From Desulfobacula sp. (GTDB taxonomy: Bacteria > Desulfobacterota > Desulfobacteria > Desulfobacterales > Desulfobacteraceae): a stretch of DNA of 41,430 nt. The notes under the pieces were generated by a model that saw nothing but the letters and a program-made list of their open reading frames with translations, did no database searches and was not told the DNA's origin. Location: positions 1 through 41,430 of the forward strand of contig VMSR01000305.1 in NCBI GenBank assembly GCA_013792075.1, read 5' to 3'. Shown one piece after another: positions 1-41,430 of the stretch. The stretch's first letter is position 1. Each line of letters starts with the position of its first letter. Both the position numbers and the translations under genes were made by a program.

Positions 1-32
1 CAACAATTTATGATACAAAAGAGGCCGGATCT

Positions 33-1829
33 ATGAGTCCTCCCTATGCCATCATGTATACGCCATTGACATTTGAGCTCATGGACCTTGTCGGCAAAAA
101 TTTTTCTATGGCCGATCTTCTGACCCATCTTTCCGGAAAAGACGCCCGTGGCCTCACCCGGAAAACCTATCTGGAATACCTTGATTTTGATCCTGAAAAG
201 GAAAGGATCGGACTTCCGGAACTCATCGGGTTTGACAATTATTCAAGCTATTATATTGCCAACCAGATCGCCAGGGCCGATTCCCGGATAAAGGTGATCA
301 TCGCAGACGGCAGGCGGCGCAAGTTAAGGGAGATCATCAAAAATAAAGGCCAGAAACCGGCCGCTGTTTTTATCACCGCCATCAGCTCAACCTTCCCAAC
401 GGCGGTTGCCGCTGCCCTGGCCCTGAACCATGCCCGGATTCCGGTGGTCATCGGCGGCATTCATGTCTCCTGTAGTCCGGATGATGTCAACACCTTTATG
501 CGGAAAAATGTCCCCTATCCTGAGTTGATCACCCAGGTCAGAGGACCCGGTGACTATCAGGTCATTACCCGGATCATGGACGATTTAACGAACCATCACC
601 TGCAGGCCGAATATCTGGGGTCAACCCCTTTGGAAAACGGGGTCTGGGGCAGTCCCCGGGTTGAGTCCCTGCCGGACATCCCTCTTGGGTTTCTGAAAGG
701 TCTACCCCTTTTGGGAAATTACCTGTCCAGGAAGGCAAGGCTCCAAGTGACAACCCCCTATATGGGGTGTCCCTATTCCTGCAGCTTCTGCTCAATTTCA
801 GCACTTCCGGGAATTCAGAAACGGTTTACCGCAAGATCCCCTGAAGATTTTGTTGAGGAAATCCTTTCCCATCAAAGGACAGGCCATGTTCTCAAAAGCC
901 GGTTTTACATTTTTCTGCCCGATAACATGCTTTTTGGCAAAAAAAAACTGGAAGTACTTCTGGATTATATGATCCAAAAAAAGGTCAAGATCAATTACGG
1001 GGTTCAAATCTCCGTCGAGGTGGCGGACACTCCACGGATACTTGAAAAACTGCGCCTGTCCGGCGCCTCCTTTTTGTTTGTCGGATTTGAGTCCCTTGAT
1101 ATCAGAGACCTGGAGCTGATGGATAAACATGCGGCCAAATTTATCAGAAAAAGCGGCCTTTCCGTCGAGGCCTTTTATGCAGAAAAAATAAAAATCCTTC
1201 AAGGCTATGGATTTGTTGTTCATGGCGCCTTCATGTTCGGACTTCCTTTTAATTATTTTAACTCCCTCCAGGATAATTCAGGGACAAAAATCGCCGAGTT
1301 CTGCAACAAAAATAAGATTGGAATCCAGGCCACCTGCCTCAATGACCTTCCGGGGTCGAAAAATTTTACGGACAGCCAGGCAGCGGGGACCTTTATGTAT
1401 GGAAGGCAGGGGACAATGGATTATTTTTTTTCCCTGTGCAGCTCAGACCTTATTGAGACCAACAGGCCCATGCCCGATGCTTTATACAAAAGCCCCCTTT
1501 TGGCAACCTATATGGCCTATGCTGCCACCCAAGGGGCGGGCCGGTTCAGAAAAATTCTCACATCCGCTGTCTTCAGCGGGGTCATGGCATGGAAAGCCCC
1601 GACTATCAACGGCAGAACAAACCTGAAACAACGGCTCCTGGACGTGCTTTGTGCAGTCTGCCCCCTTCTGACAGCCAGGGTTTATAAGGCTCAGATTGAA
1701 GGGGTCGTGTTTTCCTGCAACGGCCGGAGGGGGTTGTTTGAAAGATTGTATGCCCGGGAAAAAGATCCCTTTGTTCTCAGAACCTTTAAATCCTTTATCT
1801 GTGAAAAAAGCCCTTCACATAGGCCCTAA
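33..1829 (+). CDS. B12-binding-like / radical SAM protein, copy A
   Basis: A 598-residue radical-SAM protein of the type that carries a cobalamin-binding-like N-terminal region. The 4Fe-4S motif CxxxCxxC is C246, C250 and C253 in the context GCPYSCSFCSIS. The region before it (about 75-200) has the alternating strand/helix pattern and glycine-rich VVIGGIH segment of a B12-binding Rossmann fold, but I see no DxHxxG cobalt-ligand motif, so base-off/His-on B12 binding is not shown. Length and order fit the family of methylases and cyclases (COG1032-like). The substrate is unknown. It is homologous over its whole length to the gene at 1795-3579, whose 3' end it overlaps by 35 bp tail to tail. No promoter could be judged because only 32 bases precede it. 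An AGAGG about 10 bases before the ATG is a weak ribosome binding site. Family assignment is firm; function is not known. Confidence 0.88.
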   Translation: MSPPYAIMYTPLTFELMDLVGKNFSMADLLTHLSGKDARGLTRKTYLEYLDFDPEKERIGLPELIGFDNYSSYYIANQIARADSRIKVIIADGRRRKLREIIKNKGQKPAAVFITAISSTFPTAVAAALALNHARIPVVIGGIHVSCSPDDVNTFMRKNVPYPELITQVRGPGDYQVITRIMDDLTNHHLQAEYLGSTPLENGVWGSPRVESLPDIPLGFLKGLPLLGNYLSRKARLQVTTPYMGCPYSCSFCSISALPGIQKRFTARSPEDFVEEILSHQRTGHVLKSRFYIFLPDNMLFGKKKLEVLLDYMIQKKVKINYGVQISVEVADTPRILEKLRLSGASFLFVGFESLDIRDLELMDKHAAKFIRKSGLSVEAFYAEKIKILQGYGFVVHGAFMFGLPFNYFNSLQDNSGTKIAEFCNKNKIGIQATCLNDLPGSKNFTDSQAAGTFMYGRQGTMDYFFSLCSSDLIETNRPMPDALYKSPLLATYMAYAATQGAGRFRKILTSAVFSGVMAWKAPTINGRTNLKQRLLDVLCAVCPLLTARVYKAQIEGVVFSCNGRRGLFERLYAREKDPFVLRTFKSFICEKSPSHRP

Positions 1830-3579
1830 ACTCTTTTTTAATGGCCGGGTCCTTTTCCATGTCATACAATCGTTCAAAGGAACCCCTGGCATGGGGGGTG
1901 GAAGACAGCACCATTTCCGCATGGTCTTTGTAGAGACTGACCAGAAGGGGCACGGTAAATCCCACCAGGGCGTCGTTCAATCTTGTCATAAAAGAACGTC
2001 TGCCGTTGGCCGTTGGATACAAAAAACTTTTTGCCATCATGTAAAATGCGTTTTTAAAGGTGTGCCGTGTTTGTCCGACATGGTTGATGGTCTCAAATGC
2101 CATGTGCAGCAGAACAAGGGGGCTTTTTTTCACAGACGCATTGGGGATTCGGTTGCCTTCGGTCAAATCACAGACAACAAGGGCAATCAGATAATCCATG
2201 GTGCCGTTTTTGCCGAACAGATAGGTCTTGTTTTTCTGGGTTGCTATAAAATCCCTGGACCCCGGAAGATCGGACAGGGGCGTAGCCTGTACCCCGATAT
2301 GGTGTTCCACACAAAACCGCCCGTAATCATGGCCAGTGTTGTCATGGATGGAATTAAAATAGTCATGGGGAAGCCCCAGGATAAATGATCCGTGGATGGT
2401 CATCCCATGGCGCTGAATTTTCTTGATGCGCTCGGAATAATAGTCGGCCACACTTTTACCGCTCGCCTCAATATCCTTGGCCACATTTTTCCCGATCAGC
2501 TTCAGGTCTCTCAGGTCCAGGGACTCGAACCCGATAAACAGGTGGGAGGCACCGGAAAGGCGCATTTTTTTCAACAGCCGGTCATTGTCCGCCACCTCAA
2601 TGGAAACCTGGACCATATAGTTTATTTTTGTTTTCCGGGCCAGCAGCAGGTCCAGTAGCGCTTCCAGGTGCTTACCGCCTATAATAATATTATCTGCCAA
2701 AAAGAAAAAAGGCCGGGTTTTCAGGTTTATCCCCTGCCGTTGGATATGGTCTATCTCGTTAATAATGTCTTCCGGGGTTCGTATGGTAAACTGCCGAAGA
2801 TCTCTGGGCAGGCTGGAAATGGAACAAAAACTGCAGGAATAGGGGCATCCCAGATAGGGGGCTGTGGGGTTCACCCGGATTTTGTCTGCCAGGATATTAC
2901 CGACAAGGGGCAGGCGCCGCAACCGATTCATCTTCATGGGCGGCATAAATTCAATGTTTTCATGCCCCCAGACCCTGTCCTCGACCATTTTATAGCCGGT
3001 ATAGGAAGGCTTCAGGGTGCCCTTGTTTAAATCTTTGATCACCCGCCCCATCACATCCGTGTCAGCCCCGCCCCGGACATGACAAACAAGTTTTGGATTC
3101 GGTACCTGCTGTTTGATAAACAGATCCACATCCTGAGGGCTTGACGAGACATGGATGCCCCCCAGCACCACCGGAATTCTGCCATGATTCAAGGCGATAC
3201 TGGTGCAGACGGCCGTTGGGAAATTTGAACTCATGGACGAAATAAACACACCGGCCGGTTTTCCGTTTTTCAGGATAATATCCTTGAGTCCGGTCCGAAT
3301 GCCGTCGGACAGAATCACCCGTGCCTTTGGAGCAAATTTTGCCACCTGATTGGCCACATAAATGATGGCGTAGCTTTCGATGGCAAAGGTCTCCACCATT
3401 CCCAACTTTTCTTTTCTCTTGTCAAACTCAAGATACTCCAGATAATTGCCCCGGTTCAATTTTGCGGTGTTTTTGTTGGTAATATCGGATAATAGATCCA
3501 GGGGGGTTTTACAGTTACCAATGCTTTCCATCAGATTGTATGTCACCGGATTATAAACGATATAATATCTGTTTCCCAT
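1795..3579 (-). CDS. B12-binding-like / radical SAM protein, copy B
   Basis: Second radical-SAM protein, 594 residues when started at the ATG at 3579. An upstream in-frame ATG at 3606 would add nine residues, but the 3579 start aligns with the start of copy A and has AAGGGTG just upstream. The iron-sulfur motif is C245, C249 and C252 (GCPYSCSFCSIS, nearly identical to copy A). Blocks such as HVRGG, RVWGH, GNIL and the SGASHLFIGFESLDLRDL stretch align with copy A from end to end, so the two are paralogues. As in copy A the N-terminal part resembles a B12-binding domain without a visible DxHxxG motif. The convergent arrangement with a 35 bp coding overlap is unusual for a pair of duplicates. 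Substrate and pathway are unknown. Confidence 0.88.
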   Translation of the reverse strand: MGNRYYIVYNPVTYNLMESIGNCKTPLDLLSDITNKNTAKLNRGNYLEYLEFDKRKEKLGMVETFAIESYAIIYVANQVAKFAPKARVILSDGIRTGLKDIILKNGKPAGVFISSMSSNFPTAVCTSIALNHGRIPVVLGGIHVSSSPQDVDLFIKQQVPNPKLVCHVRGGADTDVMGRVIKDLNKGTLKPSYTGYKMVEDRVWGHENIEFMPPMKMNRLRRLPLVGNILADKIRVNPTAPYLGCPYSCSFCSISSLPRDLRQFTIRTPEDIINEIDHIQRQGINLKTRPFFFLADNIIIGGKHLEALLDLLLARKTKINYMVQVSIEVADNDRLLKKMRLSGASHLFIGFESLDLRDLKLIGKNVAKDIEASGKSVADYYSERIKKIQRHGMTIHGSFILGLPHDYFNSIHDNTGHDYGRFCVEHHIGVQATPLSDLPGSRDFIATQKNKTYLFGKNGTMDYLIALVVCDLTEGNRIPNASVKKSPLVLLHMAFETINHVGQTRHTFKNAFYMMAKSFLYPTANGRRSFMTRLNDALVGFTVPLLVSLYKDHAEMVLSSTPHARGSFERLYDMEKDPAIKKEFRAYVKGFFHR

Positions 3580-3588
3580 AACCGCACC

Positions 3589-3617
3589 CTTAGAAACGCA
3601 CCCCAACGCCGTGTCAA
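3589..3617 (-). promoter_or_regulatory. Possible sigma70 promoter of radical SAM copy B
   Basis: On the minus strand TTGACA (3612-3617), a 17-base spacer and TCTAAG (3589-3594). The predicted start site falls only a few bases before the ATG at 3579, giving a very short or leaderless message, and it would exclude the upstream ATG at 3606. The -10 box matches consensus at four of six positions, so this is tentative. Confidence 0.35.
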
Positions 3618-3695
3618 TTGAATTGCCAAAACCCCATCACCCGTAGGAACCCTACTAAACCCCATAATACGGTCAAGGTCAACTATTTTTGTTGC

Positions 3696-3725
3696 TTGAC
3701 AGAAAACCAATGACCACAGTATAAA
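3696..3725 (+). promoter_or_regulatory. Sigma70-type promoter of the molybdenum hydroxylase operon
   Basis: TTGACA at 3696-3701, 18-base spacer, TATAAA at 3720-3725. The start site would fall at about 3731-3733, which is the ATG of the next gene, and no Shine-Dalgarno sequence precedes that ATG. A leaderless transcript is therefore suggested. Confidence 0.55.
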
Positions 3726-3732
3726 ATCATCC

Positions 3733-6048
3733 ATGAAAACACTCTCTTTCATTGAGGATATCGGCCGACGATCTCCCCGTTTTGATGCCCCGGACAAGGC
3801 AAGGGGAAAAGAGAAATTTGCCTCGGACCTATATCCTGAAAACCTGCTCTGGGCGGGTGCGCTTAGGGCCGGGATTCCCCATGGAGAAATCCGGTCCATC
3901 ATAGTTGACCGGGCCCTTTCAATGGCCGGCGTCCATGCCGTGCTCACCCGAAAGGATGTGCCCGGCCCCAACCGCCAGGGATTTGTTTATTGGGACATGC
4001 CGGTTCTCTGCGGAAAAAAGGTGCGCCATGCAGGGGATGCTGTGGCCCTGGTCATCGCCGAAACCCGGGAGATCCTGGCCAAGGCCCTGGAATCCATACA
4101 AGTGGATATATCGCCGCTTCCCGTTGTCGACTCCATTGACGCCGCCCTGTCAGACCAGGCACCCAAGGTCCACGACCTTACCACCGGCAACCTCCTCAAG
4201 GCAGCCACCATCACCAAGGGCGACCCCGCTGTCCTGGCAACCTGCGATATCCTACTTGAAGAATATTTTTCCACCCCGGTCCAGGAGCACGCCTATCTTG
4301 AGACGGAAAACGGAGTGGCCCGGCTGGACAAGGAGGGTATCCTTCATCTCATTGTCTCCACCCAGGCCCCCTTCCGGGACCGCCTGGAAATTGCCCGGGC
4401 CCTGGGCCTGGATCCTGGCAAAATCCACATCACGGCTCCCTATCTTGGGGGCGGGTTCGGCGGCAAGGATGGGGCCACCGTGCAATGCCTGCTGGCCCTG
4501 GCAGCCCTGCATGCCAAGGGCAGGCCCGTGAAAATGTGGTGGGACCGGGAAGAAAGCATGGTGGCCGGGTATAAACGCCATGCCGCCCGCATGCACTATT
4601 GCCTGGGGGCGAAAAAAGACGGGGAACTGGTTGCCCTGAAATGTGAAATAGACTACGACACCGGCGCCTATGCCCATCTGGGTGTGGAAATCATGGCCCT
4701 GGGACTTGAACATGCCGCAGGGCCCTACCGCATCCCCAACATGGAAGCAAAAGGGCGGTGCATTTATACCAACAACCCTATTGCCGGCGCCTTCCGGGGG
4801 TTCGGCGTGGCCCAGGTCAGCTTTGCCTTTGAGGGCATGATGGACCGCCTGGCACTAAAACTGAACATGGACCCCCTGGCACTGCGGCGCAAAAACGCCT
4901 TGATCCGGGGAGACAAAAATTGCGCCGACATCACCATGACCCATTCCACGGGCATGGCAGAATGTTTGTTGCGCCTGGCGGACCACTATTTGTGGACCGA
5001 CAGGGGAAAATGGGTCGCGGCTGCTCCCCGGTTTAAGCGCAGGGGCGTGGGCATATCCGCTGTTTTCAACGGTATGGGCTATGGCCATGGCCTGCCCGAC
5101 TATGCTGTGGCCAAGGTAAGGCTTACCCAATCGGGCACCATCCGGGTGTACAACGGGGTCAGCGACATGGGCCAGGGCAATGCATCCACCTTTGTCCAGA
5201 TGGCCGTAGAAATTCTCTGCCAGGACCGGGAGAACATGGAACTGGTCCAGCCGGACACGGACCGCACCCACCCGTCGGGATCATCTTCCGCCGGGCGCAC
5301 CACCTATACCTATGGCAACGCCCTGATAAAGGCCTGCACCGCCCTTCGGGACAAGCTTTGCAACCGGGCAGCCCTCATGCTGCTCATGGATGATGCCAGG
5401 GGGTTTGCCATGGTGCCCGGCGCCGTCCGCCATCTGGCAACGGGCAAAGAGATCTCCCTGGCAGCCCTGGCAGCCATTATGCACCCCGAAGACCGGCTTT
5501 GCGTGGCCGACCACCTCATGGTCACCACCCCGGAAATGCCACAGGGGGGAGAGGCATTTTCCCTGGGCTTCCCCCATTTGATCTATCCTTTTGCCGCCCA
5601 TCTGGCCCGGGTGGAAGTGGATGAACTCACCGGTGGGGTTTGTGTAAAAGATTATTTGGCCTTTACCGACGGCGGACGGGTGCTCAACCCCCAGACCTTT
5701 GAGCAGCAGGTCCAGGGCGCCGTTGCCCAGGGAATCGGTTATGCCTTGTGCGAAGCGGTTCAAACCACCCAATCACTGATTTCCACCCGGGATTTGTCCA
5801 CCTATATCCTGCCCACATCCCTGGACCTGCCCGATATCCAGAGCCATTGCGTGGAAACCATAGAGCACTCCGGCCCCTTTGGAATGAAGGGCATTGGAGA
5901 AGTGGGCCTCAACGGACCCTTGCCGGCCATTGGTTCGGCCCTGATCCATGCAGGACTGCCCATGAATCGTGCCCCCTTCACCCCGGAACGGATACTGGCA
6001 GCATTGCAGGGACAAGCAGACAAAAAAAAGGAACCCCCATGCAGATAA
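3733..6048 (+). CDS. Molybdenum hydroxylase large (Mo-cofactor) subunit, xanthine dehydrogenase family
   Basis: A 771-residue molybdopterin-binding subunit of the xanthine dehydrogenase / aldehyde oxidoreductase family, which hydroxylates carbon with water or, in the 4-hydroxybenzoyl-CoA reductase branch, removes a hydroxyl. The N-terminal domain starts with the usual IGRRSPRFDAPDKARGKEKF block at 10-29. Cofactor-binding blocks are GGGFGGKDG at 239-247, AFRGFG at 353-358 and DMGQGN at 478-483; the catalytic glutamate is E723 in GIGEVGLNG. Length is normal for the family. The three subunits are in the order Mo, Fe-S, FAD and overlap, so they form one enzyme, very likely cytoplasmic. The FAD subunit lacks the extra iron-sulfur insertion of 4-hydroxybenzoyl-CoA reductase, so that identity is not supported. 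The substrate cannot be read from sequence; the crotonases and acyl-CoA synthetase downstream hint at a cyclic or aromatic acid or a CoA thioester. Confidence 0.9.
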   Translation: MKTLSFIEDIGRRSPRFDAPDKARGKEKFASDLYPENLLWAGALRAGIPHGEIRSIIVDRALSMAGVHAVLTRKDVPGPNRQGFVYWDMPVLCGKKVRHAGDAVALVIAETREILAKALESIQVDISPLPVVDSIDAALSDQAPKVHDLTTGNLLKAATITKGDPAVLATCDILLEEYFSTPVQEHAYLETENGVARLDKEGILHLIVSTQAPFRDRLEIARALGLDPGKIHITAPYLGGGFGGKDGATVQCLLALAALHAKGRPVKMWWDREESMVAGYKRHAARMHYCLGAKKDGELVALKCEIDYDTGAYAHLGVEIMALGLEHAAGPYRIPNMEAKGRCIYTNNPIAGAFRGFGVAQVSFAFEGMMDRLALKLNMDPLALRRKNALIRGDKNCADITMTHSTGMAECLLRLADHYLWTDRGKWVAAAPRFKRRGVGISAVFNGMGYGHGLPDYAVAKVRLTQSGTIRVYNGVSDMGQGNASTFVQMAVEILCQDRENMELVQPDTDRTHPSGSSSAGRTTYTYGNALIKACTALRDKLCNRAALMLLMDDARGFAMVPGAVRHLATGKEISLAALAAIMHPEDRLCVADHLMVTTPEMPQGGEAFSLGFPHLIYPFAAHLARVEVDELTGGVCVKDYLAFTDGGRVLNPQTFEQQVQGAVAQGIGYALCEAVQTTQSLISTRDLSTYILPTSLDLPDIQSHCVETIEHSGPFGMKGIGEVGLNGPLPAIGSALIHAGLPMNRAPFTPERILAALQGQADKKKEPPCR

Positions 6049-6518
6049 AATTTACGCTCAACCACCAGCCCGTTACCCTGGAGGCAGACCCTTCCATGCG
6101 GGCCATTGACCTGCTCCGGGAACACTGCGGCCTGACCGGGCCCAAGGAAGGCTGCAGCACGGGAGAATGCGGGGCCTGCGCCGTGTGGATCAATGGTGTG
6201 ACCCGTCTGTCCTGCCTCATGCTGGCAGCCCAGCTCCAGGGCCAGAGCGTTGTCACCGTAGAAGGGGTGAACCCGGATTCCCCTGACACCCTGCATCCGG
6301 TCCAGGAGGCCTTTGTCAATTGCGGGGCGGTGCAATGCGGCTATTGCACCCCGGGCATGATCATGACCGCCGCCCAATTGCTGGCCTGTGAACGAACCCC
6401 CAGCCGGGAGCGCATCAGGGAGGCCATCTCGGGCAATCTCTGCCGGTGCACAGGCTACCACAAGATCGTGGATGCCGTTGAAGCAGCGGCACAGGCCATG
6501 GACAGGGAAATATCATGA
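6039..6518 (+). CDS. Molybdenum hydroxylase small subunit, two [2Fe-2S] clusters
   Basis: A 159-residue electron-transfer subunit. The first (plant ferredoxin type) cluster is bound by C39, C44, C47 and C59; the second (all-helical domain) by C100, C103, C135 and C137 in CGYC and CRCTGY. All eight cysteines are present and the length is typical. The ATG at 6039 overlaps the end of the large subunit by 10 bases. A longer frame extends upstream but lies inside the large-subunit gene and shows no family similarity, so the 6039 start is preferred. It carries electrons from the molybdenum site in the large subunit to the FAD subunit that follows. Confidence 0.93.
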   Translation: MQIKFTLNHQPVTLEADPSMRAIDLLREHCGLTGPKEGCSTGECGACAVWINGVTRLSCLMLAAQLQGQSVVTVEGVNPDSPDTLHPVQEAFVNCGAVQCGYCTPGMIMTAAQLLACERTPSRERIREAISGNLCRCTGYHKIVDAVEAAAQAMDREIS

Positions 6519-7345
6519 AGGTACACCTCCCCGAATCCCTTGACGCCCTGTGGGACCTGCTGGATCAGCATCCCCAGGCCGGAATCATGGCCGGGGGAAC
6601 CGACCTGCTGGTGAGTTTGCGCGCCGGTAAACAACACCTGCCAACTGTTATCTGCCTGGAACGGCTTGCCCCACTTCAGACCATTGAACCCTTGGACCAG
6701 ACCCTTAGGATAGGGGCTGGGGTAACACTGACCCGGATTCTGGAAAACAGCCTTGTTCACACACACCTGCCCCTTCTCCACAAATCCGTGGCCAGCCTGG
6801 GCTCTCCCCTTGTCCGCAACATGGCCACCCTGGGCGGCAATATCTGCACCGCCTCTCCGGCCGGAGATACCCTGCCGGCCCTGTATGTTCTGGGGGCCAA
6901 GCTTTCCCTTGCCTCTGCCAAGGGACGGCGTATCCTCCCATTGGAATCCTTTATCCAGGGCCCGGGAAAAACTGCATTGGCAAAGGGGGAAATTCTGGAT
7001 AGCGTCATCATTCCTTTTCCAGCAGGCTTTGGGGTTCAGCATTTTGAAAAACTGGGCCAGCGAAATGCCCTGGCCATTTCCGTGGTCAGTTTTGCAGCCC
7101 TGATCCGAACCCAGGACAACCTGGTCCAAAGGGCACGGTTTGCCTGGGGCAGTGTGGGCCCGACCATTGTGCGCAGCCCCCAAGCCGAAAAGGCCCTGGA
7201 GGGCAACCCGCTTAGCCTGGAAGCCCTTCTCCGGGTTGCCGATCTGGCAAGGGCTGCCGTGGAGCCCATAACCGATGTCCGGGCAAGTGCAGACTATCGC
7301 CGCCGGGTGGCGGGCAATATGGTCCTGCGCCTGGCCGCCCTGTAA
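6515..7345 (+). CDS. Molybdenum hydroxylase FAD-binding subunit
   Basis: A 276-residue FAD subunit (CoxM / XdhB-like). The FAD pyrophosphate loops are AGGTDLL at 26-32 and RNMATLGGNICTASPAGD at 101-118, followed by a CO-dehydrogenase-flavoprotein C-terminal domain ending near VAGNMVLRLAAL. The ATG overlaps the small-subunit stop as ATGA. There is no inserted four-cysteine segment such as HcrB of 4-hydroxybenzoyl-CoA reductase carries, so electrons probably leave to NAD(P) or another soluble acceptor. About 68 bases separate it from the next gene. Confidence 0.92.
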   Translation: MKVHLPESLDALWDLLDQHPQAGIMAGGTDLLVSLRAGKQHLPTVICLERLAPLQTIEPLDQTLRIGAGVTLTRILENSLVHTHLPLLHKSVASLGSPLVRNMATLGGNICTASPAGDTLPALYVLGAKLSLASAKGRRILPLESFIQGPGKTALAKGEILDSVIIPFPAGFGVQHFEKLGQRNALAISVVSFAALIRTQDNLVQRARFAWGSVGPTIVRSPQAEKALEGNPLSLEALLRVADLARAAVEPITDVRASADYRRRVAGNMVLRLAAL

Positions 7346-7413
7346 CCTCCCGGCAAGGACAACTTGAGAATGACCGATTAAATGATGATCAATCCCAATA
7401 AGAAGGAGGTATC

Positions 7414-8196
7414 ATGACAAAATTTGAAACCGTTATCGTTGAAACAAGTGACACCCATGTGGGAACCCTGACCCTGAACCGTCCGGAAAGTTTAAACACC
7501 TTTAACAGTCAAATGGCAGCCGAGCTGGACCAGGCATTGGGGGAACTGGATGCCGACCCCAAGGTGCGGGTTATTCTCCTGAAGGGAGCCGGCCGTGCCT
7601 TTTGTGCCGGCATTGATGTCAAAGAACTGGCCGGGAAAACCGCCATTGAATACCGGGAGTGGATCGGCAGAATGGAGAGGCCTCTTGTGCATGTTTCAAA
7701 CATGAAAACCCCTGTTATTGCACAGCTAAACGGTTTCGCCGCTGCCAACGGCATGGGCCTGATTGCCGCCTGCGACCTGGTCATTGCCGCGGACACCTCC
7801 CGCATGGGCCTTACCGCTATCAATGTGGGGTTAAATTGTGTGGGTCCTGTTATTCCCGTTGCCCGTTGCGTGGGCCGGAAAAAGGCATTGGAACTTTTGC
7901 TTTACGGACGACTGATCAAGGCCCCCGAAGCCCTGGCCCTGGGGCTGATCAATAAAATTGTTCCCAAAGATGACCTTGACACCCAGGCCCTTGCCTGGGC
8001 GGAAGAACTGGCACAAAAAAGTCCCATTGCCGTCCAGATTGCCAAAACTGCGTTTTACGCCTCCGAAGACATGAATTATACAGCCCAATTTGATTATATG
8101 AATGAGGCATTTGCAAGGCTTTGCACCACGGACGACGCAAAGGAAGGCGTTGCCGCATTTTTTGAAAAACGGAACCCAATATGGCAGGAAAAATAA
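7414..8196 (+). CDS. Crotonase-fold protein lacking both hydratase glutamates
   Basis: A 260-residue member of the enoyl-CoA hydratase/isomerase superfamily. The oxyanion-hole blocks are present: GAGRAFCAGIDVKEL around 58-72 and NGFAAANGMGLIAACDL around 106-122. The two positions that hold the catalytic glutamates in classical hydratases (the GGGCEL and PEI motifs) are G115 and A135 here. It is therefore unlikely to be an ordinary hydratase; isomerase, thioesterase, dehalogenase, decarboxylase or ring-opening chemistry on a CoA thioester are alternatives known in the superfamily. A strong ribosome binding site (AAGGAGG) precedes the ATG. It follows the molybdenum hydroxylase genes on the same strand and shares their GC-rich codon use, so it probably acts on the same pathway. 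Confidence 0.88.
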   Translation: MTKFETVIVETSDTHVGTLTLNRPESLNTFNSQMAAELDQALGELDADPKVRVILLKGAGRAFCAGIDVKELAGKTAIEYREWIGRMERPLVHVSNMKTPVIAQLNGFAAANGMGLIAACDLVIAADTSRMGLTAINVGLNCVGPVIPVARCVGRKKALELLLYGRLIKAPEALALGLINKIVPKDDLDTQALAWAEELAQKSPIAVQIAKTAFYASEDMNYTAQFDYMNEAFARLCTTDDAKEGVAAFFEKRNPIWQEK

Positions 8197-8206
8197 AACA
8201 TTTCCC

Positions 8207-8231
8207 TGATCCTTGTTGGACAACAAGAATC
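8207..8231 (+). terminator. Possible weak hairpin after the first crotonase
   Basis: CTTGTTG (8212-8218) and CAACAAG (8221-8227) form a 7-bp stem with a two-base loop, flanked by TGAT/ATCA that could extend it. No clear T-tract follows, so termination is uncertain. Confidence 0.25.
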
Positions 8232-8277
8232 ATTCCTTGCACTCACTTCCTAAAAACGTTAAGTATGGAAAAGAAAC

Positions 8278-8378
8278 TTGACAAAAACCGCTAGGGTTCT
8301 TTTTTTAAAACTCTAAATTTCAAAAATATCATGAAGAATCCAGACTGCCAATCGGGCAATTTTCGAATTTGCCATTGG
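8278..8378 (+). promoter_or_regulatory. Possible promoter and imperfect palindrome before the second crotonase
   Basis: TTGACA at 8278-8283 is followed by a T/A-rich stretch that gives only a poor -10 box. Further down, CCAAT (8348-8352) and ATTGG (8374-8378) flank GGCAA (8355-8359) and TTGCC (8369-8373), an imperfect inverted repeat of about 31 bp. It could be an operator or a leader hairpin. Together with the 210 bp gap this suggests that the genes from 8408 onward have their own promoter. Confidence 0.35.
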
Positions 8379-8407
8379 TCAACTCCTTTCATAAAGAGGT
8401 GAATCCC

Positions 8408-9172
8408 ATGGAATATGAATGTATTATTTATGAAAAAAAGGACAGGATCGGACTGATCCAGTTGAACAGACCCAAAGTGCTCAATGCGATGAACCGGCAG
8501 CTCTGGATTGAGATGCAGGATGTCCTCGATAGGGCAAAACAGGACAATGATGTAAAAGCACTGATCATCACAGGTGTTGGACGCGCTTTTTCAACCGGGG
8601 CAGATCTTAAGGATTCAAAAGGCAGAAGCATTGAAGACTACAGAATATACCTTGAGTCCTTGCAGGAGGCATCCAGAAAAATCATCCGGTTTGAAAAACC
8701 AACCATTGCAGCCATTAACGGGTATGCCCTGGGTTCCGGGTATGAACTTGCGCTGGCCTGTGATATCCGAATTGCAGCCGAAGAGGCCCTTATCGGGTCC
8801 CCTGAGGCGAAGGTAACTTCCTCTGTCACAGGGGGCGCATTCCGTCTTGTCCAGGATCTGATCGGTCCGGGTAAGGCCAAAGAGCTATTGTTCACCGCAG
8901 AAAATATTACCGGCATTGAAGCTGAGCGTATTGGCCTTGTCAACAAAGCGGTACCTCTGGAGGTACTCATGGACGCGGCATTTGATATGGCCCAAAAGAT
9001 TGTTGCCAACTCTTCTTTTTCCCTGAAAGTCATCAAAAAAGGATTTCTCATGGCCCAGGGTGAGTGCAGCCTTGAGGCATTGATGGAGTATGAAATTGAA
9101 GGATGTCTGGCCTGTGTTTCAACAAAAGAAAGAGAACAGTCTTTGGAAAGCTTTGCGCAACGGAATAAATAA
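8408..9172 (+). CDS. Enoyl-CoA hydratase/isomerase family protein
   Basis: A 254-residue crotonase. Unlike the upstream crotonase it has both glutamates of a classical hydratase: E113 in GYALGSGYELALACD and E133 in IGSPEAKV. The oxyanion-hole block GVGRAFSTGADLKD lies at 56-69. The chosen ATG at 8408 has AAAGAGGTG just upstream and matches the family start; an earlier in-frame ATG at 8369 would add 13 residues with no family similarity. It probably hydrates a 2-enoyl-CoA or acts as an isomerase. The gap to the acyl-CoA synthetase gene is 16 bases, so the two are co-transcribed. Confidence 0.9.
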   Translation: MEYECIIYEKKDRIGLIQLNRPKVLNAMNRQLWIEMQDVLDRAKQDNDVKALIITGVGRAFSTGADLKDSKGRSIEDYRIYLESLQEASRKIIRFEKPTIAAINGYALGSGYELALACDIRIAAEEALIGSPEAKVTSSVTGGAFRLVQDLIGPGKAKELLFTAENITGIEAERIGLVNKAVPLEVLMDAAFDMAQKIVANSSFSLKVIKKGFLMAQGECSLEALMEYEIEGCLACVSTKEREQSLESFAQRNK

Positions 9173-9188
9173 TCAAAGGAAACCATTT

Positions 9189-11339
9189 ATGTTAGATAGA
9201 GTCCTCAACGCTAAATCAGTGGCCATTATCGGTGCATCAAAAAATAAAACCAAGCGGGGCTACCAGGCCATTAAAACGCTTTTGGCAGATGGTTTTGAAG
9301 GCAATATTTATCCGGTAAACCCAAAAGAAGATAAGATATTGGGTCTTAAGTGTTATAAAGACATTACACAAATTGATGCCCCCGTTGACCTTGCCTTGAT
9401 CACAACACCTGCCGGGACAATCCCGGGAATTTTAAAAAAATGCGGTGAAAAACAGGTTGCCGGTGCCATTATCATCGCCGGTGGTTTCAGGGAGCTGGGT
9501 GCCAAAGGAAAGGCGCTTGAACTTGAGGCGGTCGCCGTTGCAAAACAGGCAGGGGTCAGATTGATCGGGCCCAATACCTCGGGAATGATCAATCTTAAAA
9601 CCAATATGAACCTTGTGGGTATTCAAAACCCCCCCAGGGGAAACATCGCTTTGCTGTGTCAAAGCGGCAACATGGCGCTGACACTTATCACAGAGGCGAC
9701 GATCCGCAAACACGAAGGGTTTACCTACTATGTAGGGGTTGGTAATGAATCGGATATCAAGTTTCATGAATATCTTGAATTTTTCAGAAATGATCCGGAA
9801 ACCAAAGCCATCCTGATGTATGTTGAGGGTATGAGTGAAGGACGAAAATTTTTGCAGGAAGCTCATAATACAAGCATTAAAAAACCCATAGTCCTTTTAA
9901 AGAGCGGAAGATCCGTTACAGGCAAAAAATCGGCAGGGTCCCATACCGGTTCTTTGGCCGGGATGGCCGAAGTATCAAATCGCGCTTATGAGCGGGCCGG
10001 TATCATTGTGATTGAAAATTCCGATGAATTGTTCCCCGTGGCAGAAACCCTTTCAAGTCAACCGCCCATAAAAAACAATACCATTGCCATTCTTGCCGAT
10101 GGCGGGGGCCATGCCACCATTGCTGCGGATCTTTTGAGTGATTATGGCATTCATTTGCCGGAATTGTCCGATACCACCAAGGCAAAATTGAGGCAGCTCC
10201 TTCCGGAAGCCGCATCCGTTGTCAATCCCGTTGATGTGGCCGGCGGTACGGATTCTGATCCCAGCCTGTTCGCCGATTGTGCAAAGATCATACTAAAAGA
10301 CCCCAACGTCGGTGGTTTACTGGTGGTTGGGCTTTTCGGCGGGTATGGTATCCGGTTTGAAGAAAGCCTTTCCATAGGAGAGGAGGCTGCAGCCCATCGA
10401 TTCGGGGCAATGGTAAAAAAGAGACACAAACCGATTTTTGTACATTCCCTTTATAGTTCATATGACTCCAGAGCTCTGGATTTACTTCGGCATTATGATA
10501 TACCGGTTCATGATTCTCTGGATATTTCGTGTAAATGTGTGGCCTCCCTTTGTAAATATGGAAATTATTTAAAATCATACCATGGGAAAACCAATTTTGT
10601 TTTTAACTGGCGGGCCAAGGCCAAAAAAGAAGGCCAGCAGATTATTGAAAATGCAAAAAAAGAAGGCCGTCATGTACTTTTGGAGCATGAAGCCAAACAA
10701 TTGATCAAGCTCCATGGTGCCCCGACATCAATAGGCCAGGTGGCTAAAAATCAGGAAGATGCCTGGGCCATAGCCGACAAAATTATCGGGAATGGTGACC
10801 CCAAAGAAAAGGTTGTTCTAAAGATTGTTTCACCTGATATCCTGCACAAAAGCGATGCCGGCGGTGTTAAGTTGAATCTGAGTTCGGAAAGTGAAATAAA
10901 AACAGGTTTCCAGCAGATTATTGAAAGTGCCAGGGTCTATAATCCAGATGCCGACATCCGGGGTGTCCTTGTCGCACCAATGGCGCGAAAGGGCCTTGAA
11001 ATCATCATTGGTACCAAAATAGATGACCTATTCGGACCGGTGATCATGTACGGACTGGGCGGCATCATGGTTGAAATCATGAAAGATGTAACCTTCTGGG
11101 TTTTACCGGTTTCACCGACTTCCTGTAAGCGAATGCTGGAGGATACACGGTCTTCGGTGCTTTTAGACGGTGTGCGGGGCCAGAAAGGATATGACAAACC
11201 CGCATTAAGAAAGCTTATTTCCATGTGTTCTGAGCTTATTGAATCCTACCCGGAAATTGAAGAAATGGATCTGAACCCGGTTCTTCTTTATGAAGCGGGA
11301 CTTGATGTTGTGGATGCAAGAATAATACTAAAAAAATAG
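9189..11339 (+). CDS. ADP-forming acyl-CoA synthetase, fused alpha and beta parts
   Basis: A 716-residue NDP-forming acyl-CoA synthetase, the enzyme that makes ATP from acyl-CoA, ADP and phosphate or the reverse. In order: CoA-binding domain (about 1-130, starting with VLNAKSVAIIGASKN), succinyl-CoA-ligase-like domains (about 150-460) with the phosphohistidine motif SHTGSLAG (H252), then an ATP-grasp domain (about 490-716) with ILHKSDAGGV and the MDLNPVLLY block near the end. Length fits the fused form. The ATG at 9189 is preceded by AAAGGAAACC; a longer frame upstream overlaps the crotonase gene and is rejected. Placed after a crotonase, it may conserve energy in the last step of an acid oxidation or activate the substrate. 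Substrate specificity is not visible. Confidence 0.9.
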   Translation: MLDRVLNAKSVAIIGASKNKTKRGYQAIKTLLADGFEGNIYPVNPKEDKILGLKCYKDITQIDAPVDLALITTPAGTIPGILKKCGEKQVAGAIIIAGGFRELGAKGKALELEAVAVAKQAGVRLIGPNTSGMINLKTNMNLVGIQNPPRGNIALLCQSGNMALTLITEATIRKHEGFTYYVGVGNESDIKFHEYLEFFRNDPETKAILMYVEGMSEGRKFLQEAHNTSIKKPIVLLKSGRSVTGKKSAGSHTGSLAGMAEVSNRAYERAGIIVIENSDELFPVAETLSSQPPIKNNTIAILADGGGHATIAADLLSDYGIHLPELSDTTKAKLRQLLPEAASVVNPVDVAGGTDSDPSLFADCAKIILKDPNVGGLLVVGLFGGYGIRFEESLSIGEEAAAHRFGAMVKKRHKPIFVHSLYSSYDSRALDLLRHYDIPVHDSLDISCKCVASLCKYGNYLKSYHGKTNFVFNWRAKAKKEGQQIIENAKKEGRHVLLEHEAKQLIKLHGAPTSIGQVAKNQEDAWAIADKIIGNGDPKEKVVLKIVSPDILHKSDAGGVKLNLSSESEIKTGFQQIIESARVYNPDADIRGVLVAPMARKGLEIIIGTKIDDLFGPVIMYGLGGIMVEIMKDVTFWVLPVSPTSCKRMLEDTRSSVLLDGVRGQKGYDKPALRKLISMCSELIESYPEIEEMDLNPVLLYEAGLDVVDARIILKK

Positions 11340-11351
11340 GATGACCATACC

Positions 11352-13553
11352 GTGCCCTTTTTAAATGAATTAAATCATACCCTTCCCACCATAAAAGCCT
11401 ACAGGCTAATGCTCCGATTGTTTGAAGAGAACCAACGGCTTAACGATATCATCCACAGTTCAAGAACCCTTCACCAGGCAAAAAAAAAATTAAAAACATG
11501 GGCATTGGATGTTCTTTGTGAAAACAAAGAGGCCTATTTTTATTTTACCGAAAAAAAAATAGGAAAAACCCAGCTGGAAAAACTGCGATCCAAAGACCAT
11601 GCTGCCATTCGGATTTTGGATTATATCCGGCATTCAGGCCAGCAATTTGAAGATCTGAATCTCAACGGGGAAATTGTGGAAAATGATCCTTTTGCGATTC
11701 TCATGCAATGTGGCCGCAAGGGAACCGGTGGGGGAACGCCTGCCTTTTTTTATGATATGATTCACCTTTTCAGACAATTTTCAGGAAATGATGTTCCAAA
11801 ACCGAACAAACTGGACATTTCAATATGGATGGACCGGTATTCTTCAGGGCTTGATCCAGAAGTTGTCCGGTCAAGAGAAAAAAACAAGCTTCGGATATTG
11901 AAAATTATCATTCAAAAAATTGATGAAAGAAAAATCAAAAGCAAGCTGTATTGTTTTAAAAAAGGGGTGTCCAGGCAAAAAAAGCTGGCCCTTGCCAAAA
12001 CATGGTGGAATGATTACAAATTTCATCTTAAATTTGCAGTTCGAACCCCTGAAGATCTGAATGAAATGCTTGATTTTTCCCTTGACCGGGAGATCATGGA
12101 CACGTTGAAACAGGCCCAAAAGGTTGGGATCCCCATATTTGTAAATCCCTATTACCTGTCGCTGCTGGACACACAGGCATCCATTATTTCCCTGGGGGCC
12201 GATCTTGCCATCCGCCAATATATGATCTATTCAAAGGAACTGGTCAACGAATTCGGCAATATCAAAGCATGGGAAAAAGAAGATGTTGTAGAGCCCGGGA
12301 AACCCAATGCCGCCGGCTGGATCATCCCGGACGATTGTATTCACAGACGATACCCGAATGTTGCCATTTTAATTCCCAAGGGCATGGGGCGTGCCTGTGG
12401 CGGACTGTGCTCCATCTGCCAGAGAATGTATGGGTTTCAACAGGGCGATTTAAATTTTAATCTTGAAAAATTAAAGGCCAGGGTCTCACTGGATGGACGC
12501 CTGGAAGCCTCTACCGCCTATTTTGAAAATGATTCCCAGTTGAGGGATGTCCTCATCACCGGCGGTGATGCCCTGATGAGCAATAATAAAGCCCTTAGAA
12601 AAATTCTTCAAAGTGTGTATCAAATGGCCAAAAGAAAACGCCGGGCCAATATGAACAGAAAAGAGGGGGAAAAATACGCGGAAATATTAAGGGTAAGGCT
12701 GGGGACAAGGCTTCCGGTTTATCTTCCCATGAGAATCCAGCCCGGCCTTGTGAACATCCTTGCTGAATTTAAAGAAAAGGCAACAAAAATAGGCATTCAA
12801 CAATTTGTGTTCCAGACACATTTTGAATCTCCCATGGAAATAACGCCTGAAACAAAATTATGTGTAGATCAGCTGAACAAGGCTGGATGGATTGTAACCA
12901 ACCAGCTGGTGTTTACATCTGCCGCCTCAAGAAGAGGGCATACGGCAAAACTTCGAAAAACACTCAATGACATCGGTGTTCTGCCCTATTATTCTTTCAC
13001 TGTTAAGGGCTATATGGAAAATCACCATCTTTTTTCACCCAATGCGCGGCTGGTTCAAGAAAGTATGGAAGAAAAAATCATCGGCGTCCTGCCGGAAAAA
13101 TTTTTCCCGGCTTTAAGACAACTGCCCCGGGATGCTGAAAATATTGTTCATCGACTGTCCAAGGTGCGAACAGATGCCGGCATCCCGTTCCTGGCAACGG
13201 ACAGGAATGTTCTCAATCTTCCCGGGGTGGGCAAGAGTCTGACCTTCAGAACCATCGGCATTACCAATGACGGCAGAAGAATCCTTGAATTTGATCACGA
13301 TACGACAAGAGCCCATAGCCCGATTATAAAAAAAATGGGGAAAGTCACCATCATTGAATCCAAAAGCATCCATGACTACCTCCAACAGCTTGACGATATG
13401 GGCGAAGATGTGTCCGAATATGCATCCATCTATGGATATTCGTTAAGCGAAACCGAACCCAGGGATCTTATCTTTGAATATCCAGACTATGATTACGAAC
13501 TAACAAAAAAAATCACAAACCTGGATCTTAATTTAAGGAACCCGGATAAATAG
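11352..13553 (+). CDS. Lysine-2,3-aminomutase-like radical SAM protein, extended form
   Basis: A 733-residue KamA-family protein, starting at a GTG preceded by AGGA ten bases upstream; an ATG at 11341 is out of frame. The radical-SAM motif is C349, C353 and C356 in ACGGLCSICQ. The PLP-binding lysine is probably K628 in LPGVGKS, which corresponds to the glycine-rich PGGGGK block of lysine 2,3-aminomutase. Classical KamA has about 125 residues before the iron-sulfur motif; here there are 348, so about 220 extra N-terminal residues of unknown role are present. It may move an amino group between alpha and beta carbons of an amino acid, but the substrate is not known. The gene follows the acyl-CoA synthetase by 12 bases and is the last of the run. 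Confidence 0.85.
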   Translation: MPFLNELNHTLPTIKAYRLMLRLFEENQRLNDIIHSSRTLHQAKKKLKTWALDVLCENKEAYFYFTEKKIGKTQLEKLRSKDHAAIRILDYIRHSGQQFEDLNLNGEIVENDPFAILMQCGRKGTGGGTPAFFYDMIHLFRQFSGNDVPKPNKLDISIWMDRYSSGLDPEVVRSREKNKLRILKIIIQKIDERKIKSKLYCFKKGVSRQKKLALAKTWWNDYKFHLKFAVRTPEDLNEMLDFSLDREIMDTLKQAQKVGIPIFVNPYYLSLLDTQASIISLGADLAIRQYMIYSKELVNEFGNIKAWEKEDVVEPGKPNAAGWIIPDDCIHRRYPNVAILIPKGMGRACGGLCSICQRMYGFQQGDLNFNLEKLKARVSLDGRLEASTAYFENDSQLRDVLITGGDALMSNNKALRKILQSVYQMAKRKRRANMNRKEGEKYAEILRVRLGTRLPVYLPMRIQPGLVNILAEFKEKATKIGIQQFVFQTHFESPMEITPETKLCVDQLNKAGWIVTNQLVFTSAASRRGHTAKLRKTLNDIGVLPYYSFTVKGYMENHHLFSPNARLVQESMEEKIIGVLPEKFFPALRQLPRDAENIVHRLSKVRTDAGIPFLATDRNVLNLPGVGKSLTFRTIGITNDGRRILEFDHDTTRAHSPIIKKMGKVTIIESKSIHDYLQQLDDMGEDVSEYASIYGYSLSETEPRDLIFEYPDYDYELTKKITNLDLNLRNPDK

Positions 13554-13568
13554 AGCCCTTAAAAAAAG

Positions 13569-14921
13569 TTATTTTTTCCGGGTGCAGTCCCGGTCCACCA
13601 GCAAAAGCAGGTGACGCAGGATGAACAGGCAGACAAGGCCGCTGACCAGAAGGGAAACGGTATGACTGATATAAACCCCCCTGCCGCCCCACAGGGAGGC
13701 AAACAAAAAGGCCAGGGGCAGTCGCAAAACAAGCAGCCGGCTCACATTAATGAACAGGGTATATCTGGGCCGTTTCACCCCCTGGGCAAGGCCGGTCACA
13801 ATCAACTCCATGGGTCCCAGCCAATAACCGAGCAGGGCCAGTCTGAAGGCATGGACAGAGAGACTAAGGACCTGGCTGTCCGGTCTGAACAGACCGATAA
13901 CCCCGGGGGCACAGATCCAGAGAATGACACTCACTGGCACGAGTATCCCATAGCAGACCAGGATCAAAATCCGCACCGCCTCGCGAATGCGCACCCCATT
14001 CCCCGCCCCCAGGTTAAACCCGGCAAAGGGAATCAGGGAACAGGACAATCCGATCAACGGCAGGATGATCATCTGCTCCATGCGTGCGGACAGGGTCCAG
14101 GCCCCCATATAGGCCGGACCGAAGGGGGCCAGCACATAGTTCAAACCGGCCGCGGAAATCGGCATTACCAGCATGGCCAGGGCCACGGGTCCGCCCATGA
14201 CAAAAATTTTCTTCCAGGCCCGGACGTGGTTACCGTCCCCCCAAAAATGCGGCCTGTCCTTTTTGCGTTTTTTAAGCACATACCACATGATACAACCGGG
14301 CAGAGCCCAGCCGATAAAAGAGGCCAGGGAGGCACCGGCAATCCCCATTTTACAGGTAAAAATCAGGATCGGATCCAGGGCCATGTTCAGCAGGTTGCCG
14401 GCGATCATGGCCTTCATTGGGGTCTTGGCATCCCCATAGCTTAATAAAATACCTTCGCAGATCATGGCAAATCCCATGGCCGGAAAGGTCCAGACCAGCC
14501 AGAACAAGAACTTGTCCGCTTCCACGAGTACGGTTTTTTCAACACCAAACAACCCGAAGAACCCATGGTTGATCCCGGGGAAGATGAGCAGGCAGAAGGG
14601 GGCCAGCAACATAAGGGCCAGGGGCATGGCGGCTGCAGCAATGGCGCTTGCTTTATCAGGGGCGTTGGCGCCCCTGGCATGGCTCATAAGGGCGGTCGTG
14701 CCAACAGCCACCCCCTTTACAATGGCCATGGCAAAATAAAAAACAGGAAGGGACAGGGACAGGGCTGCCAGCTCAATGGTACCCAGCCAGGACACAAAAA
14801 CCGTGTCCACCAGGGAGTATAGATTCTGGAAAAACATGGACACCATGGCCGGTGCCCCCAGGCTGAACAGCACGACAAAGACGCTGCCCTCCCCCATGTT
14901 CAAACTTTTTTTCTCATCCAC
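13569..14921 (-). CDS. MATE family efflux transporter
   Basis: A 450-residue membrane protein with about twelve hydrophobic segments and the MATE pattern: GAPAMVSMFFQNLYSLVDTVFVSWLGTIELAALSLS at the start and a second homologous half from about 235 (GGPVALAMLVMPISAAGLNYVLAPFG). It would export a cationic or amphipathic compound using a Na+ or H+ gradient. Its start overlaps the end of the aminotransferase gene by 8 bases, so it is the last gene of a three-gene operon. The KamA-like gene converges on it with only 15 bases between the stops. Confidence 0.9.
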   Translation of the reverse strand: MDEKKSLNMGEGSVFVVLFSLGAPAMVSMFFQNLYSLVDTVFVSWLGTIELAALSLSLPVFYFAMAIVKGVAVGTTALMSHARGANAPDKASAIAAAAMPLALMLLAPFCLLIFPGINHGFFGLFGVEKTVLVEADKFLFWLVWTFPAMGFAMICEGILLSYGDAKTPMKAMIAGNLLNMALDPILIFTCKMGIAGASLASFIGWALPGCIMWYVLKKRKKDRPHFWGDGNHVRAWKKIFVMGGPVALAMLVMPISAAGLNYVLAPFGPAYMGAWTLSARMEQMIILPLIGLSCSLIPFAGFNLGAGNGVRIREAVRILILVCYGILVPVSVILWICAPGVIGLFRPDSQVLSLSVHAFRLALLGYWLGPMELIVTGLAQGVKRPRYTLFINVSRLLVLRLPLAFLFASLWGGRGVYISHTVSLLVSGLVCLFILRHLLLLVDRDCTRKK

Positions 14922-16044
14922 GCTGGGGTCTCATCTCCTGAATGATTTGTTGAAAGGCCACGCAAAATTCTTCCATCACCGGCATCTGGACCAGGCTGAC
15001 ACGGATCCAGTTGGGGAAACGGAATCCTGTCATGGTGCGGACCATAATCCCCTTTGTCATGAGCTTCCGATACATGAGGGTATCGGAAAAGGGCAGGTGC
15101 ACCATGAGATAATTGCCCTGGTTACACAGAAAGTCAAGGCCCAGTTCCTCCAGCAGGGGGCAGACAAGGGCCTTTGCATCCCCCACCATTTTACGGGTAT
15201 CCCGGATAAAGGACCCGTCATTGGAAAGGGCGGCGGCAGCCGAGCGCTGGGCCAGGGTGTTCACGGAATAAACCACATGGGTGCGCCGCACCATGTTCAC
15301 CACATCCAAAGCCCCGCACAGGTAACCGATGCGCAGGGAGGCCAGGGCATACATCTTGGAAAAGGTGCGGAACACAATAACATTGGGATAGCGTTCCATG
15401 AGGGCCAGGCCGTCGGGAAAATCCGGCGCTTCCACATATTCACAATAGGCCTCGTCAATGACCACCAGGGCCCTGTTGTCCACCCTGTCCAGAAAATCAG
15501 TCATGGTGGTGGTGTTCCAATAGGTGCCCGTGGGATTATTGGGATTGCAGACAAACAAAATTTTGGTGCGATCGTCCATGGCCAAGATCATGGCATCGAG
15601 GTCAAAGGCATGGTCTTTCAGGGGAACAAGTTTTGCCTCAAACCCTGAAAACTGAGCCACCCATTCATACACGGCAAAGGTTTTGTCTGCCGTGATAATA
15701 TTGTCGCCTTCCTGGCAAAAGGCCTTTATCACGGAGGCGATGACCTCGCAGGAGCCGTTTCCCACCAGAAATTGTTCCGGGTCCTTGTTAAATTTCTCTG
15801 CCAAAACATTTCGCAGGTCAAAACAATCCCCATTGGGATAGACAGGCACGGCGCGGGGGGGAAAGGCCTGCAGAATATCAAACACCTCGGGCGGCGGCCC
15901 CAGGGCATTCTCATTATTGTTGAGGCGGTACAGATGGTCCACCCCATAGAGACGCATGAATTCTGTGTCCGGCTTACTGGGTACGTAGACCTCAAAGGAC
16001 TGGATATGGGCAGGAACCAGGCGGTTAAAATCAAGCAGGCTCAT
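14914..16044 (-). CDS. Histidinol-phosphate aminotransferase-like PLP enzyme
   Basis: A 376-residue class I/II aminotransferase of the HisC type. Visible blocks: LNNNENALGPPP at 41-52 near the N-terminus, CNPNNPTG at 166-173, the PLP-pyridine aspartate D197 in VIDEAY, and the Schiff-base lysine K230 in FRTFSKMYALASLRIGYL. The ATG at 16044 gives the normal family start; a longer frame to 16230 lies inside the neighbouring gene and is rejected. It overlaps the upstream gene by 14 bases. Similar enzymes act on histidinol phosphate or on other amino acids, phosphonates and secondary metabolites. Since no his genes are nearby and a MATE exporter follows, a specialised substrate is as likely as histidine synthesis. 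Confidence 0.85.
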   Translation of the reverse strand: MSLLDFNRLVPAHIQSFEVYVPSKPDTEFMRLYGVDHLYRLNNNENALGPPPEVFDILQAFPPRAVPVYPNGDCFDLRNVLAEKFNKDPEQFLVGNGSCEVIASVIKAFCQEGDNIITADKTFAVYEWVAQFSGFEAKLVPLKDHAFDLDAMILAMDDRTKILFVCNPNNPTGTYWNTTTMTDFLDRVDNRALVVIDEAYCEYVEAPDFPDGLALMERYPNVIVFRTFSKMYALASLRIGYLCGALDVVNMVRRTHVVYSVNTLAQRSAAAALSNDGSFIRDTRKMVGDAKALVCPLLEELGLDFLCNQGNYLMVHLPFSDTLMYRKLMTKGIMVRTMTGFRFPNWIRVSLVQMPVMEEFCVAFQQIIQEMRPQRG

Positions 16045-17332
16045 ACTGGAACACCACCAGATCGGATCTGCCGCCATGGGGCAGCAACAGCCTTGGTTTA
16101 AATCCGTTTTCCATGAGCACTCCGCCCAGGGCTGCCTGCCAGCCAAAGGCAAGGTCCAGTTTGAAAAAAATATTGGAAAAATTTTCCCGGCACAGGGTAT
16201 CCACATGGCGGGCCACGCAATCTTTGGCATCGGCTCCTGTTACCATGGGCATAAGAGTCGCCTCGCCCAGTTCCGGCCTCAGCTGGGTTGAAAACACCGA
16301 TCGCCTGGGCAGAGCCTCCCCAAAGCCGCAAGTTTCCCGTATGTCCCGCATCAGTACCAGGCGGCCATAGGCAGCCGAAAGAAAGCTTACCATGGCAGGA
16401 TGGGCCCAGACCGAGGCGCCCATGTCTTCGCCCAGATGGCGATACCAGACCTCTTCCCGGGATGCCTGGCCGTCGGACTGAACGTATGAAAAATGGCCCA
16501 GGGACTCAAACTCTTTTGTGGTCAATTCCGGAGTGGCCAGCTCACTGAACAGGCCCATGGCCTTTGTGCGGGCAACCCTTTGGATCAGATGTTCGGTTAA
16601 AAGGGCGGCAGCCTGTTCTTCCCTGCAAAAAACATAGGGCCCGAAAAAACCTATTCCTTTTTCCGATAAGGCCTGCCAACAGATCATGCCGGCCAGGGCG
16701 GAAGTCTCGTCCAGGACCAGGGCCATGTCCATATCCTTTTGGGCCACCATGTCCGCCACCTTGCCGGGCATGGAAAATGCTGTATGGTTCTTGCGGGCCG
16801 GATATAAGTTGACGGCACGGACACAGGCCGCCTGGATAAAAGCCGATTCTGGTGCCGGGACAATGGTCAGCTTTCCTTTGGACCGGATGGGATCGGCCGC
16901 TATCTTTGTCACCACCGGATAGGAACAGTCCTGGCGCAGGGCCAGGTGCACCACCTCCCCTTCCAGGTGCAGGGTAAACCCGTCCACCATGCGGGAGGCC
17001 AGCAGCAGGCCCAGATGATCCAGATCGTTTGGGTCGGACAGGTTCGGTTTGGCCGCAAGGTTCATGGCCCAGAGATGGGAAGGGTCAGCCCGGAAGGAAA
17101 ACTCGGCCAACACATGCCAACCATAGGGTTTCAGGCTGAAACCAATTTTTGTGCCCAAAGCCGTCCGGGCAAGATGGCTGACAATTTCCTCAACCGCCAT
17201 GGTCAAACGCAGGGTCTTGCTGCGATCCAGCCCGAGCACGGGAGCGCCCTGCTCCACCACCGCCTGGACCAGGGGAATCCAGGCCATGTCGGCCTGCAAC
17301 TCCATCAAAACCGGTTGATTCAATTTTATCAT
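16031..17332 (-). CDS. Fusion of a histidine-kinase-like ATPase domain and a GNAT-like module
   Basis: A 433-residue protein I cannot name. Residues 1-150 look like a HATPase domain of the anti-sigma/RsbW kind: TMAVEEIVSHLAR (44-56) sits where the N-box helix is expected and DLDHLGLLLASRMVDGF (103-119) where the glycine/lid region is. Residues 155-433 align with the whole 341-residue GNAT-like protein encoded divergently at 17536: for example GLFSELATPELTTKEFESLGHF (260-281) against LVYGEPVCNHPFSQKLGRSQNF, RRSVFSTQ (343-350) against TRISTQ, and the C-terminal LMENGFKPRLLLP against LRARGYFFGGVLP. First gene of a three-gene overlapping operon with aminotransferase and MATE exporter. Function is unknown; regulation by partner binding plus acyl transfer is only a guess. 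Confidence 0.72.
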   Translation of the reverse strand: MIKLNQPVLMELQADMAWIPLVQAVVEQGAPVLGLDRSKTLRLTMAVEEIVSHLARTALGTKIGFSLKPYGWHVLAEFSFRADPSHLWAMNLAAKPNLSDPNDLDHLGLLLASRMVDGFTLHLEGEVVHLALRQDCSYPVVTKIAADPIRSKGKLTIVPAPESAFIQAACVRAVNLYPARKNHTAFSMPGKVADMVAQKDMDMALVLDETSALAGMICWQALSEKGIGFFGPYVFCREEQAAALLTEHLIQRVARTKAMGLFSELATPELTTKEFESLGHFSYVQSDGQASREEVWYRHLGEDMGASVWAHPAMVSFLSAAYGRLVLMRDIRETCGFGEALPRRSVFSTQLRPELGEATLMPMVTGADAKDCVARHVDTLCRENFSNIFFKLDLAFGWQAALGGVLMENGFKPRLLLPHGGRSDLVVFQYEPA

Positions 17333-17369
17333 GGGATTTCCTTATGTTTTGAAACACATCCTCTGGCAA

Positions 17370-17396
17370 ATTATAGGGTCCATGGAAATGTGTCAA
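17370..17396 (-). promoter_or_regulatory. Promoter of the ATPase-GNAT / aminotransferase / MATE operon
   Basis: On the minus strand a perfect TTGACA (17391-17396) and a perfect TATAAT (17370-17375) are separated by 15 bases. The short spacer is unusual and may mean a need for an activator, but both hexamers are exact consensus. Confidence 0.55.
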
Positions 17397-17442
17397 GCCT
17401 ATTTTCATAAGGATCTCCCCGGTCTTTTTTTTTCTATGTCCC

Positions 17443-17472
17443 TTGACAAAAAACAAAATTCCGTCCTATGTG
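17443..17472 (+). promoter_or_regulatory. Possible promoter of the GNAT / M20 / Na-Pi gene run
   Basis: TTGACA at 17443-17448, then 18 bases and TATGTG at 17467-17472 (or CTATGT with a 17-base spacer). It lies back to back with the minus-strand promoter at 17370-17396, so the two runs may be co-regulated. Confidence 0.4.
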
Positions 17473-17535
17473 CTAAGCATGTCATCCAAAGGCCATGAAA
17501 CCCAAATAAAAAATAAGGATACCCAATAAAAAGCC

Positions 17536-18561
17536 ATGAATATGATTCCCCCCATTGCCCCGGGCCAGGAATGGACCGTTGAATTGTTCACCCCCGAAGA
17601 TGCTCCGGGCGTTTCAGCCCTGTTCCGGGGTGTCTACGGAGACGGATACCCTGTCAAAATCTATCTGGACCCGAAATTGCTCATCGAAGAAAACCGGGCC
17701 GGACGGGTAATTTCCAGTGTTGCCAAAACGCCCAAGGGCGATATTATCGGCCACAACGCCCTGTTCAACTCAGCTCCCTGCACAAAAATATTTGAAACCG
17801 GGGCCGGACTAGTCCATGCAGACTATCGAGGCGGCCATGGCATCTTTTCCCGGATGGTGGCCCATGGAATCGATGTGGGCCGGGAACAATTCAAGGTGGA
17901 ACTGGTCTATGGAGAACCGGTCTGCAACCACCCCTTTTCCCAAAAATTAGGCCGATCCCAGAACTTTGTCACCCGGGCGGTGGAAGTGAACCTGATGCCG
18001 GCGACCGCCTACACAAAGGAAGCCAGCTCCCAAGGGCGGGTGTCCTGCCTCCTGAATTTTAAAACCCTGAAATCCCGCCCCTGCACCGTGCATGTGCCCA
18101 GTGCCTATGAATCCTTATTTCCCATTTTTTACGAGGCCATGGACGATGAGCGCCGTTTTCTTGTGTCAGACCAGCCCCTTTCTCCCTGCACTGCCACAAG
18201 GATTTCCACCCAGACCTTTGCCTTTGCACAAGTGGCGAGAATCGCGGTTCCAGACATGGGCGATGATTTTGACACCCGGTTGCTGGCAGAAGAATCCTGT
18301 CTGCTGAACACCGGCATCCGTGTCATTCAGGTCTGGCTGCCCTCTGGAAATCCGGCCGTGGGGCAGGCCGTGGACTGCCTGAGGGCCAGGGGATATTTTT
18401 TCGGCGGGGTTCTTCCCCGGTGGTTTGATACCGACGGCCTGCTCATGGAAAAAGTTCTGGATGAACCCGACTGGCAGGCCATGGTGCTCCAGTTTGAACG
18501 CGACCAGAAACTTATGACCCTGGTCAAAAACGAGTGGGGAAAAACCCGGGAACTTCAGTAA
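17536..18561 (+). CDS. GNAT-like acyltransferase family protein
   Basis: A 341-residue protein with a GNAT-like N-terminal half: VELFTPEDAPGVSALFRGVYGDGYP at 15-39, then AGLVHADYRGGHGIFSRMVAHGID around 90-113, where the HADYRGGHGIF segment fits the acyl-CoA pyrophosphate loop. The C-terminal half (about 160-341) matches no family I recognise but recurs in the ATPase-fused homologue on the other strand (16031-17332), so the two modules form a unit. The start has TAAGGAT some way upstream; the third codon is also an ATG and could be used. It lies 18 bases before the M20 peptidase gene and is probably co-transcribed with it. The acceptor is unknown. Confidence 0.72.
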   Translation: MNMIPPIAPGQEWTVELFTPEDAPGVSALFRGVYGDGYPVKIYLDPKLLIEENRAGRVISSVAKTPKGDIIGHNALFNSAPCTKIFETGAGLVHADYRGGHGIFSRMVAHGIDVGREQFKVELVYGEPVCNHPFSQKLGRSQNFVTRAVEVNLMPATAYTKEASSQGRVSCLLNFKTLKSRPCTVHVPSAYESLFPIFYEAMDDERRFLVSDQPLSPCTATRISTQTFAFAQVARIAVPDMGDDFDTRLLAEESCLLNTGIRVIQVWLPSGNPAVGQAVDCLRARGYFFGGVLPRWFDTDGLLMEKVLDEPDWQAMVLQFERDQKLMTLVKNEWGKTRELQ

Positions 18562-18579
18562 TAAAAAAATGGAGCCTTC

Positions 18580-20046
18580 ATGAAGAAAATAATTGCTGCC
18601 GGTCTTTGCATTCTTGCCATCTTGATTGCGATATTGCTGGTAAACACCTGGCGTTATAAAGCCGAAACACCCTCGGTCTCCGAGGTGACCCTTCTTCTGG
18701 CCGATGAAACAGCACCCGTGGAAAGGCTGGCCGCAGCCATCCGGATAAAAACCATCTCCTTTGAAGATGAAACCCATATGGATACACATGCTTTCGTGTC
18801 TTTTCATCGGTTTCTGGAAGATGCATTTCCAGCGATTCATGAACAACTGGATCGAAACATGATTCACGACTATTCTCTCTTGTACAAATGGGAGGGCAGC
18901 AATCCTGCTTTAAAACCCATGGCCCTGCTGGCCCACTTTGATGTGGTGCCGGTAGAACCGGGCACAGAAAACAGCTGGACCCACCCTGCTTTTTCCGGCG
19001 AAATTGCCGACGGGTTTGTCTGGGGCCGGGGCACCCTGGATATGAAAGCCAGCCTTCTTGCCATAATGGAGTCCATTGAAATTCTTGTACAGCAGGGGTT
19101 TCAACCGGAACGCACCCTTTATCTGGCCCTTGGCCATGATGAGGAAACCGGGGGACTCAAGGGTGCGGCGAATATCGTTTCCCTTCTCAAAAAAAATGGA
19201 GTTGAACTGGCGTTCACCCTGGACGAAGGCATGTTTATCCTGGACAAGGAGCTGTCGCCGTCCAAAAAACCCCTGGCCATCATCGGCCTTGCTGAAAAAG
19301 GCTACGTGACCCTGAGAATCACCGCAAAGGGCCAGGGCGGGCATTCTTCCATGCCGCCCGCCAAAACCGCCCTGGGCAGCCTTGGCCGGGCCATTGCAGC
19401 ACTTGAGAAAAATCAGATGCCCTCCTCCCTGGCAGGACCGGTAAAATATTTGTTTGATGCCATCGGACCGGATCTGCCCTTTGGTCAGAAACTTGTCTTT
19501 GCCAATCAATGGGCATTCAAACCCTTGATCCTGAAGATTCTGGAAAAGATGAAAACCACCAATGCCATGATACGGACCACAACAGCCCCCACCGTCATCA
19601 GTGGCGGGGTCAAAGCCAATGTGCTCCCCGCAAGCGCCTATGCCCTGGTCAATTTCCGTATTCTGCCCGGCGATACCGTCAAAGAGGTGATAACCCATGT
19701 GCAAAATGTAATTGATGACCCTGACATTGAAATTTCCATAGAAGGAAAAGAAGGGATCGATCCGTCTCCTGTCTCATCCCCCACGGCAGAAGATTTCAGG
19801 CAGATCCAAAGAACCATCATGGAAATTTTTCCCGGAACAGGGGTTGCACCGGGACTGGTGATGGCCGGCACAGATTCCAAACATTACACCCGGATCTCTG
19901 ATAATTGTTACCGGTTTGCCCCCTTTGTACTGGGACCCGAAGACACCTTTCGCATCCACGGAACCAATGAAAGGGTCTTGATAAAGAACTATCTGGATGC
20001 TATACGCTATTATACGCAATTGATCAAAAACACGTCAAAGAAATAA
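18580..20046 (+). CDS. M20 family metallopeptidase, membrane-anchored, PM20D1/carboxypeptidase-S-like
   Basis: A 488-residue M20 (zinc) peptidase. Residues 4-22 form a hydrophobic anchor or uncleaved signal, so the enzyme is probably outside the inner membrane. Metal and catalytic residues: H119 in LLAHFDVVPVEP, D154 in GRGTLDMKAS, and E188/E189 in GHDEETGG. A dimerisation-domain GGHSSMPP motif follows at about 248-255, and AGTDSKHY near 424-431 carries the last metal histidine. The long N-terminal form with HFDVVPV is typical of carboxypeptidase S and PM20D1, which hydrolyse peptides or N-acyl amino acids. GGAG precedes the ATG. Its position right after a GNAT acyltransferase would fit an N-acyl amino acid cycle, but that is inference. 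Confidence 0.88.
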   Translation: MKKIIAAGLCILAILIAILLVNTWRYKAETPSVSEVTLLLADETAPVERLAAAIRIKTISFEDETHMDTHAFVSFHRFLEDAFPAIHEQLDRNMIHDYSLLYKWEGSNPALKPMALLAHFDVVPVEPGTENSWTHPAFSGEIADGFVWGRGTLDMKASLLAIMESIEILVQQGFQPERTLYLALGHDEETGGLKGAANIVSLLKKNGVELAFTLDEGMFILDKELSPSKKPLAIIGLAEKGYVTLRITAKGQGGHSSMPPAKTALGSLGRAIAALEKNQMPSSLAGPVKYLFDAIGPDLPFGQKLVFANQWAFKPLILKILEKMKTTNAMIRTTTAPTVISGGVKANVLPASAYALVNFRILPGDTVKEVITHVQNVIDDPDIEISIEGKEGIDPSPVSSPTAEDFRQIQRTIMEIFPGTGVAPGLVMAGTDSKHYTRISDNCYRFAPFVLGPEDTFRIHGTNERVLIKNYLDAIRYYTQLIKNTSKK

Positions 20047-20076
20047 GCGCCGGTTAAACCCAAGGAGCCCTTAGAA

Positions 20077-21990
20077 ATGAGCAAGACACCCATGACCTGT
20101 GATGATATGGCTCCAGACTCCTGGGTGCCCCGAACCCTTATCATAAACGCCATGATCTGGATATCCCTGATCTGGCTTGTGCCGGTCGCCATTGCAGGCA
20201 CCGGGGCAAATGATTTTTCCTGGGCCGATATTTTCATCGGCCTTGCCGGGGGCCTTGCCTTTTTCCTCTACGGCATGGAAAAAATGAGTACAGGGATGAA
20301 AAACACCGCCGGCAACCGCATGCGCACCCTTCTTGCCACCCTGACCAAAAACCGGGTGATTGCCATGATTGTGGGCGCATTTGTCACCATGGTGATCCAG
20401 TCGTCCAGCGCCACCACCGTCATGCTGGTCAGCTTTGTCCAGGCAGGGCTTTTAACCCTTGTACAGTCCATGGGGGTGATACTGGGGGCTGATATCGGCA
20501 CCACCATCACCGCCCAGATGATTGCCTTCAAACTCACGGATTATGCCCTGCTCATGGTGGCCATTGGATTTGCCATGAAATTGGCGGGCAAAACAGAACG
20601 GGCAAAGTCTGTGGGGGATATTATCCTGGGATTCGGTATTTTGTTTTTCGGCATGAAACTCATGAGCGACGCCATGAATCCCCTGCGCAGCTTTCCCGCC
20701 TTTATCAACCTGATGAAGGATCTGGAAAATCCCTTCATGGGTATTTTATTCGGGACGGCCTTTACCGCCGTTGTCCAGAGCAGCTCCGCCACCACGGGGG
20801 TGCTCATTGTCCTGGCCCAGCAGGGACTGATTTCCCTTGAAGCCGGCATCCCGGTTATCTTCGGCGCCAACATCGGCACCTGTGTCACAGCCGCCCTTGC
20901 CGGCATCGGCGCCTCCCGGGAGGCCAAACGGGTGGCCATTGCCCACATCCTGTTTAAAGTTGCCGGGGTTTTTCTGTTTATTTTCTGGATTCCCCAGTTT
21001 GCCGATCTCATCCGTGCATTGGCCGATAAATTCGGGTCGGGCACAGCACGCCAGTTGGCCAATGCCCATACCCTGTTCAATGTAAGCCTGGGCATTTTTT
21101 TCCTGCCCCTTATCCCGGTCTTTTCAAAAATCATCTATTTTATCTATCCGGAACAGGTAAAATCCAAATCCCAGGAGATCAAGACCTGGTATATCGAAGA
21201 TGCCGTGCTGGAAACCCCTGCCCTTGCCATTGACCTGGCCCGGGCGGAAATATCCCGCATGGCCAAACTGTTGGGCAGAATGCTCAACGCCATCATCGTC
21301 CCTTTTCTTTCCGATGAAACCCATATCTCCAAGGAGGCCGGAAAAGACGAGGATGCGCCCTATCTGCTCAAGGAAATTCCCAAAAGGGATGCTGTGTTTC
21401 CGGACCTCACCCTGCTCCAAGGACTGCATCTGCGGGAGGAAAAAATCGATTTTATAGAAAAACAATTAACCGCCTATCTTACCCATATTGCCCAGGGGGC
21501 CATCACCGAGGACCAGGCAGAGGAGGTTTTCGGCATGGTCTCCATTGTAAAGGACATGGAAAGCATGGGCGATATTATCCACAGGAACATGGTCCCTTTG
21601 ATTGAAAAGAAAAAGAGACTGCTTTACGATTTTTCCCCTGAAGGCAAAGAGGAGCTGCTCATCTACCATGGCAAGGTCACAAAGCAGATCCGGCTCCTGG
21701 AAGCCGCGTTCAAAGAAACGAATCCCAAGCTGGCACTTCAAATCATGCAGGAAGAACGAAAATACCTGGACCTGGAATCCAGATACCGGGCCAGGCATTT
21801 GAAACGGATCATTCTCAAAAATGAGGAATCGGTTCAAACCACAGAGATCCACCTGGAACTCATGGATCTGATGAAGCAGATTGTATTGTATTCCGCCAAC
21901 ATTGCCCAGACCTATATCGGCACCATCCCTGAAAGCGGAGAGGATCACCTGGATATGGAAAAGGGAAAAGAGGAAACCATACCTGTTTAG
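20077..21990 (+). CDS. Na/Pi cotransporter family protein with PhoU-like C-terminus
   Basis: A 637-residue NptA/PNaS-type protein. After a hydrophobic N-terminus come two inverted repeats carrying the hallmark QSSSATT motif at 108-114 and 234-240, each followed by a LGADIGTT or FGANIGT motif. Residues about 380-620 form a helical, charged PhoU-like cytoplasmic region (KAEIS-type helices, EDQAEEVFGMVSIVKDMESMGDI). It probably takes up phosphate, or a related anion, with sodium. AAGGAG precedes the start by about ten bases. It ends 12 bases from the convergent TetR gene. No terminator hairpin is seen in that short gap. Confidence 0.9.
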   Translation: MSKTPMTCDDMAPDSWVPRTLIINAMIWISLIWLVPVAIAGTGANDFSWADIFIGLAGGLAFFLYGMEKMSTGMKNTAGNRMRTLLATLTKNRVIAMIVGAFVTMVIQSSSATTVMLVSFVQAGLLTLVQSMGVILGADIGTTITAQMIAFKLTDYALLMVAIGFAMKLAGKTERAKSVGDIILGFGILFFGMKLMSDAMNPLRSFPAFINLMKDLENPFMGILFGTAFTAVVQSSSATTGVLIVLAQQGLISLEAGIPVIFGANIGTCVTAALAGIGASREAKRVAIAHILFKVAGVFLFIFWIPQFADLIRALADKFGSGTARQLANAHTLFNVSLGIFFLPLIPVFSKIIYFIYPEQVKSKSQEIKTWYIEDAVLETPALAIDLARAEISRMAKLLGRMLNAIIVPFLSDETHISKEAGKDEDAPYLLKEIPKRDAVFPDLTLLQGLHLREEKIDFIEKQLTAYLTHIAQGAITEDQAEEVFGMVSIVKDMESMGDIIHRNMVPLIEKKKRLLYDFSPEGKEELLIYHGKVTKQIRLLEAAFKETNPKLALQIMQEERKYLDLESRYRARHLKRIILKNEESVQTTEIHLELMDLMKQIVLYSANIAQTYIGTIPESGEDHLDMEKGKEETIPV

Positions 21991-22002
21991 GGATATCCCC
22001 TT

Positions 22003-22632
22003 CTAACTGGGGCAGAAGCGAATGCTGTTGATCAGGGTTTCCACGGTATGCTGGTATAAGGACAAATGGTCCTTGTCGGCGAAAATGGTGTGCTCGATTT
22101 TTTGAAGCTGGAGGATTCCGTTGATGGCCCCCCAGAACATGAGGCTGAAGCGACGGGAATCCTTGCATACAAATTGCCCGCTGTCGCATCCGGCTTCAAC
22201 CGCCATTACCACCTGCATGAGAATTTCTTCACCATAACGGTCGATTTTTTGCTTCAGGGGGTCCGGCAGCACAGTCTGGGGGGAAGCCAGAAAATGATTG
22301 ATCACGGCAAAATAGTCTTTCTGGGAAACACCAAACTGCCGGTAGGCCATGGCAATGGCTTTCAGCTTCTGTCCCGGTGACCGGGCTGCCTCTGCCGCCC
22401 GGGTGATATCGGCTTGCAGCAGATGAAGGCCTTCCTCGGAAAGCGCAAAAATGATGGCATCCTTGTTTGCATAATACCGGTAGATGGCGGGCACGCTCAA
22501 CTCTACCAGGGCCGCAATCTTGTTGATAGATGTTCCTTCAAGCCCTTTTTTGAACAACAGGGTCCGGGCAGCTCCCAGAATCTGGGCTTTTCGATCCTTT
22601 TTCTCCCGTTTCTTGCGCTCTTTCACCCCCAT
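22003..22632 (-). CDS. TetR family transcriptional regulator
   Basis: A 209-residue TetR-type regulator: a lysine/arginine-rich start, then the DNA-binding domain at about 15-65 (AQILGAARTLLFKKGLEGTSINKIAALVELSVPAIYRYYANKDAI) and a ligand-binding C-terminal domain. AGGAGA lies just before the ATG. It is the last gene of the corrinoid methyltransfer operon, 15 bases after the activator gene. The best candidate for its target is the inverted repeat at 28206-28224, which covers the predicted start site of this same operon, so it would repress its own operon until a substrate-derived ligand binds. That link is inferred. Confidence 0.88.
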   Translation of the reverse strand: MGVKERKKREKKDRKAQILGAARTLLFKKGLEGTSINKIAALVELSVPAIYRYYANKDAIIFALSEEGLHLLQADITRAAEAARSPGQKLKAIAMAYRQFGVSQKDYFAVINHFLASPQTVLPDPLKQKIDRYGEEILMQVVMAVEAGCDSGQFVCKDSRRFSLMFWGAINGILQLQKIEHTIFADKDHLSLYQHTVETLINSIRFCPS

Positions 22633-22647
22633 CTGATGTCTCCTTTT

Positions 22648-24285
22648 TTATGTCTCTATCTGTTCAGGGAAGGCCATGGCCGCAATAAACCGATCTTCAA
22701 ATTCAGGGTCTCCGCCCAGCTCCAGAACCGCAATGGTCCGGGACAATGCCAGGGCCCGATCTGCAATTTTCGGGTCCACAAGCCCCATGACGGCACCGGT
22801 GACGACCAGCCCGGGGGCGACCCTCACCCTGCCGGTCAGAACAACTTTTGGCAGCATGCCCATGGCCACGGCCTTGGTATAATCAAATCCGGCACCAAAG
22901 GCGCCTGTCAGAAGGGTCTGATCAATATGGTCTGCGCCGGACCGGAGAAGCAGCAGCTCAATTCCGGCACATAGGGCCGCCTTGGCAAGCTGCACCTCTC
23001 CGATATCTTTCTGGGACAATACCAGGGCCCGGCCATGCCGGGTGTCAATGGGGGCAACCAGCTCAACCCAAAGGGTGTTGTCGGTTTTGGTCACCCGAAA
23101 AGCGCCTGGGTCCAGCAGACCGCTTGGGGACAAAAGATTTGCCCGGCGCAACCCGGCCACGGCATCAACAATACCCGAGCCGCAGAGGCCTGCTGGTTTG
23201 ATCCCCCCTTGGGAGCCGATCACATGCCAGACAAACTTTCCAGATTCAGGATCCATGTCCATCCGGTCTATGGCACCTTCCATGGCCGGCATGCCGCAGG
23301 AAATCCGGGCCCCTTCAAAGGCAGGCCCTGTGGCGCAACTTACGGCAAAAAACCGGTTCCTGTGACAGAGTACCAGCTCTCCGTTGGTTCCGATATCAAC
23401 GAGCAGACAGGTTTGATCCCGGTCAAAATTCCAGGCCATGAGGGCGCTTATGGTATCCCCCCCGATAAACCCGGAAACCGCAGGGAACAAATACACCGGG
23501 ACCTTCGGGTCCAGGTCCAGGCCCAGTGTCCCGGCCGTATGCACCGGCAGATCGGTTATAACCGGCTGATAGGGATATCTGCCCAAAGAACCGGGGTCTA
23601 TTCCTGCAAGAATAAGGGTCATGGCTGTATTCCCGGCCAGTGCCACCCGGGCAACGGCATTTGCCTTAATTTTGCCGGCCTTAAGGCAGGCGGACAACAG
23701 CCGGTTGATCGTCCGGACGGCCAAACCCTGGAGTTTTGCAAGCCCTATTTCGGGATTTTGCGCTGCAGCAATGCGGCTGACAACATCATCGCCATGGCAG
23801 GTCTGTGCATTTTTACCACTGGCCGATACCAGGGGAGTGCCGTCGTCAAGATCGCAGAGGATAAGGTCAACGCTGGTTGTTCCCAGATCAATGGCCACCC
23901 CCACCCTGCCGCGCCGGTGCCGGCCCCCGGACACGGTGACCCGGCATCCCGCCTGACCTAGGTCCTCCTCCGGCAGGCAGACAGCCATGGTCTGGGACCG
24001 GCTTGACCGCACCTGGCAGGCCAGGCGAACCCCTGTTTTCATTTCCAGGTCCGTCAAAAGAACCCTTTCGGCATCCGTGGGCAGGGACAGGCTGGCACCC
24101 GGCGGCACCTGAACCCGGCACTGGCCGCAGGTGCCGGTCCCTGCACAATCTGCCCGGACCCCATGCCCGGCTTCAGCCAATGCGGATGAAAGGATCTGTC
24201 CCTTTTCCAGACAAAGGGTCCTGGAAAGCGCCGAAACTTTCGGACAGGGCCCGTCCTTCTCCGGTTTCTTTTTAATTTTTTCCAT
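22648..24285 (-). CDS. Corrinoid-protein reductive activator (2Fe-2S plus ASKHA ATPase)
   Basis: A 545-residue protein of the RACo / DUF4445 type that uses ATP to return inactive Co(II) corrinoid protein to the active Co(I) form. The N-terminal ferredoxin domain binds a plant-type [2Fe-2S] cluster with C47, C53, C56 and C90 (CAGTGTCGQC). The ASKHA nucleotide-binding fold begins at about 127 with VGVAIDLGTTSVDLILCDL, and further phosphate and adenosine motifs follow (LLVDIGTNGELVL, LLTGAFGAGFDY). Two bases separate it from the methyltransferase gene upstream. Every corrinoid demethylase system needs such an activator, so its presence here supports the reading of the operon. Confidence 0.9.
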   Translation of the reverse strand: MEKIKKKPEKDGPCPKVSALSRTLCLEKGQILSSALAEAGHGVRADCAGTGTCGQCRVQVPPGASLSLPTDAERVLLTDLEMKTGVRLACQVRSSRSQTMAVCLPEEDLGQAGCRVTVSGGRHRRGRVGVAIDLGTTSVDLILCDLDDGTPLVSASGKNAQTCHGDDVVSRIAAAQNPEIGLAKLQGLAVRTINRLLSACLKAGKIKANAVARVALAGNTAMTLILAGIDPGSLGRYPYQPVITDLPVHTAGTLGLDLDPKVPVYLFPAVSGFIGGDTISALMAWNFDRDQTCLLVDIGTNGELVLCHRNRFFAVSCATGPAFEGARISCGMPAMEGAIDRMDMDPESGKFVWHVIGSQGGIKPAGLCGSGIVDAVAGLRRANLLSPSGLLDPGAFRVTKTDNTLWVELVAPIDTRHGRALVLSQKDIGEVQLAKAALCAGIELLLLRSGADHIDQTLLTGAFGAGFDYTKAVAMGMLPKVVLTGRVRVAPGLVVTGAVMGLVDPKIADRALALSRTIAVLELGGDPEFEDRFIAAMAFPEQIET

Positions 24286-24287
24286 TT

Positions 24288-25091
24288 TTACACCAGAATT
24301 CTACCGGCAGTAACCTTGTCCATGAACGCCAGGCAATAGTCATCCTGGCCCATGAGCATGCGGGTGGTGTGAAGGGCCGCCAAAAGTTCCCGGTCCAGGG
24401 GATCAAAAAGTGCGCCATCCAGCCCCCGGGCCATCATCAGGGCCAGAAAGGTGCGGTTGATAATCCGCCGGGCAGGCAGACCAAAGGAGATATTGGACAG
24501 ACCGCAAAGGGTTTTCACACCAGGCAGGCGCTTTTTTATGGCAGCCACCGCCGCAAGGGCCATGGACCCGTTTCTGGTGTCAACACTTACCGGGGCCACC
24601 AGGGGATCTATCCATATGGCCTCCGGGCGGACACCGATCCCCGTCAGTCCGTTGACCAATTGTTCGGCCCGGTTACAGATCTGATCCACTGTTTGCGGCA
24701 TCCCCGTATCATCCATACACAGGGCAACCACCTGGCAGTCCCGTCCTTTTAACAGGTCCAGCATGCGCCCAAAACGGTTTTTTTCAAGGGTGATCGAGTT
24801 GATCATGGGCGGCCTGTCCACGATGTCCAAGGCAGATTCGAGCACGCCGGGGTCCGGGCTGTCGATGCACAAGGGAACCCTTGCCACGGCCTGCACGGTT
24901 TTGATCAGCCATTGCATATCCTGGTGCTCGGTTTGAACCCCGGTGCCGGTGTTGACATCAATATACCCGGCCCCGCTCTCCTCCTGAAGCCTCACAAGCT
25001 TCTGAAGGGACTTGGCGTCCCTCTGGGCCACCGCAGTCCGAACCGTGTTCCGTGTGGTGTTGATCAATTCTCCGATAATGGTAAATGGCAT
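24288..25091 (-). CDS. Tetrahydrofolate:corrinoid methyltransferase (pterin-binding family)
   Basis: A 267-residue pterin-binding (dihydropteroate-synthase fold) protein of the MeTr / MtvA / AcsE type. Family blocks: IGELINTTRNTV at 5-16, DVNTGTG, the aspartate of CIDSPDPGVLESAL, NSITLE, and GLSNISFGLPARRIIN. The likely job is to move the methyl group from the methylated corrinoid protein to tetrahydrofolate. The ATG at 25091 is preceded by AAAGGAT; a longer frame to 25226 lies inside the transporter gene and is rejected. Four bases separate it from the MFS gene upstream. Confidence 0.9.
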   Translation of the reverse strand: MPFTIIGELINTTRNTVRTAVAQRDAKSLQKLVRLQEESGAGYIDVNTGTGVQTEHQDMQWLIKTVQAVARVPLCIDSPDPGVLESALDIVDRPPMINSITLEKNRFGRMLDLLKGRDCQVVALCMDDTGMPQTVDQICNRAEQLVNGLTGIGVRPEAIWIDPLVAPVSVDTRNGSMALAAVAAIKKRLPGVKTLCGLSNISFGLPARRIINRTFLALMMARGLDGALFDPLDRELLAALHTTRMLMGQDDYCLAFMDKVTAGRILV

Positions 25092-25095
25092 AAAT

Positions 25096-26421
25096 TTATC
25101 CTTTGGGTAAAATGGACACTTGGGGTGCCGGTTCAATAAGGTCCGCACTGGCCTGTTCCACTGCAGCCAGATCCTTGACATAAAATTTAGATCCTGCCCA
25201 AAACAACAGGCCGCCCACCAGGGCAAACACCGGCAGTTGGGTCATGGCAAATTCAAGGCCAAAACGATCGGACAAGGCACCGATGAACAAAGGCCCCAGG
25301 GCACTGCCCAGAAGGTGCTGAACGATCACGTTGACACTCAGGGATGTGGCCCGCAGCCCGGGATGGACGACATCCTGGGTCACAGCAACTGCAGCCGGCA
25401 CAAAGGCCACGGCAAACACACCGGCAGTCAGCAGGATCATGTATTGAATCTGGCCCCTGAAAAATGCAAAGGCAATAAAGAGAAGCACGGCCGTAATAGC
25501 CGAGGACACGGCCGGAAACACCATGCGGGCATTGGGCCGTCGCTTCATCCACAGGTCTGCCAGATAACCACCCAAAGGCGCCCCGATAATGGCCAAAAGC
25601 ATCACAGACCCGCCCTTGATTCCGGCACGGCTCATGGTCAGCCCCTCAAACCGGTGAAAATAGGTCGGCAGCCAGGTCAGAAGAGAGGTGGTAACAAATA
25701 CATTGGCGGCAAACCCGAGATTGGTGAACAGAAGGGTGGGGTTGTGGGTAAACTGCCGGGCCATGTCGGCAAACCGCATCTTCACCTGCACTTTCCCCTG
25801 GCCCTGGTCCACGGTTTTGACCAGGGCAGTGGTTTTATAATCCTTTACCGTGAAAAACAAAAGGGCGATTATCATGCCGGGCAGGGCCACAATTCCCAGG
25901 GCATAGCGCCAACCGAAGTGCTCGGCGATTATGCCCCCGATGGCGATGCCCAGGGCGCTGCCCAGAGGGATGGAGGCATTCCACAACCCCAGAATCCTGG
26001 CCCGCTGTTCTTTTGGAAAAACAGTGGATATCATGGCCGTCCCCCCGGGGGCATAACCGGCCTCTCCGATTCCGATGGCCGTTCGGGCTGCGAACAGCTG
26101 CCCGAAATTTCGGGTAAAGGCACAGGCCAGGGTGGCCAGGCTCCACAGAACCGCCATCAAACCGATACTTTTTTTACGGCTCCAGCGGTCCACCAGTATG
26201 GACACAGGAAAAGAAAACACCAATATGGACCAGGAGACGGCGGAAACCAGCAGTCCGCACTGGGTATCGGTGATCCCCCAGTCTGCCTTGAGATAGGGAA
26301 ACAAGGATACAATGACCATCCGGTCCATGTAGTCGAACAGGTACAAAAGAAACAAAAGGGCAAACAGATACCGCCGGTAGGACGGTGTTGGCATGGTTTC
26401 CACGGCTGAAAAGTTTTTCAT
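25096..26421 (-). CDS. MFS transporter, probable uptake of the methylated substrate
   Basis: A 441-residue major facilitator with twelve predicted membrane segments. Typical motifs are visible: DYMDRMVIVSLFPYLKADWGI after helix 1, the loop 2-3 motif DRWSRKKSIGLMAVLWS at about 87-103, and GIGEAGYAPGG in helix 5. The sequence style is that of the anion:cation symporter / spinster-like MFS groups that move organic acids. It sits between the two methyltransferase genes, so it probably brings in the methyl donor, for example a methoxylated aromatic acid. The substrate is inferred from context only. Confidence 0.88.
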   Translation of the reverse strand: MKNFSAVETMPTPSYRRYLFALLFLLYLFDYMDRMVIVSLFPYLKADWGITDTQCGLLVSAVSWSILVFSFPVSILVDRWSRKKSIGLMAVLWSLATLACAFTRNFGQLFAARTAIGIGEAGYAPGGTAMISTVFPKEQRARILGLWNASIPLGSALGIAIGGIIAEHFGWRYALGIVALPGMIIALLFFTVKDYKTTALVKTVDQGQGKVQVKMRFADMARQFTHNPTLLFTNLGFAANVFVTTSLLTWLPTYFHRFEGLTMSRAGIKGGSVMLLAIIGAPLGGYLADLWMKRRPNARMVFPAVSSAITAVLLFIAFAFFRGQIQYMILLTAGVFAVAFVPAAVAVTQDVVHPGLRATSLSVNVIVQHLLGSALGPLFIGALSDRFGLEFAMTQLPVFALVGGLLFWAGSKFYVKDLAAVEQASADLIEPAPQVSILPKG

Positions 26422-26450
26422 GGCGCATCTCGCATTAAAAGGTAAGACCC

Positions 26451-27539
26451 TTATGGGGTATCGTAGAGGCCATATTTACGGGTGGCCTCGAACATGGCAA
26501 TGCAATTTTCCGGGTTCACCCCGGGGTGCAGGGAATTGGAAGAACAAATGATCAGCCCACCCCCCTTGCCGCCGTCCTGGATAGCTGTCCGAACGGCCTC
26601 ATCCACCTGTCCGCAAGTCCCGTTGGGCAACAGATCGATACAATCGATATTGCCCAAAAGGCAGATGCGGTCACCGCAGTATGCCTTCACCCGGGCCATG
26701 TCCATTCCCGCCTGGGGCTCCAAGGGGTTCAGCCCGTCGTAACCGCTGTCCAGGAGGATGTCCAGGAGAGGCCAGAGGTTGCCGTCGCTGTGGCGAACCA
26801 CCTTGAGTCCTTTTTTATGGGCAGCCTCAACAATTTGCCGGTTGTAAAAATTGACAAATTCCAGAAACTGGTCCGGTGCAATCAACGGAAAATTTTTATC
26901 GGCAATGTCATCCTCGATCACCAATACGTCCAGGCCGGCTTCCACCAGAAGGTCGAGTTGAGCCAGATTGTAATCCAGGGTCATGCGGGCCACCTGGTGA
27001 ACAAATTGGGGATCATCGAACATCTTGAGCATCAGGTTCTCCATCCCCATGAGCCGCCAGCAGCGCACAAAGGTTCCCCGCATGAGCCAGAAGAGTGCCT
27101 TTTCCCCCTTGAAACGGTCCCGGGCAAGGTCCAGCAGCAGCAGATGCCCCCGGTCCGGAACAGGCGGCGTATAACGGGTAAGATCCTGGGGTTCTTTAAT
27201 GGGATGGCCCTTGGCAACGGGCAGGCCGAAGTCCGAAAGGGCATAGGTCACACCGAACTCATCCTGGACATGACCATCGTCCAGATTGATTTCATGGCCA
27301 ATTTCAAATGCCGTGAAACCGTCCACTCCGTAAGTTTCATGAATGAGAAACAGGGTGTCCAGCACCTTGAATTTTTCGCTGTCGGTCATCTTGCGAAAAT
27401 CTTTCACCCCGGGCAGGCCATCGGTGATATGGCGGCCGATCCCGATGATGGGGGCTTCATTGATCCCATGGATATACAGGGGCACCCGGTCTGCCTGTTT
27501 TACGGCCAGGGCTGTCAGAATACGCTGTTTTCCGTTCAT
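26451..27539 (-). CDS. UroD-family methyltransferase, substrate:corrinoid step (MT-I)
   Basis: A 362-residue protein of the uroporphyrinogen-decarboxylase fold as used by MtaA- and O-demethylase-type methyltransferases. It begins MNGKQRILTALAVKQADRVPLY, a hallmark of the family. The usual zinc motif HxC is absent; the corresponding segment reads HSDGN (H250). Cysteines that could still bind zinc are C300 (GNIDC), C332 (IICSSN) and C346 (NPENC). The ATG overlaps the corrinoid-protein stop as ATGA, so the two proteins are translationally coupled, as expected for a methyltransferase and its corrinoid partner. It probably takes the methyl from the substrate to the corrinoid. Confidence 0.88.
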   Translation of the reverse strand: MNGKQRILTALAVKQADRVPLYIHGINEAPIIGIGRHITDGLPGVKDFRKMTDSEKFKVLDTLFLIHETYGVDGFTAFEIGHEINLDDGHVQDEFGVTYALSDFGLPVAKGHPIKEPQDLTRYTPPVPDRGHLLLLDLARDRFKGEKALFWLMRGTFVRCWRLMGMENLMLKMFDDPQFVHQVARMTLDYNLAQLDLLVEAGLDVLVIEDDIADKNFPLIAPDQFLEFVNFYNRQIVEAAHKKGLKVVRHSDGNLWPLLDILLDSGYDGLNPLEPQAGMDMARVKAYCGDRICLLGNIDCIDLLPNGTCGQVDEAVRTAIQDGGKGGGLIICSSNSLHPGVNPENCIAMFEATRKYGLYDTP

Positions 27540-28180
27540 CTTGCCTCCTTTTGGCTGGCCACAAGCTCCATTGCCAGGAGGGCTGCCGTTGCGGCATCGG
27601 CACCATAGGCATCTGCACCGATGCTGTCGGCAAATTCCCTAGTAACCGCTCCGCCGCCCACCATGATCTTGATGTTTTTGCGCAGCCCTGCCCGTTCCAG
27701 GGCCTCGATGGTCTCCCCCATAAAGGGTGCGGTGGTGGATAAAAGGGCGCTCATGGCTACAATTTGAATGGTTTCATCCACAGCAGCCACAAATTTTTCC
27801 GGTTCCGCATCAATCCCCACATCAATCACCTCAAACCCCTTGCCTTCCAGCATTGTGGATACAAGGTTTTTTCCGATATCGTGGTGATCGCCCCGGACGG
27901 TACCCAGCACCACCCGGCCGGCCCTGGCATTGCCGTTTCCCGCCAGCAATGGTTTTAAGATGTCCAGGGCGGCATGCATGGCCCTTGCCGCCAGCAGCAT
28001 GTGGGGAATGTAGATCTGGCCTGCCTGGAATTTCTGCCCCACCACATCCATACCGGCAATCAATCCCTGGTTGAGCACCTCTTCCGGTGTCATGCCTGCG
28101 TCAAACGCCTGTCCGATCAAGTCGGCGATTTGTTTGACGTCTCCTTTTTGCAGTGTTTCCAATATCCGATTGAGTACCAT
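27536..28180 (-). CDS. Corrinoid protein of a methyltransfer system
   Basis: A 214-residue MtaC/MtbC/MtvC-type cobalamin carrier. Residues 1-88 form the four-helix cap domain (EEVLNQGLIAGMDVVGQKFQAGQIYIPHMLLAARAM). The Rossmann-like B12 domain follows with the cobalt-ligand motif DHHDIG at 98-103 (ligand H100) and the conserved MSALLSTT and MVGGGAVT segments that hold the nucleotide tail. First gene of the operon 28180-22003. It would shuttle the methyl group between the UroD-type and the pterin-binding methyltransferases. Confidence 0.93.
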   Translation of the reverse strand: MVLNRILETLQKGDVKQIADLIGQAFDAGMTPEEVLNQGLIAGMDVVGQKFQAGQIYIPHMLLAARAMHAALDILKPLLAGNGNARAGRVVLGTVRGDHHDIGKNLVSTMLEGKGFEVIDVGIDAEPEKFVAAVDETIQIVAMSALLSTTAPFMGETIEALERAGLRKNIKIMVGGGAVTREFADSIGADAYGADAATAALLAMELVASQKEAR

Positions 28181-28202
28181 GGTCCCTTTTCCTTTGATTG
28201 GG

Positions 28203-28258
28203 TTAAAGTTAATAGCACTAACTTAATGAATGATATTTAATCCCCCAAATCAAGTCAA
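28203..28258 (-). promoter_or_regulatory. Promoter and TetR-style operator of the corrinoid methyltransfer operon
   Basis: On the minus strand TTGACT (28253-28258), a 17-base spacer and TATCAT (28230-28235); transcription should start near 28223. The inverted repeat AAGTTA (28206-28211), seven bases, TAACTT (28219-28224) covers that start site, with partial extension on both sides. Size and position fit a TetR operator, and the operon's own last gene is a TetR regulator. Confidence 0.68.
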
Positions 28259-28331
28259 TTGTTTTTTACAAATAAAATTTTTTTTACGATTTCTTACCGA
28301 TTTTATCTCCCACACCCTATAGTGAATTATC

Positions 28332-28350
28332 CATATGCGAAACGCATATG
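28332..28350. promoter_or_regulatory. Perfect palindrome upstream of the three-domain fusion gene
   Basis: CATATGCG, AAA, CGCATATG: 8-base arms that match exactly, 72 bases before the fusion gene start. It lies just downstream of a possible TATAGT -10 box (about 28318-28323). It could be an operator or a leader hairpin. No regulator gene is adjacent apart from the TetR of the divergent operon, whose own operator looks different. Confidence 0.5.
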
Positions 28351-28421
28351 TTCTATTCCGTTTTCTTGAATTATCCGGCACTCACGCCAGTTTCAAACCC
28401 ACACCCACAAGGAGGACACAA

Positions 28422-31043
28422 ATGGATATCCAGTACAAACTGCTGAAAACCACCCGGGAAAAAATCGCACTTTATCAATTTCGCAAACAGGTTTTTGTTG
28501 ATGAGGAAAACCGATTTGCATTTTCTTCCGACCAGATTACAGATCCCTATGACAGCATTGAAGAGACACTCAATATCGGGGCCATGGACGGCGACCAGAT
28601 CATTGCCGCCCTCCGCGTAACCCTGGACAACCCAATGGGACTGCCCGCAGACCGGCACTGGGATTTTACCGAAATTAAAAACCAGCTGACCGGTGGCTGG
28701 GCATGTTTCAGCTGGCTGTGCTCTGCCAGTCGCCATAGGCATAAAAAAGGATTGATCAAAGACCTTGCCCGTTATGCTGTCTTTGAGATGCAGAAAAAAG
28801 GATTTGAGCATGTTCTGGCCGTGGTGCACCCACCGATTTATGATCTGCTCCACGAGTGCTTTGGCGTCAGGAAAATAGGCCCCCTTTTTTTGGATAAAAA
28901 ACTGAATGTCCACATGATCCCGATCCATGTTTCCGTCAATGATATTCTGGGACACCTGAATGCGGAACGCTTCCAGAAACCGTCCGGACAATCACCCGAA
29001 ACACCCCCGCAAAAAATACTGACAGATCCTGCTCATCGCCTGAAAGCTTTGGGATTCCAAGGGAAATTTCAGTATCTTGAAGCGGCCTTTTCACGGAATA
29101 TCGGAATCGTTTCCCTGGCGGACCAGGAGAAGCTCATGGGGTCACGAATTGCCATCCCGGGATTGGGCGGCGTCGGAGGACAGCATTTGATAACCCTCGC
29201 ACGGGCAGGTGTCGGCAGCTTCAATATTGCCGATTTTGATTGTTTTGAACCGGTGAATATCAACCGCCAGTATGGCGCAAAGACCAGTTCCTTAGAACAA
29301 AAAAAAATTGAGGTCATGTATAAAGAGGCCATGGATATCAATCCGTTTCTGGATATCAACTGCTTTGCCGAGGGCATTTCCCCACAGAACATAGACCGGT
29401 TTTTAACCGATGTGGACCTGGTGGCAGACGGGATGGACTTTTTTAATTTTGATATCCGTCGAATGATATTTAAGCGGGCCTGTGAGAAAAAAATACCCGT
29501 CATCACGGCGGGCCCATTGGGATTCAGTTCTGCCCTGCTGATTTTTATGCCCGAAGAAGGAATGACCTTTGATCAATATTTTGATATTACAGATCGGCTG
29601 AGTCTGGAAGATAAATTGATCCGGTTCTTCATCGGCCTGGCCCCCAAGGCGACCCAGGCATCCTATATTGATCCGGCTGCCATAAGCCTGGAAAATCAAA
29701 AAGGGCCCTCCGCAGGCGCGGGTTGCCAGGTCTGCAGCGCGGTGGTCACTGTCGAAGCCATCCGAATTTTGTTGAATAAAAAAGGAATAAAACCAGCCCC
29801 GTATTATTTTCAATATGATTTGTTTACCCGAAAATTTCACCAGGGATATCTTTTCAAAGGCAACCGCAATCCCTTTCAGAGAATCAAATACAAACTGGTG
29901 AAAAATCGATTAAAAAAGAGCCGGCAAACAGGTGTCCTGCCGCCAAAAGTTGTTCCGGGTAATGGCATTGCATCCAATGGGACCATTGCCAATGATATCA
30001 TCGGCTATATCATTGCGGCCGGGTGCCGGGCACCGTCGGGAGACAATTGCCAGCCCTGGACTTTTGAATATTGCGCCCCGTATCTGAAAATTTTTCTTGA
30101 TCCCCTGGCGGACACTTCCTTTTTTAACCTGAACCAGGTTGCCTCCCATATTGCCTGCGGTGCAGCCATTGAAAACTGTCTGCTGGCCGCATCCAGATAT
30201 GGCCTCTCGGGCAGGATCGCGTATCTGCCCGATGAAAAACAGCCGAACCTTGTGGCCCAAATTTGTTTATCCCATACGAACCAAGGGGAAGATGCACTTC
30301 AACGGTTTATCTGGGAACGCCATACAAACCGAACCCGGTTCAAAAAAAGTTTTCTGGCACAAACTGAGGTTGAACAGATCCATACAAGCCTGTCCTTGTT
30401 TCCCGGGGTCTCCCTTGTCCTGGTCACCCAAAAAAACGCCCTGGAACAGGTGGCAAAACTGGTACAGGCTGTGGATATCATCCGGTGCCAGCGCAGGGAT
30501 TTGCACGAACACCTGATGGAAATGATTTGCTTTACAAATGAACAGACCCTGGAAAGAAAACAAGGGTTTCCCCTCAAGAATCTGGAAGCGGGCATCGGTG
30601 GTGAAATGTTCCTGAAACTGTGTCGTTCCTGGCCTATGATGCATCTGGCCAACCAACTGGGTATGGGAAAAATCGTTTCCGCTGTGGCCGCCAGGGGAAT
30701 CAGACAGGCATCTGCCGTGGGACTGCTCAAAATCAACGGGAGTTCACAAAAAGATTTCTTAACGGGCGGACAGGCACTTGAAAGACTGTGGCTGTCCTGT
30801 ACGCGCCTGGGGCTTTCCTTCCAGCCCATGACCGCTGTCACCCTGTTCCGGTACCGGTGGGCGCTTGACCAAAAAAATGATTTCTCCCTGGCCCACCAAC
30901 AGCTTTTGGGAGGGATCTGGCCCTTATACGACGACTTGTTTGATGTCGCAACAGGAGAAACCCATATTCTCCTGTTCAGGCTGGGACAAGGCGGAAACAT
31001 GTCCTGCCGGACCCTGAGAAAAGAAAACGCCGCAACTTCTTAG
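28422..31043 (+). CDS. Three-domain fusion: acyltransferase-like, E1/ThiF-like, nitroreductase-like
   Basis: An 873-residue fusion that I cannot assign to a known pathway. Residues 1-185 resemble a GNAT / autoinducer-synthase-like acyltransferase (KIALYQFRKQVFVDEENRF at 14-32; RHKKGLIKDLARYAVFEMQKKG at 107-128). Residues 215-480 are an E1/ThiF fold: GLGGVGG at 247-253, the acidic ADFD at 270-273 and NINRQ at 279-283 that bind ATP and the acyl-adenylate. A CxxC (C435, C438) is present, but I see no clear catalytic cysteine. Residues 520-873 look like a divergent nitroreductase (GCRAPSGDNCQPWTF at 534-548, IACGAAIENCLLAA at 577-590). An E1 plus nitroreductase fusion recalls the uncharacterised mycobacterial protein Rv1355c; the added acyltransferase is the odd part. 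The start has a strong AAGGAGGACACAA. It stands alone, divergent from the corrinoid operon. Confidence 0.78.
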   Translation: MDIQYKLLKTTREKIALYQFRKQVFVDEENRFAFSSDQITDPYDSIEETLNIGAMDGDQIIAALRVTLDNPMGLPADRHWDFTEIKNQLTGGWACFSWLCSASRHRHKKGLIKDLARYAVFEMQKKGFEHVLAVVHPPIYDLLHECFGVRKIGPLFLDKKLNVHMIPIHVSVNDILGHLNAERFQKPSGQSPETPPQKILTDPAHRLKALGFQGKFQYLEAAFSRNIGIVSLADQEKLMGSRIAIPGLGGVGGQHLITLARAGVGSFNIADFDCFEPVNINRQYGAKTSSLEQKKIEVMYKEAMDINPFLDINCFAEGISPQNIDRFLTDVDLVADGMDFFNFDIRRMIFKRACEKKIPVITAGPLGFSSALLIFMPEEGMTFDQYFDITDRLSLEDKLIRFFIGLAPKATQASYIDPAAISLENQKGPSAGAGCQVCSAVVTVEAIRILLNKKGIKPAPYYFQYDLFTRKFHQGYLFKGNRNPFQRIKYKLVKNRLKKSRQTGVLPPKVVPGNGIASNGTIANDIIGYIIAAGCRAPSGDNCQPWTFEYCAPYLKIFLDPLADTSFFNLNQVASHIACGAAIENCLLAASRYGLSGRIAYLPDEKQPNLVAQICLSHTNQGEDALQRFIWERHTNRTRFKKSFLAQTEVEQIHTSLSLFPGVSLVLVTQKNALEQVAKLVQAVDIIRCQRRDLHEHLMEMICFTNEQTLERKQGFPLKNLEAGIGGEMFLKLCRSWPMMHLANQLGMGKIVSAVAARGIRQASAVGLLKINGSSQKDFLTGGQALERLWLSCTRLGLSFQPMTAVTLFRYRWALDQKNDFSLAHQQLLGGIWPLYDDLFDVATGETHILLFRLGQGGNMSCRTLRKENAATS

Positions 31044-31147
31044 GGTTTCTTGTCCCCAAGAACCTCTCCGGAGTATTGTTCCGATTCGATCACCTGTTGT
31101 AAATCGGTATAACAATAGCGGGAAGGATGAATGCCGTTTTCATCAAT
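31040..31147 (-). pseudogene. Probable C-terminal remnant of an unknown gene
   Basis: On the minus strand an open stretch of about 35 codons reads IDENGIHPSRYCYTDLQQ and continues VIESEQYSGEVLGDKKP to a stop at 31040-31042. The composition looks like real protein, but a stop (31148-31150) lies directly upstream and there is no start codon. It overlaps the stop of the fusion gene by four bases. I read it as the tail of a lost gene. A strong hairpin lies just beyond its truncated end. Identity is unknown. Confidence 0.35.
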
Positions 31148-31152
31148 TTACG

Positions 31153-31177
31153 GGTCCGGGAGCCTTGCTCCCGGACC
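31153..31177. repeat. Perfect 10-bp hairpin (REP-like or terminator)
   Basis: GGTCCGGGAG (31153-31162), CCTTG loop, CTCCCGGACC (31168-31177). The stem is perfect and GC-rich but no T-tract follows on either strand. It may end transcription of the fusion gene with Rho, or be a palindromic intergenic repeat unit. I saw no second copy in this window. Confidence 0.5.
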
Positions 31178-31244
31178 TGTAAAACAAGGCCGGCGGTATC
31201 ATGTTCTATCAGCGGGTTTCCGCCCTTTTATCAAGTTTTATTAC

Positions 31245-31273
31245 TTGACAATCAAAATGGAACAAGCTATTTT
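31245..31273 (+). promoter_or_regulatory. Promoter of the manganese riboswitch / Tim44-like gene
   Basis: TTGACA at 31245-31250, exactly 17 bases, TATTTT at 31268-31273. Transcription would start near 31280, just before the riboswitch. Confidence 0.7.
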
Positions 31274-31282
31274 CCCCTCTCA

Positions 31283-31386
31283 ATAAAGGGGAGTAGTTAT
31301 CGGCTGGAGAAAAGGCCGACCCGGCTTCCGTCAATACGGTCGAAAGACCCGGAACCGGGACAGTTATACTGAAACAAGACCTTTAT
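31283..31386 (+). ncRNA. yybP-ykoY manganese riboswitch
   Basis: The hallmarks of this class are present: AAAGGGGAGTAG at 31285-31296 at the 5' side, the CCGTCAATACGG hairpin (31328-31339) in the middle, and ACTGAAACAAGACCTTT at 31368-31384 at the 3' side. P1 is AAAGG (31285-31289) with CCTTT (31380-31384). These riboswitches sense Mn2+ and usually control manganese exporters. Here the next gene is Tim44-like. The 3' strand of P1 is also the first bases of the terminator hairpin at 31380-31421, so ligand binding should prevent termination (ON switch). Confidence 0.88.
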
Positions 31387-31421
31387 CTTAGGCATTCATG
31401 CCGAGGGTAAGGGTTTTTTTT
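31380..31421 (+). terminator. Intrinsic terminator of the manganese riboswitch
   Basis: A 14-position stem pairs CCTTTATCTTAGGC (31380-31393) with GCCGAGGGTAAGGG (31400-31413), with three G-T pairs and one mismatch, followed by eight T. Its 5' arm overlaps the riboswitch P1 strand, so the two structures exclude each other. Confidence 0.8.
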
Positions 31422-31506
31422 ATTTTCAGCATGAACTGCTAATATGAAATATTTTTAAGGGCTTATGCCGATGATGGCTCAATAATAAGAAAAAGGAAAA
31501 AATGAA

Positions 31507-32448
31507 ATGCAAATAGTTTCGAAAACAAAAATGACCCTGACACTTTTAACGATAGCGATTTTTTTCATGCTAGCAGGAATTATGGAAACAGCCGATGCCA
31601 GAGTAAAAGGGGGCGGGCGTTCCTTTCAAAAGGCCCCGACTGCATCAAAACCTGCGGCACAAACCAAACCTCCCCAGGGTGTTTCAAGCCCCATGGGGGG
31701 GTCTTTTGCAAGGGGGCTGGCAGGTGGTGTGATGGGAGGGGTCCTTGGCAGTATGCTTTTTGGCGGAATGGCCAATGCTGGTGGCGGCGGACTCGGCGGC
31801 AGCGGGTTTGGTGTATTTGAGATTCTGCTGCTGGCAGGAGTCGGTTATTTTTTATACCGGCGGTTCTCCCGTCGTACGGCACTGGCCGGAAATCCGGGAA
31901 TGTCCTCTTCACAGGATAAAAATTCACCCTTCCAATTGTTTTCAGGTGCCGGCGCTGGGCAGGAGAGCCCGGATAACAATGTAGAAGATTCTCTTTTAGA
32001 AGATCCTCTTGTGACAGGCGTAAGGGAAATATGGGCCGTTGACAACAATTTTGACCCGGATGCATTTAAAGAAACAGCCCAGAATTTGTTTTTCAAAATT
32101 CAAGCCGGATGGACCCGCCGGGATGCGTCGGTACTGGAACCCTTTGTGGGGAATCAATTGCTGGATGAATATAAACAGCATTTCGATGAACTCAAACAAC
32201 TGGGCCATTTCAACCGCCTTGAAAACATCGCCGTTCGCAAGGTCGATCTTATAGCCGCCGGTGTTCAGGACAGTGAAATATTTGTCACAGTTCGCTTTAC
32301 CGCCAATCTTCTGGATTATACCGTGGGTGAAACCTCCGGAGAGATCGTCAAAGGTGATTCTGAAAATTCTGTAAAATTTGACGAAGAATGGACCTTTACC
32401 ACACCGGTGGGAGCCAAAGAATGGAAGCTTGAAGGAATAGAAGCTTAA
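31507..32448 (+). CDS. Tim44-like domain membrane protein under a manganese riboswitch
   Basis: A 313-residue protein. Residues 9-30 form a signal peptide or first membrane helix ending in AMETADARVKGGG-like sequence (actual ETADARVKGGG at 27-37). A glycine/alanine-rich stretch follows (about 62-102) with GGVMGGVLGSMLFGGM, then a second helix FEILLLAGVGYFLYRRF at 104-120. Residues about 175-312 resemble the Tim44-like domain (NLFFKIQAGWTRRDASVLEPFV, then VRFTANLLDYTV). Such proteins occur in many proteobacteria with no settled function. The ATG at 31507 has AAGGAAAAA upstream; an ATG five bases earlier is followed by an immediate stop. Expression should depend on Mn2+ through the riboswitch, which suggests a role in metal stress or envelope quality control. 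Confidence 0.8.
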   Translation: MQIVSKTKMTLTLLTIAIFFMLAGIMETADARVKGGGRSFQKAPTASKPAAQTKPPQGVSSPMGGSFARGLAGGVMGGVLGSMLFGGMANAGGGGLGGSGFGVFEILLLAGVGYFLYRRFSRRTALAGNPGMSSSQDKNSPFQLFSGAGAGQESPDNNVEDSLLEDPLVTGVREIWAVDNNFDPDAFKETAQNLFFKIQAGWTRRDASVLEPFVGNQLLDEYKQHFDELKQLGHFNRLENIAVRKVDLIAAGVQDSEIFVTVRFTANLLDYTVGETSGEIVKGDSENSVKFDEEWTFTTPVGAKEWKLEGIEA

Positions 32449-32478
32449 ATTAAGACAAAACAAGGTGTTTTCATGTTT

Positions 32479-32513
32479 GGTGACCGATAGGTTTTACTGA
32501 TTTATCGGCCACC
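32479..32513 (+). other. Strong hairpin between the Tim44-like and M48 genes
   Basis: GGTGACCGATA (32479-32489) pairs with TATCGGCCACC (32503-32513) with one mismatch. No T-tract follows. The 185 bp gap contains no open frame that I would call. The hairpin could attenuate or protect the message. Confidence 0.35.
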
Positions 32514-32633
32514 GGGCATGAAGCTCCGACATCCAGGTCAGATTTTATGCGTTCTTTTACAAGGACAATAAGTGGCAACCCTTCCAGGTGATATCAATGA
32601 TCTGGTCCACTTTAACCGCCTGCAAGGAAAAAA

Positions 32634-33229
32634 ATGATCAAACAGATACTTCTATGCTTGTGTTGCTTGTTTGTTTTTTGGGGATGTGACAATACCAATC
32701 TGGAGCTTGCCACCCAAGCAGGGATAGATGCAATTAAAGCCGCAACCTTGAGTGACGAGGATGTTAAGCTTCTTGCGGCAAATGCCTCAAAACAATCAGA
32801 TTCAAAAAACACCATCCCAGGAATCCTGAATCCTTACGGAATGCGGTTGGAAAAGCTTGTGGGGAACCGATACAATTCAGACGGGTATGTGTTTGATTTC
32901 AAGGTTTATCTGTCGCCTGAGATCAATGCGTTTGCCATGGCCGACGGAACCATACGGATTTACAGTGGACTGATGGACATGATGAACGATGAGGAGCTGC
33001 TCTTTGTGGTGGGGCATGAAATGGGCCATGTGGTGAAAACCCATATCAAGAAAAAAATTATGCTGGCCTGGGACAAAATCATTCGTTTTTGTCCAGCCAT
33101 CCTGATCCTGCCCTAAGGGCTGAACGTCTGCAAAAACAGATTCTTTCGCCAGGGAAAAAAGAGGCGCACTCCTTTCTGGATAAATTTCAATCCTTCGTGG
33201 ATAAATATATTCTGGAAAAACTTCTGTAG
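32634..33229 (+). pseudogene. M48 family metalloprotease lipoprotein, internally deleted and frameshifted
   Basis: The 5' part (32634 to about 33075) encodes a lipoprotein signal MIKQILLCLCCLFVFWGC (lipobox cysteine C18) and the start of an M48 peptidase, including AFAMADGTIRIYSGLMDMM and the zinc motif HEMGH. After HIKKKIMLAW the frame runs into an early stop at 33116. A different frame from about 33080 encodes the known end of the family, SSHPDPALRAERLQKQ and on to a stop at 33227-33229. Between the two pieces the family normally has roughly 70-90 residues, with the third zinc ligand (glutamate in an EADxxG motif); these are missing. The gene has therefore lost an internal segment and its frame, and should be inactive. 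It lies in the same orientation as, and 185 bp after, the Tim44-like gene. Confidence 0.82.
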
Positions 33230-33328
33230 TAAATTGGTCGTAAAAAATCTTCTTTTTTCACACCACATATAGGGGATATCCCTATTTCACAGTCCTGGTC
33301 AATCTCTAAGATTTGCTTGTTTTTTTAC

Positions 33329-33357
33329 TTGACTTTTTTTTTACTCACCCGTAATGA
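33329..33357 (+). promoter_or_regulatory. Promoter of the receptor-side cobalamin riboswitch
   Basis: TTGACT at 33329-33334, 17 bases, TAATGA at 33352-33357. The start would be near 33364, at the first base of the riboswitch. The -35 box is the same as that of the second cobalamin riboswitch on the minus strand. Confidence 0.6.
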
Positions 33358-33365
33358 TATTGCCT

Positions 33366-33524
33366 GTTCAGGTGCTCGTTGTTAGAGCTTGAAAGGGAAC
33401 CACGTTAGAGTCGTGGACGGGCCCATCGCTGTAATTGGGGATGAAAGCTGCAGTATGCCACTGACCGATGGTCGGGAAGGTGCAGCCGGTAAAATGATCC
33501 AAAAGTCAGAAGACCTGCCTGGAC
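33366..33524 (+). ncRNA. Cobalamin riboswitch upstream of the TonB-dependent receptor
   Basis: The B12-box region is recognisable: GCCACTGACC (33458-33467), GGGAAGG (33474-33480) and AGTCAGAAGACCTGCC (33504-33519); GGGAACCACG lies near the 5' end and CTGTAATTGGGGATGAAAG at 33429-33447. P1 is GTTCAGG (33366-33372) with CCTGGAC (33518-33524). A terminator-like hairpin follows at 33590-33633. High adenosylcobalamin should switch the receptor gene off. Confidence 0.92.
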
Positions 33525-33589
33525 GATGGCCAAAGGATGATGCCTTGGGGACGAAGGTGTTTCCTGTTATATTCTGAGGATAAAAAGGG

Positions 33590-33633
33590 AAATCCCTGGA
33601 TTGAAAATTAATTTCGGTCCTGGGATTTTTGTA
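33590..33633 (+). terminator. Probable terminator of the receptor-side cobalamin riboswitch
   Basis: AAATCCC-T-GGA (33590-33600) pairs with TCC-T-GGGATTT (33618-33628) around one T-T mismatch, followed by a T-rich run. It lies 40 bases before the receptor start, the expected place for riboswitch-controlled termination. Confidence 0.55.
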
Positions 33634-33671
33634 TTTCCGGGCCGATCACCAGATTTTAATGGAGATCTGCA

Positions 33672-35654
33672 ATGATGAAATATTTATTTGCGCGGTGGAT
33701 TGTTGTGCTATTAGTCCTCGGAATGTGTGCCCTGCCTGCCTGGGGAAAAGAAGCGAATCCAGATGAAACCAGAAGTCAGGTTATGGAGACCATGGTGGTG
33801 ACCGCAGGAAGGCTTGGGGAAAAAAAACAAAACCTGACCACCAATATTACAATTTTCACACAAGAAGATATCCGGCAGTCCTCTGTTCAGGAGTTGAGCG
33901 ATTTGCTGGCCAAGGAAGGCTTTATGATCCGGGAATATCCCAATTCAACCATTTCGGTGGGGATTCGCGGGCTTCGAACAGAAACCCATGGCAATGACCT
34001 TTCCAGCCATGTGTTGATTCTGATCAACGGGCGGCGGGCCGGCACCGGAAACCTGGCCAAGATTTCCATGGACAATGTTGAGCGCATTGAGCTCATCCGG
34101 GGCCCCGGGTCGGTTCAATACGGTGCTTCCGCCATGGGTGGGGTTATCAATATCATCACCCGACAAGGGGATGGCAAGCCTTCGGTCTTTGCCGAAACCA
34201 CCCTGGGAAGCTGGGACTTCAAAGGGGCCTTGGCCGGATTTTCCGGTCAGTTCAAAAATTTTGATCTTTCCGCAACCTTTTCCAAATCATCCCAGGATGA
34301 CTATGACACGGCCGAGGGCAGTCGATATTATAATACCGGCTATGATACCAAGGAGCGGGCAAGCTTCAATGCCGGCTGGACCTTTGCACCGAAGAACAGA
34401 GTCGGCTTTACCTATACCGGGTATGAAGGGGATAAAATCGGCAAACCAGACTACCTGAGCAAAAATAATCAAGTCCAATACATAGACCATGCCTTAAAAA
34501 GTGCAGATCTTGTTTATGACGGCCAGACATCGGACGGATTTTTATTGTGGAACCTGCGCTATTTTAAAGGAAAAGATGAGTACGAGACCTTTGATCCATC
34601 CAAAAAAAGTGAACATACCTACTACAGGGATACAGACCACCAGGGACTCCAGGCCCAGGTAACGGCCAAGTGGGAGTTCGCCCATGTAACGGCCGGTGGC
34701 GACTGGACCGATTATGCCATCCGCAACACCTATACAAGAGCCGGTGGGGAAAACACCTATGAAAACCCGGCCGGATTTCTCATGGCAAAAACCATGCTGA
34801 TGGAAGACAAACTGGTGCTGTCGGCCGGAGGACGATATGACAAATATGAGGTAACAAGTGATGACGGCCGGAGCAAAAATAAAACCCATTGGTCTCCAAG
34901 TGCGGGAGCGGTCTATAAATTTACGTCACTATTCAGTGTCCGGGCCAATTATGCCCAGGCCTTCCGGATGCCCACAACAGACGAGCTTTTCATGTACAAT
35001 GACTACAGCGCCTCTGGATATGGTATCTGGTCGGGAAACCCTGAACTGAATCCCGAAAAGAGTAAAACCTGTGAGATCGGCATTGATTACAATCGTGGCA
35101 GCCTGAAAAGCGGCATCACCTATTTTCATACCAAATTTGACGACAAAATTTCCTATGCCTATGATACGGCCAGCGGGATTACCCAATATAAAAATATAGA
35201 AGGTGCCACCATTTCAGGTATGGAAGCCACCCTTGCCTGGGATATCGGAAGCCTGTTCGGCTGGTCCTATGAACTTTCTCCCTATGTGTCTTTTACCGCC
35301 TTAACCGAATATACGGACGAATCAACGGGGAAAGATCTTCAATACACCCCGGAATGGACCGCCTCATATGGTCTGCGGTTTTCCCAAACCGACCATGGGT
35401 TTTCTTCCCGTTTGAATTTTTCCCATATTGGCCAACAGGATATTTTCGATTATGAAGGCACCGGCGCCACAAGTCTTGGCAGATACACCGTGGCCGACCT
35501 GATGATTTCAAAACAATTCTTCTCCTTTGAAAAATACGGGAGCGTAAATTTAAATGCTGAAATAACAAACCTGTTTAACGAGTCCTATGCCGTGGTTCAA
35601 GGGTATCCCATGCCGGGGCGCAGCTTTTATGCCGGCCTGAAATATACCTTTTAA
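33672..35654 (+). CDS. btuB: TonB-dependent outer-membrane receptor, probable corrinoid receptor
   Basis: A 660-residue receptor. Residues 1-25 are a signal peptide (ending ALPAWGKEA). A TonB-box-like ETMVVTA lies at 39-45, the plug domain at about 50-165 (LSDLLAKEGFMIREYP, GIRGLRTE, ERIELIRGPGSVQYGASAMGGVINIITRQG), then a beta-barrel of alternating residues that ends in phenylalanine (AGLKYTF), as outer-membrane barrels do. The cobalamin riboswitch directly upstream, and the corrinoid ABC importer converging on it, identify the ligand as cobalamin or a related corrinoid. Specificity for a particular corrinoid cannot be read from sequence. The start is the first of two adjacent ATG codons, with GGAGA nearby. 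Confidence 0.88.
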   Translation: MMKYLFARWIVVLLVLGMCALPAWGKEANPDETRSQVMETMVVTAGRLGEKKQNLTTNITIFTQEDIRQSSVQELSDLLAKEGFMIREYPNSTISVGIRGLRTETHGNDLSSHVLILINGRRAGTGNLAKISMDNVERIELIRGPGSVQYGASAMGGVINIITRQGDGKPSVFAETTLGSWDFKGALAGFSGQFKNFDLSATFSKSSQDDYDTAEGSRYYNTGYDTKERASFNAGWTFAPKNRVGFTYTGYEGDKIGKPDYLSKNNQVQYIDHALKSADLVYDGQTSDGFLLWNLRYFKGKDEYETFDPSKKSEHTYYRDTDHQGLQAQVTAKWEFAHVTAGGDWTDYAIRNTYTRAGGENTYENPAGFLMAKTMLMEDKLVLSAGGRYDKYEVTSDDGRSKNKTHWSPSAGAVYKFTSLFSVRANYAQAFRMPTTDELFMYNDYSASGYGIWSGNPELNPEKSKTCEIGIDYNRGSLKSGITYFHTKFDDKISYAYDTASGITQYKNIEGATISGMEATLAWDIGSLFGWSYELSPYVSFTALTEYTDESTGKDLQYTPEWTASYGLRFSQTDHGFSSRLNFSHIGQQDIFDYEGTGATSLGRYTVADLMISKQFFSFEKYGSVNLNAEITNLFNESYAVVQGYPMPGRSFYAGLKYTF

Positions 35655-35666
35655 GGAGAAAAAGGC

Positions 35667-35696
35667 CCATCATCCCTGCCAAATTTTTGATGATGG
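35667..35696. terminator. Possible shared hairpin between convergent receptor and importer genes
   Basis: CCATCATC (35667-35674) and GATGATGG (35689-35696) form an 8-bp stem with a 14-base loop in the 68 bp gap between the receptor and ATPase stops. No good T-tract follows on either side, so its efficiency is doubtful. Confidence 0.3.
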
Positions 35697-35722
35697 ATAT
35701 GATCAATTTATCTGCCATTAAT

Positions 35723-36544
35723 TTATGGTGCATTGCTTTTACCTTCCTGTGCATGGGGGTTGATTAAAAACACCCAGGGCTTGTTGGATATGGGGTTGGG
35801 TCTGACCTCAACCCCTGTTTGATACACCGCCTGGATGGATGCCTTTGTCAACACCTCTTCCGGGGTGCCGGCCTTGTAAATTCGGCCGTTGTTTTTGTCC
35901 AGCAGCACCAGGCGGTCGGAATACTCGGCTGCCAGGTTCAGGTCATGGAGCACCATGAGAATGGTCAGGGACAATTGTTCTTTAAGGGTGTTGATAAGGT
36001 TGAGGACCCGGACCTGGTGGGTAATATCCAGGTGGGCCGTGGGTTCATCCAGAACCAGCAGGGCCGGTTCCTGGGTCAATGCCCTTGCAATGGCCGCCAG
36101 TTGCCGTTCTCCTCCGCTGATTTCATTGATTCTGGCTTCTGCAAGGTGTGCAACCCCGGTAAGTTCCATGTAGCGTTGGGCGATGGCCTGATCTTTCTGA
36201 CTTTCAAAAAACTGGTATGGTTCAAAAAAGGGCAGCCGGCCCAGGAGCACATAATCTTTGACCGTCATGGCCGCCGGATCAATGGTTTGCATCACCACGG
36301 CCAGGTGACGGGCAAGGGCTTTGTTGGAAAGGGTCTTAACCTCCTGGCCCTGGATATGGATAGTTCCGGTCTGGGGCACAACGCTTCTTAAAATTGTTTT
36401 GATCAGGGTGGTTTTCCCGCAGCCGTTGGGCCCGATGATGGAGACAAATTCACCCGGAAAAACGGAAAAAGAGATATCCCTGAGGATGATCTTTTGTCTG
36501 TATTGAAAATTCAGGTTTTGAATTGCCACCACTTTTTTTTTCAT
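35723..36544 (-). CDS. btuD: Corrinoid ABC transporter, ATP-binding protein
   Basis: A 273-residue ABC ATPase of the iron-siderophore/B12 group. Walker A is GPNGCGKTT (38-46), the signature is NEISGGERQLAAIARALTQEP and Walker B is ALLVLDEPTAHLD, followed by the switch histidine in MVLHDLN. The ATG at 36544 fits the family start; a GTG at 36574 overlapping the permease stop (GTGA) is a possible alternative that would add ten residues. It is the last gene of the minus-strand operon that begins with the cobalamin riboswitch at 41168, which is why I call it corrinoid-specific and not siderophore-specific. Confidence 0.88.
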   Translation of the reverse strand: MKKKVVAIQNLNFQYRQKIILRDISFSVFPGEFVSIIGPNGCGKTTLIKTILRSVVPQTGTIHIQGQEVKTLSNKALARHLAVVMQTIDPAAMTVKDYVLLGRLPFFEPYQFFESQKDQAIAQRYMELTGVAHLAEARINEISGGERQLAAIARALTQEPALLVLDEPTAHLDITHQVRVLNLINTLKEQLSLTILMVLHDLNLAAEYSDRLVLLDKNNGRIYKAGTPEEVLTKASIQAVYQTGVEVRPNPISNKPWVFLINPHAQEGKSNAP

Positions 36545-36570
36545 TGATCCGTTTGTCTGCAAATCGGTTG

Positions 36571-37578
36571 TCACAGGGTCACCTGCTTTCTGGAAAGGGC
36601 CCAGATAAACATCACCCCGCCGATGATCCCGGTAATCACCCCCACGGGAAGCTCCAGGGGTGCAATGATCACCCGGGCAATCACATCGCACAGGGTGAGA
36701 AAGGCGGCCCCTGAAAGAAAGGAGGCTGCAAGAAGAATCCTGTGGTCCGGGCCTGTGATCATCCGGACAAAATGGGGCACAATAAGCCCCACAAACATGA
36801 TGATACCGGCCACGGCCACGCTCAGGCCCGTCAAAAAGGAAGCAATGATAAAAAGGATTTTTTTGGTCCGGGGGGTGTTGATTCCCAAATTGGCCGCCTC
36901 TTCATCCCCCAAGGCCAGGGCGTTCAGATCCATGCAGAAAAAATAGGAGATAAACAGGCCAACAATGGACCCTGCACAGCAAATCCAGATCAGAGTGGTA
37001 TCGGGTTCATCCAAAGATCCCATGATCCAGAGAACAATGCTCTGGAGGTCATCGGTTTTAGACAGGGCCATGAGCAGCATGACCAGAGAGGAGGCCACAT
37101 AGGAGATCATCACCCCTGTTAACAGCATCCGGTTGGACCGGACATTTCGGTTGTCCCGGTTCAGGTGGTAGACCAGGAAAATCACCAGGCTGGCCCCGAT
37201 AAACCCGGACAGAGGATAGGCAATAATACCGATGACGGCATAAAATTGACACAGGATATTCACACAGACCCCCAGGGATGCGCCGCCGGAAATCCCCAGG
37301 GTGTAGGGTTCCACCAAAGGATTTCTGAACATGCCCTGGAGAAGGGTCCCGGCAAGGCTTAAGGCGCCTCCGATGCCCATTCCCAGCAAAATTCTGGGCA
37401 GCCGGATCCCCATGAGAATACTGTATCCTGCTGTATTCTTTCCTCCCTGCAGGATGTCGGGAATCTGGTTTACAGGAATACCGGCACTGCCCGTGCACAG
37501 GGCCAGAAGCCCCACCGCCACTACAAGGACTGAAAGTACCAAAAGGATCAGTCCCCATCTTTTTAGCCGATGGTTCAT
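36571..37578 (-). CDS. btuC: Corrinoid ABC transporter, permease (FecCD/BtuC family)
   Basis: A 335-residue inner-membrane protein with about ten hydrophobic segments. Family blocks are GIRLPRILLGMGIGGALSLAGTLLQGMFRNPLVEPYTLGISGGASLGV near the N-terminus and VGLIVPHFVRMITGPDHR near the C-terminus, the latter preceding the coupling helix that meets the ATPase. The start at 37578 overlaps the stop of the binding-protein gene as ATGA with GGGGGAT upstream; an ATG four codons earlier (37590) is possible. It would carry corrinoid from the periplasmic binding protein(s) across the inner membrane. Confidence 0.88.
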   Translation of the reverse strand: MNHRLKRWGLILLVLSVLVVAVGLLALCTGSAGIPVNQIPDILQGGKNTAGYSILMGIRLPRILLGMGIGGALSLAGTLLQGMFRNPLVEPYTLGISGGASLGVCVNILCQFYAVIGIIAYPLSGFIGASLVIFLVYHLNRDNRNVRSNRMLLTGVMISYVASSLVMLLMALSKTDDLQSIVLWIMGSLDEPDTTLIWICCAGSIVGLFISYFFCMDLNALALGDEEAANLGINTPRTKKILFIIASFLTGLSVAVAGIIMFVGLIVPHFVRMITGPDHRILLAASFLSGAAFLTLCDVIARVIIAPLELPVGVITGIIGGVMFIWALSRKQVTL

Positions 37579-38432
37579 TGAATCCCCCATGGGATCTCTG
37601 GATGAAGCAGGGGCAACACCCCCCCCAGGCCCTCAACAAAAGTATCAGGGGTGGGGCTGCAGATCATTTCAGGATCCAGCACATGGACCCGGTTTTTTTT
37701 CACCGCATCAATGCTCTTAAAGGCCATCCAGTTTCGTCGTTCAAGTTGTCCGGCGCGTTTGGAACTTCCCATGGTGACAATGAGAATAACGTCAGGATTT
37801 TCCCGGATCACCTTTTCCCTGCTGTAAATGCCCGAAGATTCATTTTCCGCGATGTTGATCCCCCCGCCATACCGGATATATTCGTTGATAAACATCTCTC
37901 GGTTGGCAGAATGGAGGGGTTTGAGCCCGATCTGCAAAAAAACCTTGGGTTTGGCAAGGTTTCTTGTTCGTTCAAGAATCTGGTTGGCCTGTTTTTGGGC
38001 CTTGTCCACAATGATCCGGGCAGCCTGTTCCCGTTCCAGAATTTTTCCGATCATGAGGGTCATTTCGCACATCTGCTCAAAGGTTTTCGGATTTTGGGCC
38101 CTCAGTATGGGGATGGATTGCCCTTCCAAAATTTTGAGCTGTTTTTCCCGGGACAGGGCACTGGCAATTACCAGATCCGGCTGGAGCCGGATAATTTTTT
38201 CAACATTCATCTGGGTGACCGACCCGATTTTTTCTTTGAATTGTGCCGCCTTCGGGGTATTGCAATAGGTGGTATCGGCAATCAGCTTTTCCTGGGCCCC
38301 CACAAGATAGATGGTCTCGGTTATAATGGGGGAAAGGGAGATCACCCGCAGAAAAGACGTTGTTGCTGAAACCTGCCCGGCTGCCACCCCCAAAAAACCC
38401 GCAACAATCCAAAAAAGCATCCGTCTATTCAT
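37575..38432 (-). CDS. btuF: Periplasmic corrinoid-binding protein
   Basis: A 285-residue substrate-binding protein of the BtuF/FepB fold. Residues 1-24 are a signal peptide (MNRRMLFWIVAGFLGVAAGQVSA). The mature part starts with RVISLSPIITETIYLVGAQEKLIADTTYC, the usual first lobe, and has LQPDLVIASALSREKQLKIL and a C-terminal lobe with IDAVKKNRVHVLDPEMICSP. AGGAGA precedes the chosen ATG at 38432. It overlaps the upstream CbiZ-fusion gene by 8 bases and the permease gene by 4. It is the second binding domain of this operon, since the upstream protein also carries one. Confidence 0.87.
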   Translation of the reverse strand: MNRRMLFWIVAGFLGVAAGQVSATTSFLRVISLSPIITETIYLVGAQEKLIADTTYCNTPKAAQFKEKIGSVTQMNVEKIIRLQPDLVIASALSREKQLKILEGQSIPILRAQNPKTFEQMCEMTLMIGKILEREQAARIIVDKAQKQANQILERTRNLAKPKVFLQIGLKPLHSANREMFINEYIRYGGGINIAENESSGIYSREKVIRENPDVILIVTMGSSKRAGQLERRNWMAFKSIDAVKKNRVHVLDPEMICSPTPDTFVEGLGGVLPLLHPEIPWGIQ

Positions 38433-40473
38433 GGGTCTCCTTTTTATGGGCAACCTGTTCCAGGGCACCGGTAAACAGAGCGTTCAGTGCTGTTTTAAGA
38501 ACCGGGGGAATGTGCGGATCCAAGATGAACTCCTGAACTTTTTCCACCTCCTGTCCGGCAATCTGTGAGGCAATGGTTCGGCACCATTCCTGATAAAGAG
38601 TTACATCCCTGATCAGGCCCCGTTCGTGGGCATCGCTCAGGGCAAGGGCGGATTCTAAAAACGCGGCATATTTTTTTTCAAGCACCAGAAGTTCCACAAT
38701 GCCGGCAAACTCATTTTGTGTGATACCCTTTTGGTGCATGCAGTCGCAGGTCACACCCGTTGCAAGGCTGTACAAAGAGATATTTCTCTCCTTGAGACGC
38801 TGGAAAATATGACGGTTGGAAGATATTTTGTTCTGTTTGAGGATTGCCGCGTTCACCCCGGAATAGACCGCCTTTCCAATAAGTTCCCCCATTTTTGAAT
38901 GGCCGCCCGCATTTTCAACGGGCATCCCCTGTCCCTGCACCACCAGTACATTGTCGGTTCCCGTGCCTGTGGCCTGATTTACCAAGGGCGTATAGGTGCT
39001 TCTGATGTCCATGTCGGCAAGCGCTGCACTCTTGGCTTCCGTGGCCGCAATAATGGCCCGGGTCATGGCCCGTTTGGACAATTTCATGTTGGTCAGAATA
39101 ATGATATTGATGGTGCCGGGCTCGTAAAACTGCCCCTCATCCTTTGACATGCGAACCGCATTGGACAGGACTCCGGCCGTGACAAGGGTTGTCACCTTCA
39201 TTTCTTTAAAGCCTTTTTCTATCACGCTCAGGTTGTCCATGTCTGCACCGGTCATCAAAAAAGAGGCGGTTTGAGCCTGCCGTTCATTGGCCTTTAAAAT
39301 GCGGGCCCGGAGATGGTCGCTCCCCCTTTTATGTCCCACACCCCAGGTGGGGGGCGGCGAATAGTGGTTGCCCACGGTCAAGATATTATCCCGCTGGCCT
39401 TCAAGGGTGGACACAATGGTCTGGGGATGTTTGAAATCCACCACCAGGGTCTTGTTGGCAAAATCGTCAATATCACAAGTGTTGATCACAGCCGATTTGA
39501 CATAATCCAGATCAAGATTGATGGGGCGTGACCGGGTGATCCTTACCGGAAGAATATCATTGGCCGGATCTGCAAATTGTTCGGTGTAAATCATGGAGGA
39601 GAGCCAGGAGACAAAATAGCCCGAATGGGCGGCAGCCCTGCAGGTGAGTTCACAGGGGAAATAATAGATCTCTTGGTTCTTTACGGCATCCACCTCTTTC
39701 CAGCCCGGCCGTGAAAAAAAGGCCTCTGCCACCTGCCGGTCATTGCCGCAGGCGTAGATCACCTGGGGATTAAAGGCCATCCACTCCTGCCGGCTCACCT
39801 CGATAACGCTGCCCTCTTTCCCGAAATCCGGCGGGATGCCACCGGACAAACGAATGAGTTCATTCTGAAAAGAGGTGTTGCCTGGGGTCATGATTTTATC
39901 ACGGCCCATGAGCCGGATTACCCGTTTTCGCTTGTTGGGAACGGCCCGGGCCAGTTTTTTTTCGATGTGGGCTATTTCCAGGCGGTTTTTTTTGACCACC
40001 TGCCGGGCCTGAGTTTCCCGGTCAAATAATTTCCCCAGGGCCAGGATAGTACCAAAGGAGTGTTCAATGCTGGGGGTGTCATAGATAAAGAAGGGAATGC
40101 CCGCTTTTTTCAGCGCCTCCATGATCTGCCGGTGAAAAGATCCCAGGATAACCAGATCCGGTTGAAGCGTTTTTATCCGTTCCACTGAGGGTATGAAAAA
40201 TCCGCCCACAACGGCTTTGTCTGCTGCCCCTTCCAGGGTGGCATCATGATAGGTCAGGCCGATTATGGCGTTTCCTGCCCCGATTTCAAACAAAATTTCA
40301 CTGGCACTCGGCACCAGACAAACCACCTTTGTGGGCGGGTTTTCAAGCACCAGATCAATGTTTTTGGGATCACTTACCCCAGAGGAGGCAAATCCATTGA
40401 TGGTGGAAAGCCAGAACAGCACCATGCAGAAGGCCAGAATACTGATCCGGTTCCTATTTTTTTTTGTTTTCAC
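38425..40473 (-). CDS. cbiZ: Secreted fusion of a corrinoid-binding protein and CbiZ amidohydrolase
   Basis: A 682-residue two-part protein. Residues 1-29 are a signal peptide (ISILAFCMVLFWLSTINGFA), so the protein should be periplasmic. Residues 45-300 are a BtuF-like binding domain (VVCLVPSASEILFEIGAGNAIIGLTYHD, LQPDLVILGSFH). Residues about 340-550 are CbiZ, adenosylcobinamide amidohydrolase: GVGHKRGSDHLRAR (378-391), LMTGADMDNLSV (406-417), TAGVLSNAVR (432-441), ATGTGTDNV (501-509) and GGHSKMGELIGKAVY (523-537). CbiZ cuts the aminopropanol amide bond of cobinamides or pseudocobalamin to give cobyric acid for rebuilding. The last 130 residues (cysteine-containing, helical) are unassigned. 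CbiZ is normally cytoplasmic; fusion to a secreted binding domain points to corrinoid trimming before import. The operon is under a cobalamin riboswitch. Confidence 0.87.
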   Translation of the reverse strand: MKTKKNRNRISILAFCMVLFWLSTINGFASSGVSDPKNIDLVLENPPTKVVCLVPSASEILFEIGAGNAIIGLTYHDATLEGAADKAVVGGFFIPSVERIKTLQPDLVILGSFHRQIMEALKKAGIPFFIYDTPSIEHSFGTILALGKLFDRETQARQVVKKNRLEIAHIEKKLARAVPNKRKRVIRLMGRDKIMTPGNTSFQNELIRLSGGIPPDFGKEGSVIEVSRQEWMAFNPQVIYACGNDRQVAEAFFSRPGWKEVDAVKNQEIYYFPCELTCRAAAHSGYFVSWLSSMIYTEQFADPANDILPVRITRSRPINLDLDYVKSAVINTCDIDDFANKTLVVDFKHPQTIVSTLEGQRDNILTVGNHYSPPPTWGVGHKRGSDHLRARILKANERQAQTASFLMTGADMDNLSVIEKGFKEMKVTTLVTAGVLSNAVRMSKDEGQFYEPGTINIIILTNMKLSKRAMTRAIIAATEAKSAALADMDIRSTYTPLVNQATGTGTDNVLVVQGQGMPVENAGGHSKMGELIGKAVYSGVNAAILKQNKISSNRHIFQRLKERNISLYSLATGVTCDCMHQKGITQNEFAGIVELLVLEKKYAAFLESALALSDAHERGLIRDVTLYQEWCRTIASQIAGQEVEKVQEFILDPHIPPVLKTALNALFTGALEQVAHKKETHE

Positions 40474-40500
40474 ATTCAGTTCCCAATTTGTTTAAGGTGA

Positions 40501-40800
40501 TTAATCGGCTATCTCATATTCCGGTGTTTTCTTTTCTCCGTCCGGGTGATTGGGGGTTCGATATAATTTCATATCTTGTCCAAATTCATAATCCGGCAAG
40601 CGACCAAAGCCCTGGGGATGATTCTCTGTCCTATAGATCAGGCCATCATTTCCCAGGTCATAGTCTGGCTTTTCACTATGACCACTGGGGTGGAATACAG
40701 TTCTGAAAAATTTTCCTTCGCAAATCAGGTAGATGGGTTCTTTGTTGTTCAATAATGTTTGGGTGGATACCTTAAAGATCTTGAGCTGATGTTGTTTCAT
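40501..40800 (-). CDS. Small three-repeat protein, first gene of the corrinoid operon
   Basis: A 99-residue protein with no signal peptide and no family I recognise. It contains three tandem repeats of about 25 residues with the pattern FRT/YRT-x-x-HP-x-G-x5-PDYE/D: KFFRTVFHPSGHSEKPDYD, LIYRTENHPQGFGRLPDYE and LYRTPNHPDGEKKTPEYE. Each repeat carries an HP-x-G turn and an acidic end. Histidines and acidic residues at fixed places could bind metal or a corrinoid, which is a guess. The start at 40800 has the very strong AGGGGAGG; a longer frame to 40851 runs back into a leader hairpin. It is the first gene after the cobalamin riboswitch, 27 bases before the CbiZ fusion. Confidence 0.7.
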   Translation of the reverse strand: MKQHQLKIFKVSTQTLLNNKEPIYLICEGKFFRTVFHPSGHSEKPDYDLGNDGLIYRTENHPQGFGRLPDYEFGQDMKLYRTPNHPDGEKKTPEYEIAD

Positions 40801-40826
40801 TGCAAGCCTCCCCTTTGGTGTTTGAT

Positions 40827-40849
40827 GGGTTCTCCTAAAAGGAGAACCC
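40827..40849 (-). other. Leader hairpin in front of the small repeat gene
   Basis: GGGTTCTCCT (40827-40836) and AGGAGAACCC (40840-40849) form a perfect 10-bp stem with a three-base loop, between the riboswitch terminator and the ribosome binding site of the repeat gene. No T-tract follows. It may stabilise the message or form an additional control element. Confidence 0.55.
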
Positions 40850-40902
40850 AAAATTAAAAAACAACCCGCCGTGGATCAGGCTTGAAATGCCTGGGTCTTG
40901 GA

Positions 40903-40944
40903 CAAAAAAAACTCCGGATCGATTTTAAAAAATCGATCCGGAGT
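40903..40944 (-). terminator. Intrinsic terminator of the importer-side cobalamin riboswitch
   Basis: On the minus strand ACTCCGGATCGATT pairs perfectly with AATCGATCCGGAGT (14 bp; plus-strand arms 40911-40924 and 40931-40944) and is followed by eight T. It lies between the riboswitch and the first gene of the operon. Confidence 0.85.
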
Positions 40945-41004
40945 AGCCCTTTGCTTCATCCAAGATCCAAAAACACCCCTTCGTCCTCGAAGGGTGTGCA
41001 ACAT

Positions 41005-41168
41005 TTCAGGTAGGTCTTCTGACTCTTGGATCTTCCTAGTAGCTTTTGCCTTCCCATCAAGTTAATAATTGACAGTGGCGTGAGAAAAGCGTTCGTCCCC
41101 AATTACAGCGGCGGGCCCGTCCCTGATTTTCACAGGTGTTCCCTATTAAGCATTTTCATGCACCTGAA
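41005..41168 (-). ncRNA. Cobalamin riboswitch upstream of the corrinoid import/salvage operon
   Basis: Read on the minus strand: TTCAGGTGC at the 5' end, GGGACGGGCCCGCCGCTGTAA, then CGCCACTG, GATGGGAAGGC and AGTCAGAAGACCTACC. P1 is a perfect 7-bp stem between TTCAGGT (41162-41168) and ACCTGAA (41005-41011). A hairpin at 40973-40997 and the terminator at 40903-40944 follow. The bases ATCCAAGA just before the B12 box (plus 41024-41031) can pair with TCTTGGAT downstream (plus 40958-40965), a possible antiterminator. High cobalamin should switch the operon off. Confidence 0.93.
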
Positions 41169-41176
41169 CTGATATG

Positions 41177-41205
41177 TTCTTAGGTTGAAAAAAAATTAAA
41201 GTCAA
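41177..41205 (-). promoter_or_regulatory. Promoter of the corrinoid import/salvage operon
   Basis: On the minus strand TTGACT (41200-41205), 17 bases, TAAGAA (41177-41182). The start would fall close to 41170, right at the riboswitch 5' end. Confidence 0.55.
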
Positions 41206-41274
41206 CATTAATTTTGAGAGCCGGAGTAATCTTCCGTTTTTTAATAATGAGGGCCTTTGAATCGGAAAAAAGTA

Positions 41275-41303
41275 TTGACACTGTCCTGGGTTTTCACTAT
41301 TAA
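41275..41303 (+). promoter_or_regulatory. Promoter of a small RNA or leader at the window end
   Basis: TTGACA at 41275-41280, exactly 17 bases, TATTAA at 41298-41303; the start would be near 41310. Back to back with the minus-strand riboswitch promoter, about 70 bases away. Confidence 0.65.
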
Positions 41304-41309
41304 GGTCCA

Positions 41310-41421
41310 TTAGTAATCACCAGAAGGTGATAAAGTAAGTAATTCTAAAATTGTTACCATACGTTAAGCCACGAAGGCCTTTTTTTTATGAATAAAAAAA
41401 GCTTTGTGGCTTTTTTGTTTT
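41310..41421 (+). ncRNA. Candidate small RNA or 5' leader with its own terminator
   Basis: No gene is visible from 41206 to the end. After the promoter come the hairpin TCACC-AGAA-GGTGA (41317-41330), an imperfect hairpin between GTAAGTAATT and AATTGTTAC (about 41335-41358), then a long stem in which AAGCCACGAAGGC (41366-41378) pairs with GCTTTGTGGCTT (41401-41412), extended by a T7/A7 inner stem and followed by a T-rich run. This gives a transcript of about 110 nt. It could be a free small RNA or a leader whose gene lies beyond the window. I could not match it to a known riboswitch class. Confidence 0.4.
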
Positions 41422-41430
41422 TATAAATCC

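Follow-up and report, generated by a model that had tools for sequence, protein, structure and literature searches.

A candidate single-chain N-acyl-amino-acid oxazolone synthase encoded by a FeeM-ThiF-nitroreductase fusion gene in Desulfobacula

What might a bacterium make with a protein that joins an acyltransferase-like domain, an E1-like domain and a nitroreductase in one chain? An initial annotation raised this question for a gene in the window, the whole 41,430-nucleotide stretch of a Desulfobacula sp. contig analyzed here. The gene is one intact ORF encoding 873 residues. Its ATG at 28422 is preceded by AAGGAGG at 28409-28415, and an alternative, longer ATG start at 28335 lies within a palindrome. 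As had been described, the gene is solitary: its upstream neighbor, a corrinoid protein gene, is on the opposite strand, and the downstream neighbor, a Tim44-like gene, is 463 bp away. Around the fusion gene lie a corrinoid methyltransferase group, genes for the Tim44-like protein and an M48 peptidase, and B12-related genes, and two cobalamin riboswitches were detected in an Rfam search, neither of them close to the fusion gene. We retain the suggestion that this is possibly a complete one-gene system.

Table 1. Features of the fusion gene and the DNA ahead of it, by position in the window
Feature	Position	Strand	Basis
Palindrome CATATGCGAAACGCATATG, possible operator	28332..28350		Genome copy search, shuffles, relatives' upstream DNA
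FeeM-ThiF-nitroreductase fusion gene, 873 aa, stop included	28422..31043	+	Intact ORF
FeeM-type N-acyltransferase domain (predicted), residues 1-185	28422..28976	+	FeeM PF21926 at residues 17-170, 44.2 bits (cut-off 27); model nearest FeeM 2g0b, Z 19.2
Linker, residues 186-204	28977..29033	+	Low model confidence, pLDDT <50 at 185-200
ThiF/E1-like adenylating cyclase domain (predicted), residues 205-500	29034..29921	+	ThiF PF00899 at residues 224-473, 159.3 bits (cut-off 28.1); ThiF 1zud/1zfn, Z ~27
GLGGVG, nucleotide-binding glycines, residues 247-252	29160..29177	+	G247, G249, G250 and G252 in 88/88 relatives
NINRQ, residues 279-283	29256..29270	+	N279, R282 and Q283 in 88/88 relatives; N281 in 81
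DGMD, candidate ATP/Mg aspartates, residues 336-339	29427..29438	+	D336 in 87/88; D339 in 79/88 (E in 9)
Acg-type FMN nitroreductase / flavin-dependent oxidase domain (predicted), residues 524-873	29991..31040	+	Nitroreductase PF00881 at residues 776-811, 28.2 bits (cut-off 23.5); 2ymv, Z 32.4
APSGDNCQPW, FMN-site motif, residues 537-546	30030..30059	+	A, P, S, D, N, Q, P and W each in 65-67/69; 2 of the rest are gaps
RHTNR, residues 633-637	30318..30332	+	R633 and R637 in 68/69 (1 gap)
QPM, residues 801-803	30822..30830	+	Q801 in 64, P802 in 67 and M803 in 48 of 69

The three catalytic folds proposed for the chain all pass their Pfam cut-offs, and the predicted structures agree (Table 1). The motifs quoted in the annotation (GLGGVGG, ADFD, NINRQ and RAPSGDNCQPW) are all found in the translation. 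In addition to the glycines and the NINRQ residues, D273 and K295 are invariant across the 88 ThiF relatives, and G783 is present in 68 of the 69 nitroreductase relatives; the nucleotide-binding and FMN-binding motifs, whose loss from both domains had been considered, are thus kept in nearly all relatives. A full-length AlphaFold2 model, based on 63 aligned sequences, had a mean pLDDT of 92.8 and a pTM of 0.74. The structures closest to its middle part, at Z ~27, were E. coli ThiF and AclA (9egb; our literature search found no paper on it), while the nitroreductase part of the predicted structure could be superimposed on Acg over 300 aligned residues with an rmsd of 2.6.

Since the VIA list for the full model fell mostly on residues 214-483, the N-terminus was folded alone (12 sequences, pLDDT 87.4). 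FeeM (2g0b) ranked first both in Foldseek (TM 0.78 by query length) and in VIA-align (rmsd 2.8, 177 aligned residues), the latter placing it above AHL synthases (Z up to 17.9) and other GNAT-type acyltransferases. Searching PDB sequences with the N-terminal part yielded weak matches only (best MlaC, E 0.035; EsaI, E 0.13), and identity to the FeeM chains is 12-14%, so the fold is assigned from Pfam and the model. With PF21926 above its cut-off and FeeM as the best fold, residues 1-185 do appear to be an acyltransferase, as the annotation had proposed.

Enzymes with these activities have recently been characterized. N-acyl oxazolones are made by OxzAB, TyzACB and TrzAS, which are encoded by three genes or by an acyltransferase gene and a ThiF-nitroreductase gene (PMC12856293, PMC10404671). 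In Pseudoalteromonas rubra, the acyltransferase OxzA and the ThiF-flavin oxidase OxzB lead via an N-acyl amino acid to an oxazolone (PMC12856293, PMC10404671), activities like those predicted here but divided between two proteins. The mycobacterial TrzAS and TyzACB systems likewise have the same three activities as the window protein but a separate acyltransferase, and their desaturation is O2-dependent. TrzA is Rv1356c and TrzS, a ThiF-FDO fusion, is Rv1355c (PMC12856293), which makes the earlier description of Rv1355c as uncharacterized outdated. TrzS carries out cyclization first and O2-dependent desaturation afterward, and acid or alcohol opens the ring; whether the obligate reaction order stems from the fusion was left open by the authors (PMC12856293). 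The parts expected for acyl-oxazolone biosynthesis, namely an N-acyl amino acid synthase of the FeeM/AHL-synthase fold, a ThiF-like cyclase domain with ATP-site residues and an Acg-like flavin-dependent oxidase domain with FMN-site residues, are all predicted here from sequence and model, and all are encoded together in one ORF.

Based on the domains and their folds, the conserved motifs, the characterized OxzAB, TyzACB and TrzAS systems, the co-located separate versions and the two fused lineages (the last two described below), we propose that the window protein is probably a single-chain N-acyl-amino-acid oxazolone synthase with its domains in reaction order, and that it most likely represents a compact version of the recently described oxazolone-lipid pathway, not a novel type of system. 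Given its FeeM fold, the N-terminal domain would N-acylate an amino acid, drawing the fatty acyl group from acyl-ACP or acyl-CoA; by analogy with the characterized systems, this amino acid may be aromatic. The E1-like domain, as its ThiF motifs and the precedents of OxzB, TyzB and TrzS suggest, would then adenylate the carboxylate of this N-acyl amino acid at the expense of ATP, so that the amide oxygen could attack it and close a 5-oxazolone ring. The Acg-like flavin domain, by comparison with TyzC and TrzS, would then strip two hydrogens, from C-alpha and C-beta, to give an unsaturated acyl-oxazolone, which water could open to an N-acyl dehydroamino acid.

How the protein relates to curated families was assessed with NCBIfam models. 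The window protein scored 818 bits for PRK14851 (ThiF-nitroreductase; residues 205-871, cut-off 1170), 542.5 bits for PRK14852 (NF011425; best stretch from profile position 299, cut-off 1337), 286 bits for the Rv1355c family NF005901 (TrzS; cut-off 476) and 146 bits for the Acg family (cut-off 199), all below cut-off; PRK08223 was passed (365 bits, cut-off 266), by the ThiF part only. Given the sub-cut-off scores for PRK14851, PRK14852 and the Rv1355c family, our claim is that the protein works like these enzymes, not that it is TrzS or PRK14852, and by sequence it is related to the curated two- and three-domain families but lies outside them. The three-fold chain, which had been described as rare, does exist but is not unique: PRK14852, a model without a function name ('hypothetical protein') that covers one fused lineage, has the same FeeM-ThiF-nitroreductase order in one chain, as exemplified by locus L090 of Nitratidesulfovibrio liaohensis (1099 aa, 1794 bits). 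Papers on oxazolone lipids, the founding OxzAB paper aside, describe ThiF-FDO fusions and neighboring acyltransferases; the passages on fusions examined in two of them make no mention of a triple fusion, and the records listed in wider literature searches included no report of a FeeM-ThiF-nitroreductase triple fusion.

To what extent do the three parts travel together? Matches at E 1e-60 or better were found in 23 of 145 related genomes (own included), and the FeeM part is fused in five of the 145: our own, two with full copies, one with an internal TGA and one cut by a contig end. An even phylum sample of 395 genomes (own included) also gave 23 with matches, at 1e-40 or better, and among the matches listed the FeeM part was covered by the window's alone. 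PF21926 matches were sparse (46/145 related genomes, with 1 to 3 places each). A scan of named genomes, from which the best 80 of 169 confirmed stretches were taken as loci, had Desulfobacterales and Desulfobacteraceae MAGs as the closest relatives. Domains in the loci were mapped with home-made HMMs at thresholds that we set, and the counts leave out 11 duplicate loci (same contigs under two handles). Every arrangement was seen: three genes (e.g. L117), an acyltransferase gene with a ThiF-nitroreductase gene (e.g. L062, L063 and L066, where the FeeM gene overlaps the ThiF-nitroreductase gene by 4 bp), and fusions. The fusion is complete in the window, L059 and L096, as well as in L090, while the nitroreductase part is in its own ORF in L058, and L041 is cut by a contig end.

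A quick-search tree of the ThiF-nitroreductase part (53 rows; L041, with no usable ThiF part, left out) groups the window with L058, L059 and L096 (SH-aLRT 100). These four rows are part of a ten-row clade, the remaining six being pairs of a FeeM gene followed by a ThiF-nitroreductase gene. L090 is placed apart from them, next to a Salidesulfovibrio locus with two genes (support 81). A tree of the FeeM part (45 rows, after FeeM rows below 120 bits were dropped) concurs, with the window-type FeeMs grouping with the same gene pairs (plus L073 and L092) and the L090 FeeM with the Desulfovibrio-type, so that PRK14852/L090 forms its own fusion lineage with a canonical FeeM, and the window protein belongs to another. 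In both trees, the nearest rows outside the window's own clade are L060-L063, L066 and L134; long branches, a short tree search and the representation of L058 by its ThiF part only limit these placements. The six loci differ from the single fusion of the window in having adjacent FeeM-cNMP and ThiF-nitroreductase genes; the cNMP-binding domain that follows FeeM (seen by Pfam in L062 and by alignment in the others) is absent from the fusion. Forcing all five fused rows into a single clade cost 58.9 log units and was rejected (p-AU 0.001), and with it one origin for all triple fusions. The domains were thus either fused on two or more occasions or repeatedly split, and both histories indicate that the three parts belong together.

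Acyltransferase genes also recur next to the two-domain relatives. Among 48 non-redundant two-domain genes, the fetched stretch contained a full FeeM gene in 23 cases, an AHL-synthase-type gene in 18 and either in 33; the 15 without an acyltransferase gene comprised eight with <2 kb on one side and seven with >3 kb on both. The one AHL-synthase-type gene checked in NCBIfam (L043) matched the exosortase-system acyltransferase TIGR03694 with 179.8 bits (cut-off 112). By hand count, 14 of the 15 related genomes that carry a two-domain gene had TIGR03694 above cut-off, versus 18 of the 130 others and none of the five with a triple fusion; in 12 of 16 cases, no more than 3 kb separated it from the two-domain gene. 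Further recurring neighbors, each family being named from one representative, were an MMPL exporter (37 of 90 loci), DUF1302/AMIN (26), PEP-CTERM (16), methyltransferase (15) and FtsX permease (10). The MMPL exporters recall mmpL9, which adjoins tyz (PMC10404671), and support the oxazolone reading. The stretches fetched for L038-L041 and L090, like the window, held none of these families and none of the seven recurring ones checked in all. A common neighbor set for the fused genes was also rejected because the genes near L038 (PhoU, a sensor kinase, a response regulator, an ABC ATPase and an amidohydrolase), L039 (a MASE11 kinase) and L041 (a class I glutamyl/glutaminyl-type tRNA synthetase) differ.

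We considered whether the ring is the end product. The oxazolone could be a passing intermediate that acidifies C-alpha and is then hydrolyzed, leaving an open-chain, stieleriacine-like N-acyl 2,3-dehydroamino acid. Clusters of Thalassotalea, Massilia and Stieleria contain ThiF and nitroreductase genes, yet the report on them notes that oxazolones belonging to these compound families were not seen (PMC12479983). The NasY/ThiF/nitroreductase clusters for stieleriacines and thalassotalic and kyonggic acids encode the three activities close together, like the window, but in three genes, and the reported products are open-chain N-acyl dehydrotyrosines (PMC12479983). Our homology search also reached L118 (strain JC645) and L131 (strain JC639), with separate FeeM, ThiF and nitroreductase genes, and both strains have been named as additional stieleriacine producers from nasY clusters or cluster content (PMC12254169); we count these two loci in favor of the oxazolone reading. 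The reaction order of TrzS and the opening of its ring would fit such an outcome as well (PMC12856293). However, OxzAB, TyzACB and TrzAS give oxazolones (PMC12856293), and no hydrolase common to the fused loci was noticed among the neighbors, which were looked over without a dedicated search. An open-chain end product thus seems unlikely to us. The annotation itself raises the question of a peptide substrate: it had read E1-like activation followed by flavin-dependent oxidation as the logic of azoline/azole formation on peptides. The logic stands, and structural hits for the ThiF domain include MccB and PaaA, but the characterized relatives use free N-acyl amino acids (PMC12856293, PMC12479983, PMC10404671), which makes conversion of an N-acyl amino acid to an oxazolone the likelier course, and a FeeM domain is present in the same chain. 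When the 600-bp flanks on both sides were compared, the window gene had no frame segment of at least 15 aa in common with any of nine relatives; the flank-segment matches among these 10 loci were all between the two-gene sister loci L060-L063 and L066, and none involved the window, L058, L059 or L096. This makes a peptide substrate less likely, although a lone or distant precursor might have escaped the comparison. The text of a review of ThiF-like RiPP enzymes contains no nitroreductase, oxazolone or OxzB, and we find a RiPP enzyme scarcely credible here.

The FeeM part raises a different alternative. The Glu of the VELG-type motif, which we take to be catalytic, is present in 32 of 32 other FeeM-type rows versus 0 of 13 rows of the window clade, the window protein having C95 at this position. 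The genome also carries a second FeeM-type gene, on contig C99, whose 425-aa product scores better for PF21926 (109 bits). Both observations would be compatible with a structural or regulatory acyltransferase domain, the N-acyl amino acid being supplied elsewhere, for example by the C99 gene. Against this, 25 residues (R21, F25, E29, D41, D44, E48, N51, R65, W98, H130 and H136 among them) are invariant across 12 members of the window clade, suggesting a working site, and the C99 gene is surrounded by genes of what looks like another pathway; we regard a noncatalytic role as distinctly improbable. Oxazolones are electrophiles, and the ThiF domain could alternatively activate the N-acyl amino acid for transfer to an amine, lipid or protein, with the oxazolone as acylating agent and desaturation as tailoring. 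The exosortase-system acyltransferases and PEP-CTERM proteins that adjoin two-domain relatives could be read this way, but the fused loci lack the recurring families checked, have differing neighbors where examined and, in all five fusion genomes, have no TIGR03694 match, leaving such a transfer very doubtful.

The oxazolone reading has consequences for the organism. The genome carries dsrA over its cut-off and also cytochrome bd subunit I, which suggests a cell resembling sulfate reducers, with possible exposure to some O2. The characterized desaturases of oxazolone systems require O2 (PMC12856293). This need, set against dsrA, counts against the oxazolone reading, as do the low identity to FeeM, the absent Glu, the absence of MMPL and the other recurring neighbors, the sub-cut-off scores and the 15 of 48 two-domain relatives lacking an acyltransferase gene. 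A more far-reaching form of the proposal, which we put forward only tentatively, is that this one gene might suffice for making an oxazolone lipid in a sulfate reducer that lives anaerobically, in which the flavin domain might desaturate without O2 and pass electrons to another acceptor, the FeeM subclade might work without the usual Glu, and channeling of the unstable ring might explain fusion in two lineages. If the oxazolone reading is correct, oxazolone-type lipids would extend to the Desulfobacterales, where an O2-using desaturase is unexpected. The proposal offers a concrete chemistry for a three-domain architecture still named 'hypothetical protein' in NCBIfam, and a single chain would make the entire pathway testable in one tube and raise the question of whether fusion channels an unstable intermediate.

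Finally, the palindrome that had been noted ahead of the gene is present, and we examined it as a possible operator. No further genomic copy with 0 or 1 mismatch was found; one with 2 mismatches is on contig C99, flanked by a MatE gene and a Prismane-family gene, and by our own estimate one to three places of this kind are expected by chance. An 8-bp arm, as good as that of the window palindrome, was reached in 16 of 500 shuffles of the spacer. In a check for conservation, the window sequence was absent from the 260 bp upstream of L058, L059, L096 and L041. In the last three of these loci, the inverted-repeat arms in this region are of 6-7 bp only, and L058 has a different inverted repeat, with 10-bp arms and a 7-bp loop, located 99 bases upstream, close to the 96 of the window palindrome.

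Among two-domain ThiF-nitroreductase genes, which carry no FeeM part, 12 of 16 in related genomes (counted by hand) have a gene for the exosortase-system acyltransferase TIGR03694 at ≤3 kb. Because of this proximity, the TIGR03694 protein may be an OxzA-like enzyme feeding an oxazolone-type pathway. A family of MMPL/HAE3-type RND exporters, named from one representative, is found near two-domain or ThiF genes at 37 of 90 loci. This arrangement resembles M. tuberculosis tyz, which is adjoined by the exporter gene mmpL9 (PMC10404671).

A FeeM subclade represented by L062, one of the loci of relatives, bears a C-terminal cNMP-binding domain, which by alignment is also present in L060, L061, L063, L066, L073, L092 and L134; this pairing of acyltransferase and sensor is unusual. 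The second FeeM-type gene of the Desulfobacula genome, on another contig, has as neighbours genes for an AMP-binding enzyme, a NAD_binding_4 reductase and a CDP-alcohol phosphatidyltransferase, and together they probably constitute a separate N-acyl amino acid pathway.

Features in the window and at related loci
Feature	Location	Strand	Basis or content
Exosortase-system acyltransferase TIGR03694	L043:2100-2849	-	NCBIfam match
MMPL/HAE3-type RND exporter	L043:2932-5232	+	Representative of recurring neighbour family
FeeM gene with C-terminal cNMP-binding domain	L062:4158-5384	+	Pfam
Second FeeM-type gene, 425 aa	G000:C99 = L140:7863-9140	-	Profile match
Split fused gene	L058:6001-8574 (= L038)		FeeM-ThiF ORF + nitroreductase ORF
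Cobalamin riboswitch	window 33353-33536	+	
Cobalamin riboswitch	window 40992-41182	-	
Gene row	window 22648-28180	-	Corrinoid protein, URO-D-type methyltransferase, MFS transporter, pterin-binding protein, RACo-type activator

The fused gene of the L058 MAG is interrupted by one TGA within the aligned frame, which may reflect either decay or an assembly error. Inverted repeats lie 5´ of both this gene (about 99 bases before it) and the window fusion (repeat at 28332-28350); their sequences differ, and the distance to the start is about equal.

Elsewhere in the window, the genes next downstream of the two cobalamin riboswitches code for a TonB receptor and for a CbiZ/periplasmic-binding protein, and the minus-strand gene row probably encodes a corrinoid demethylase system.
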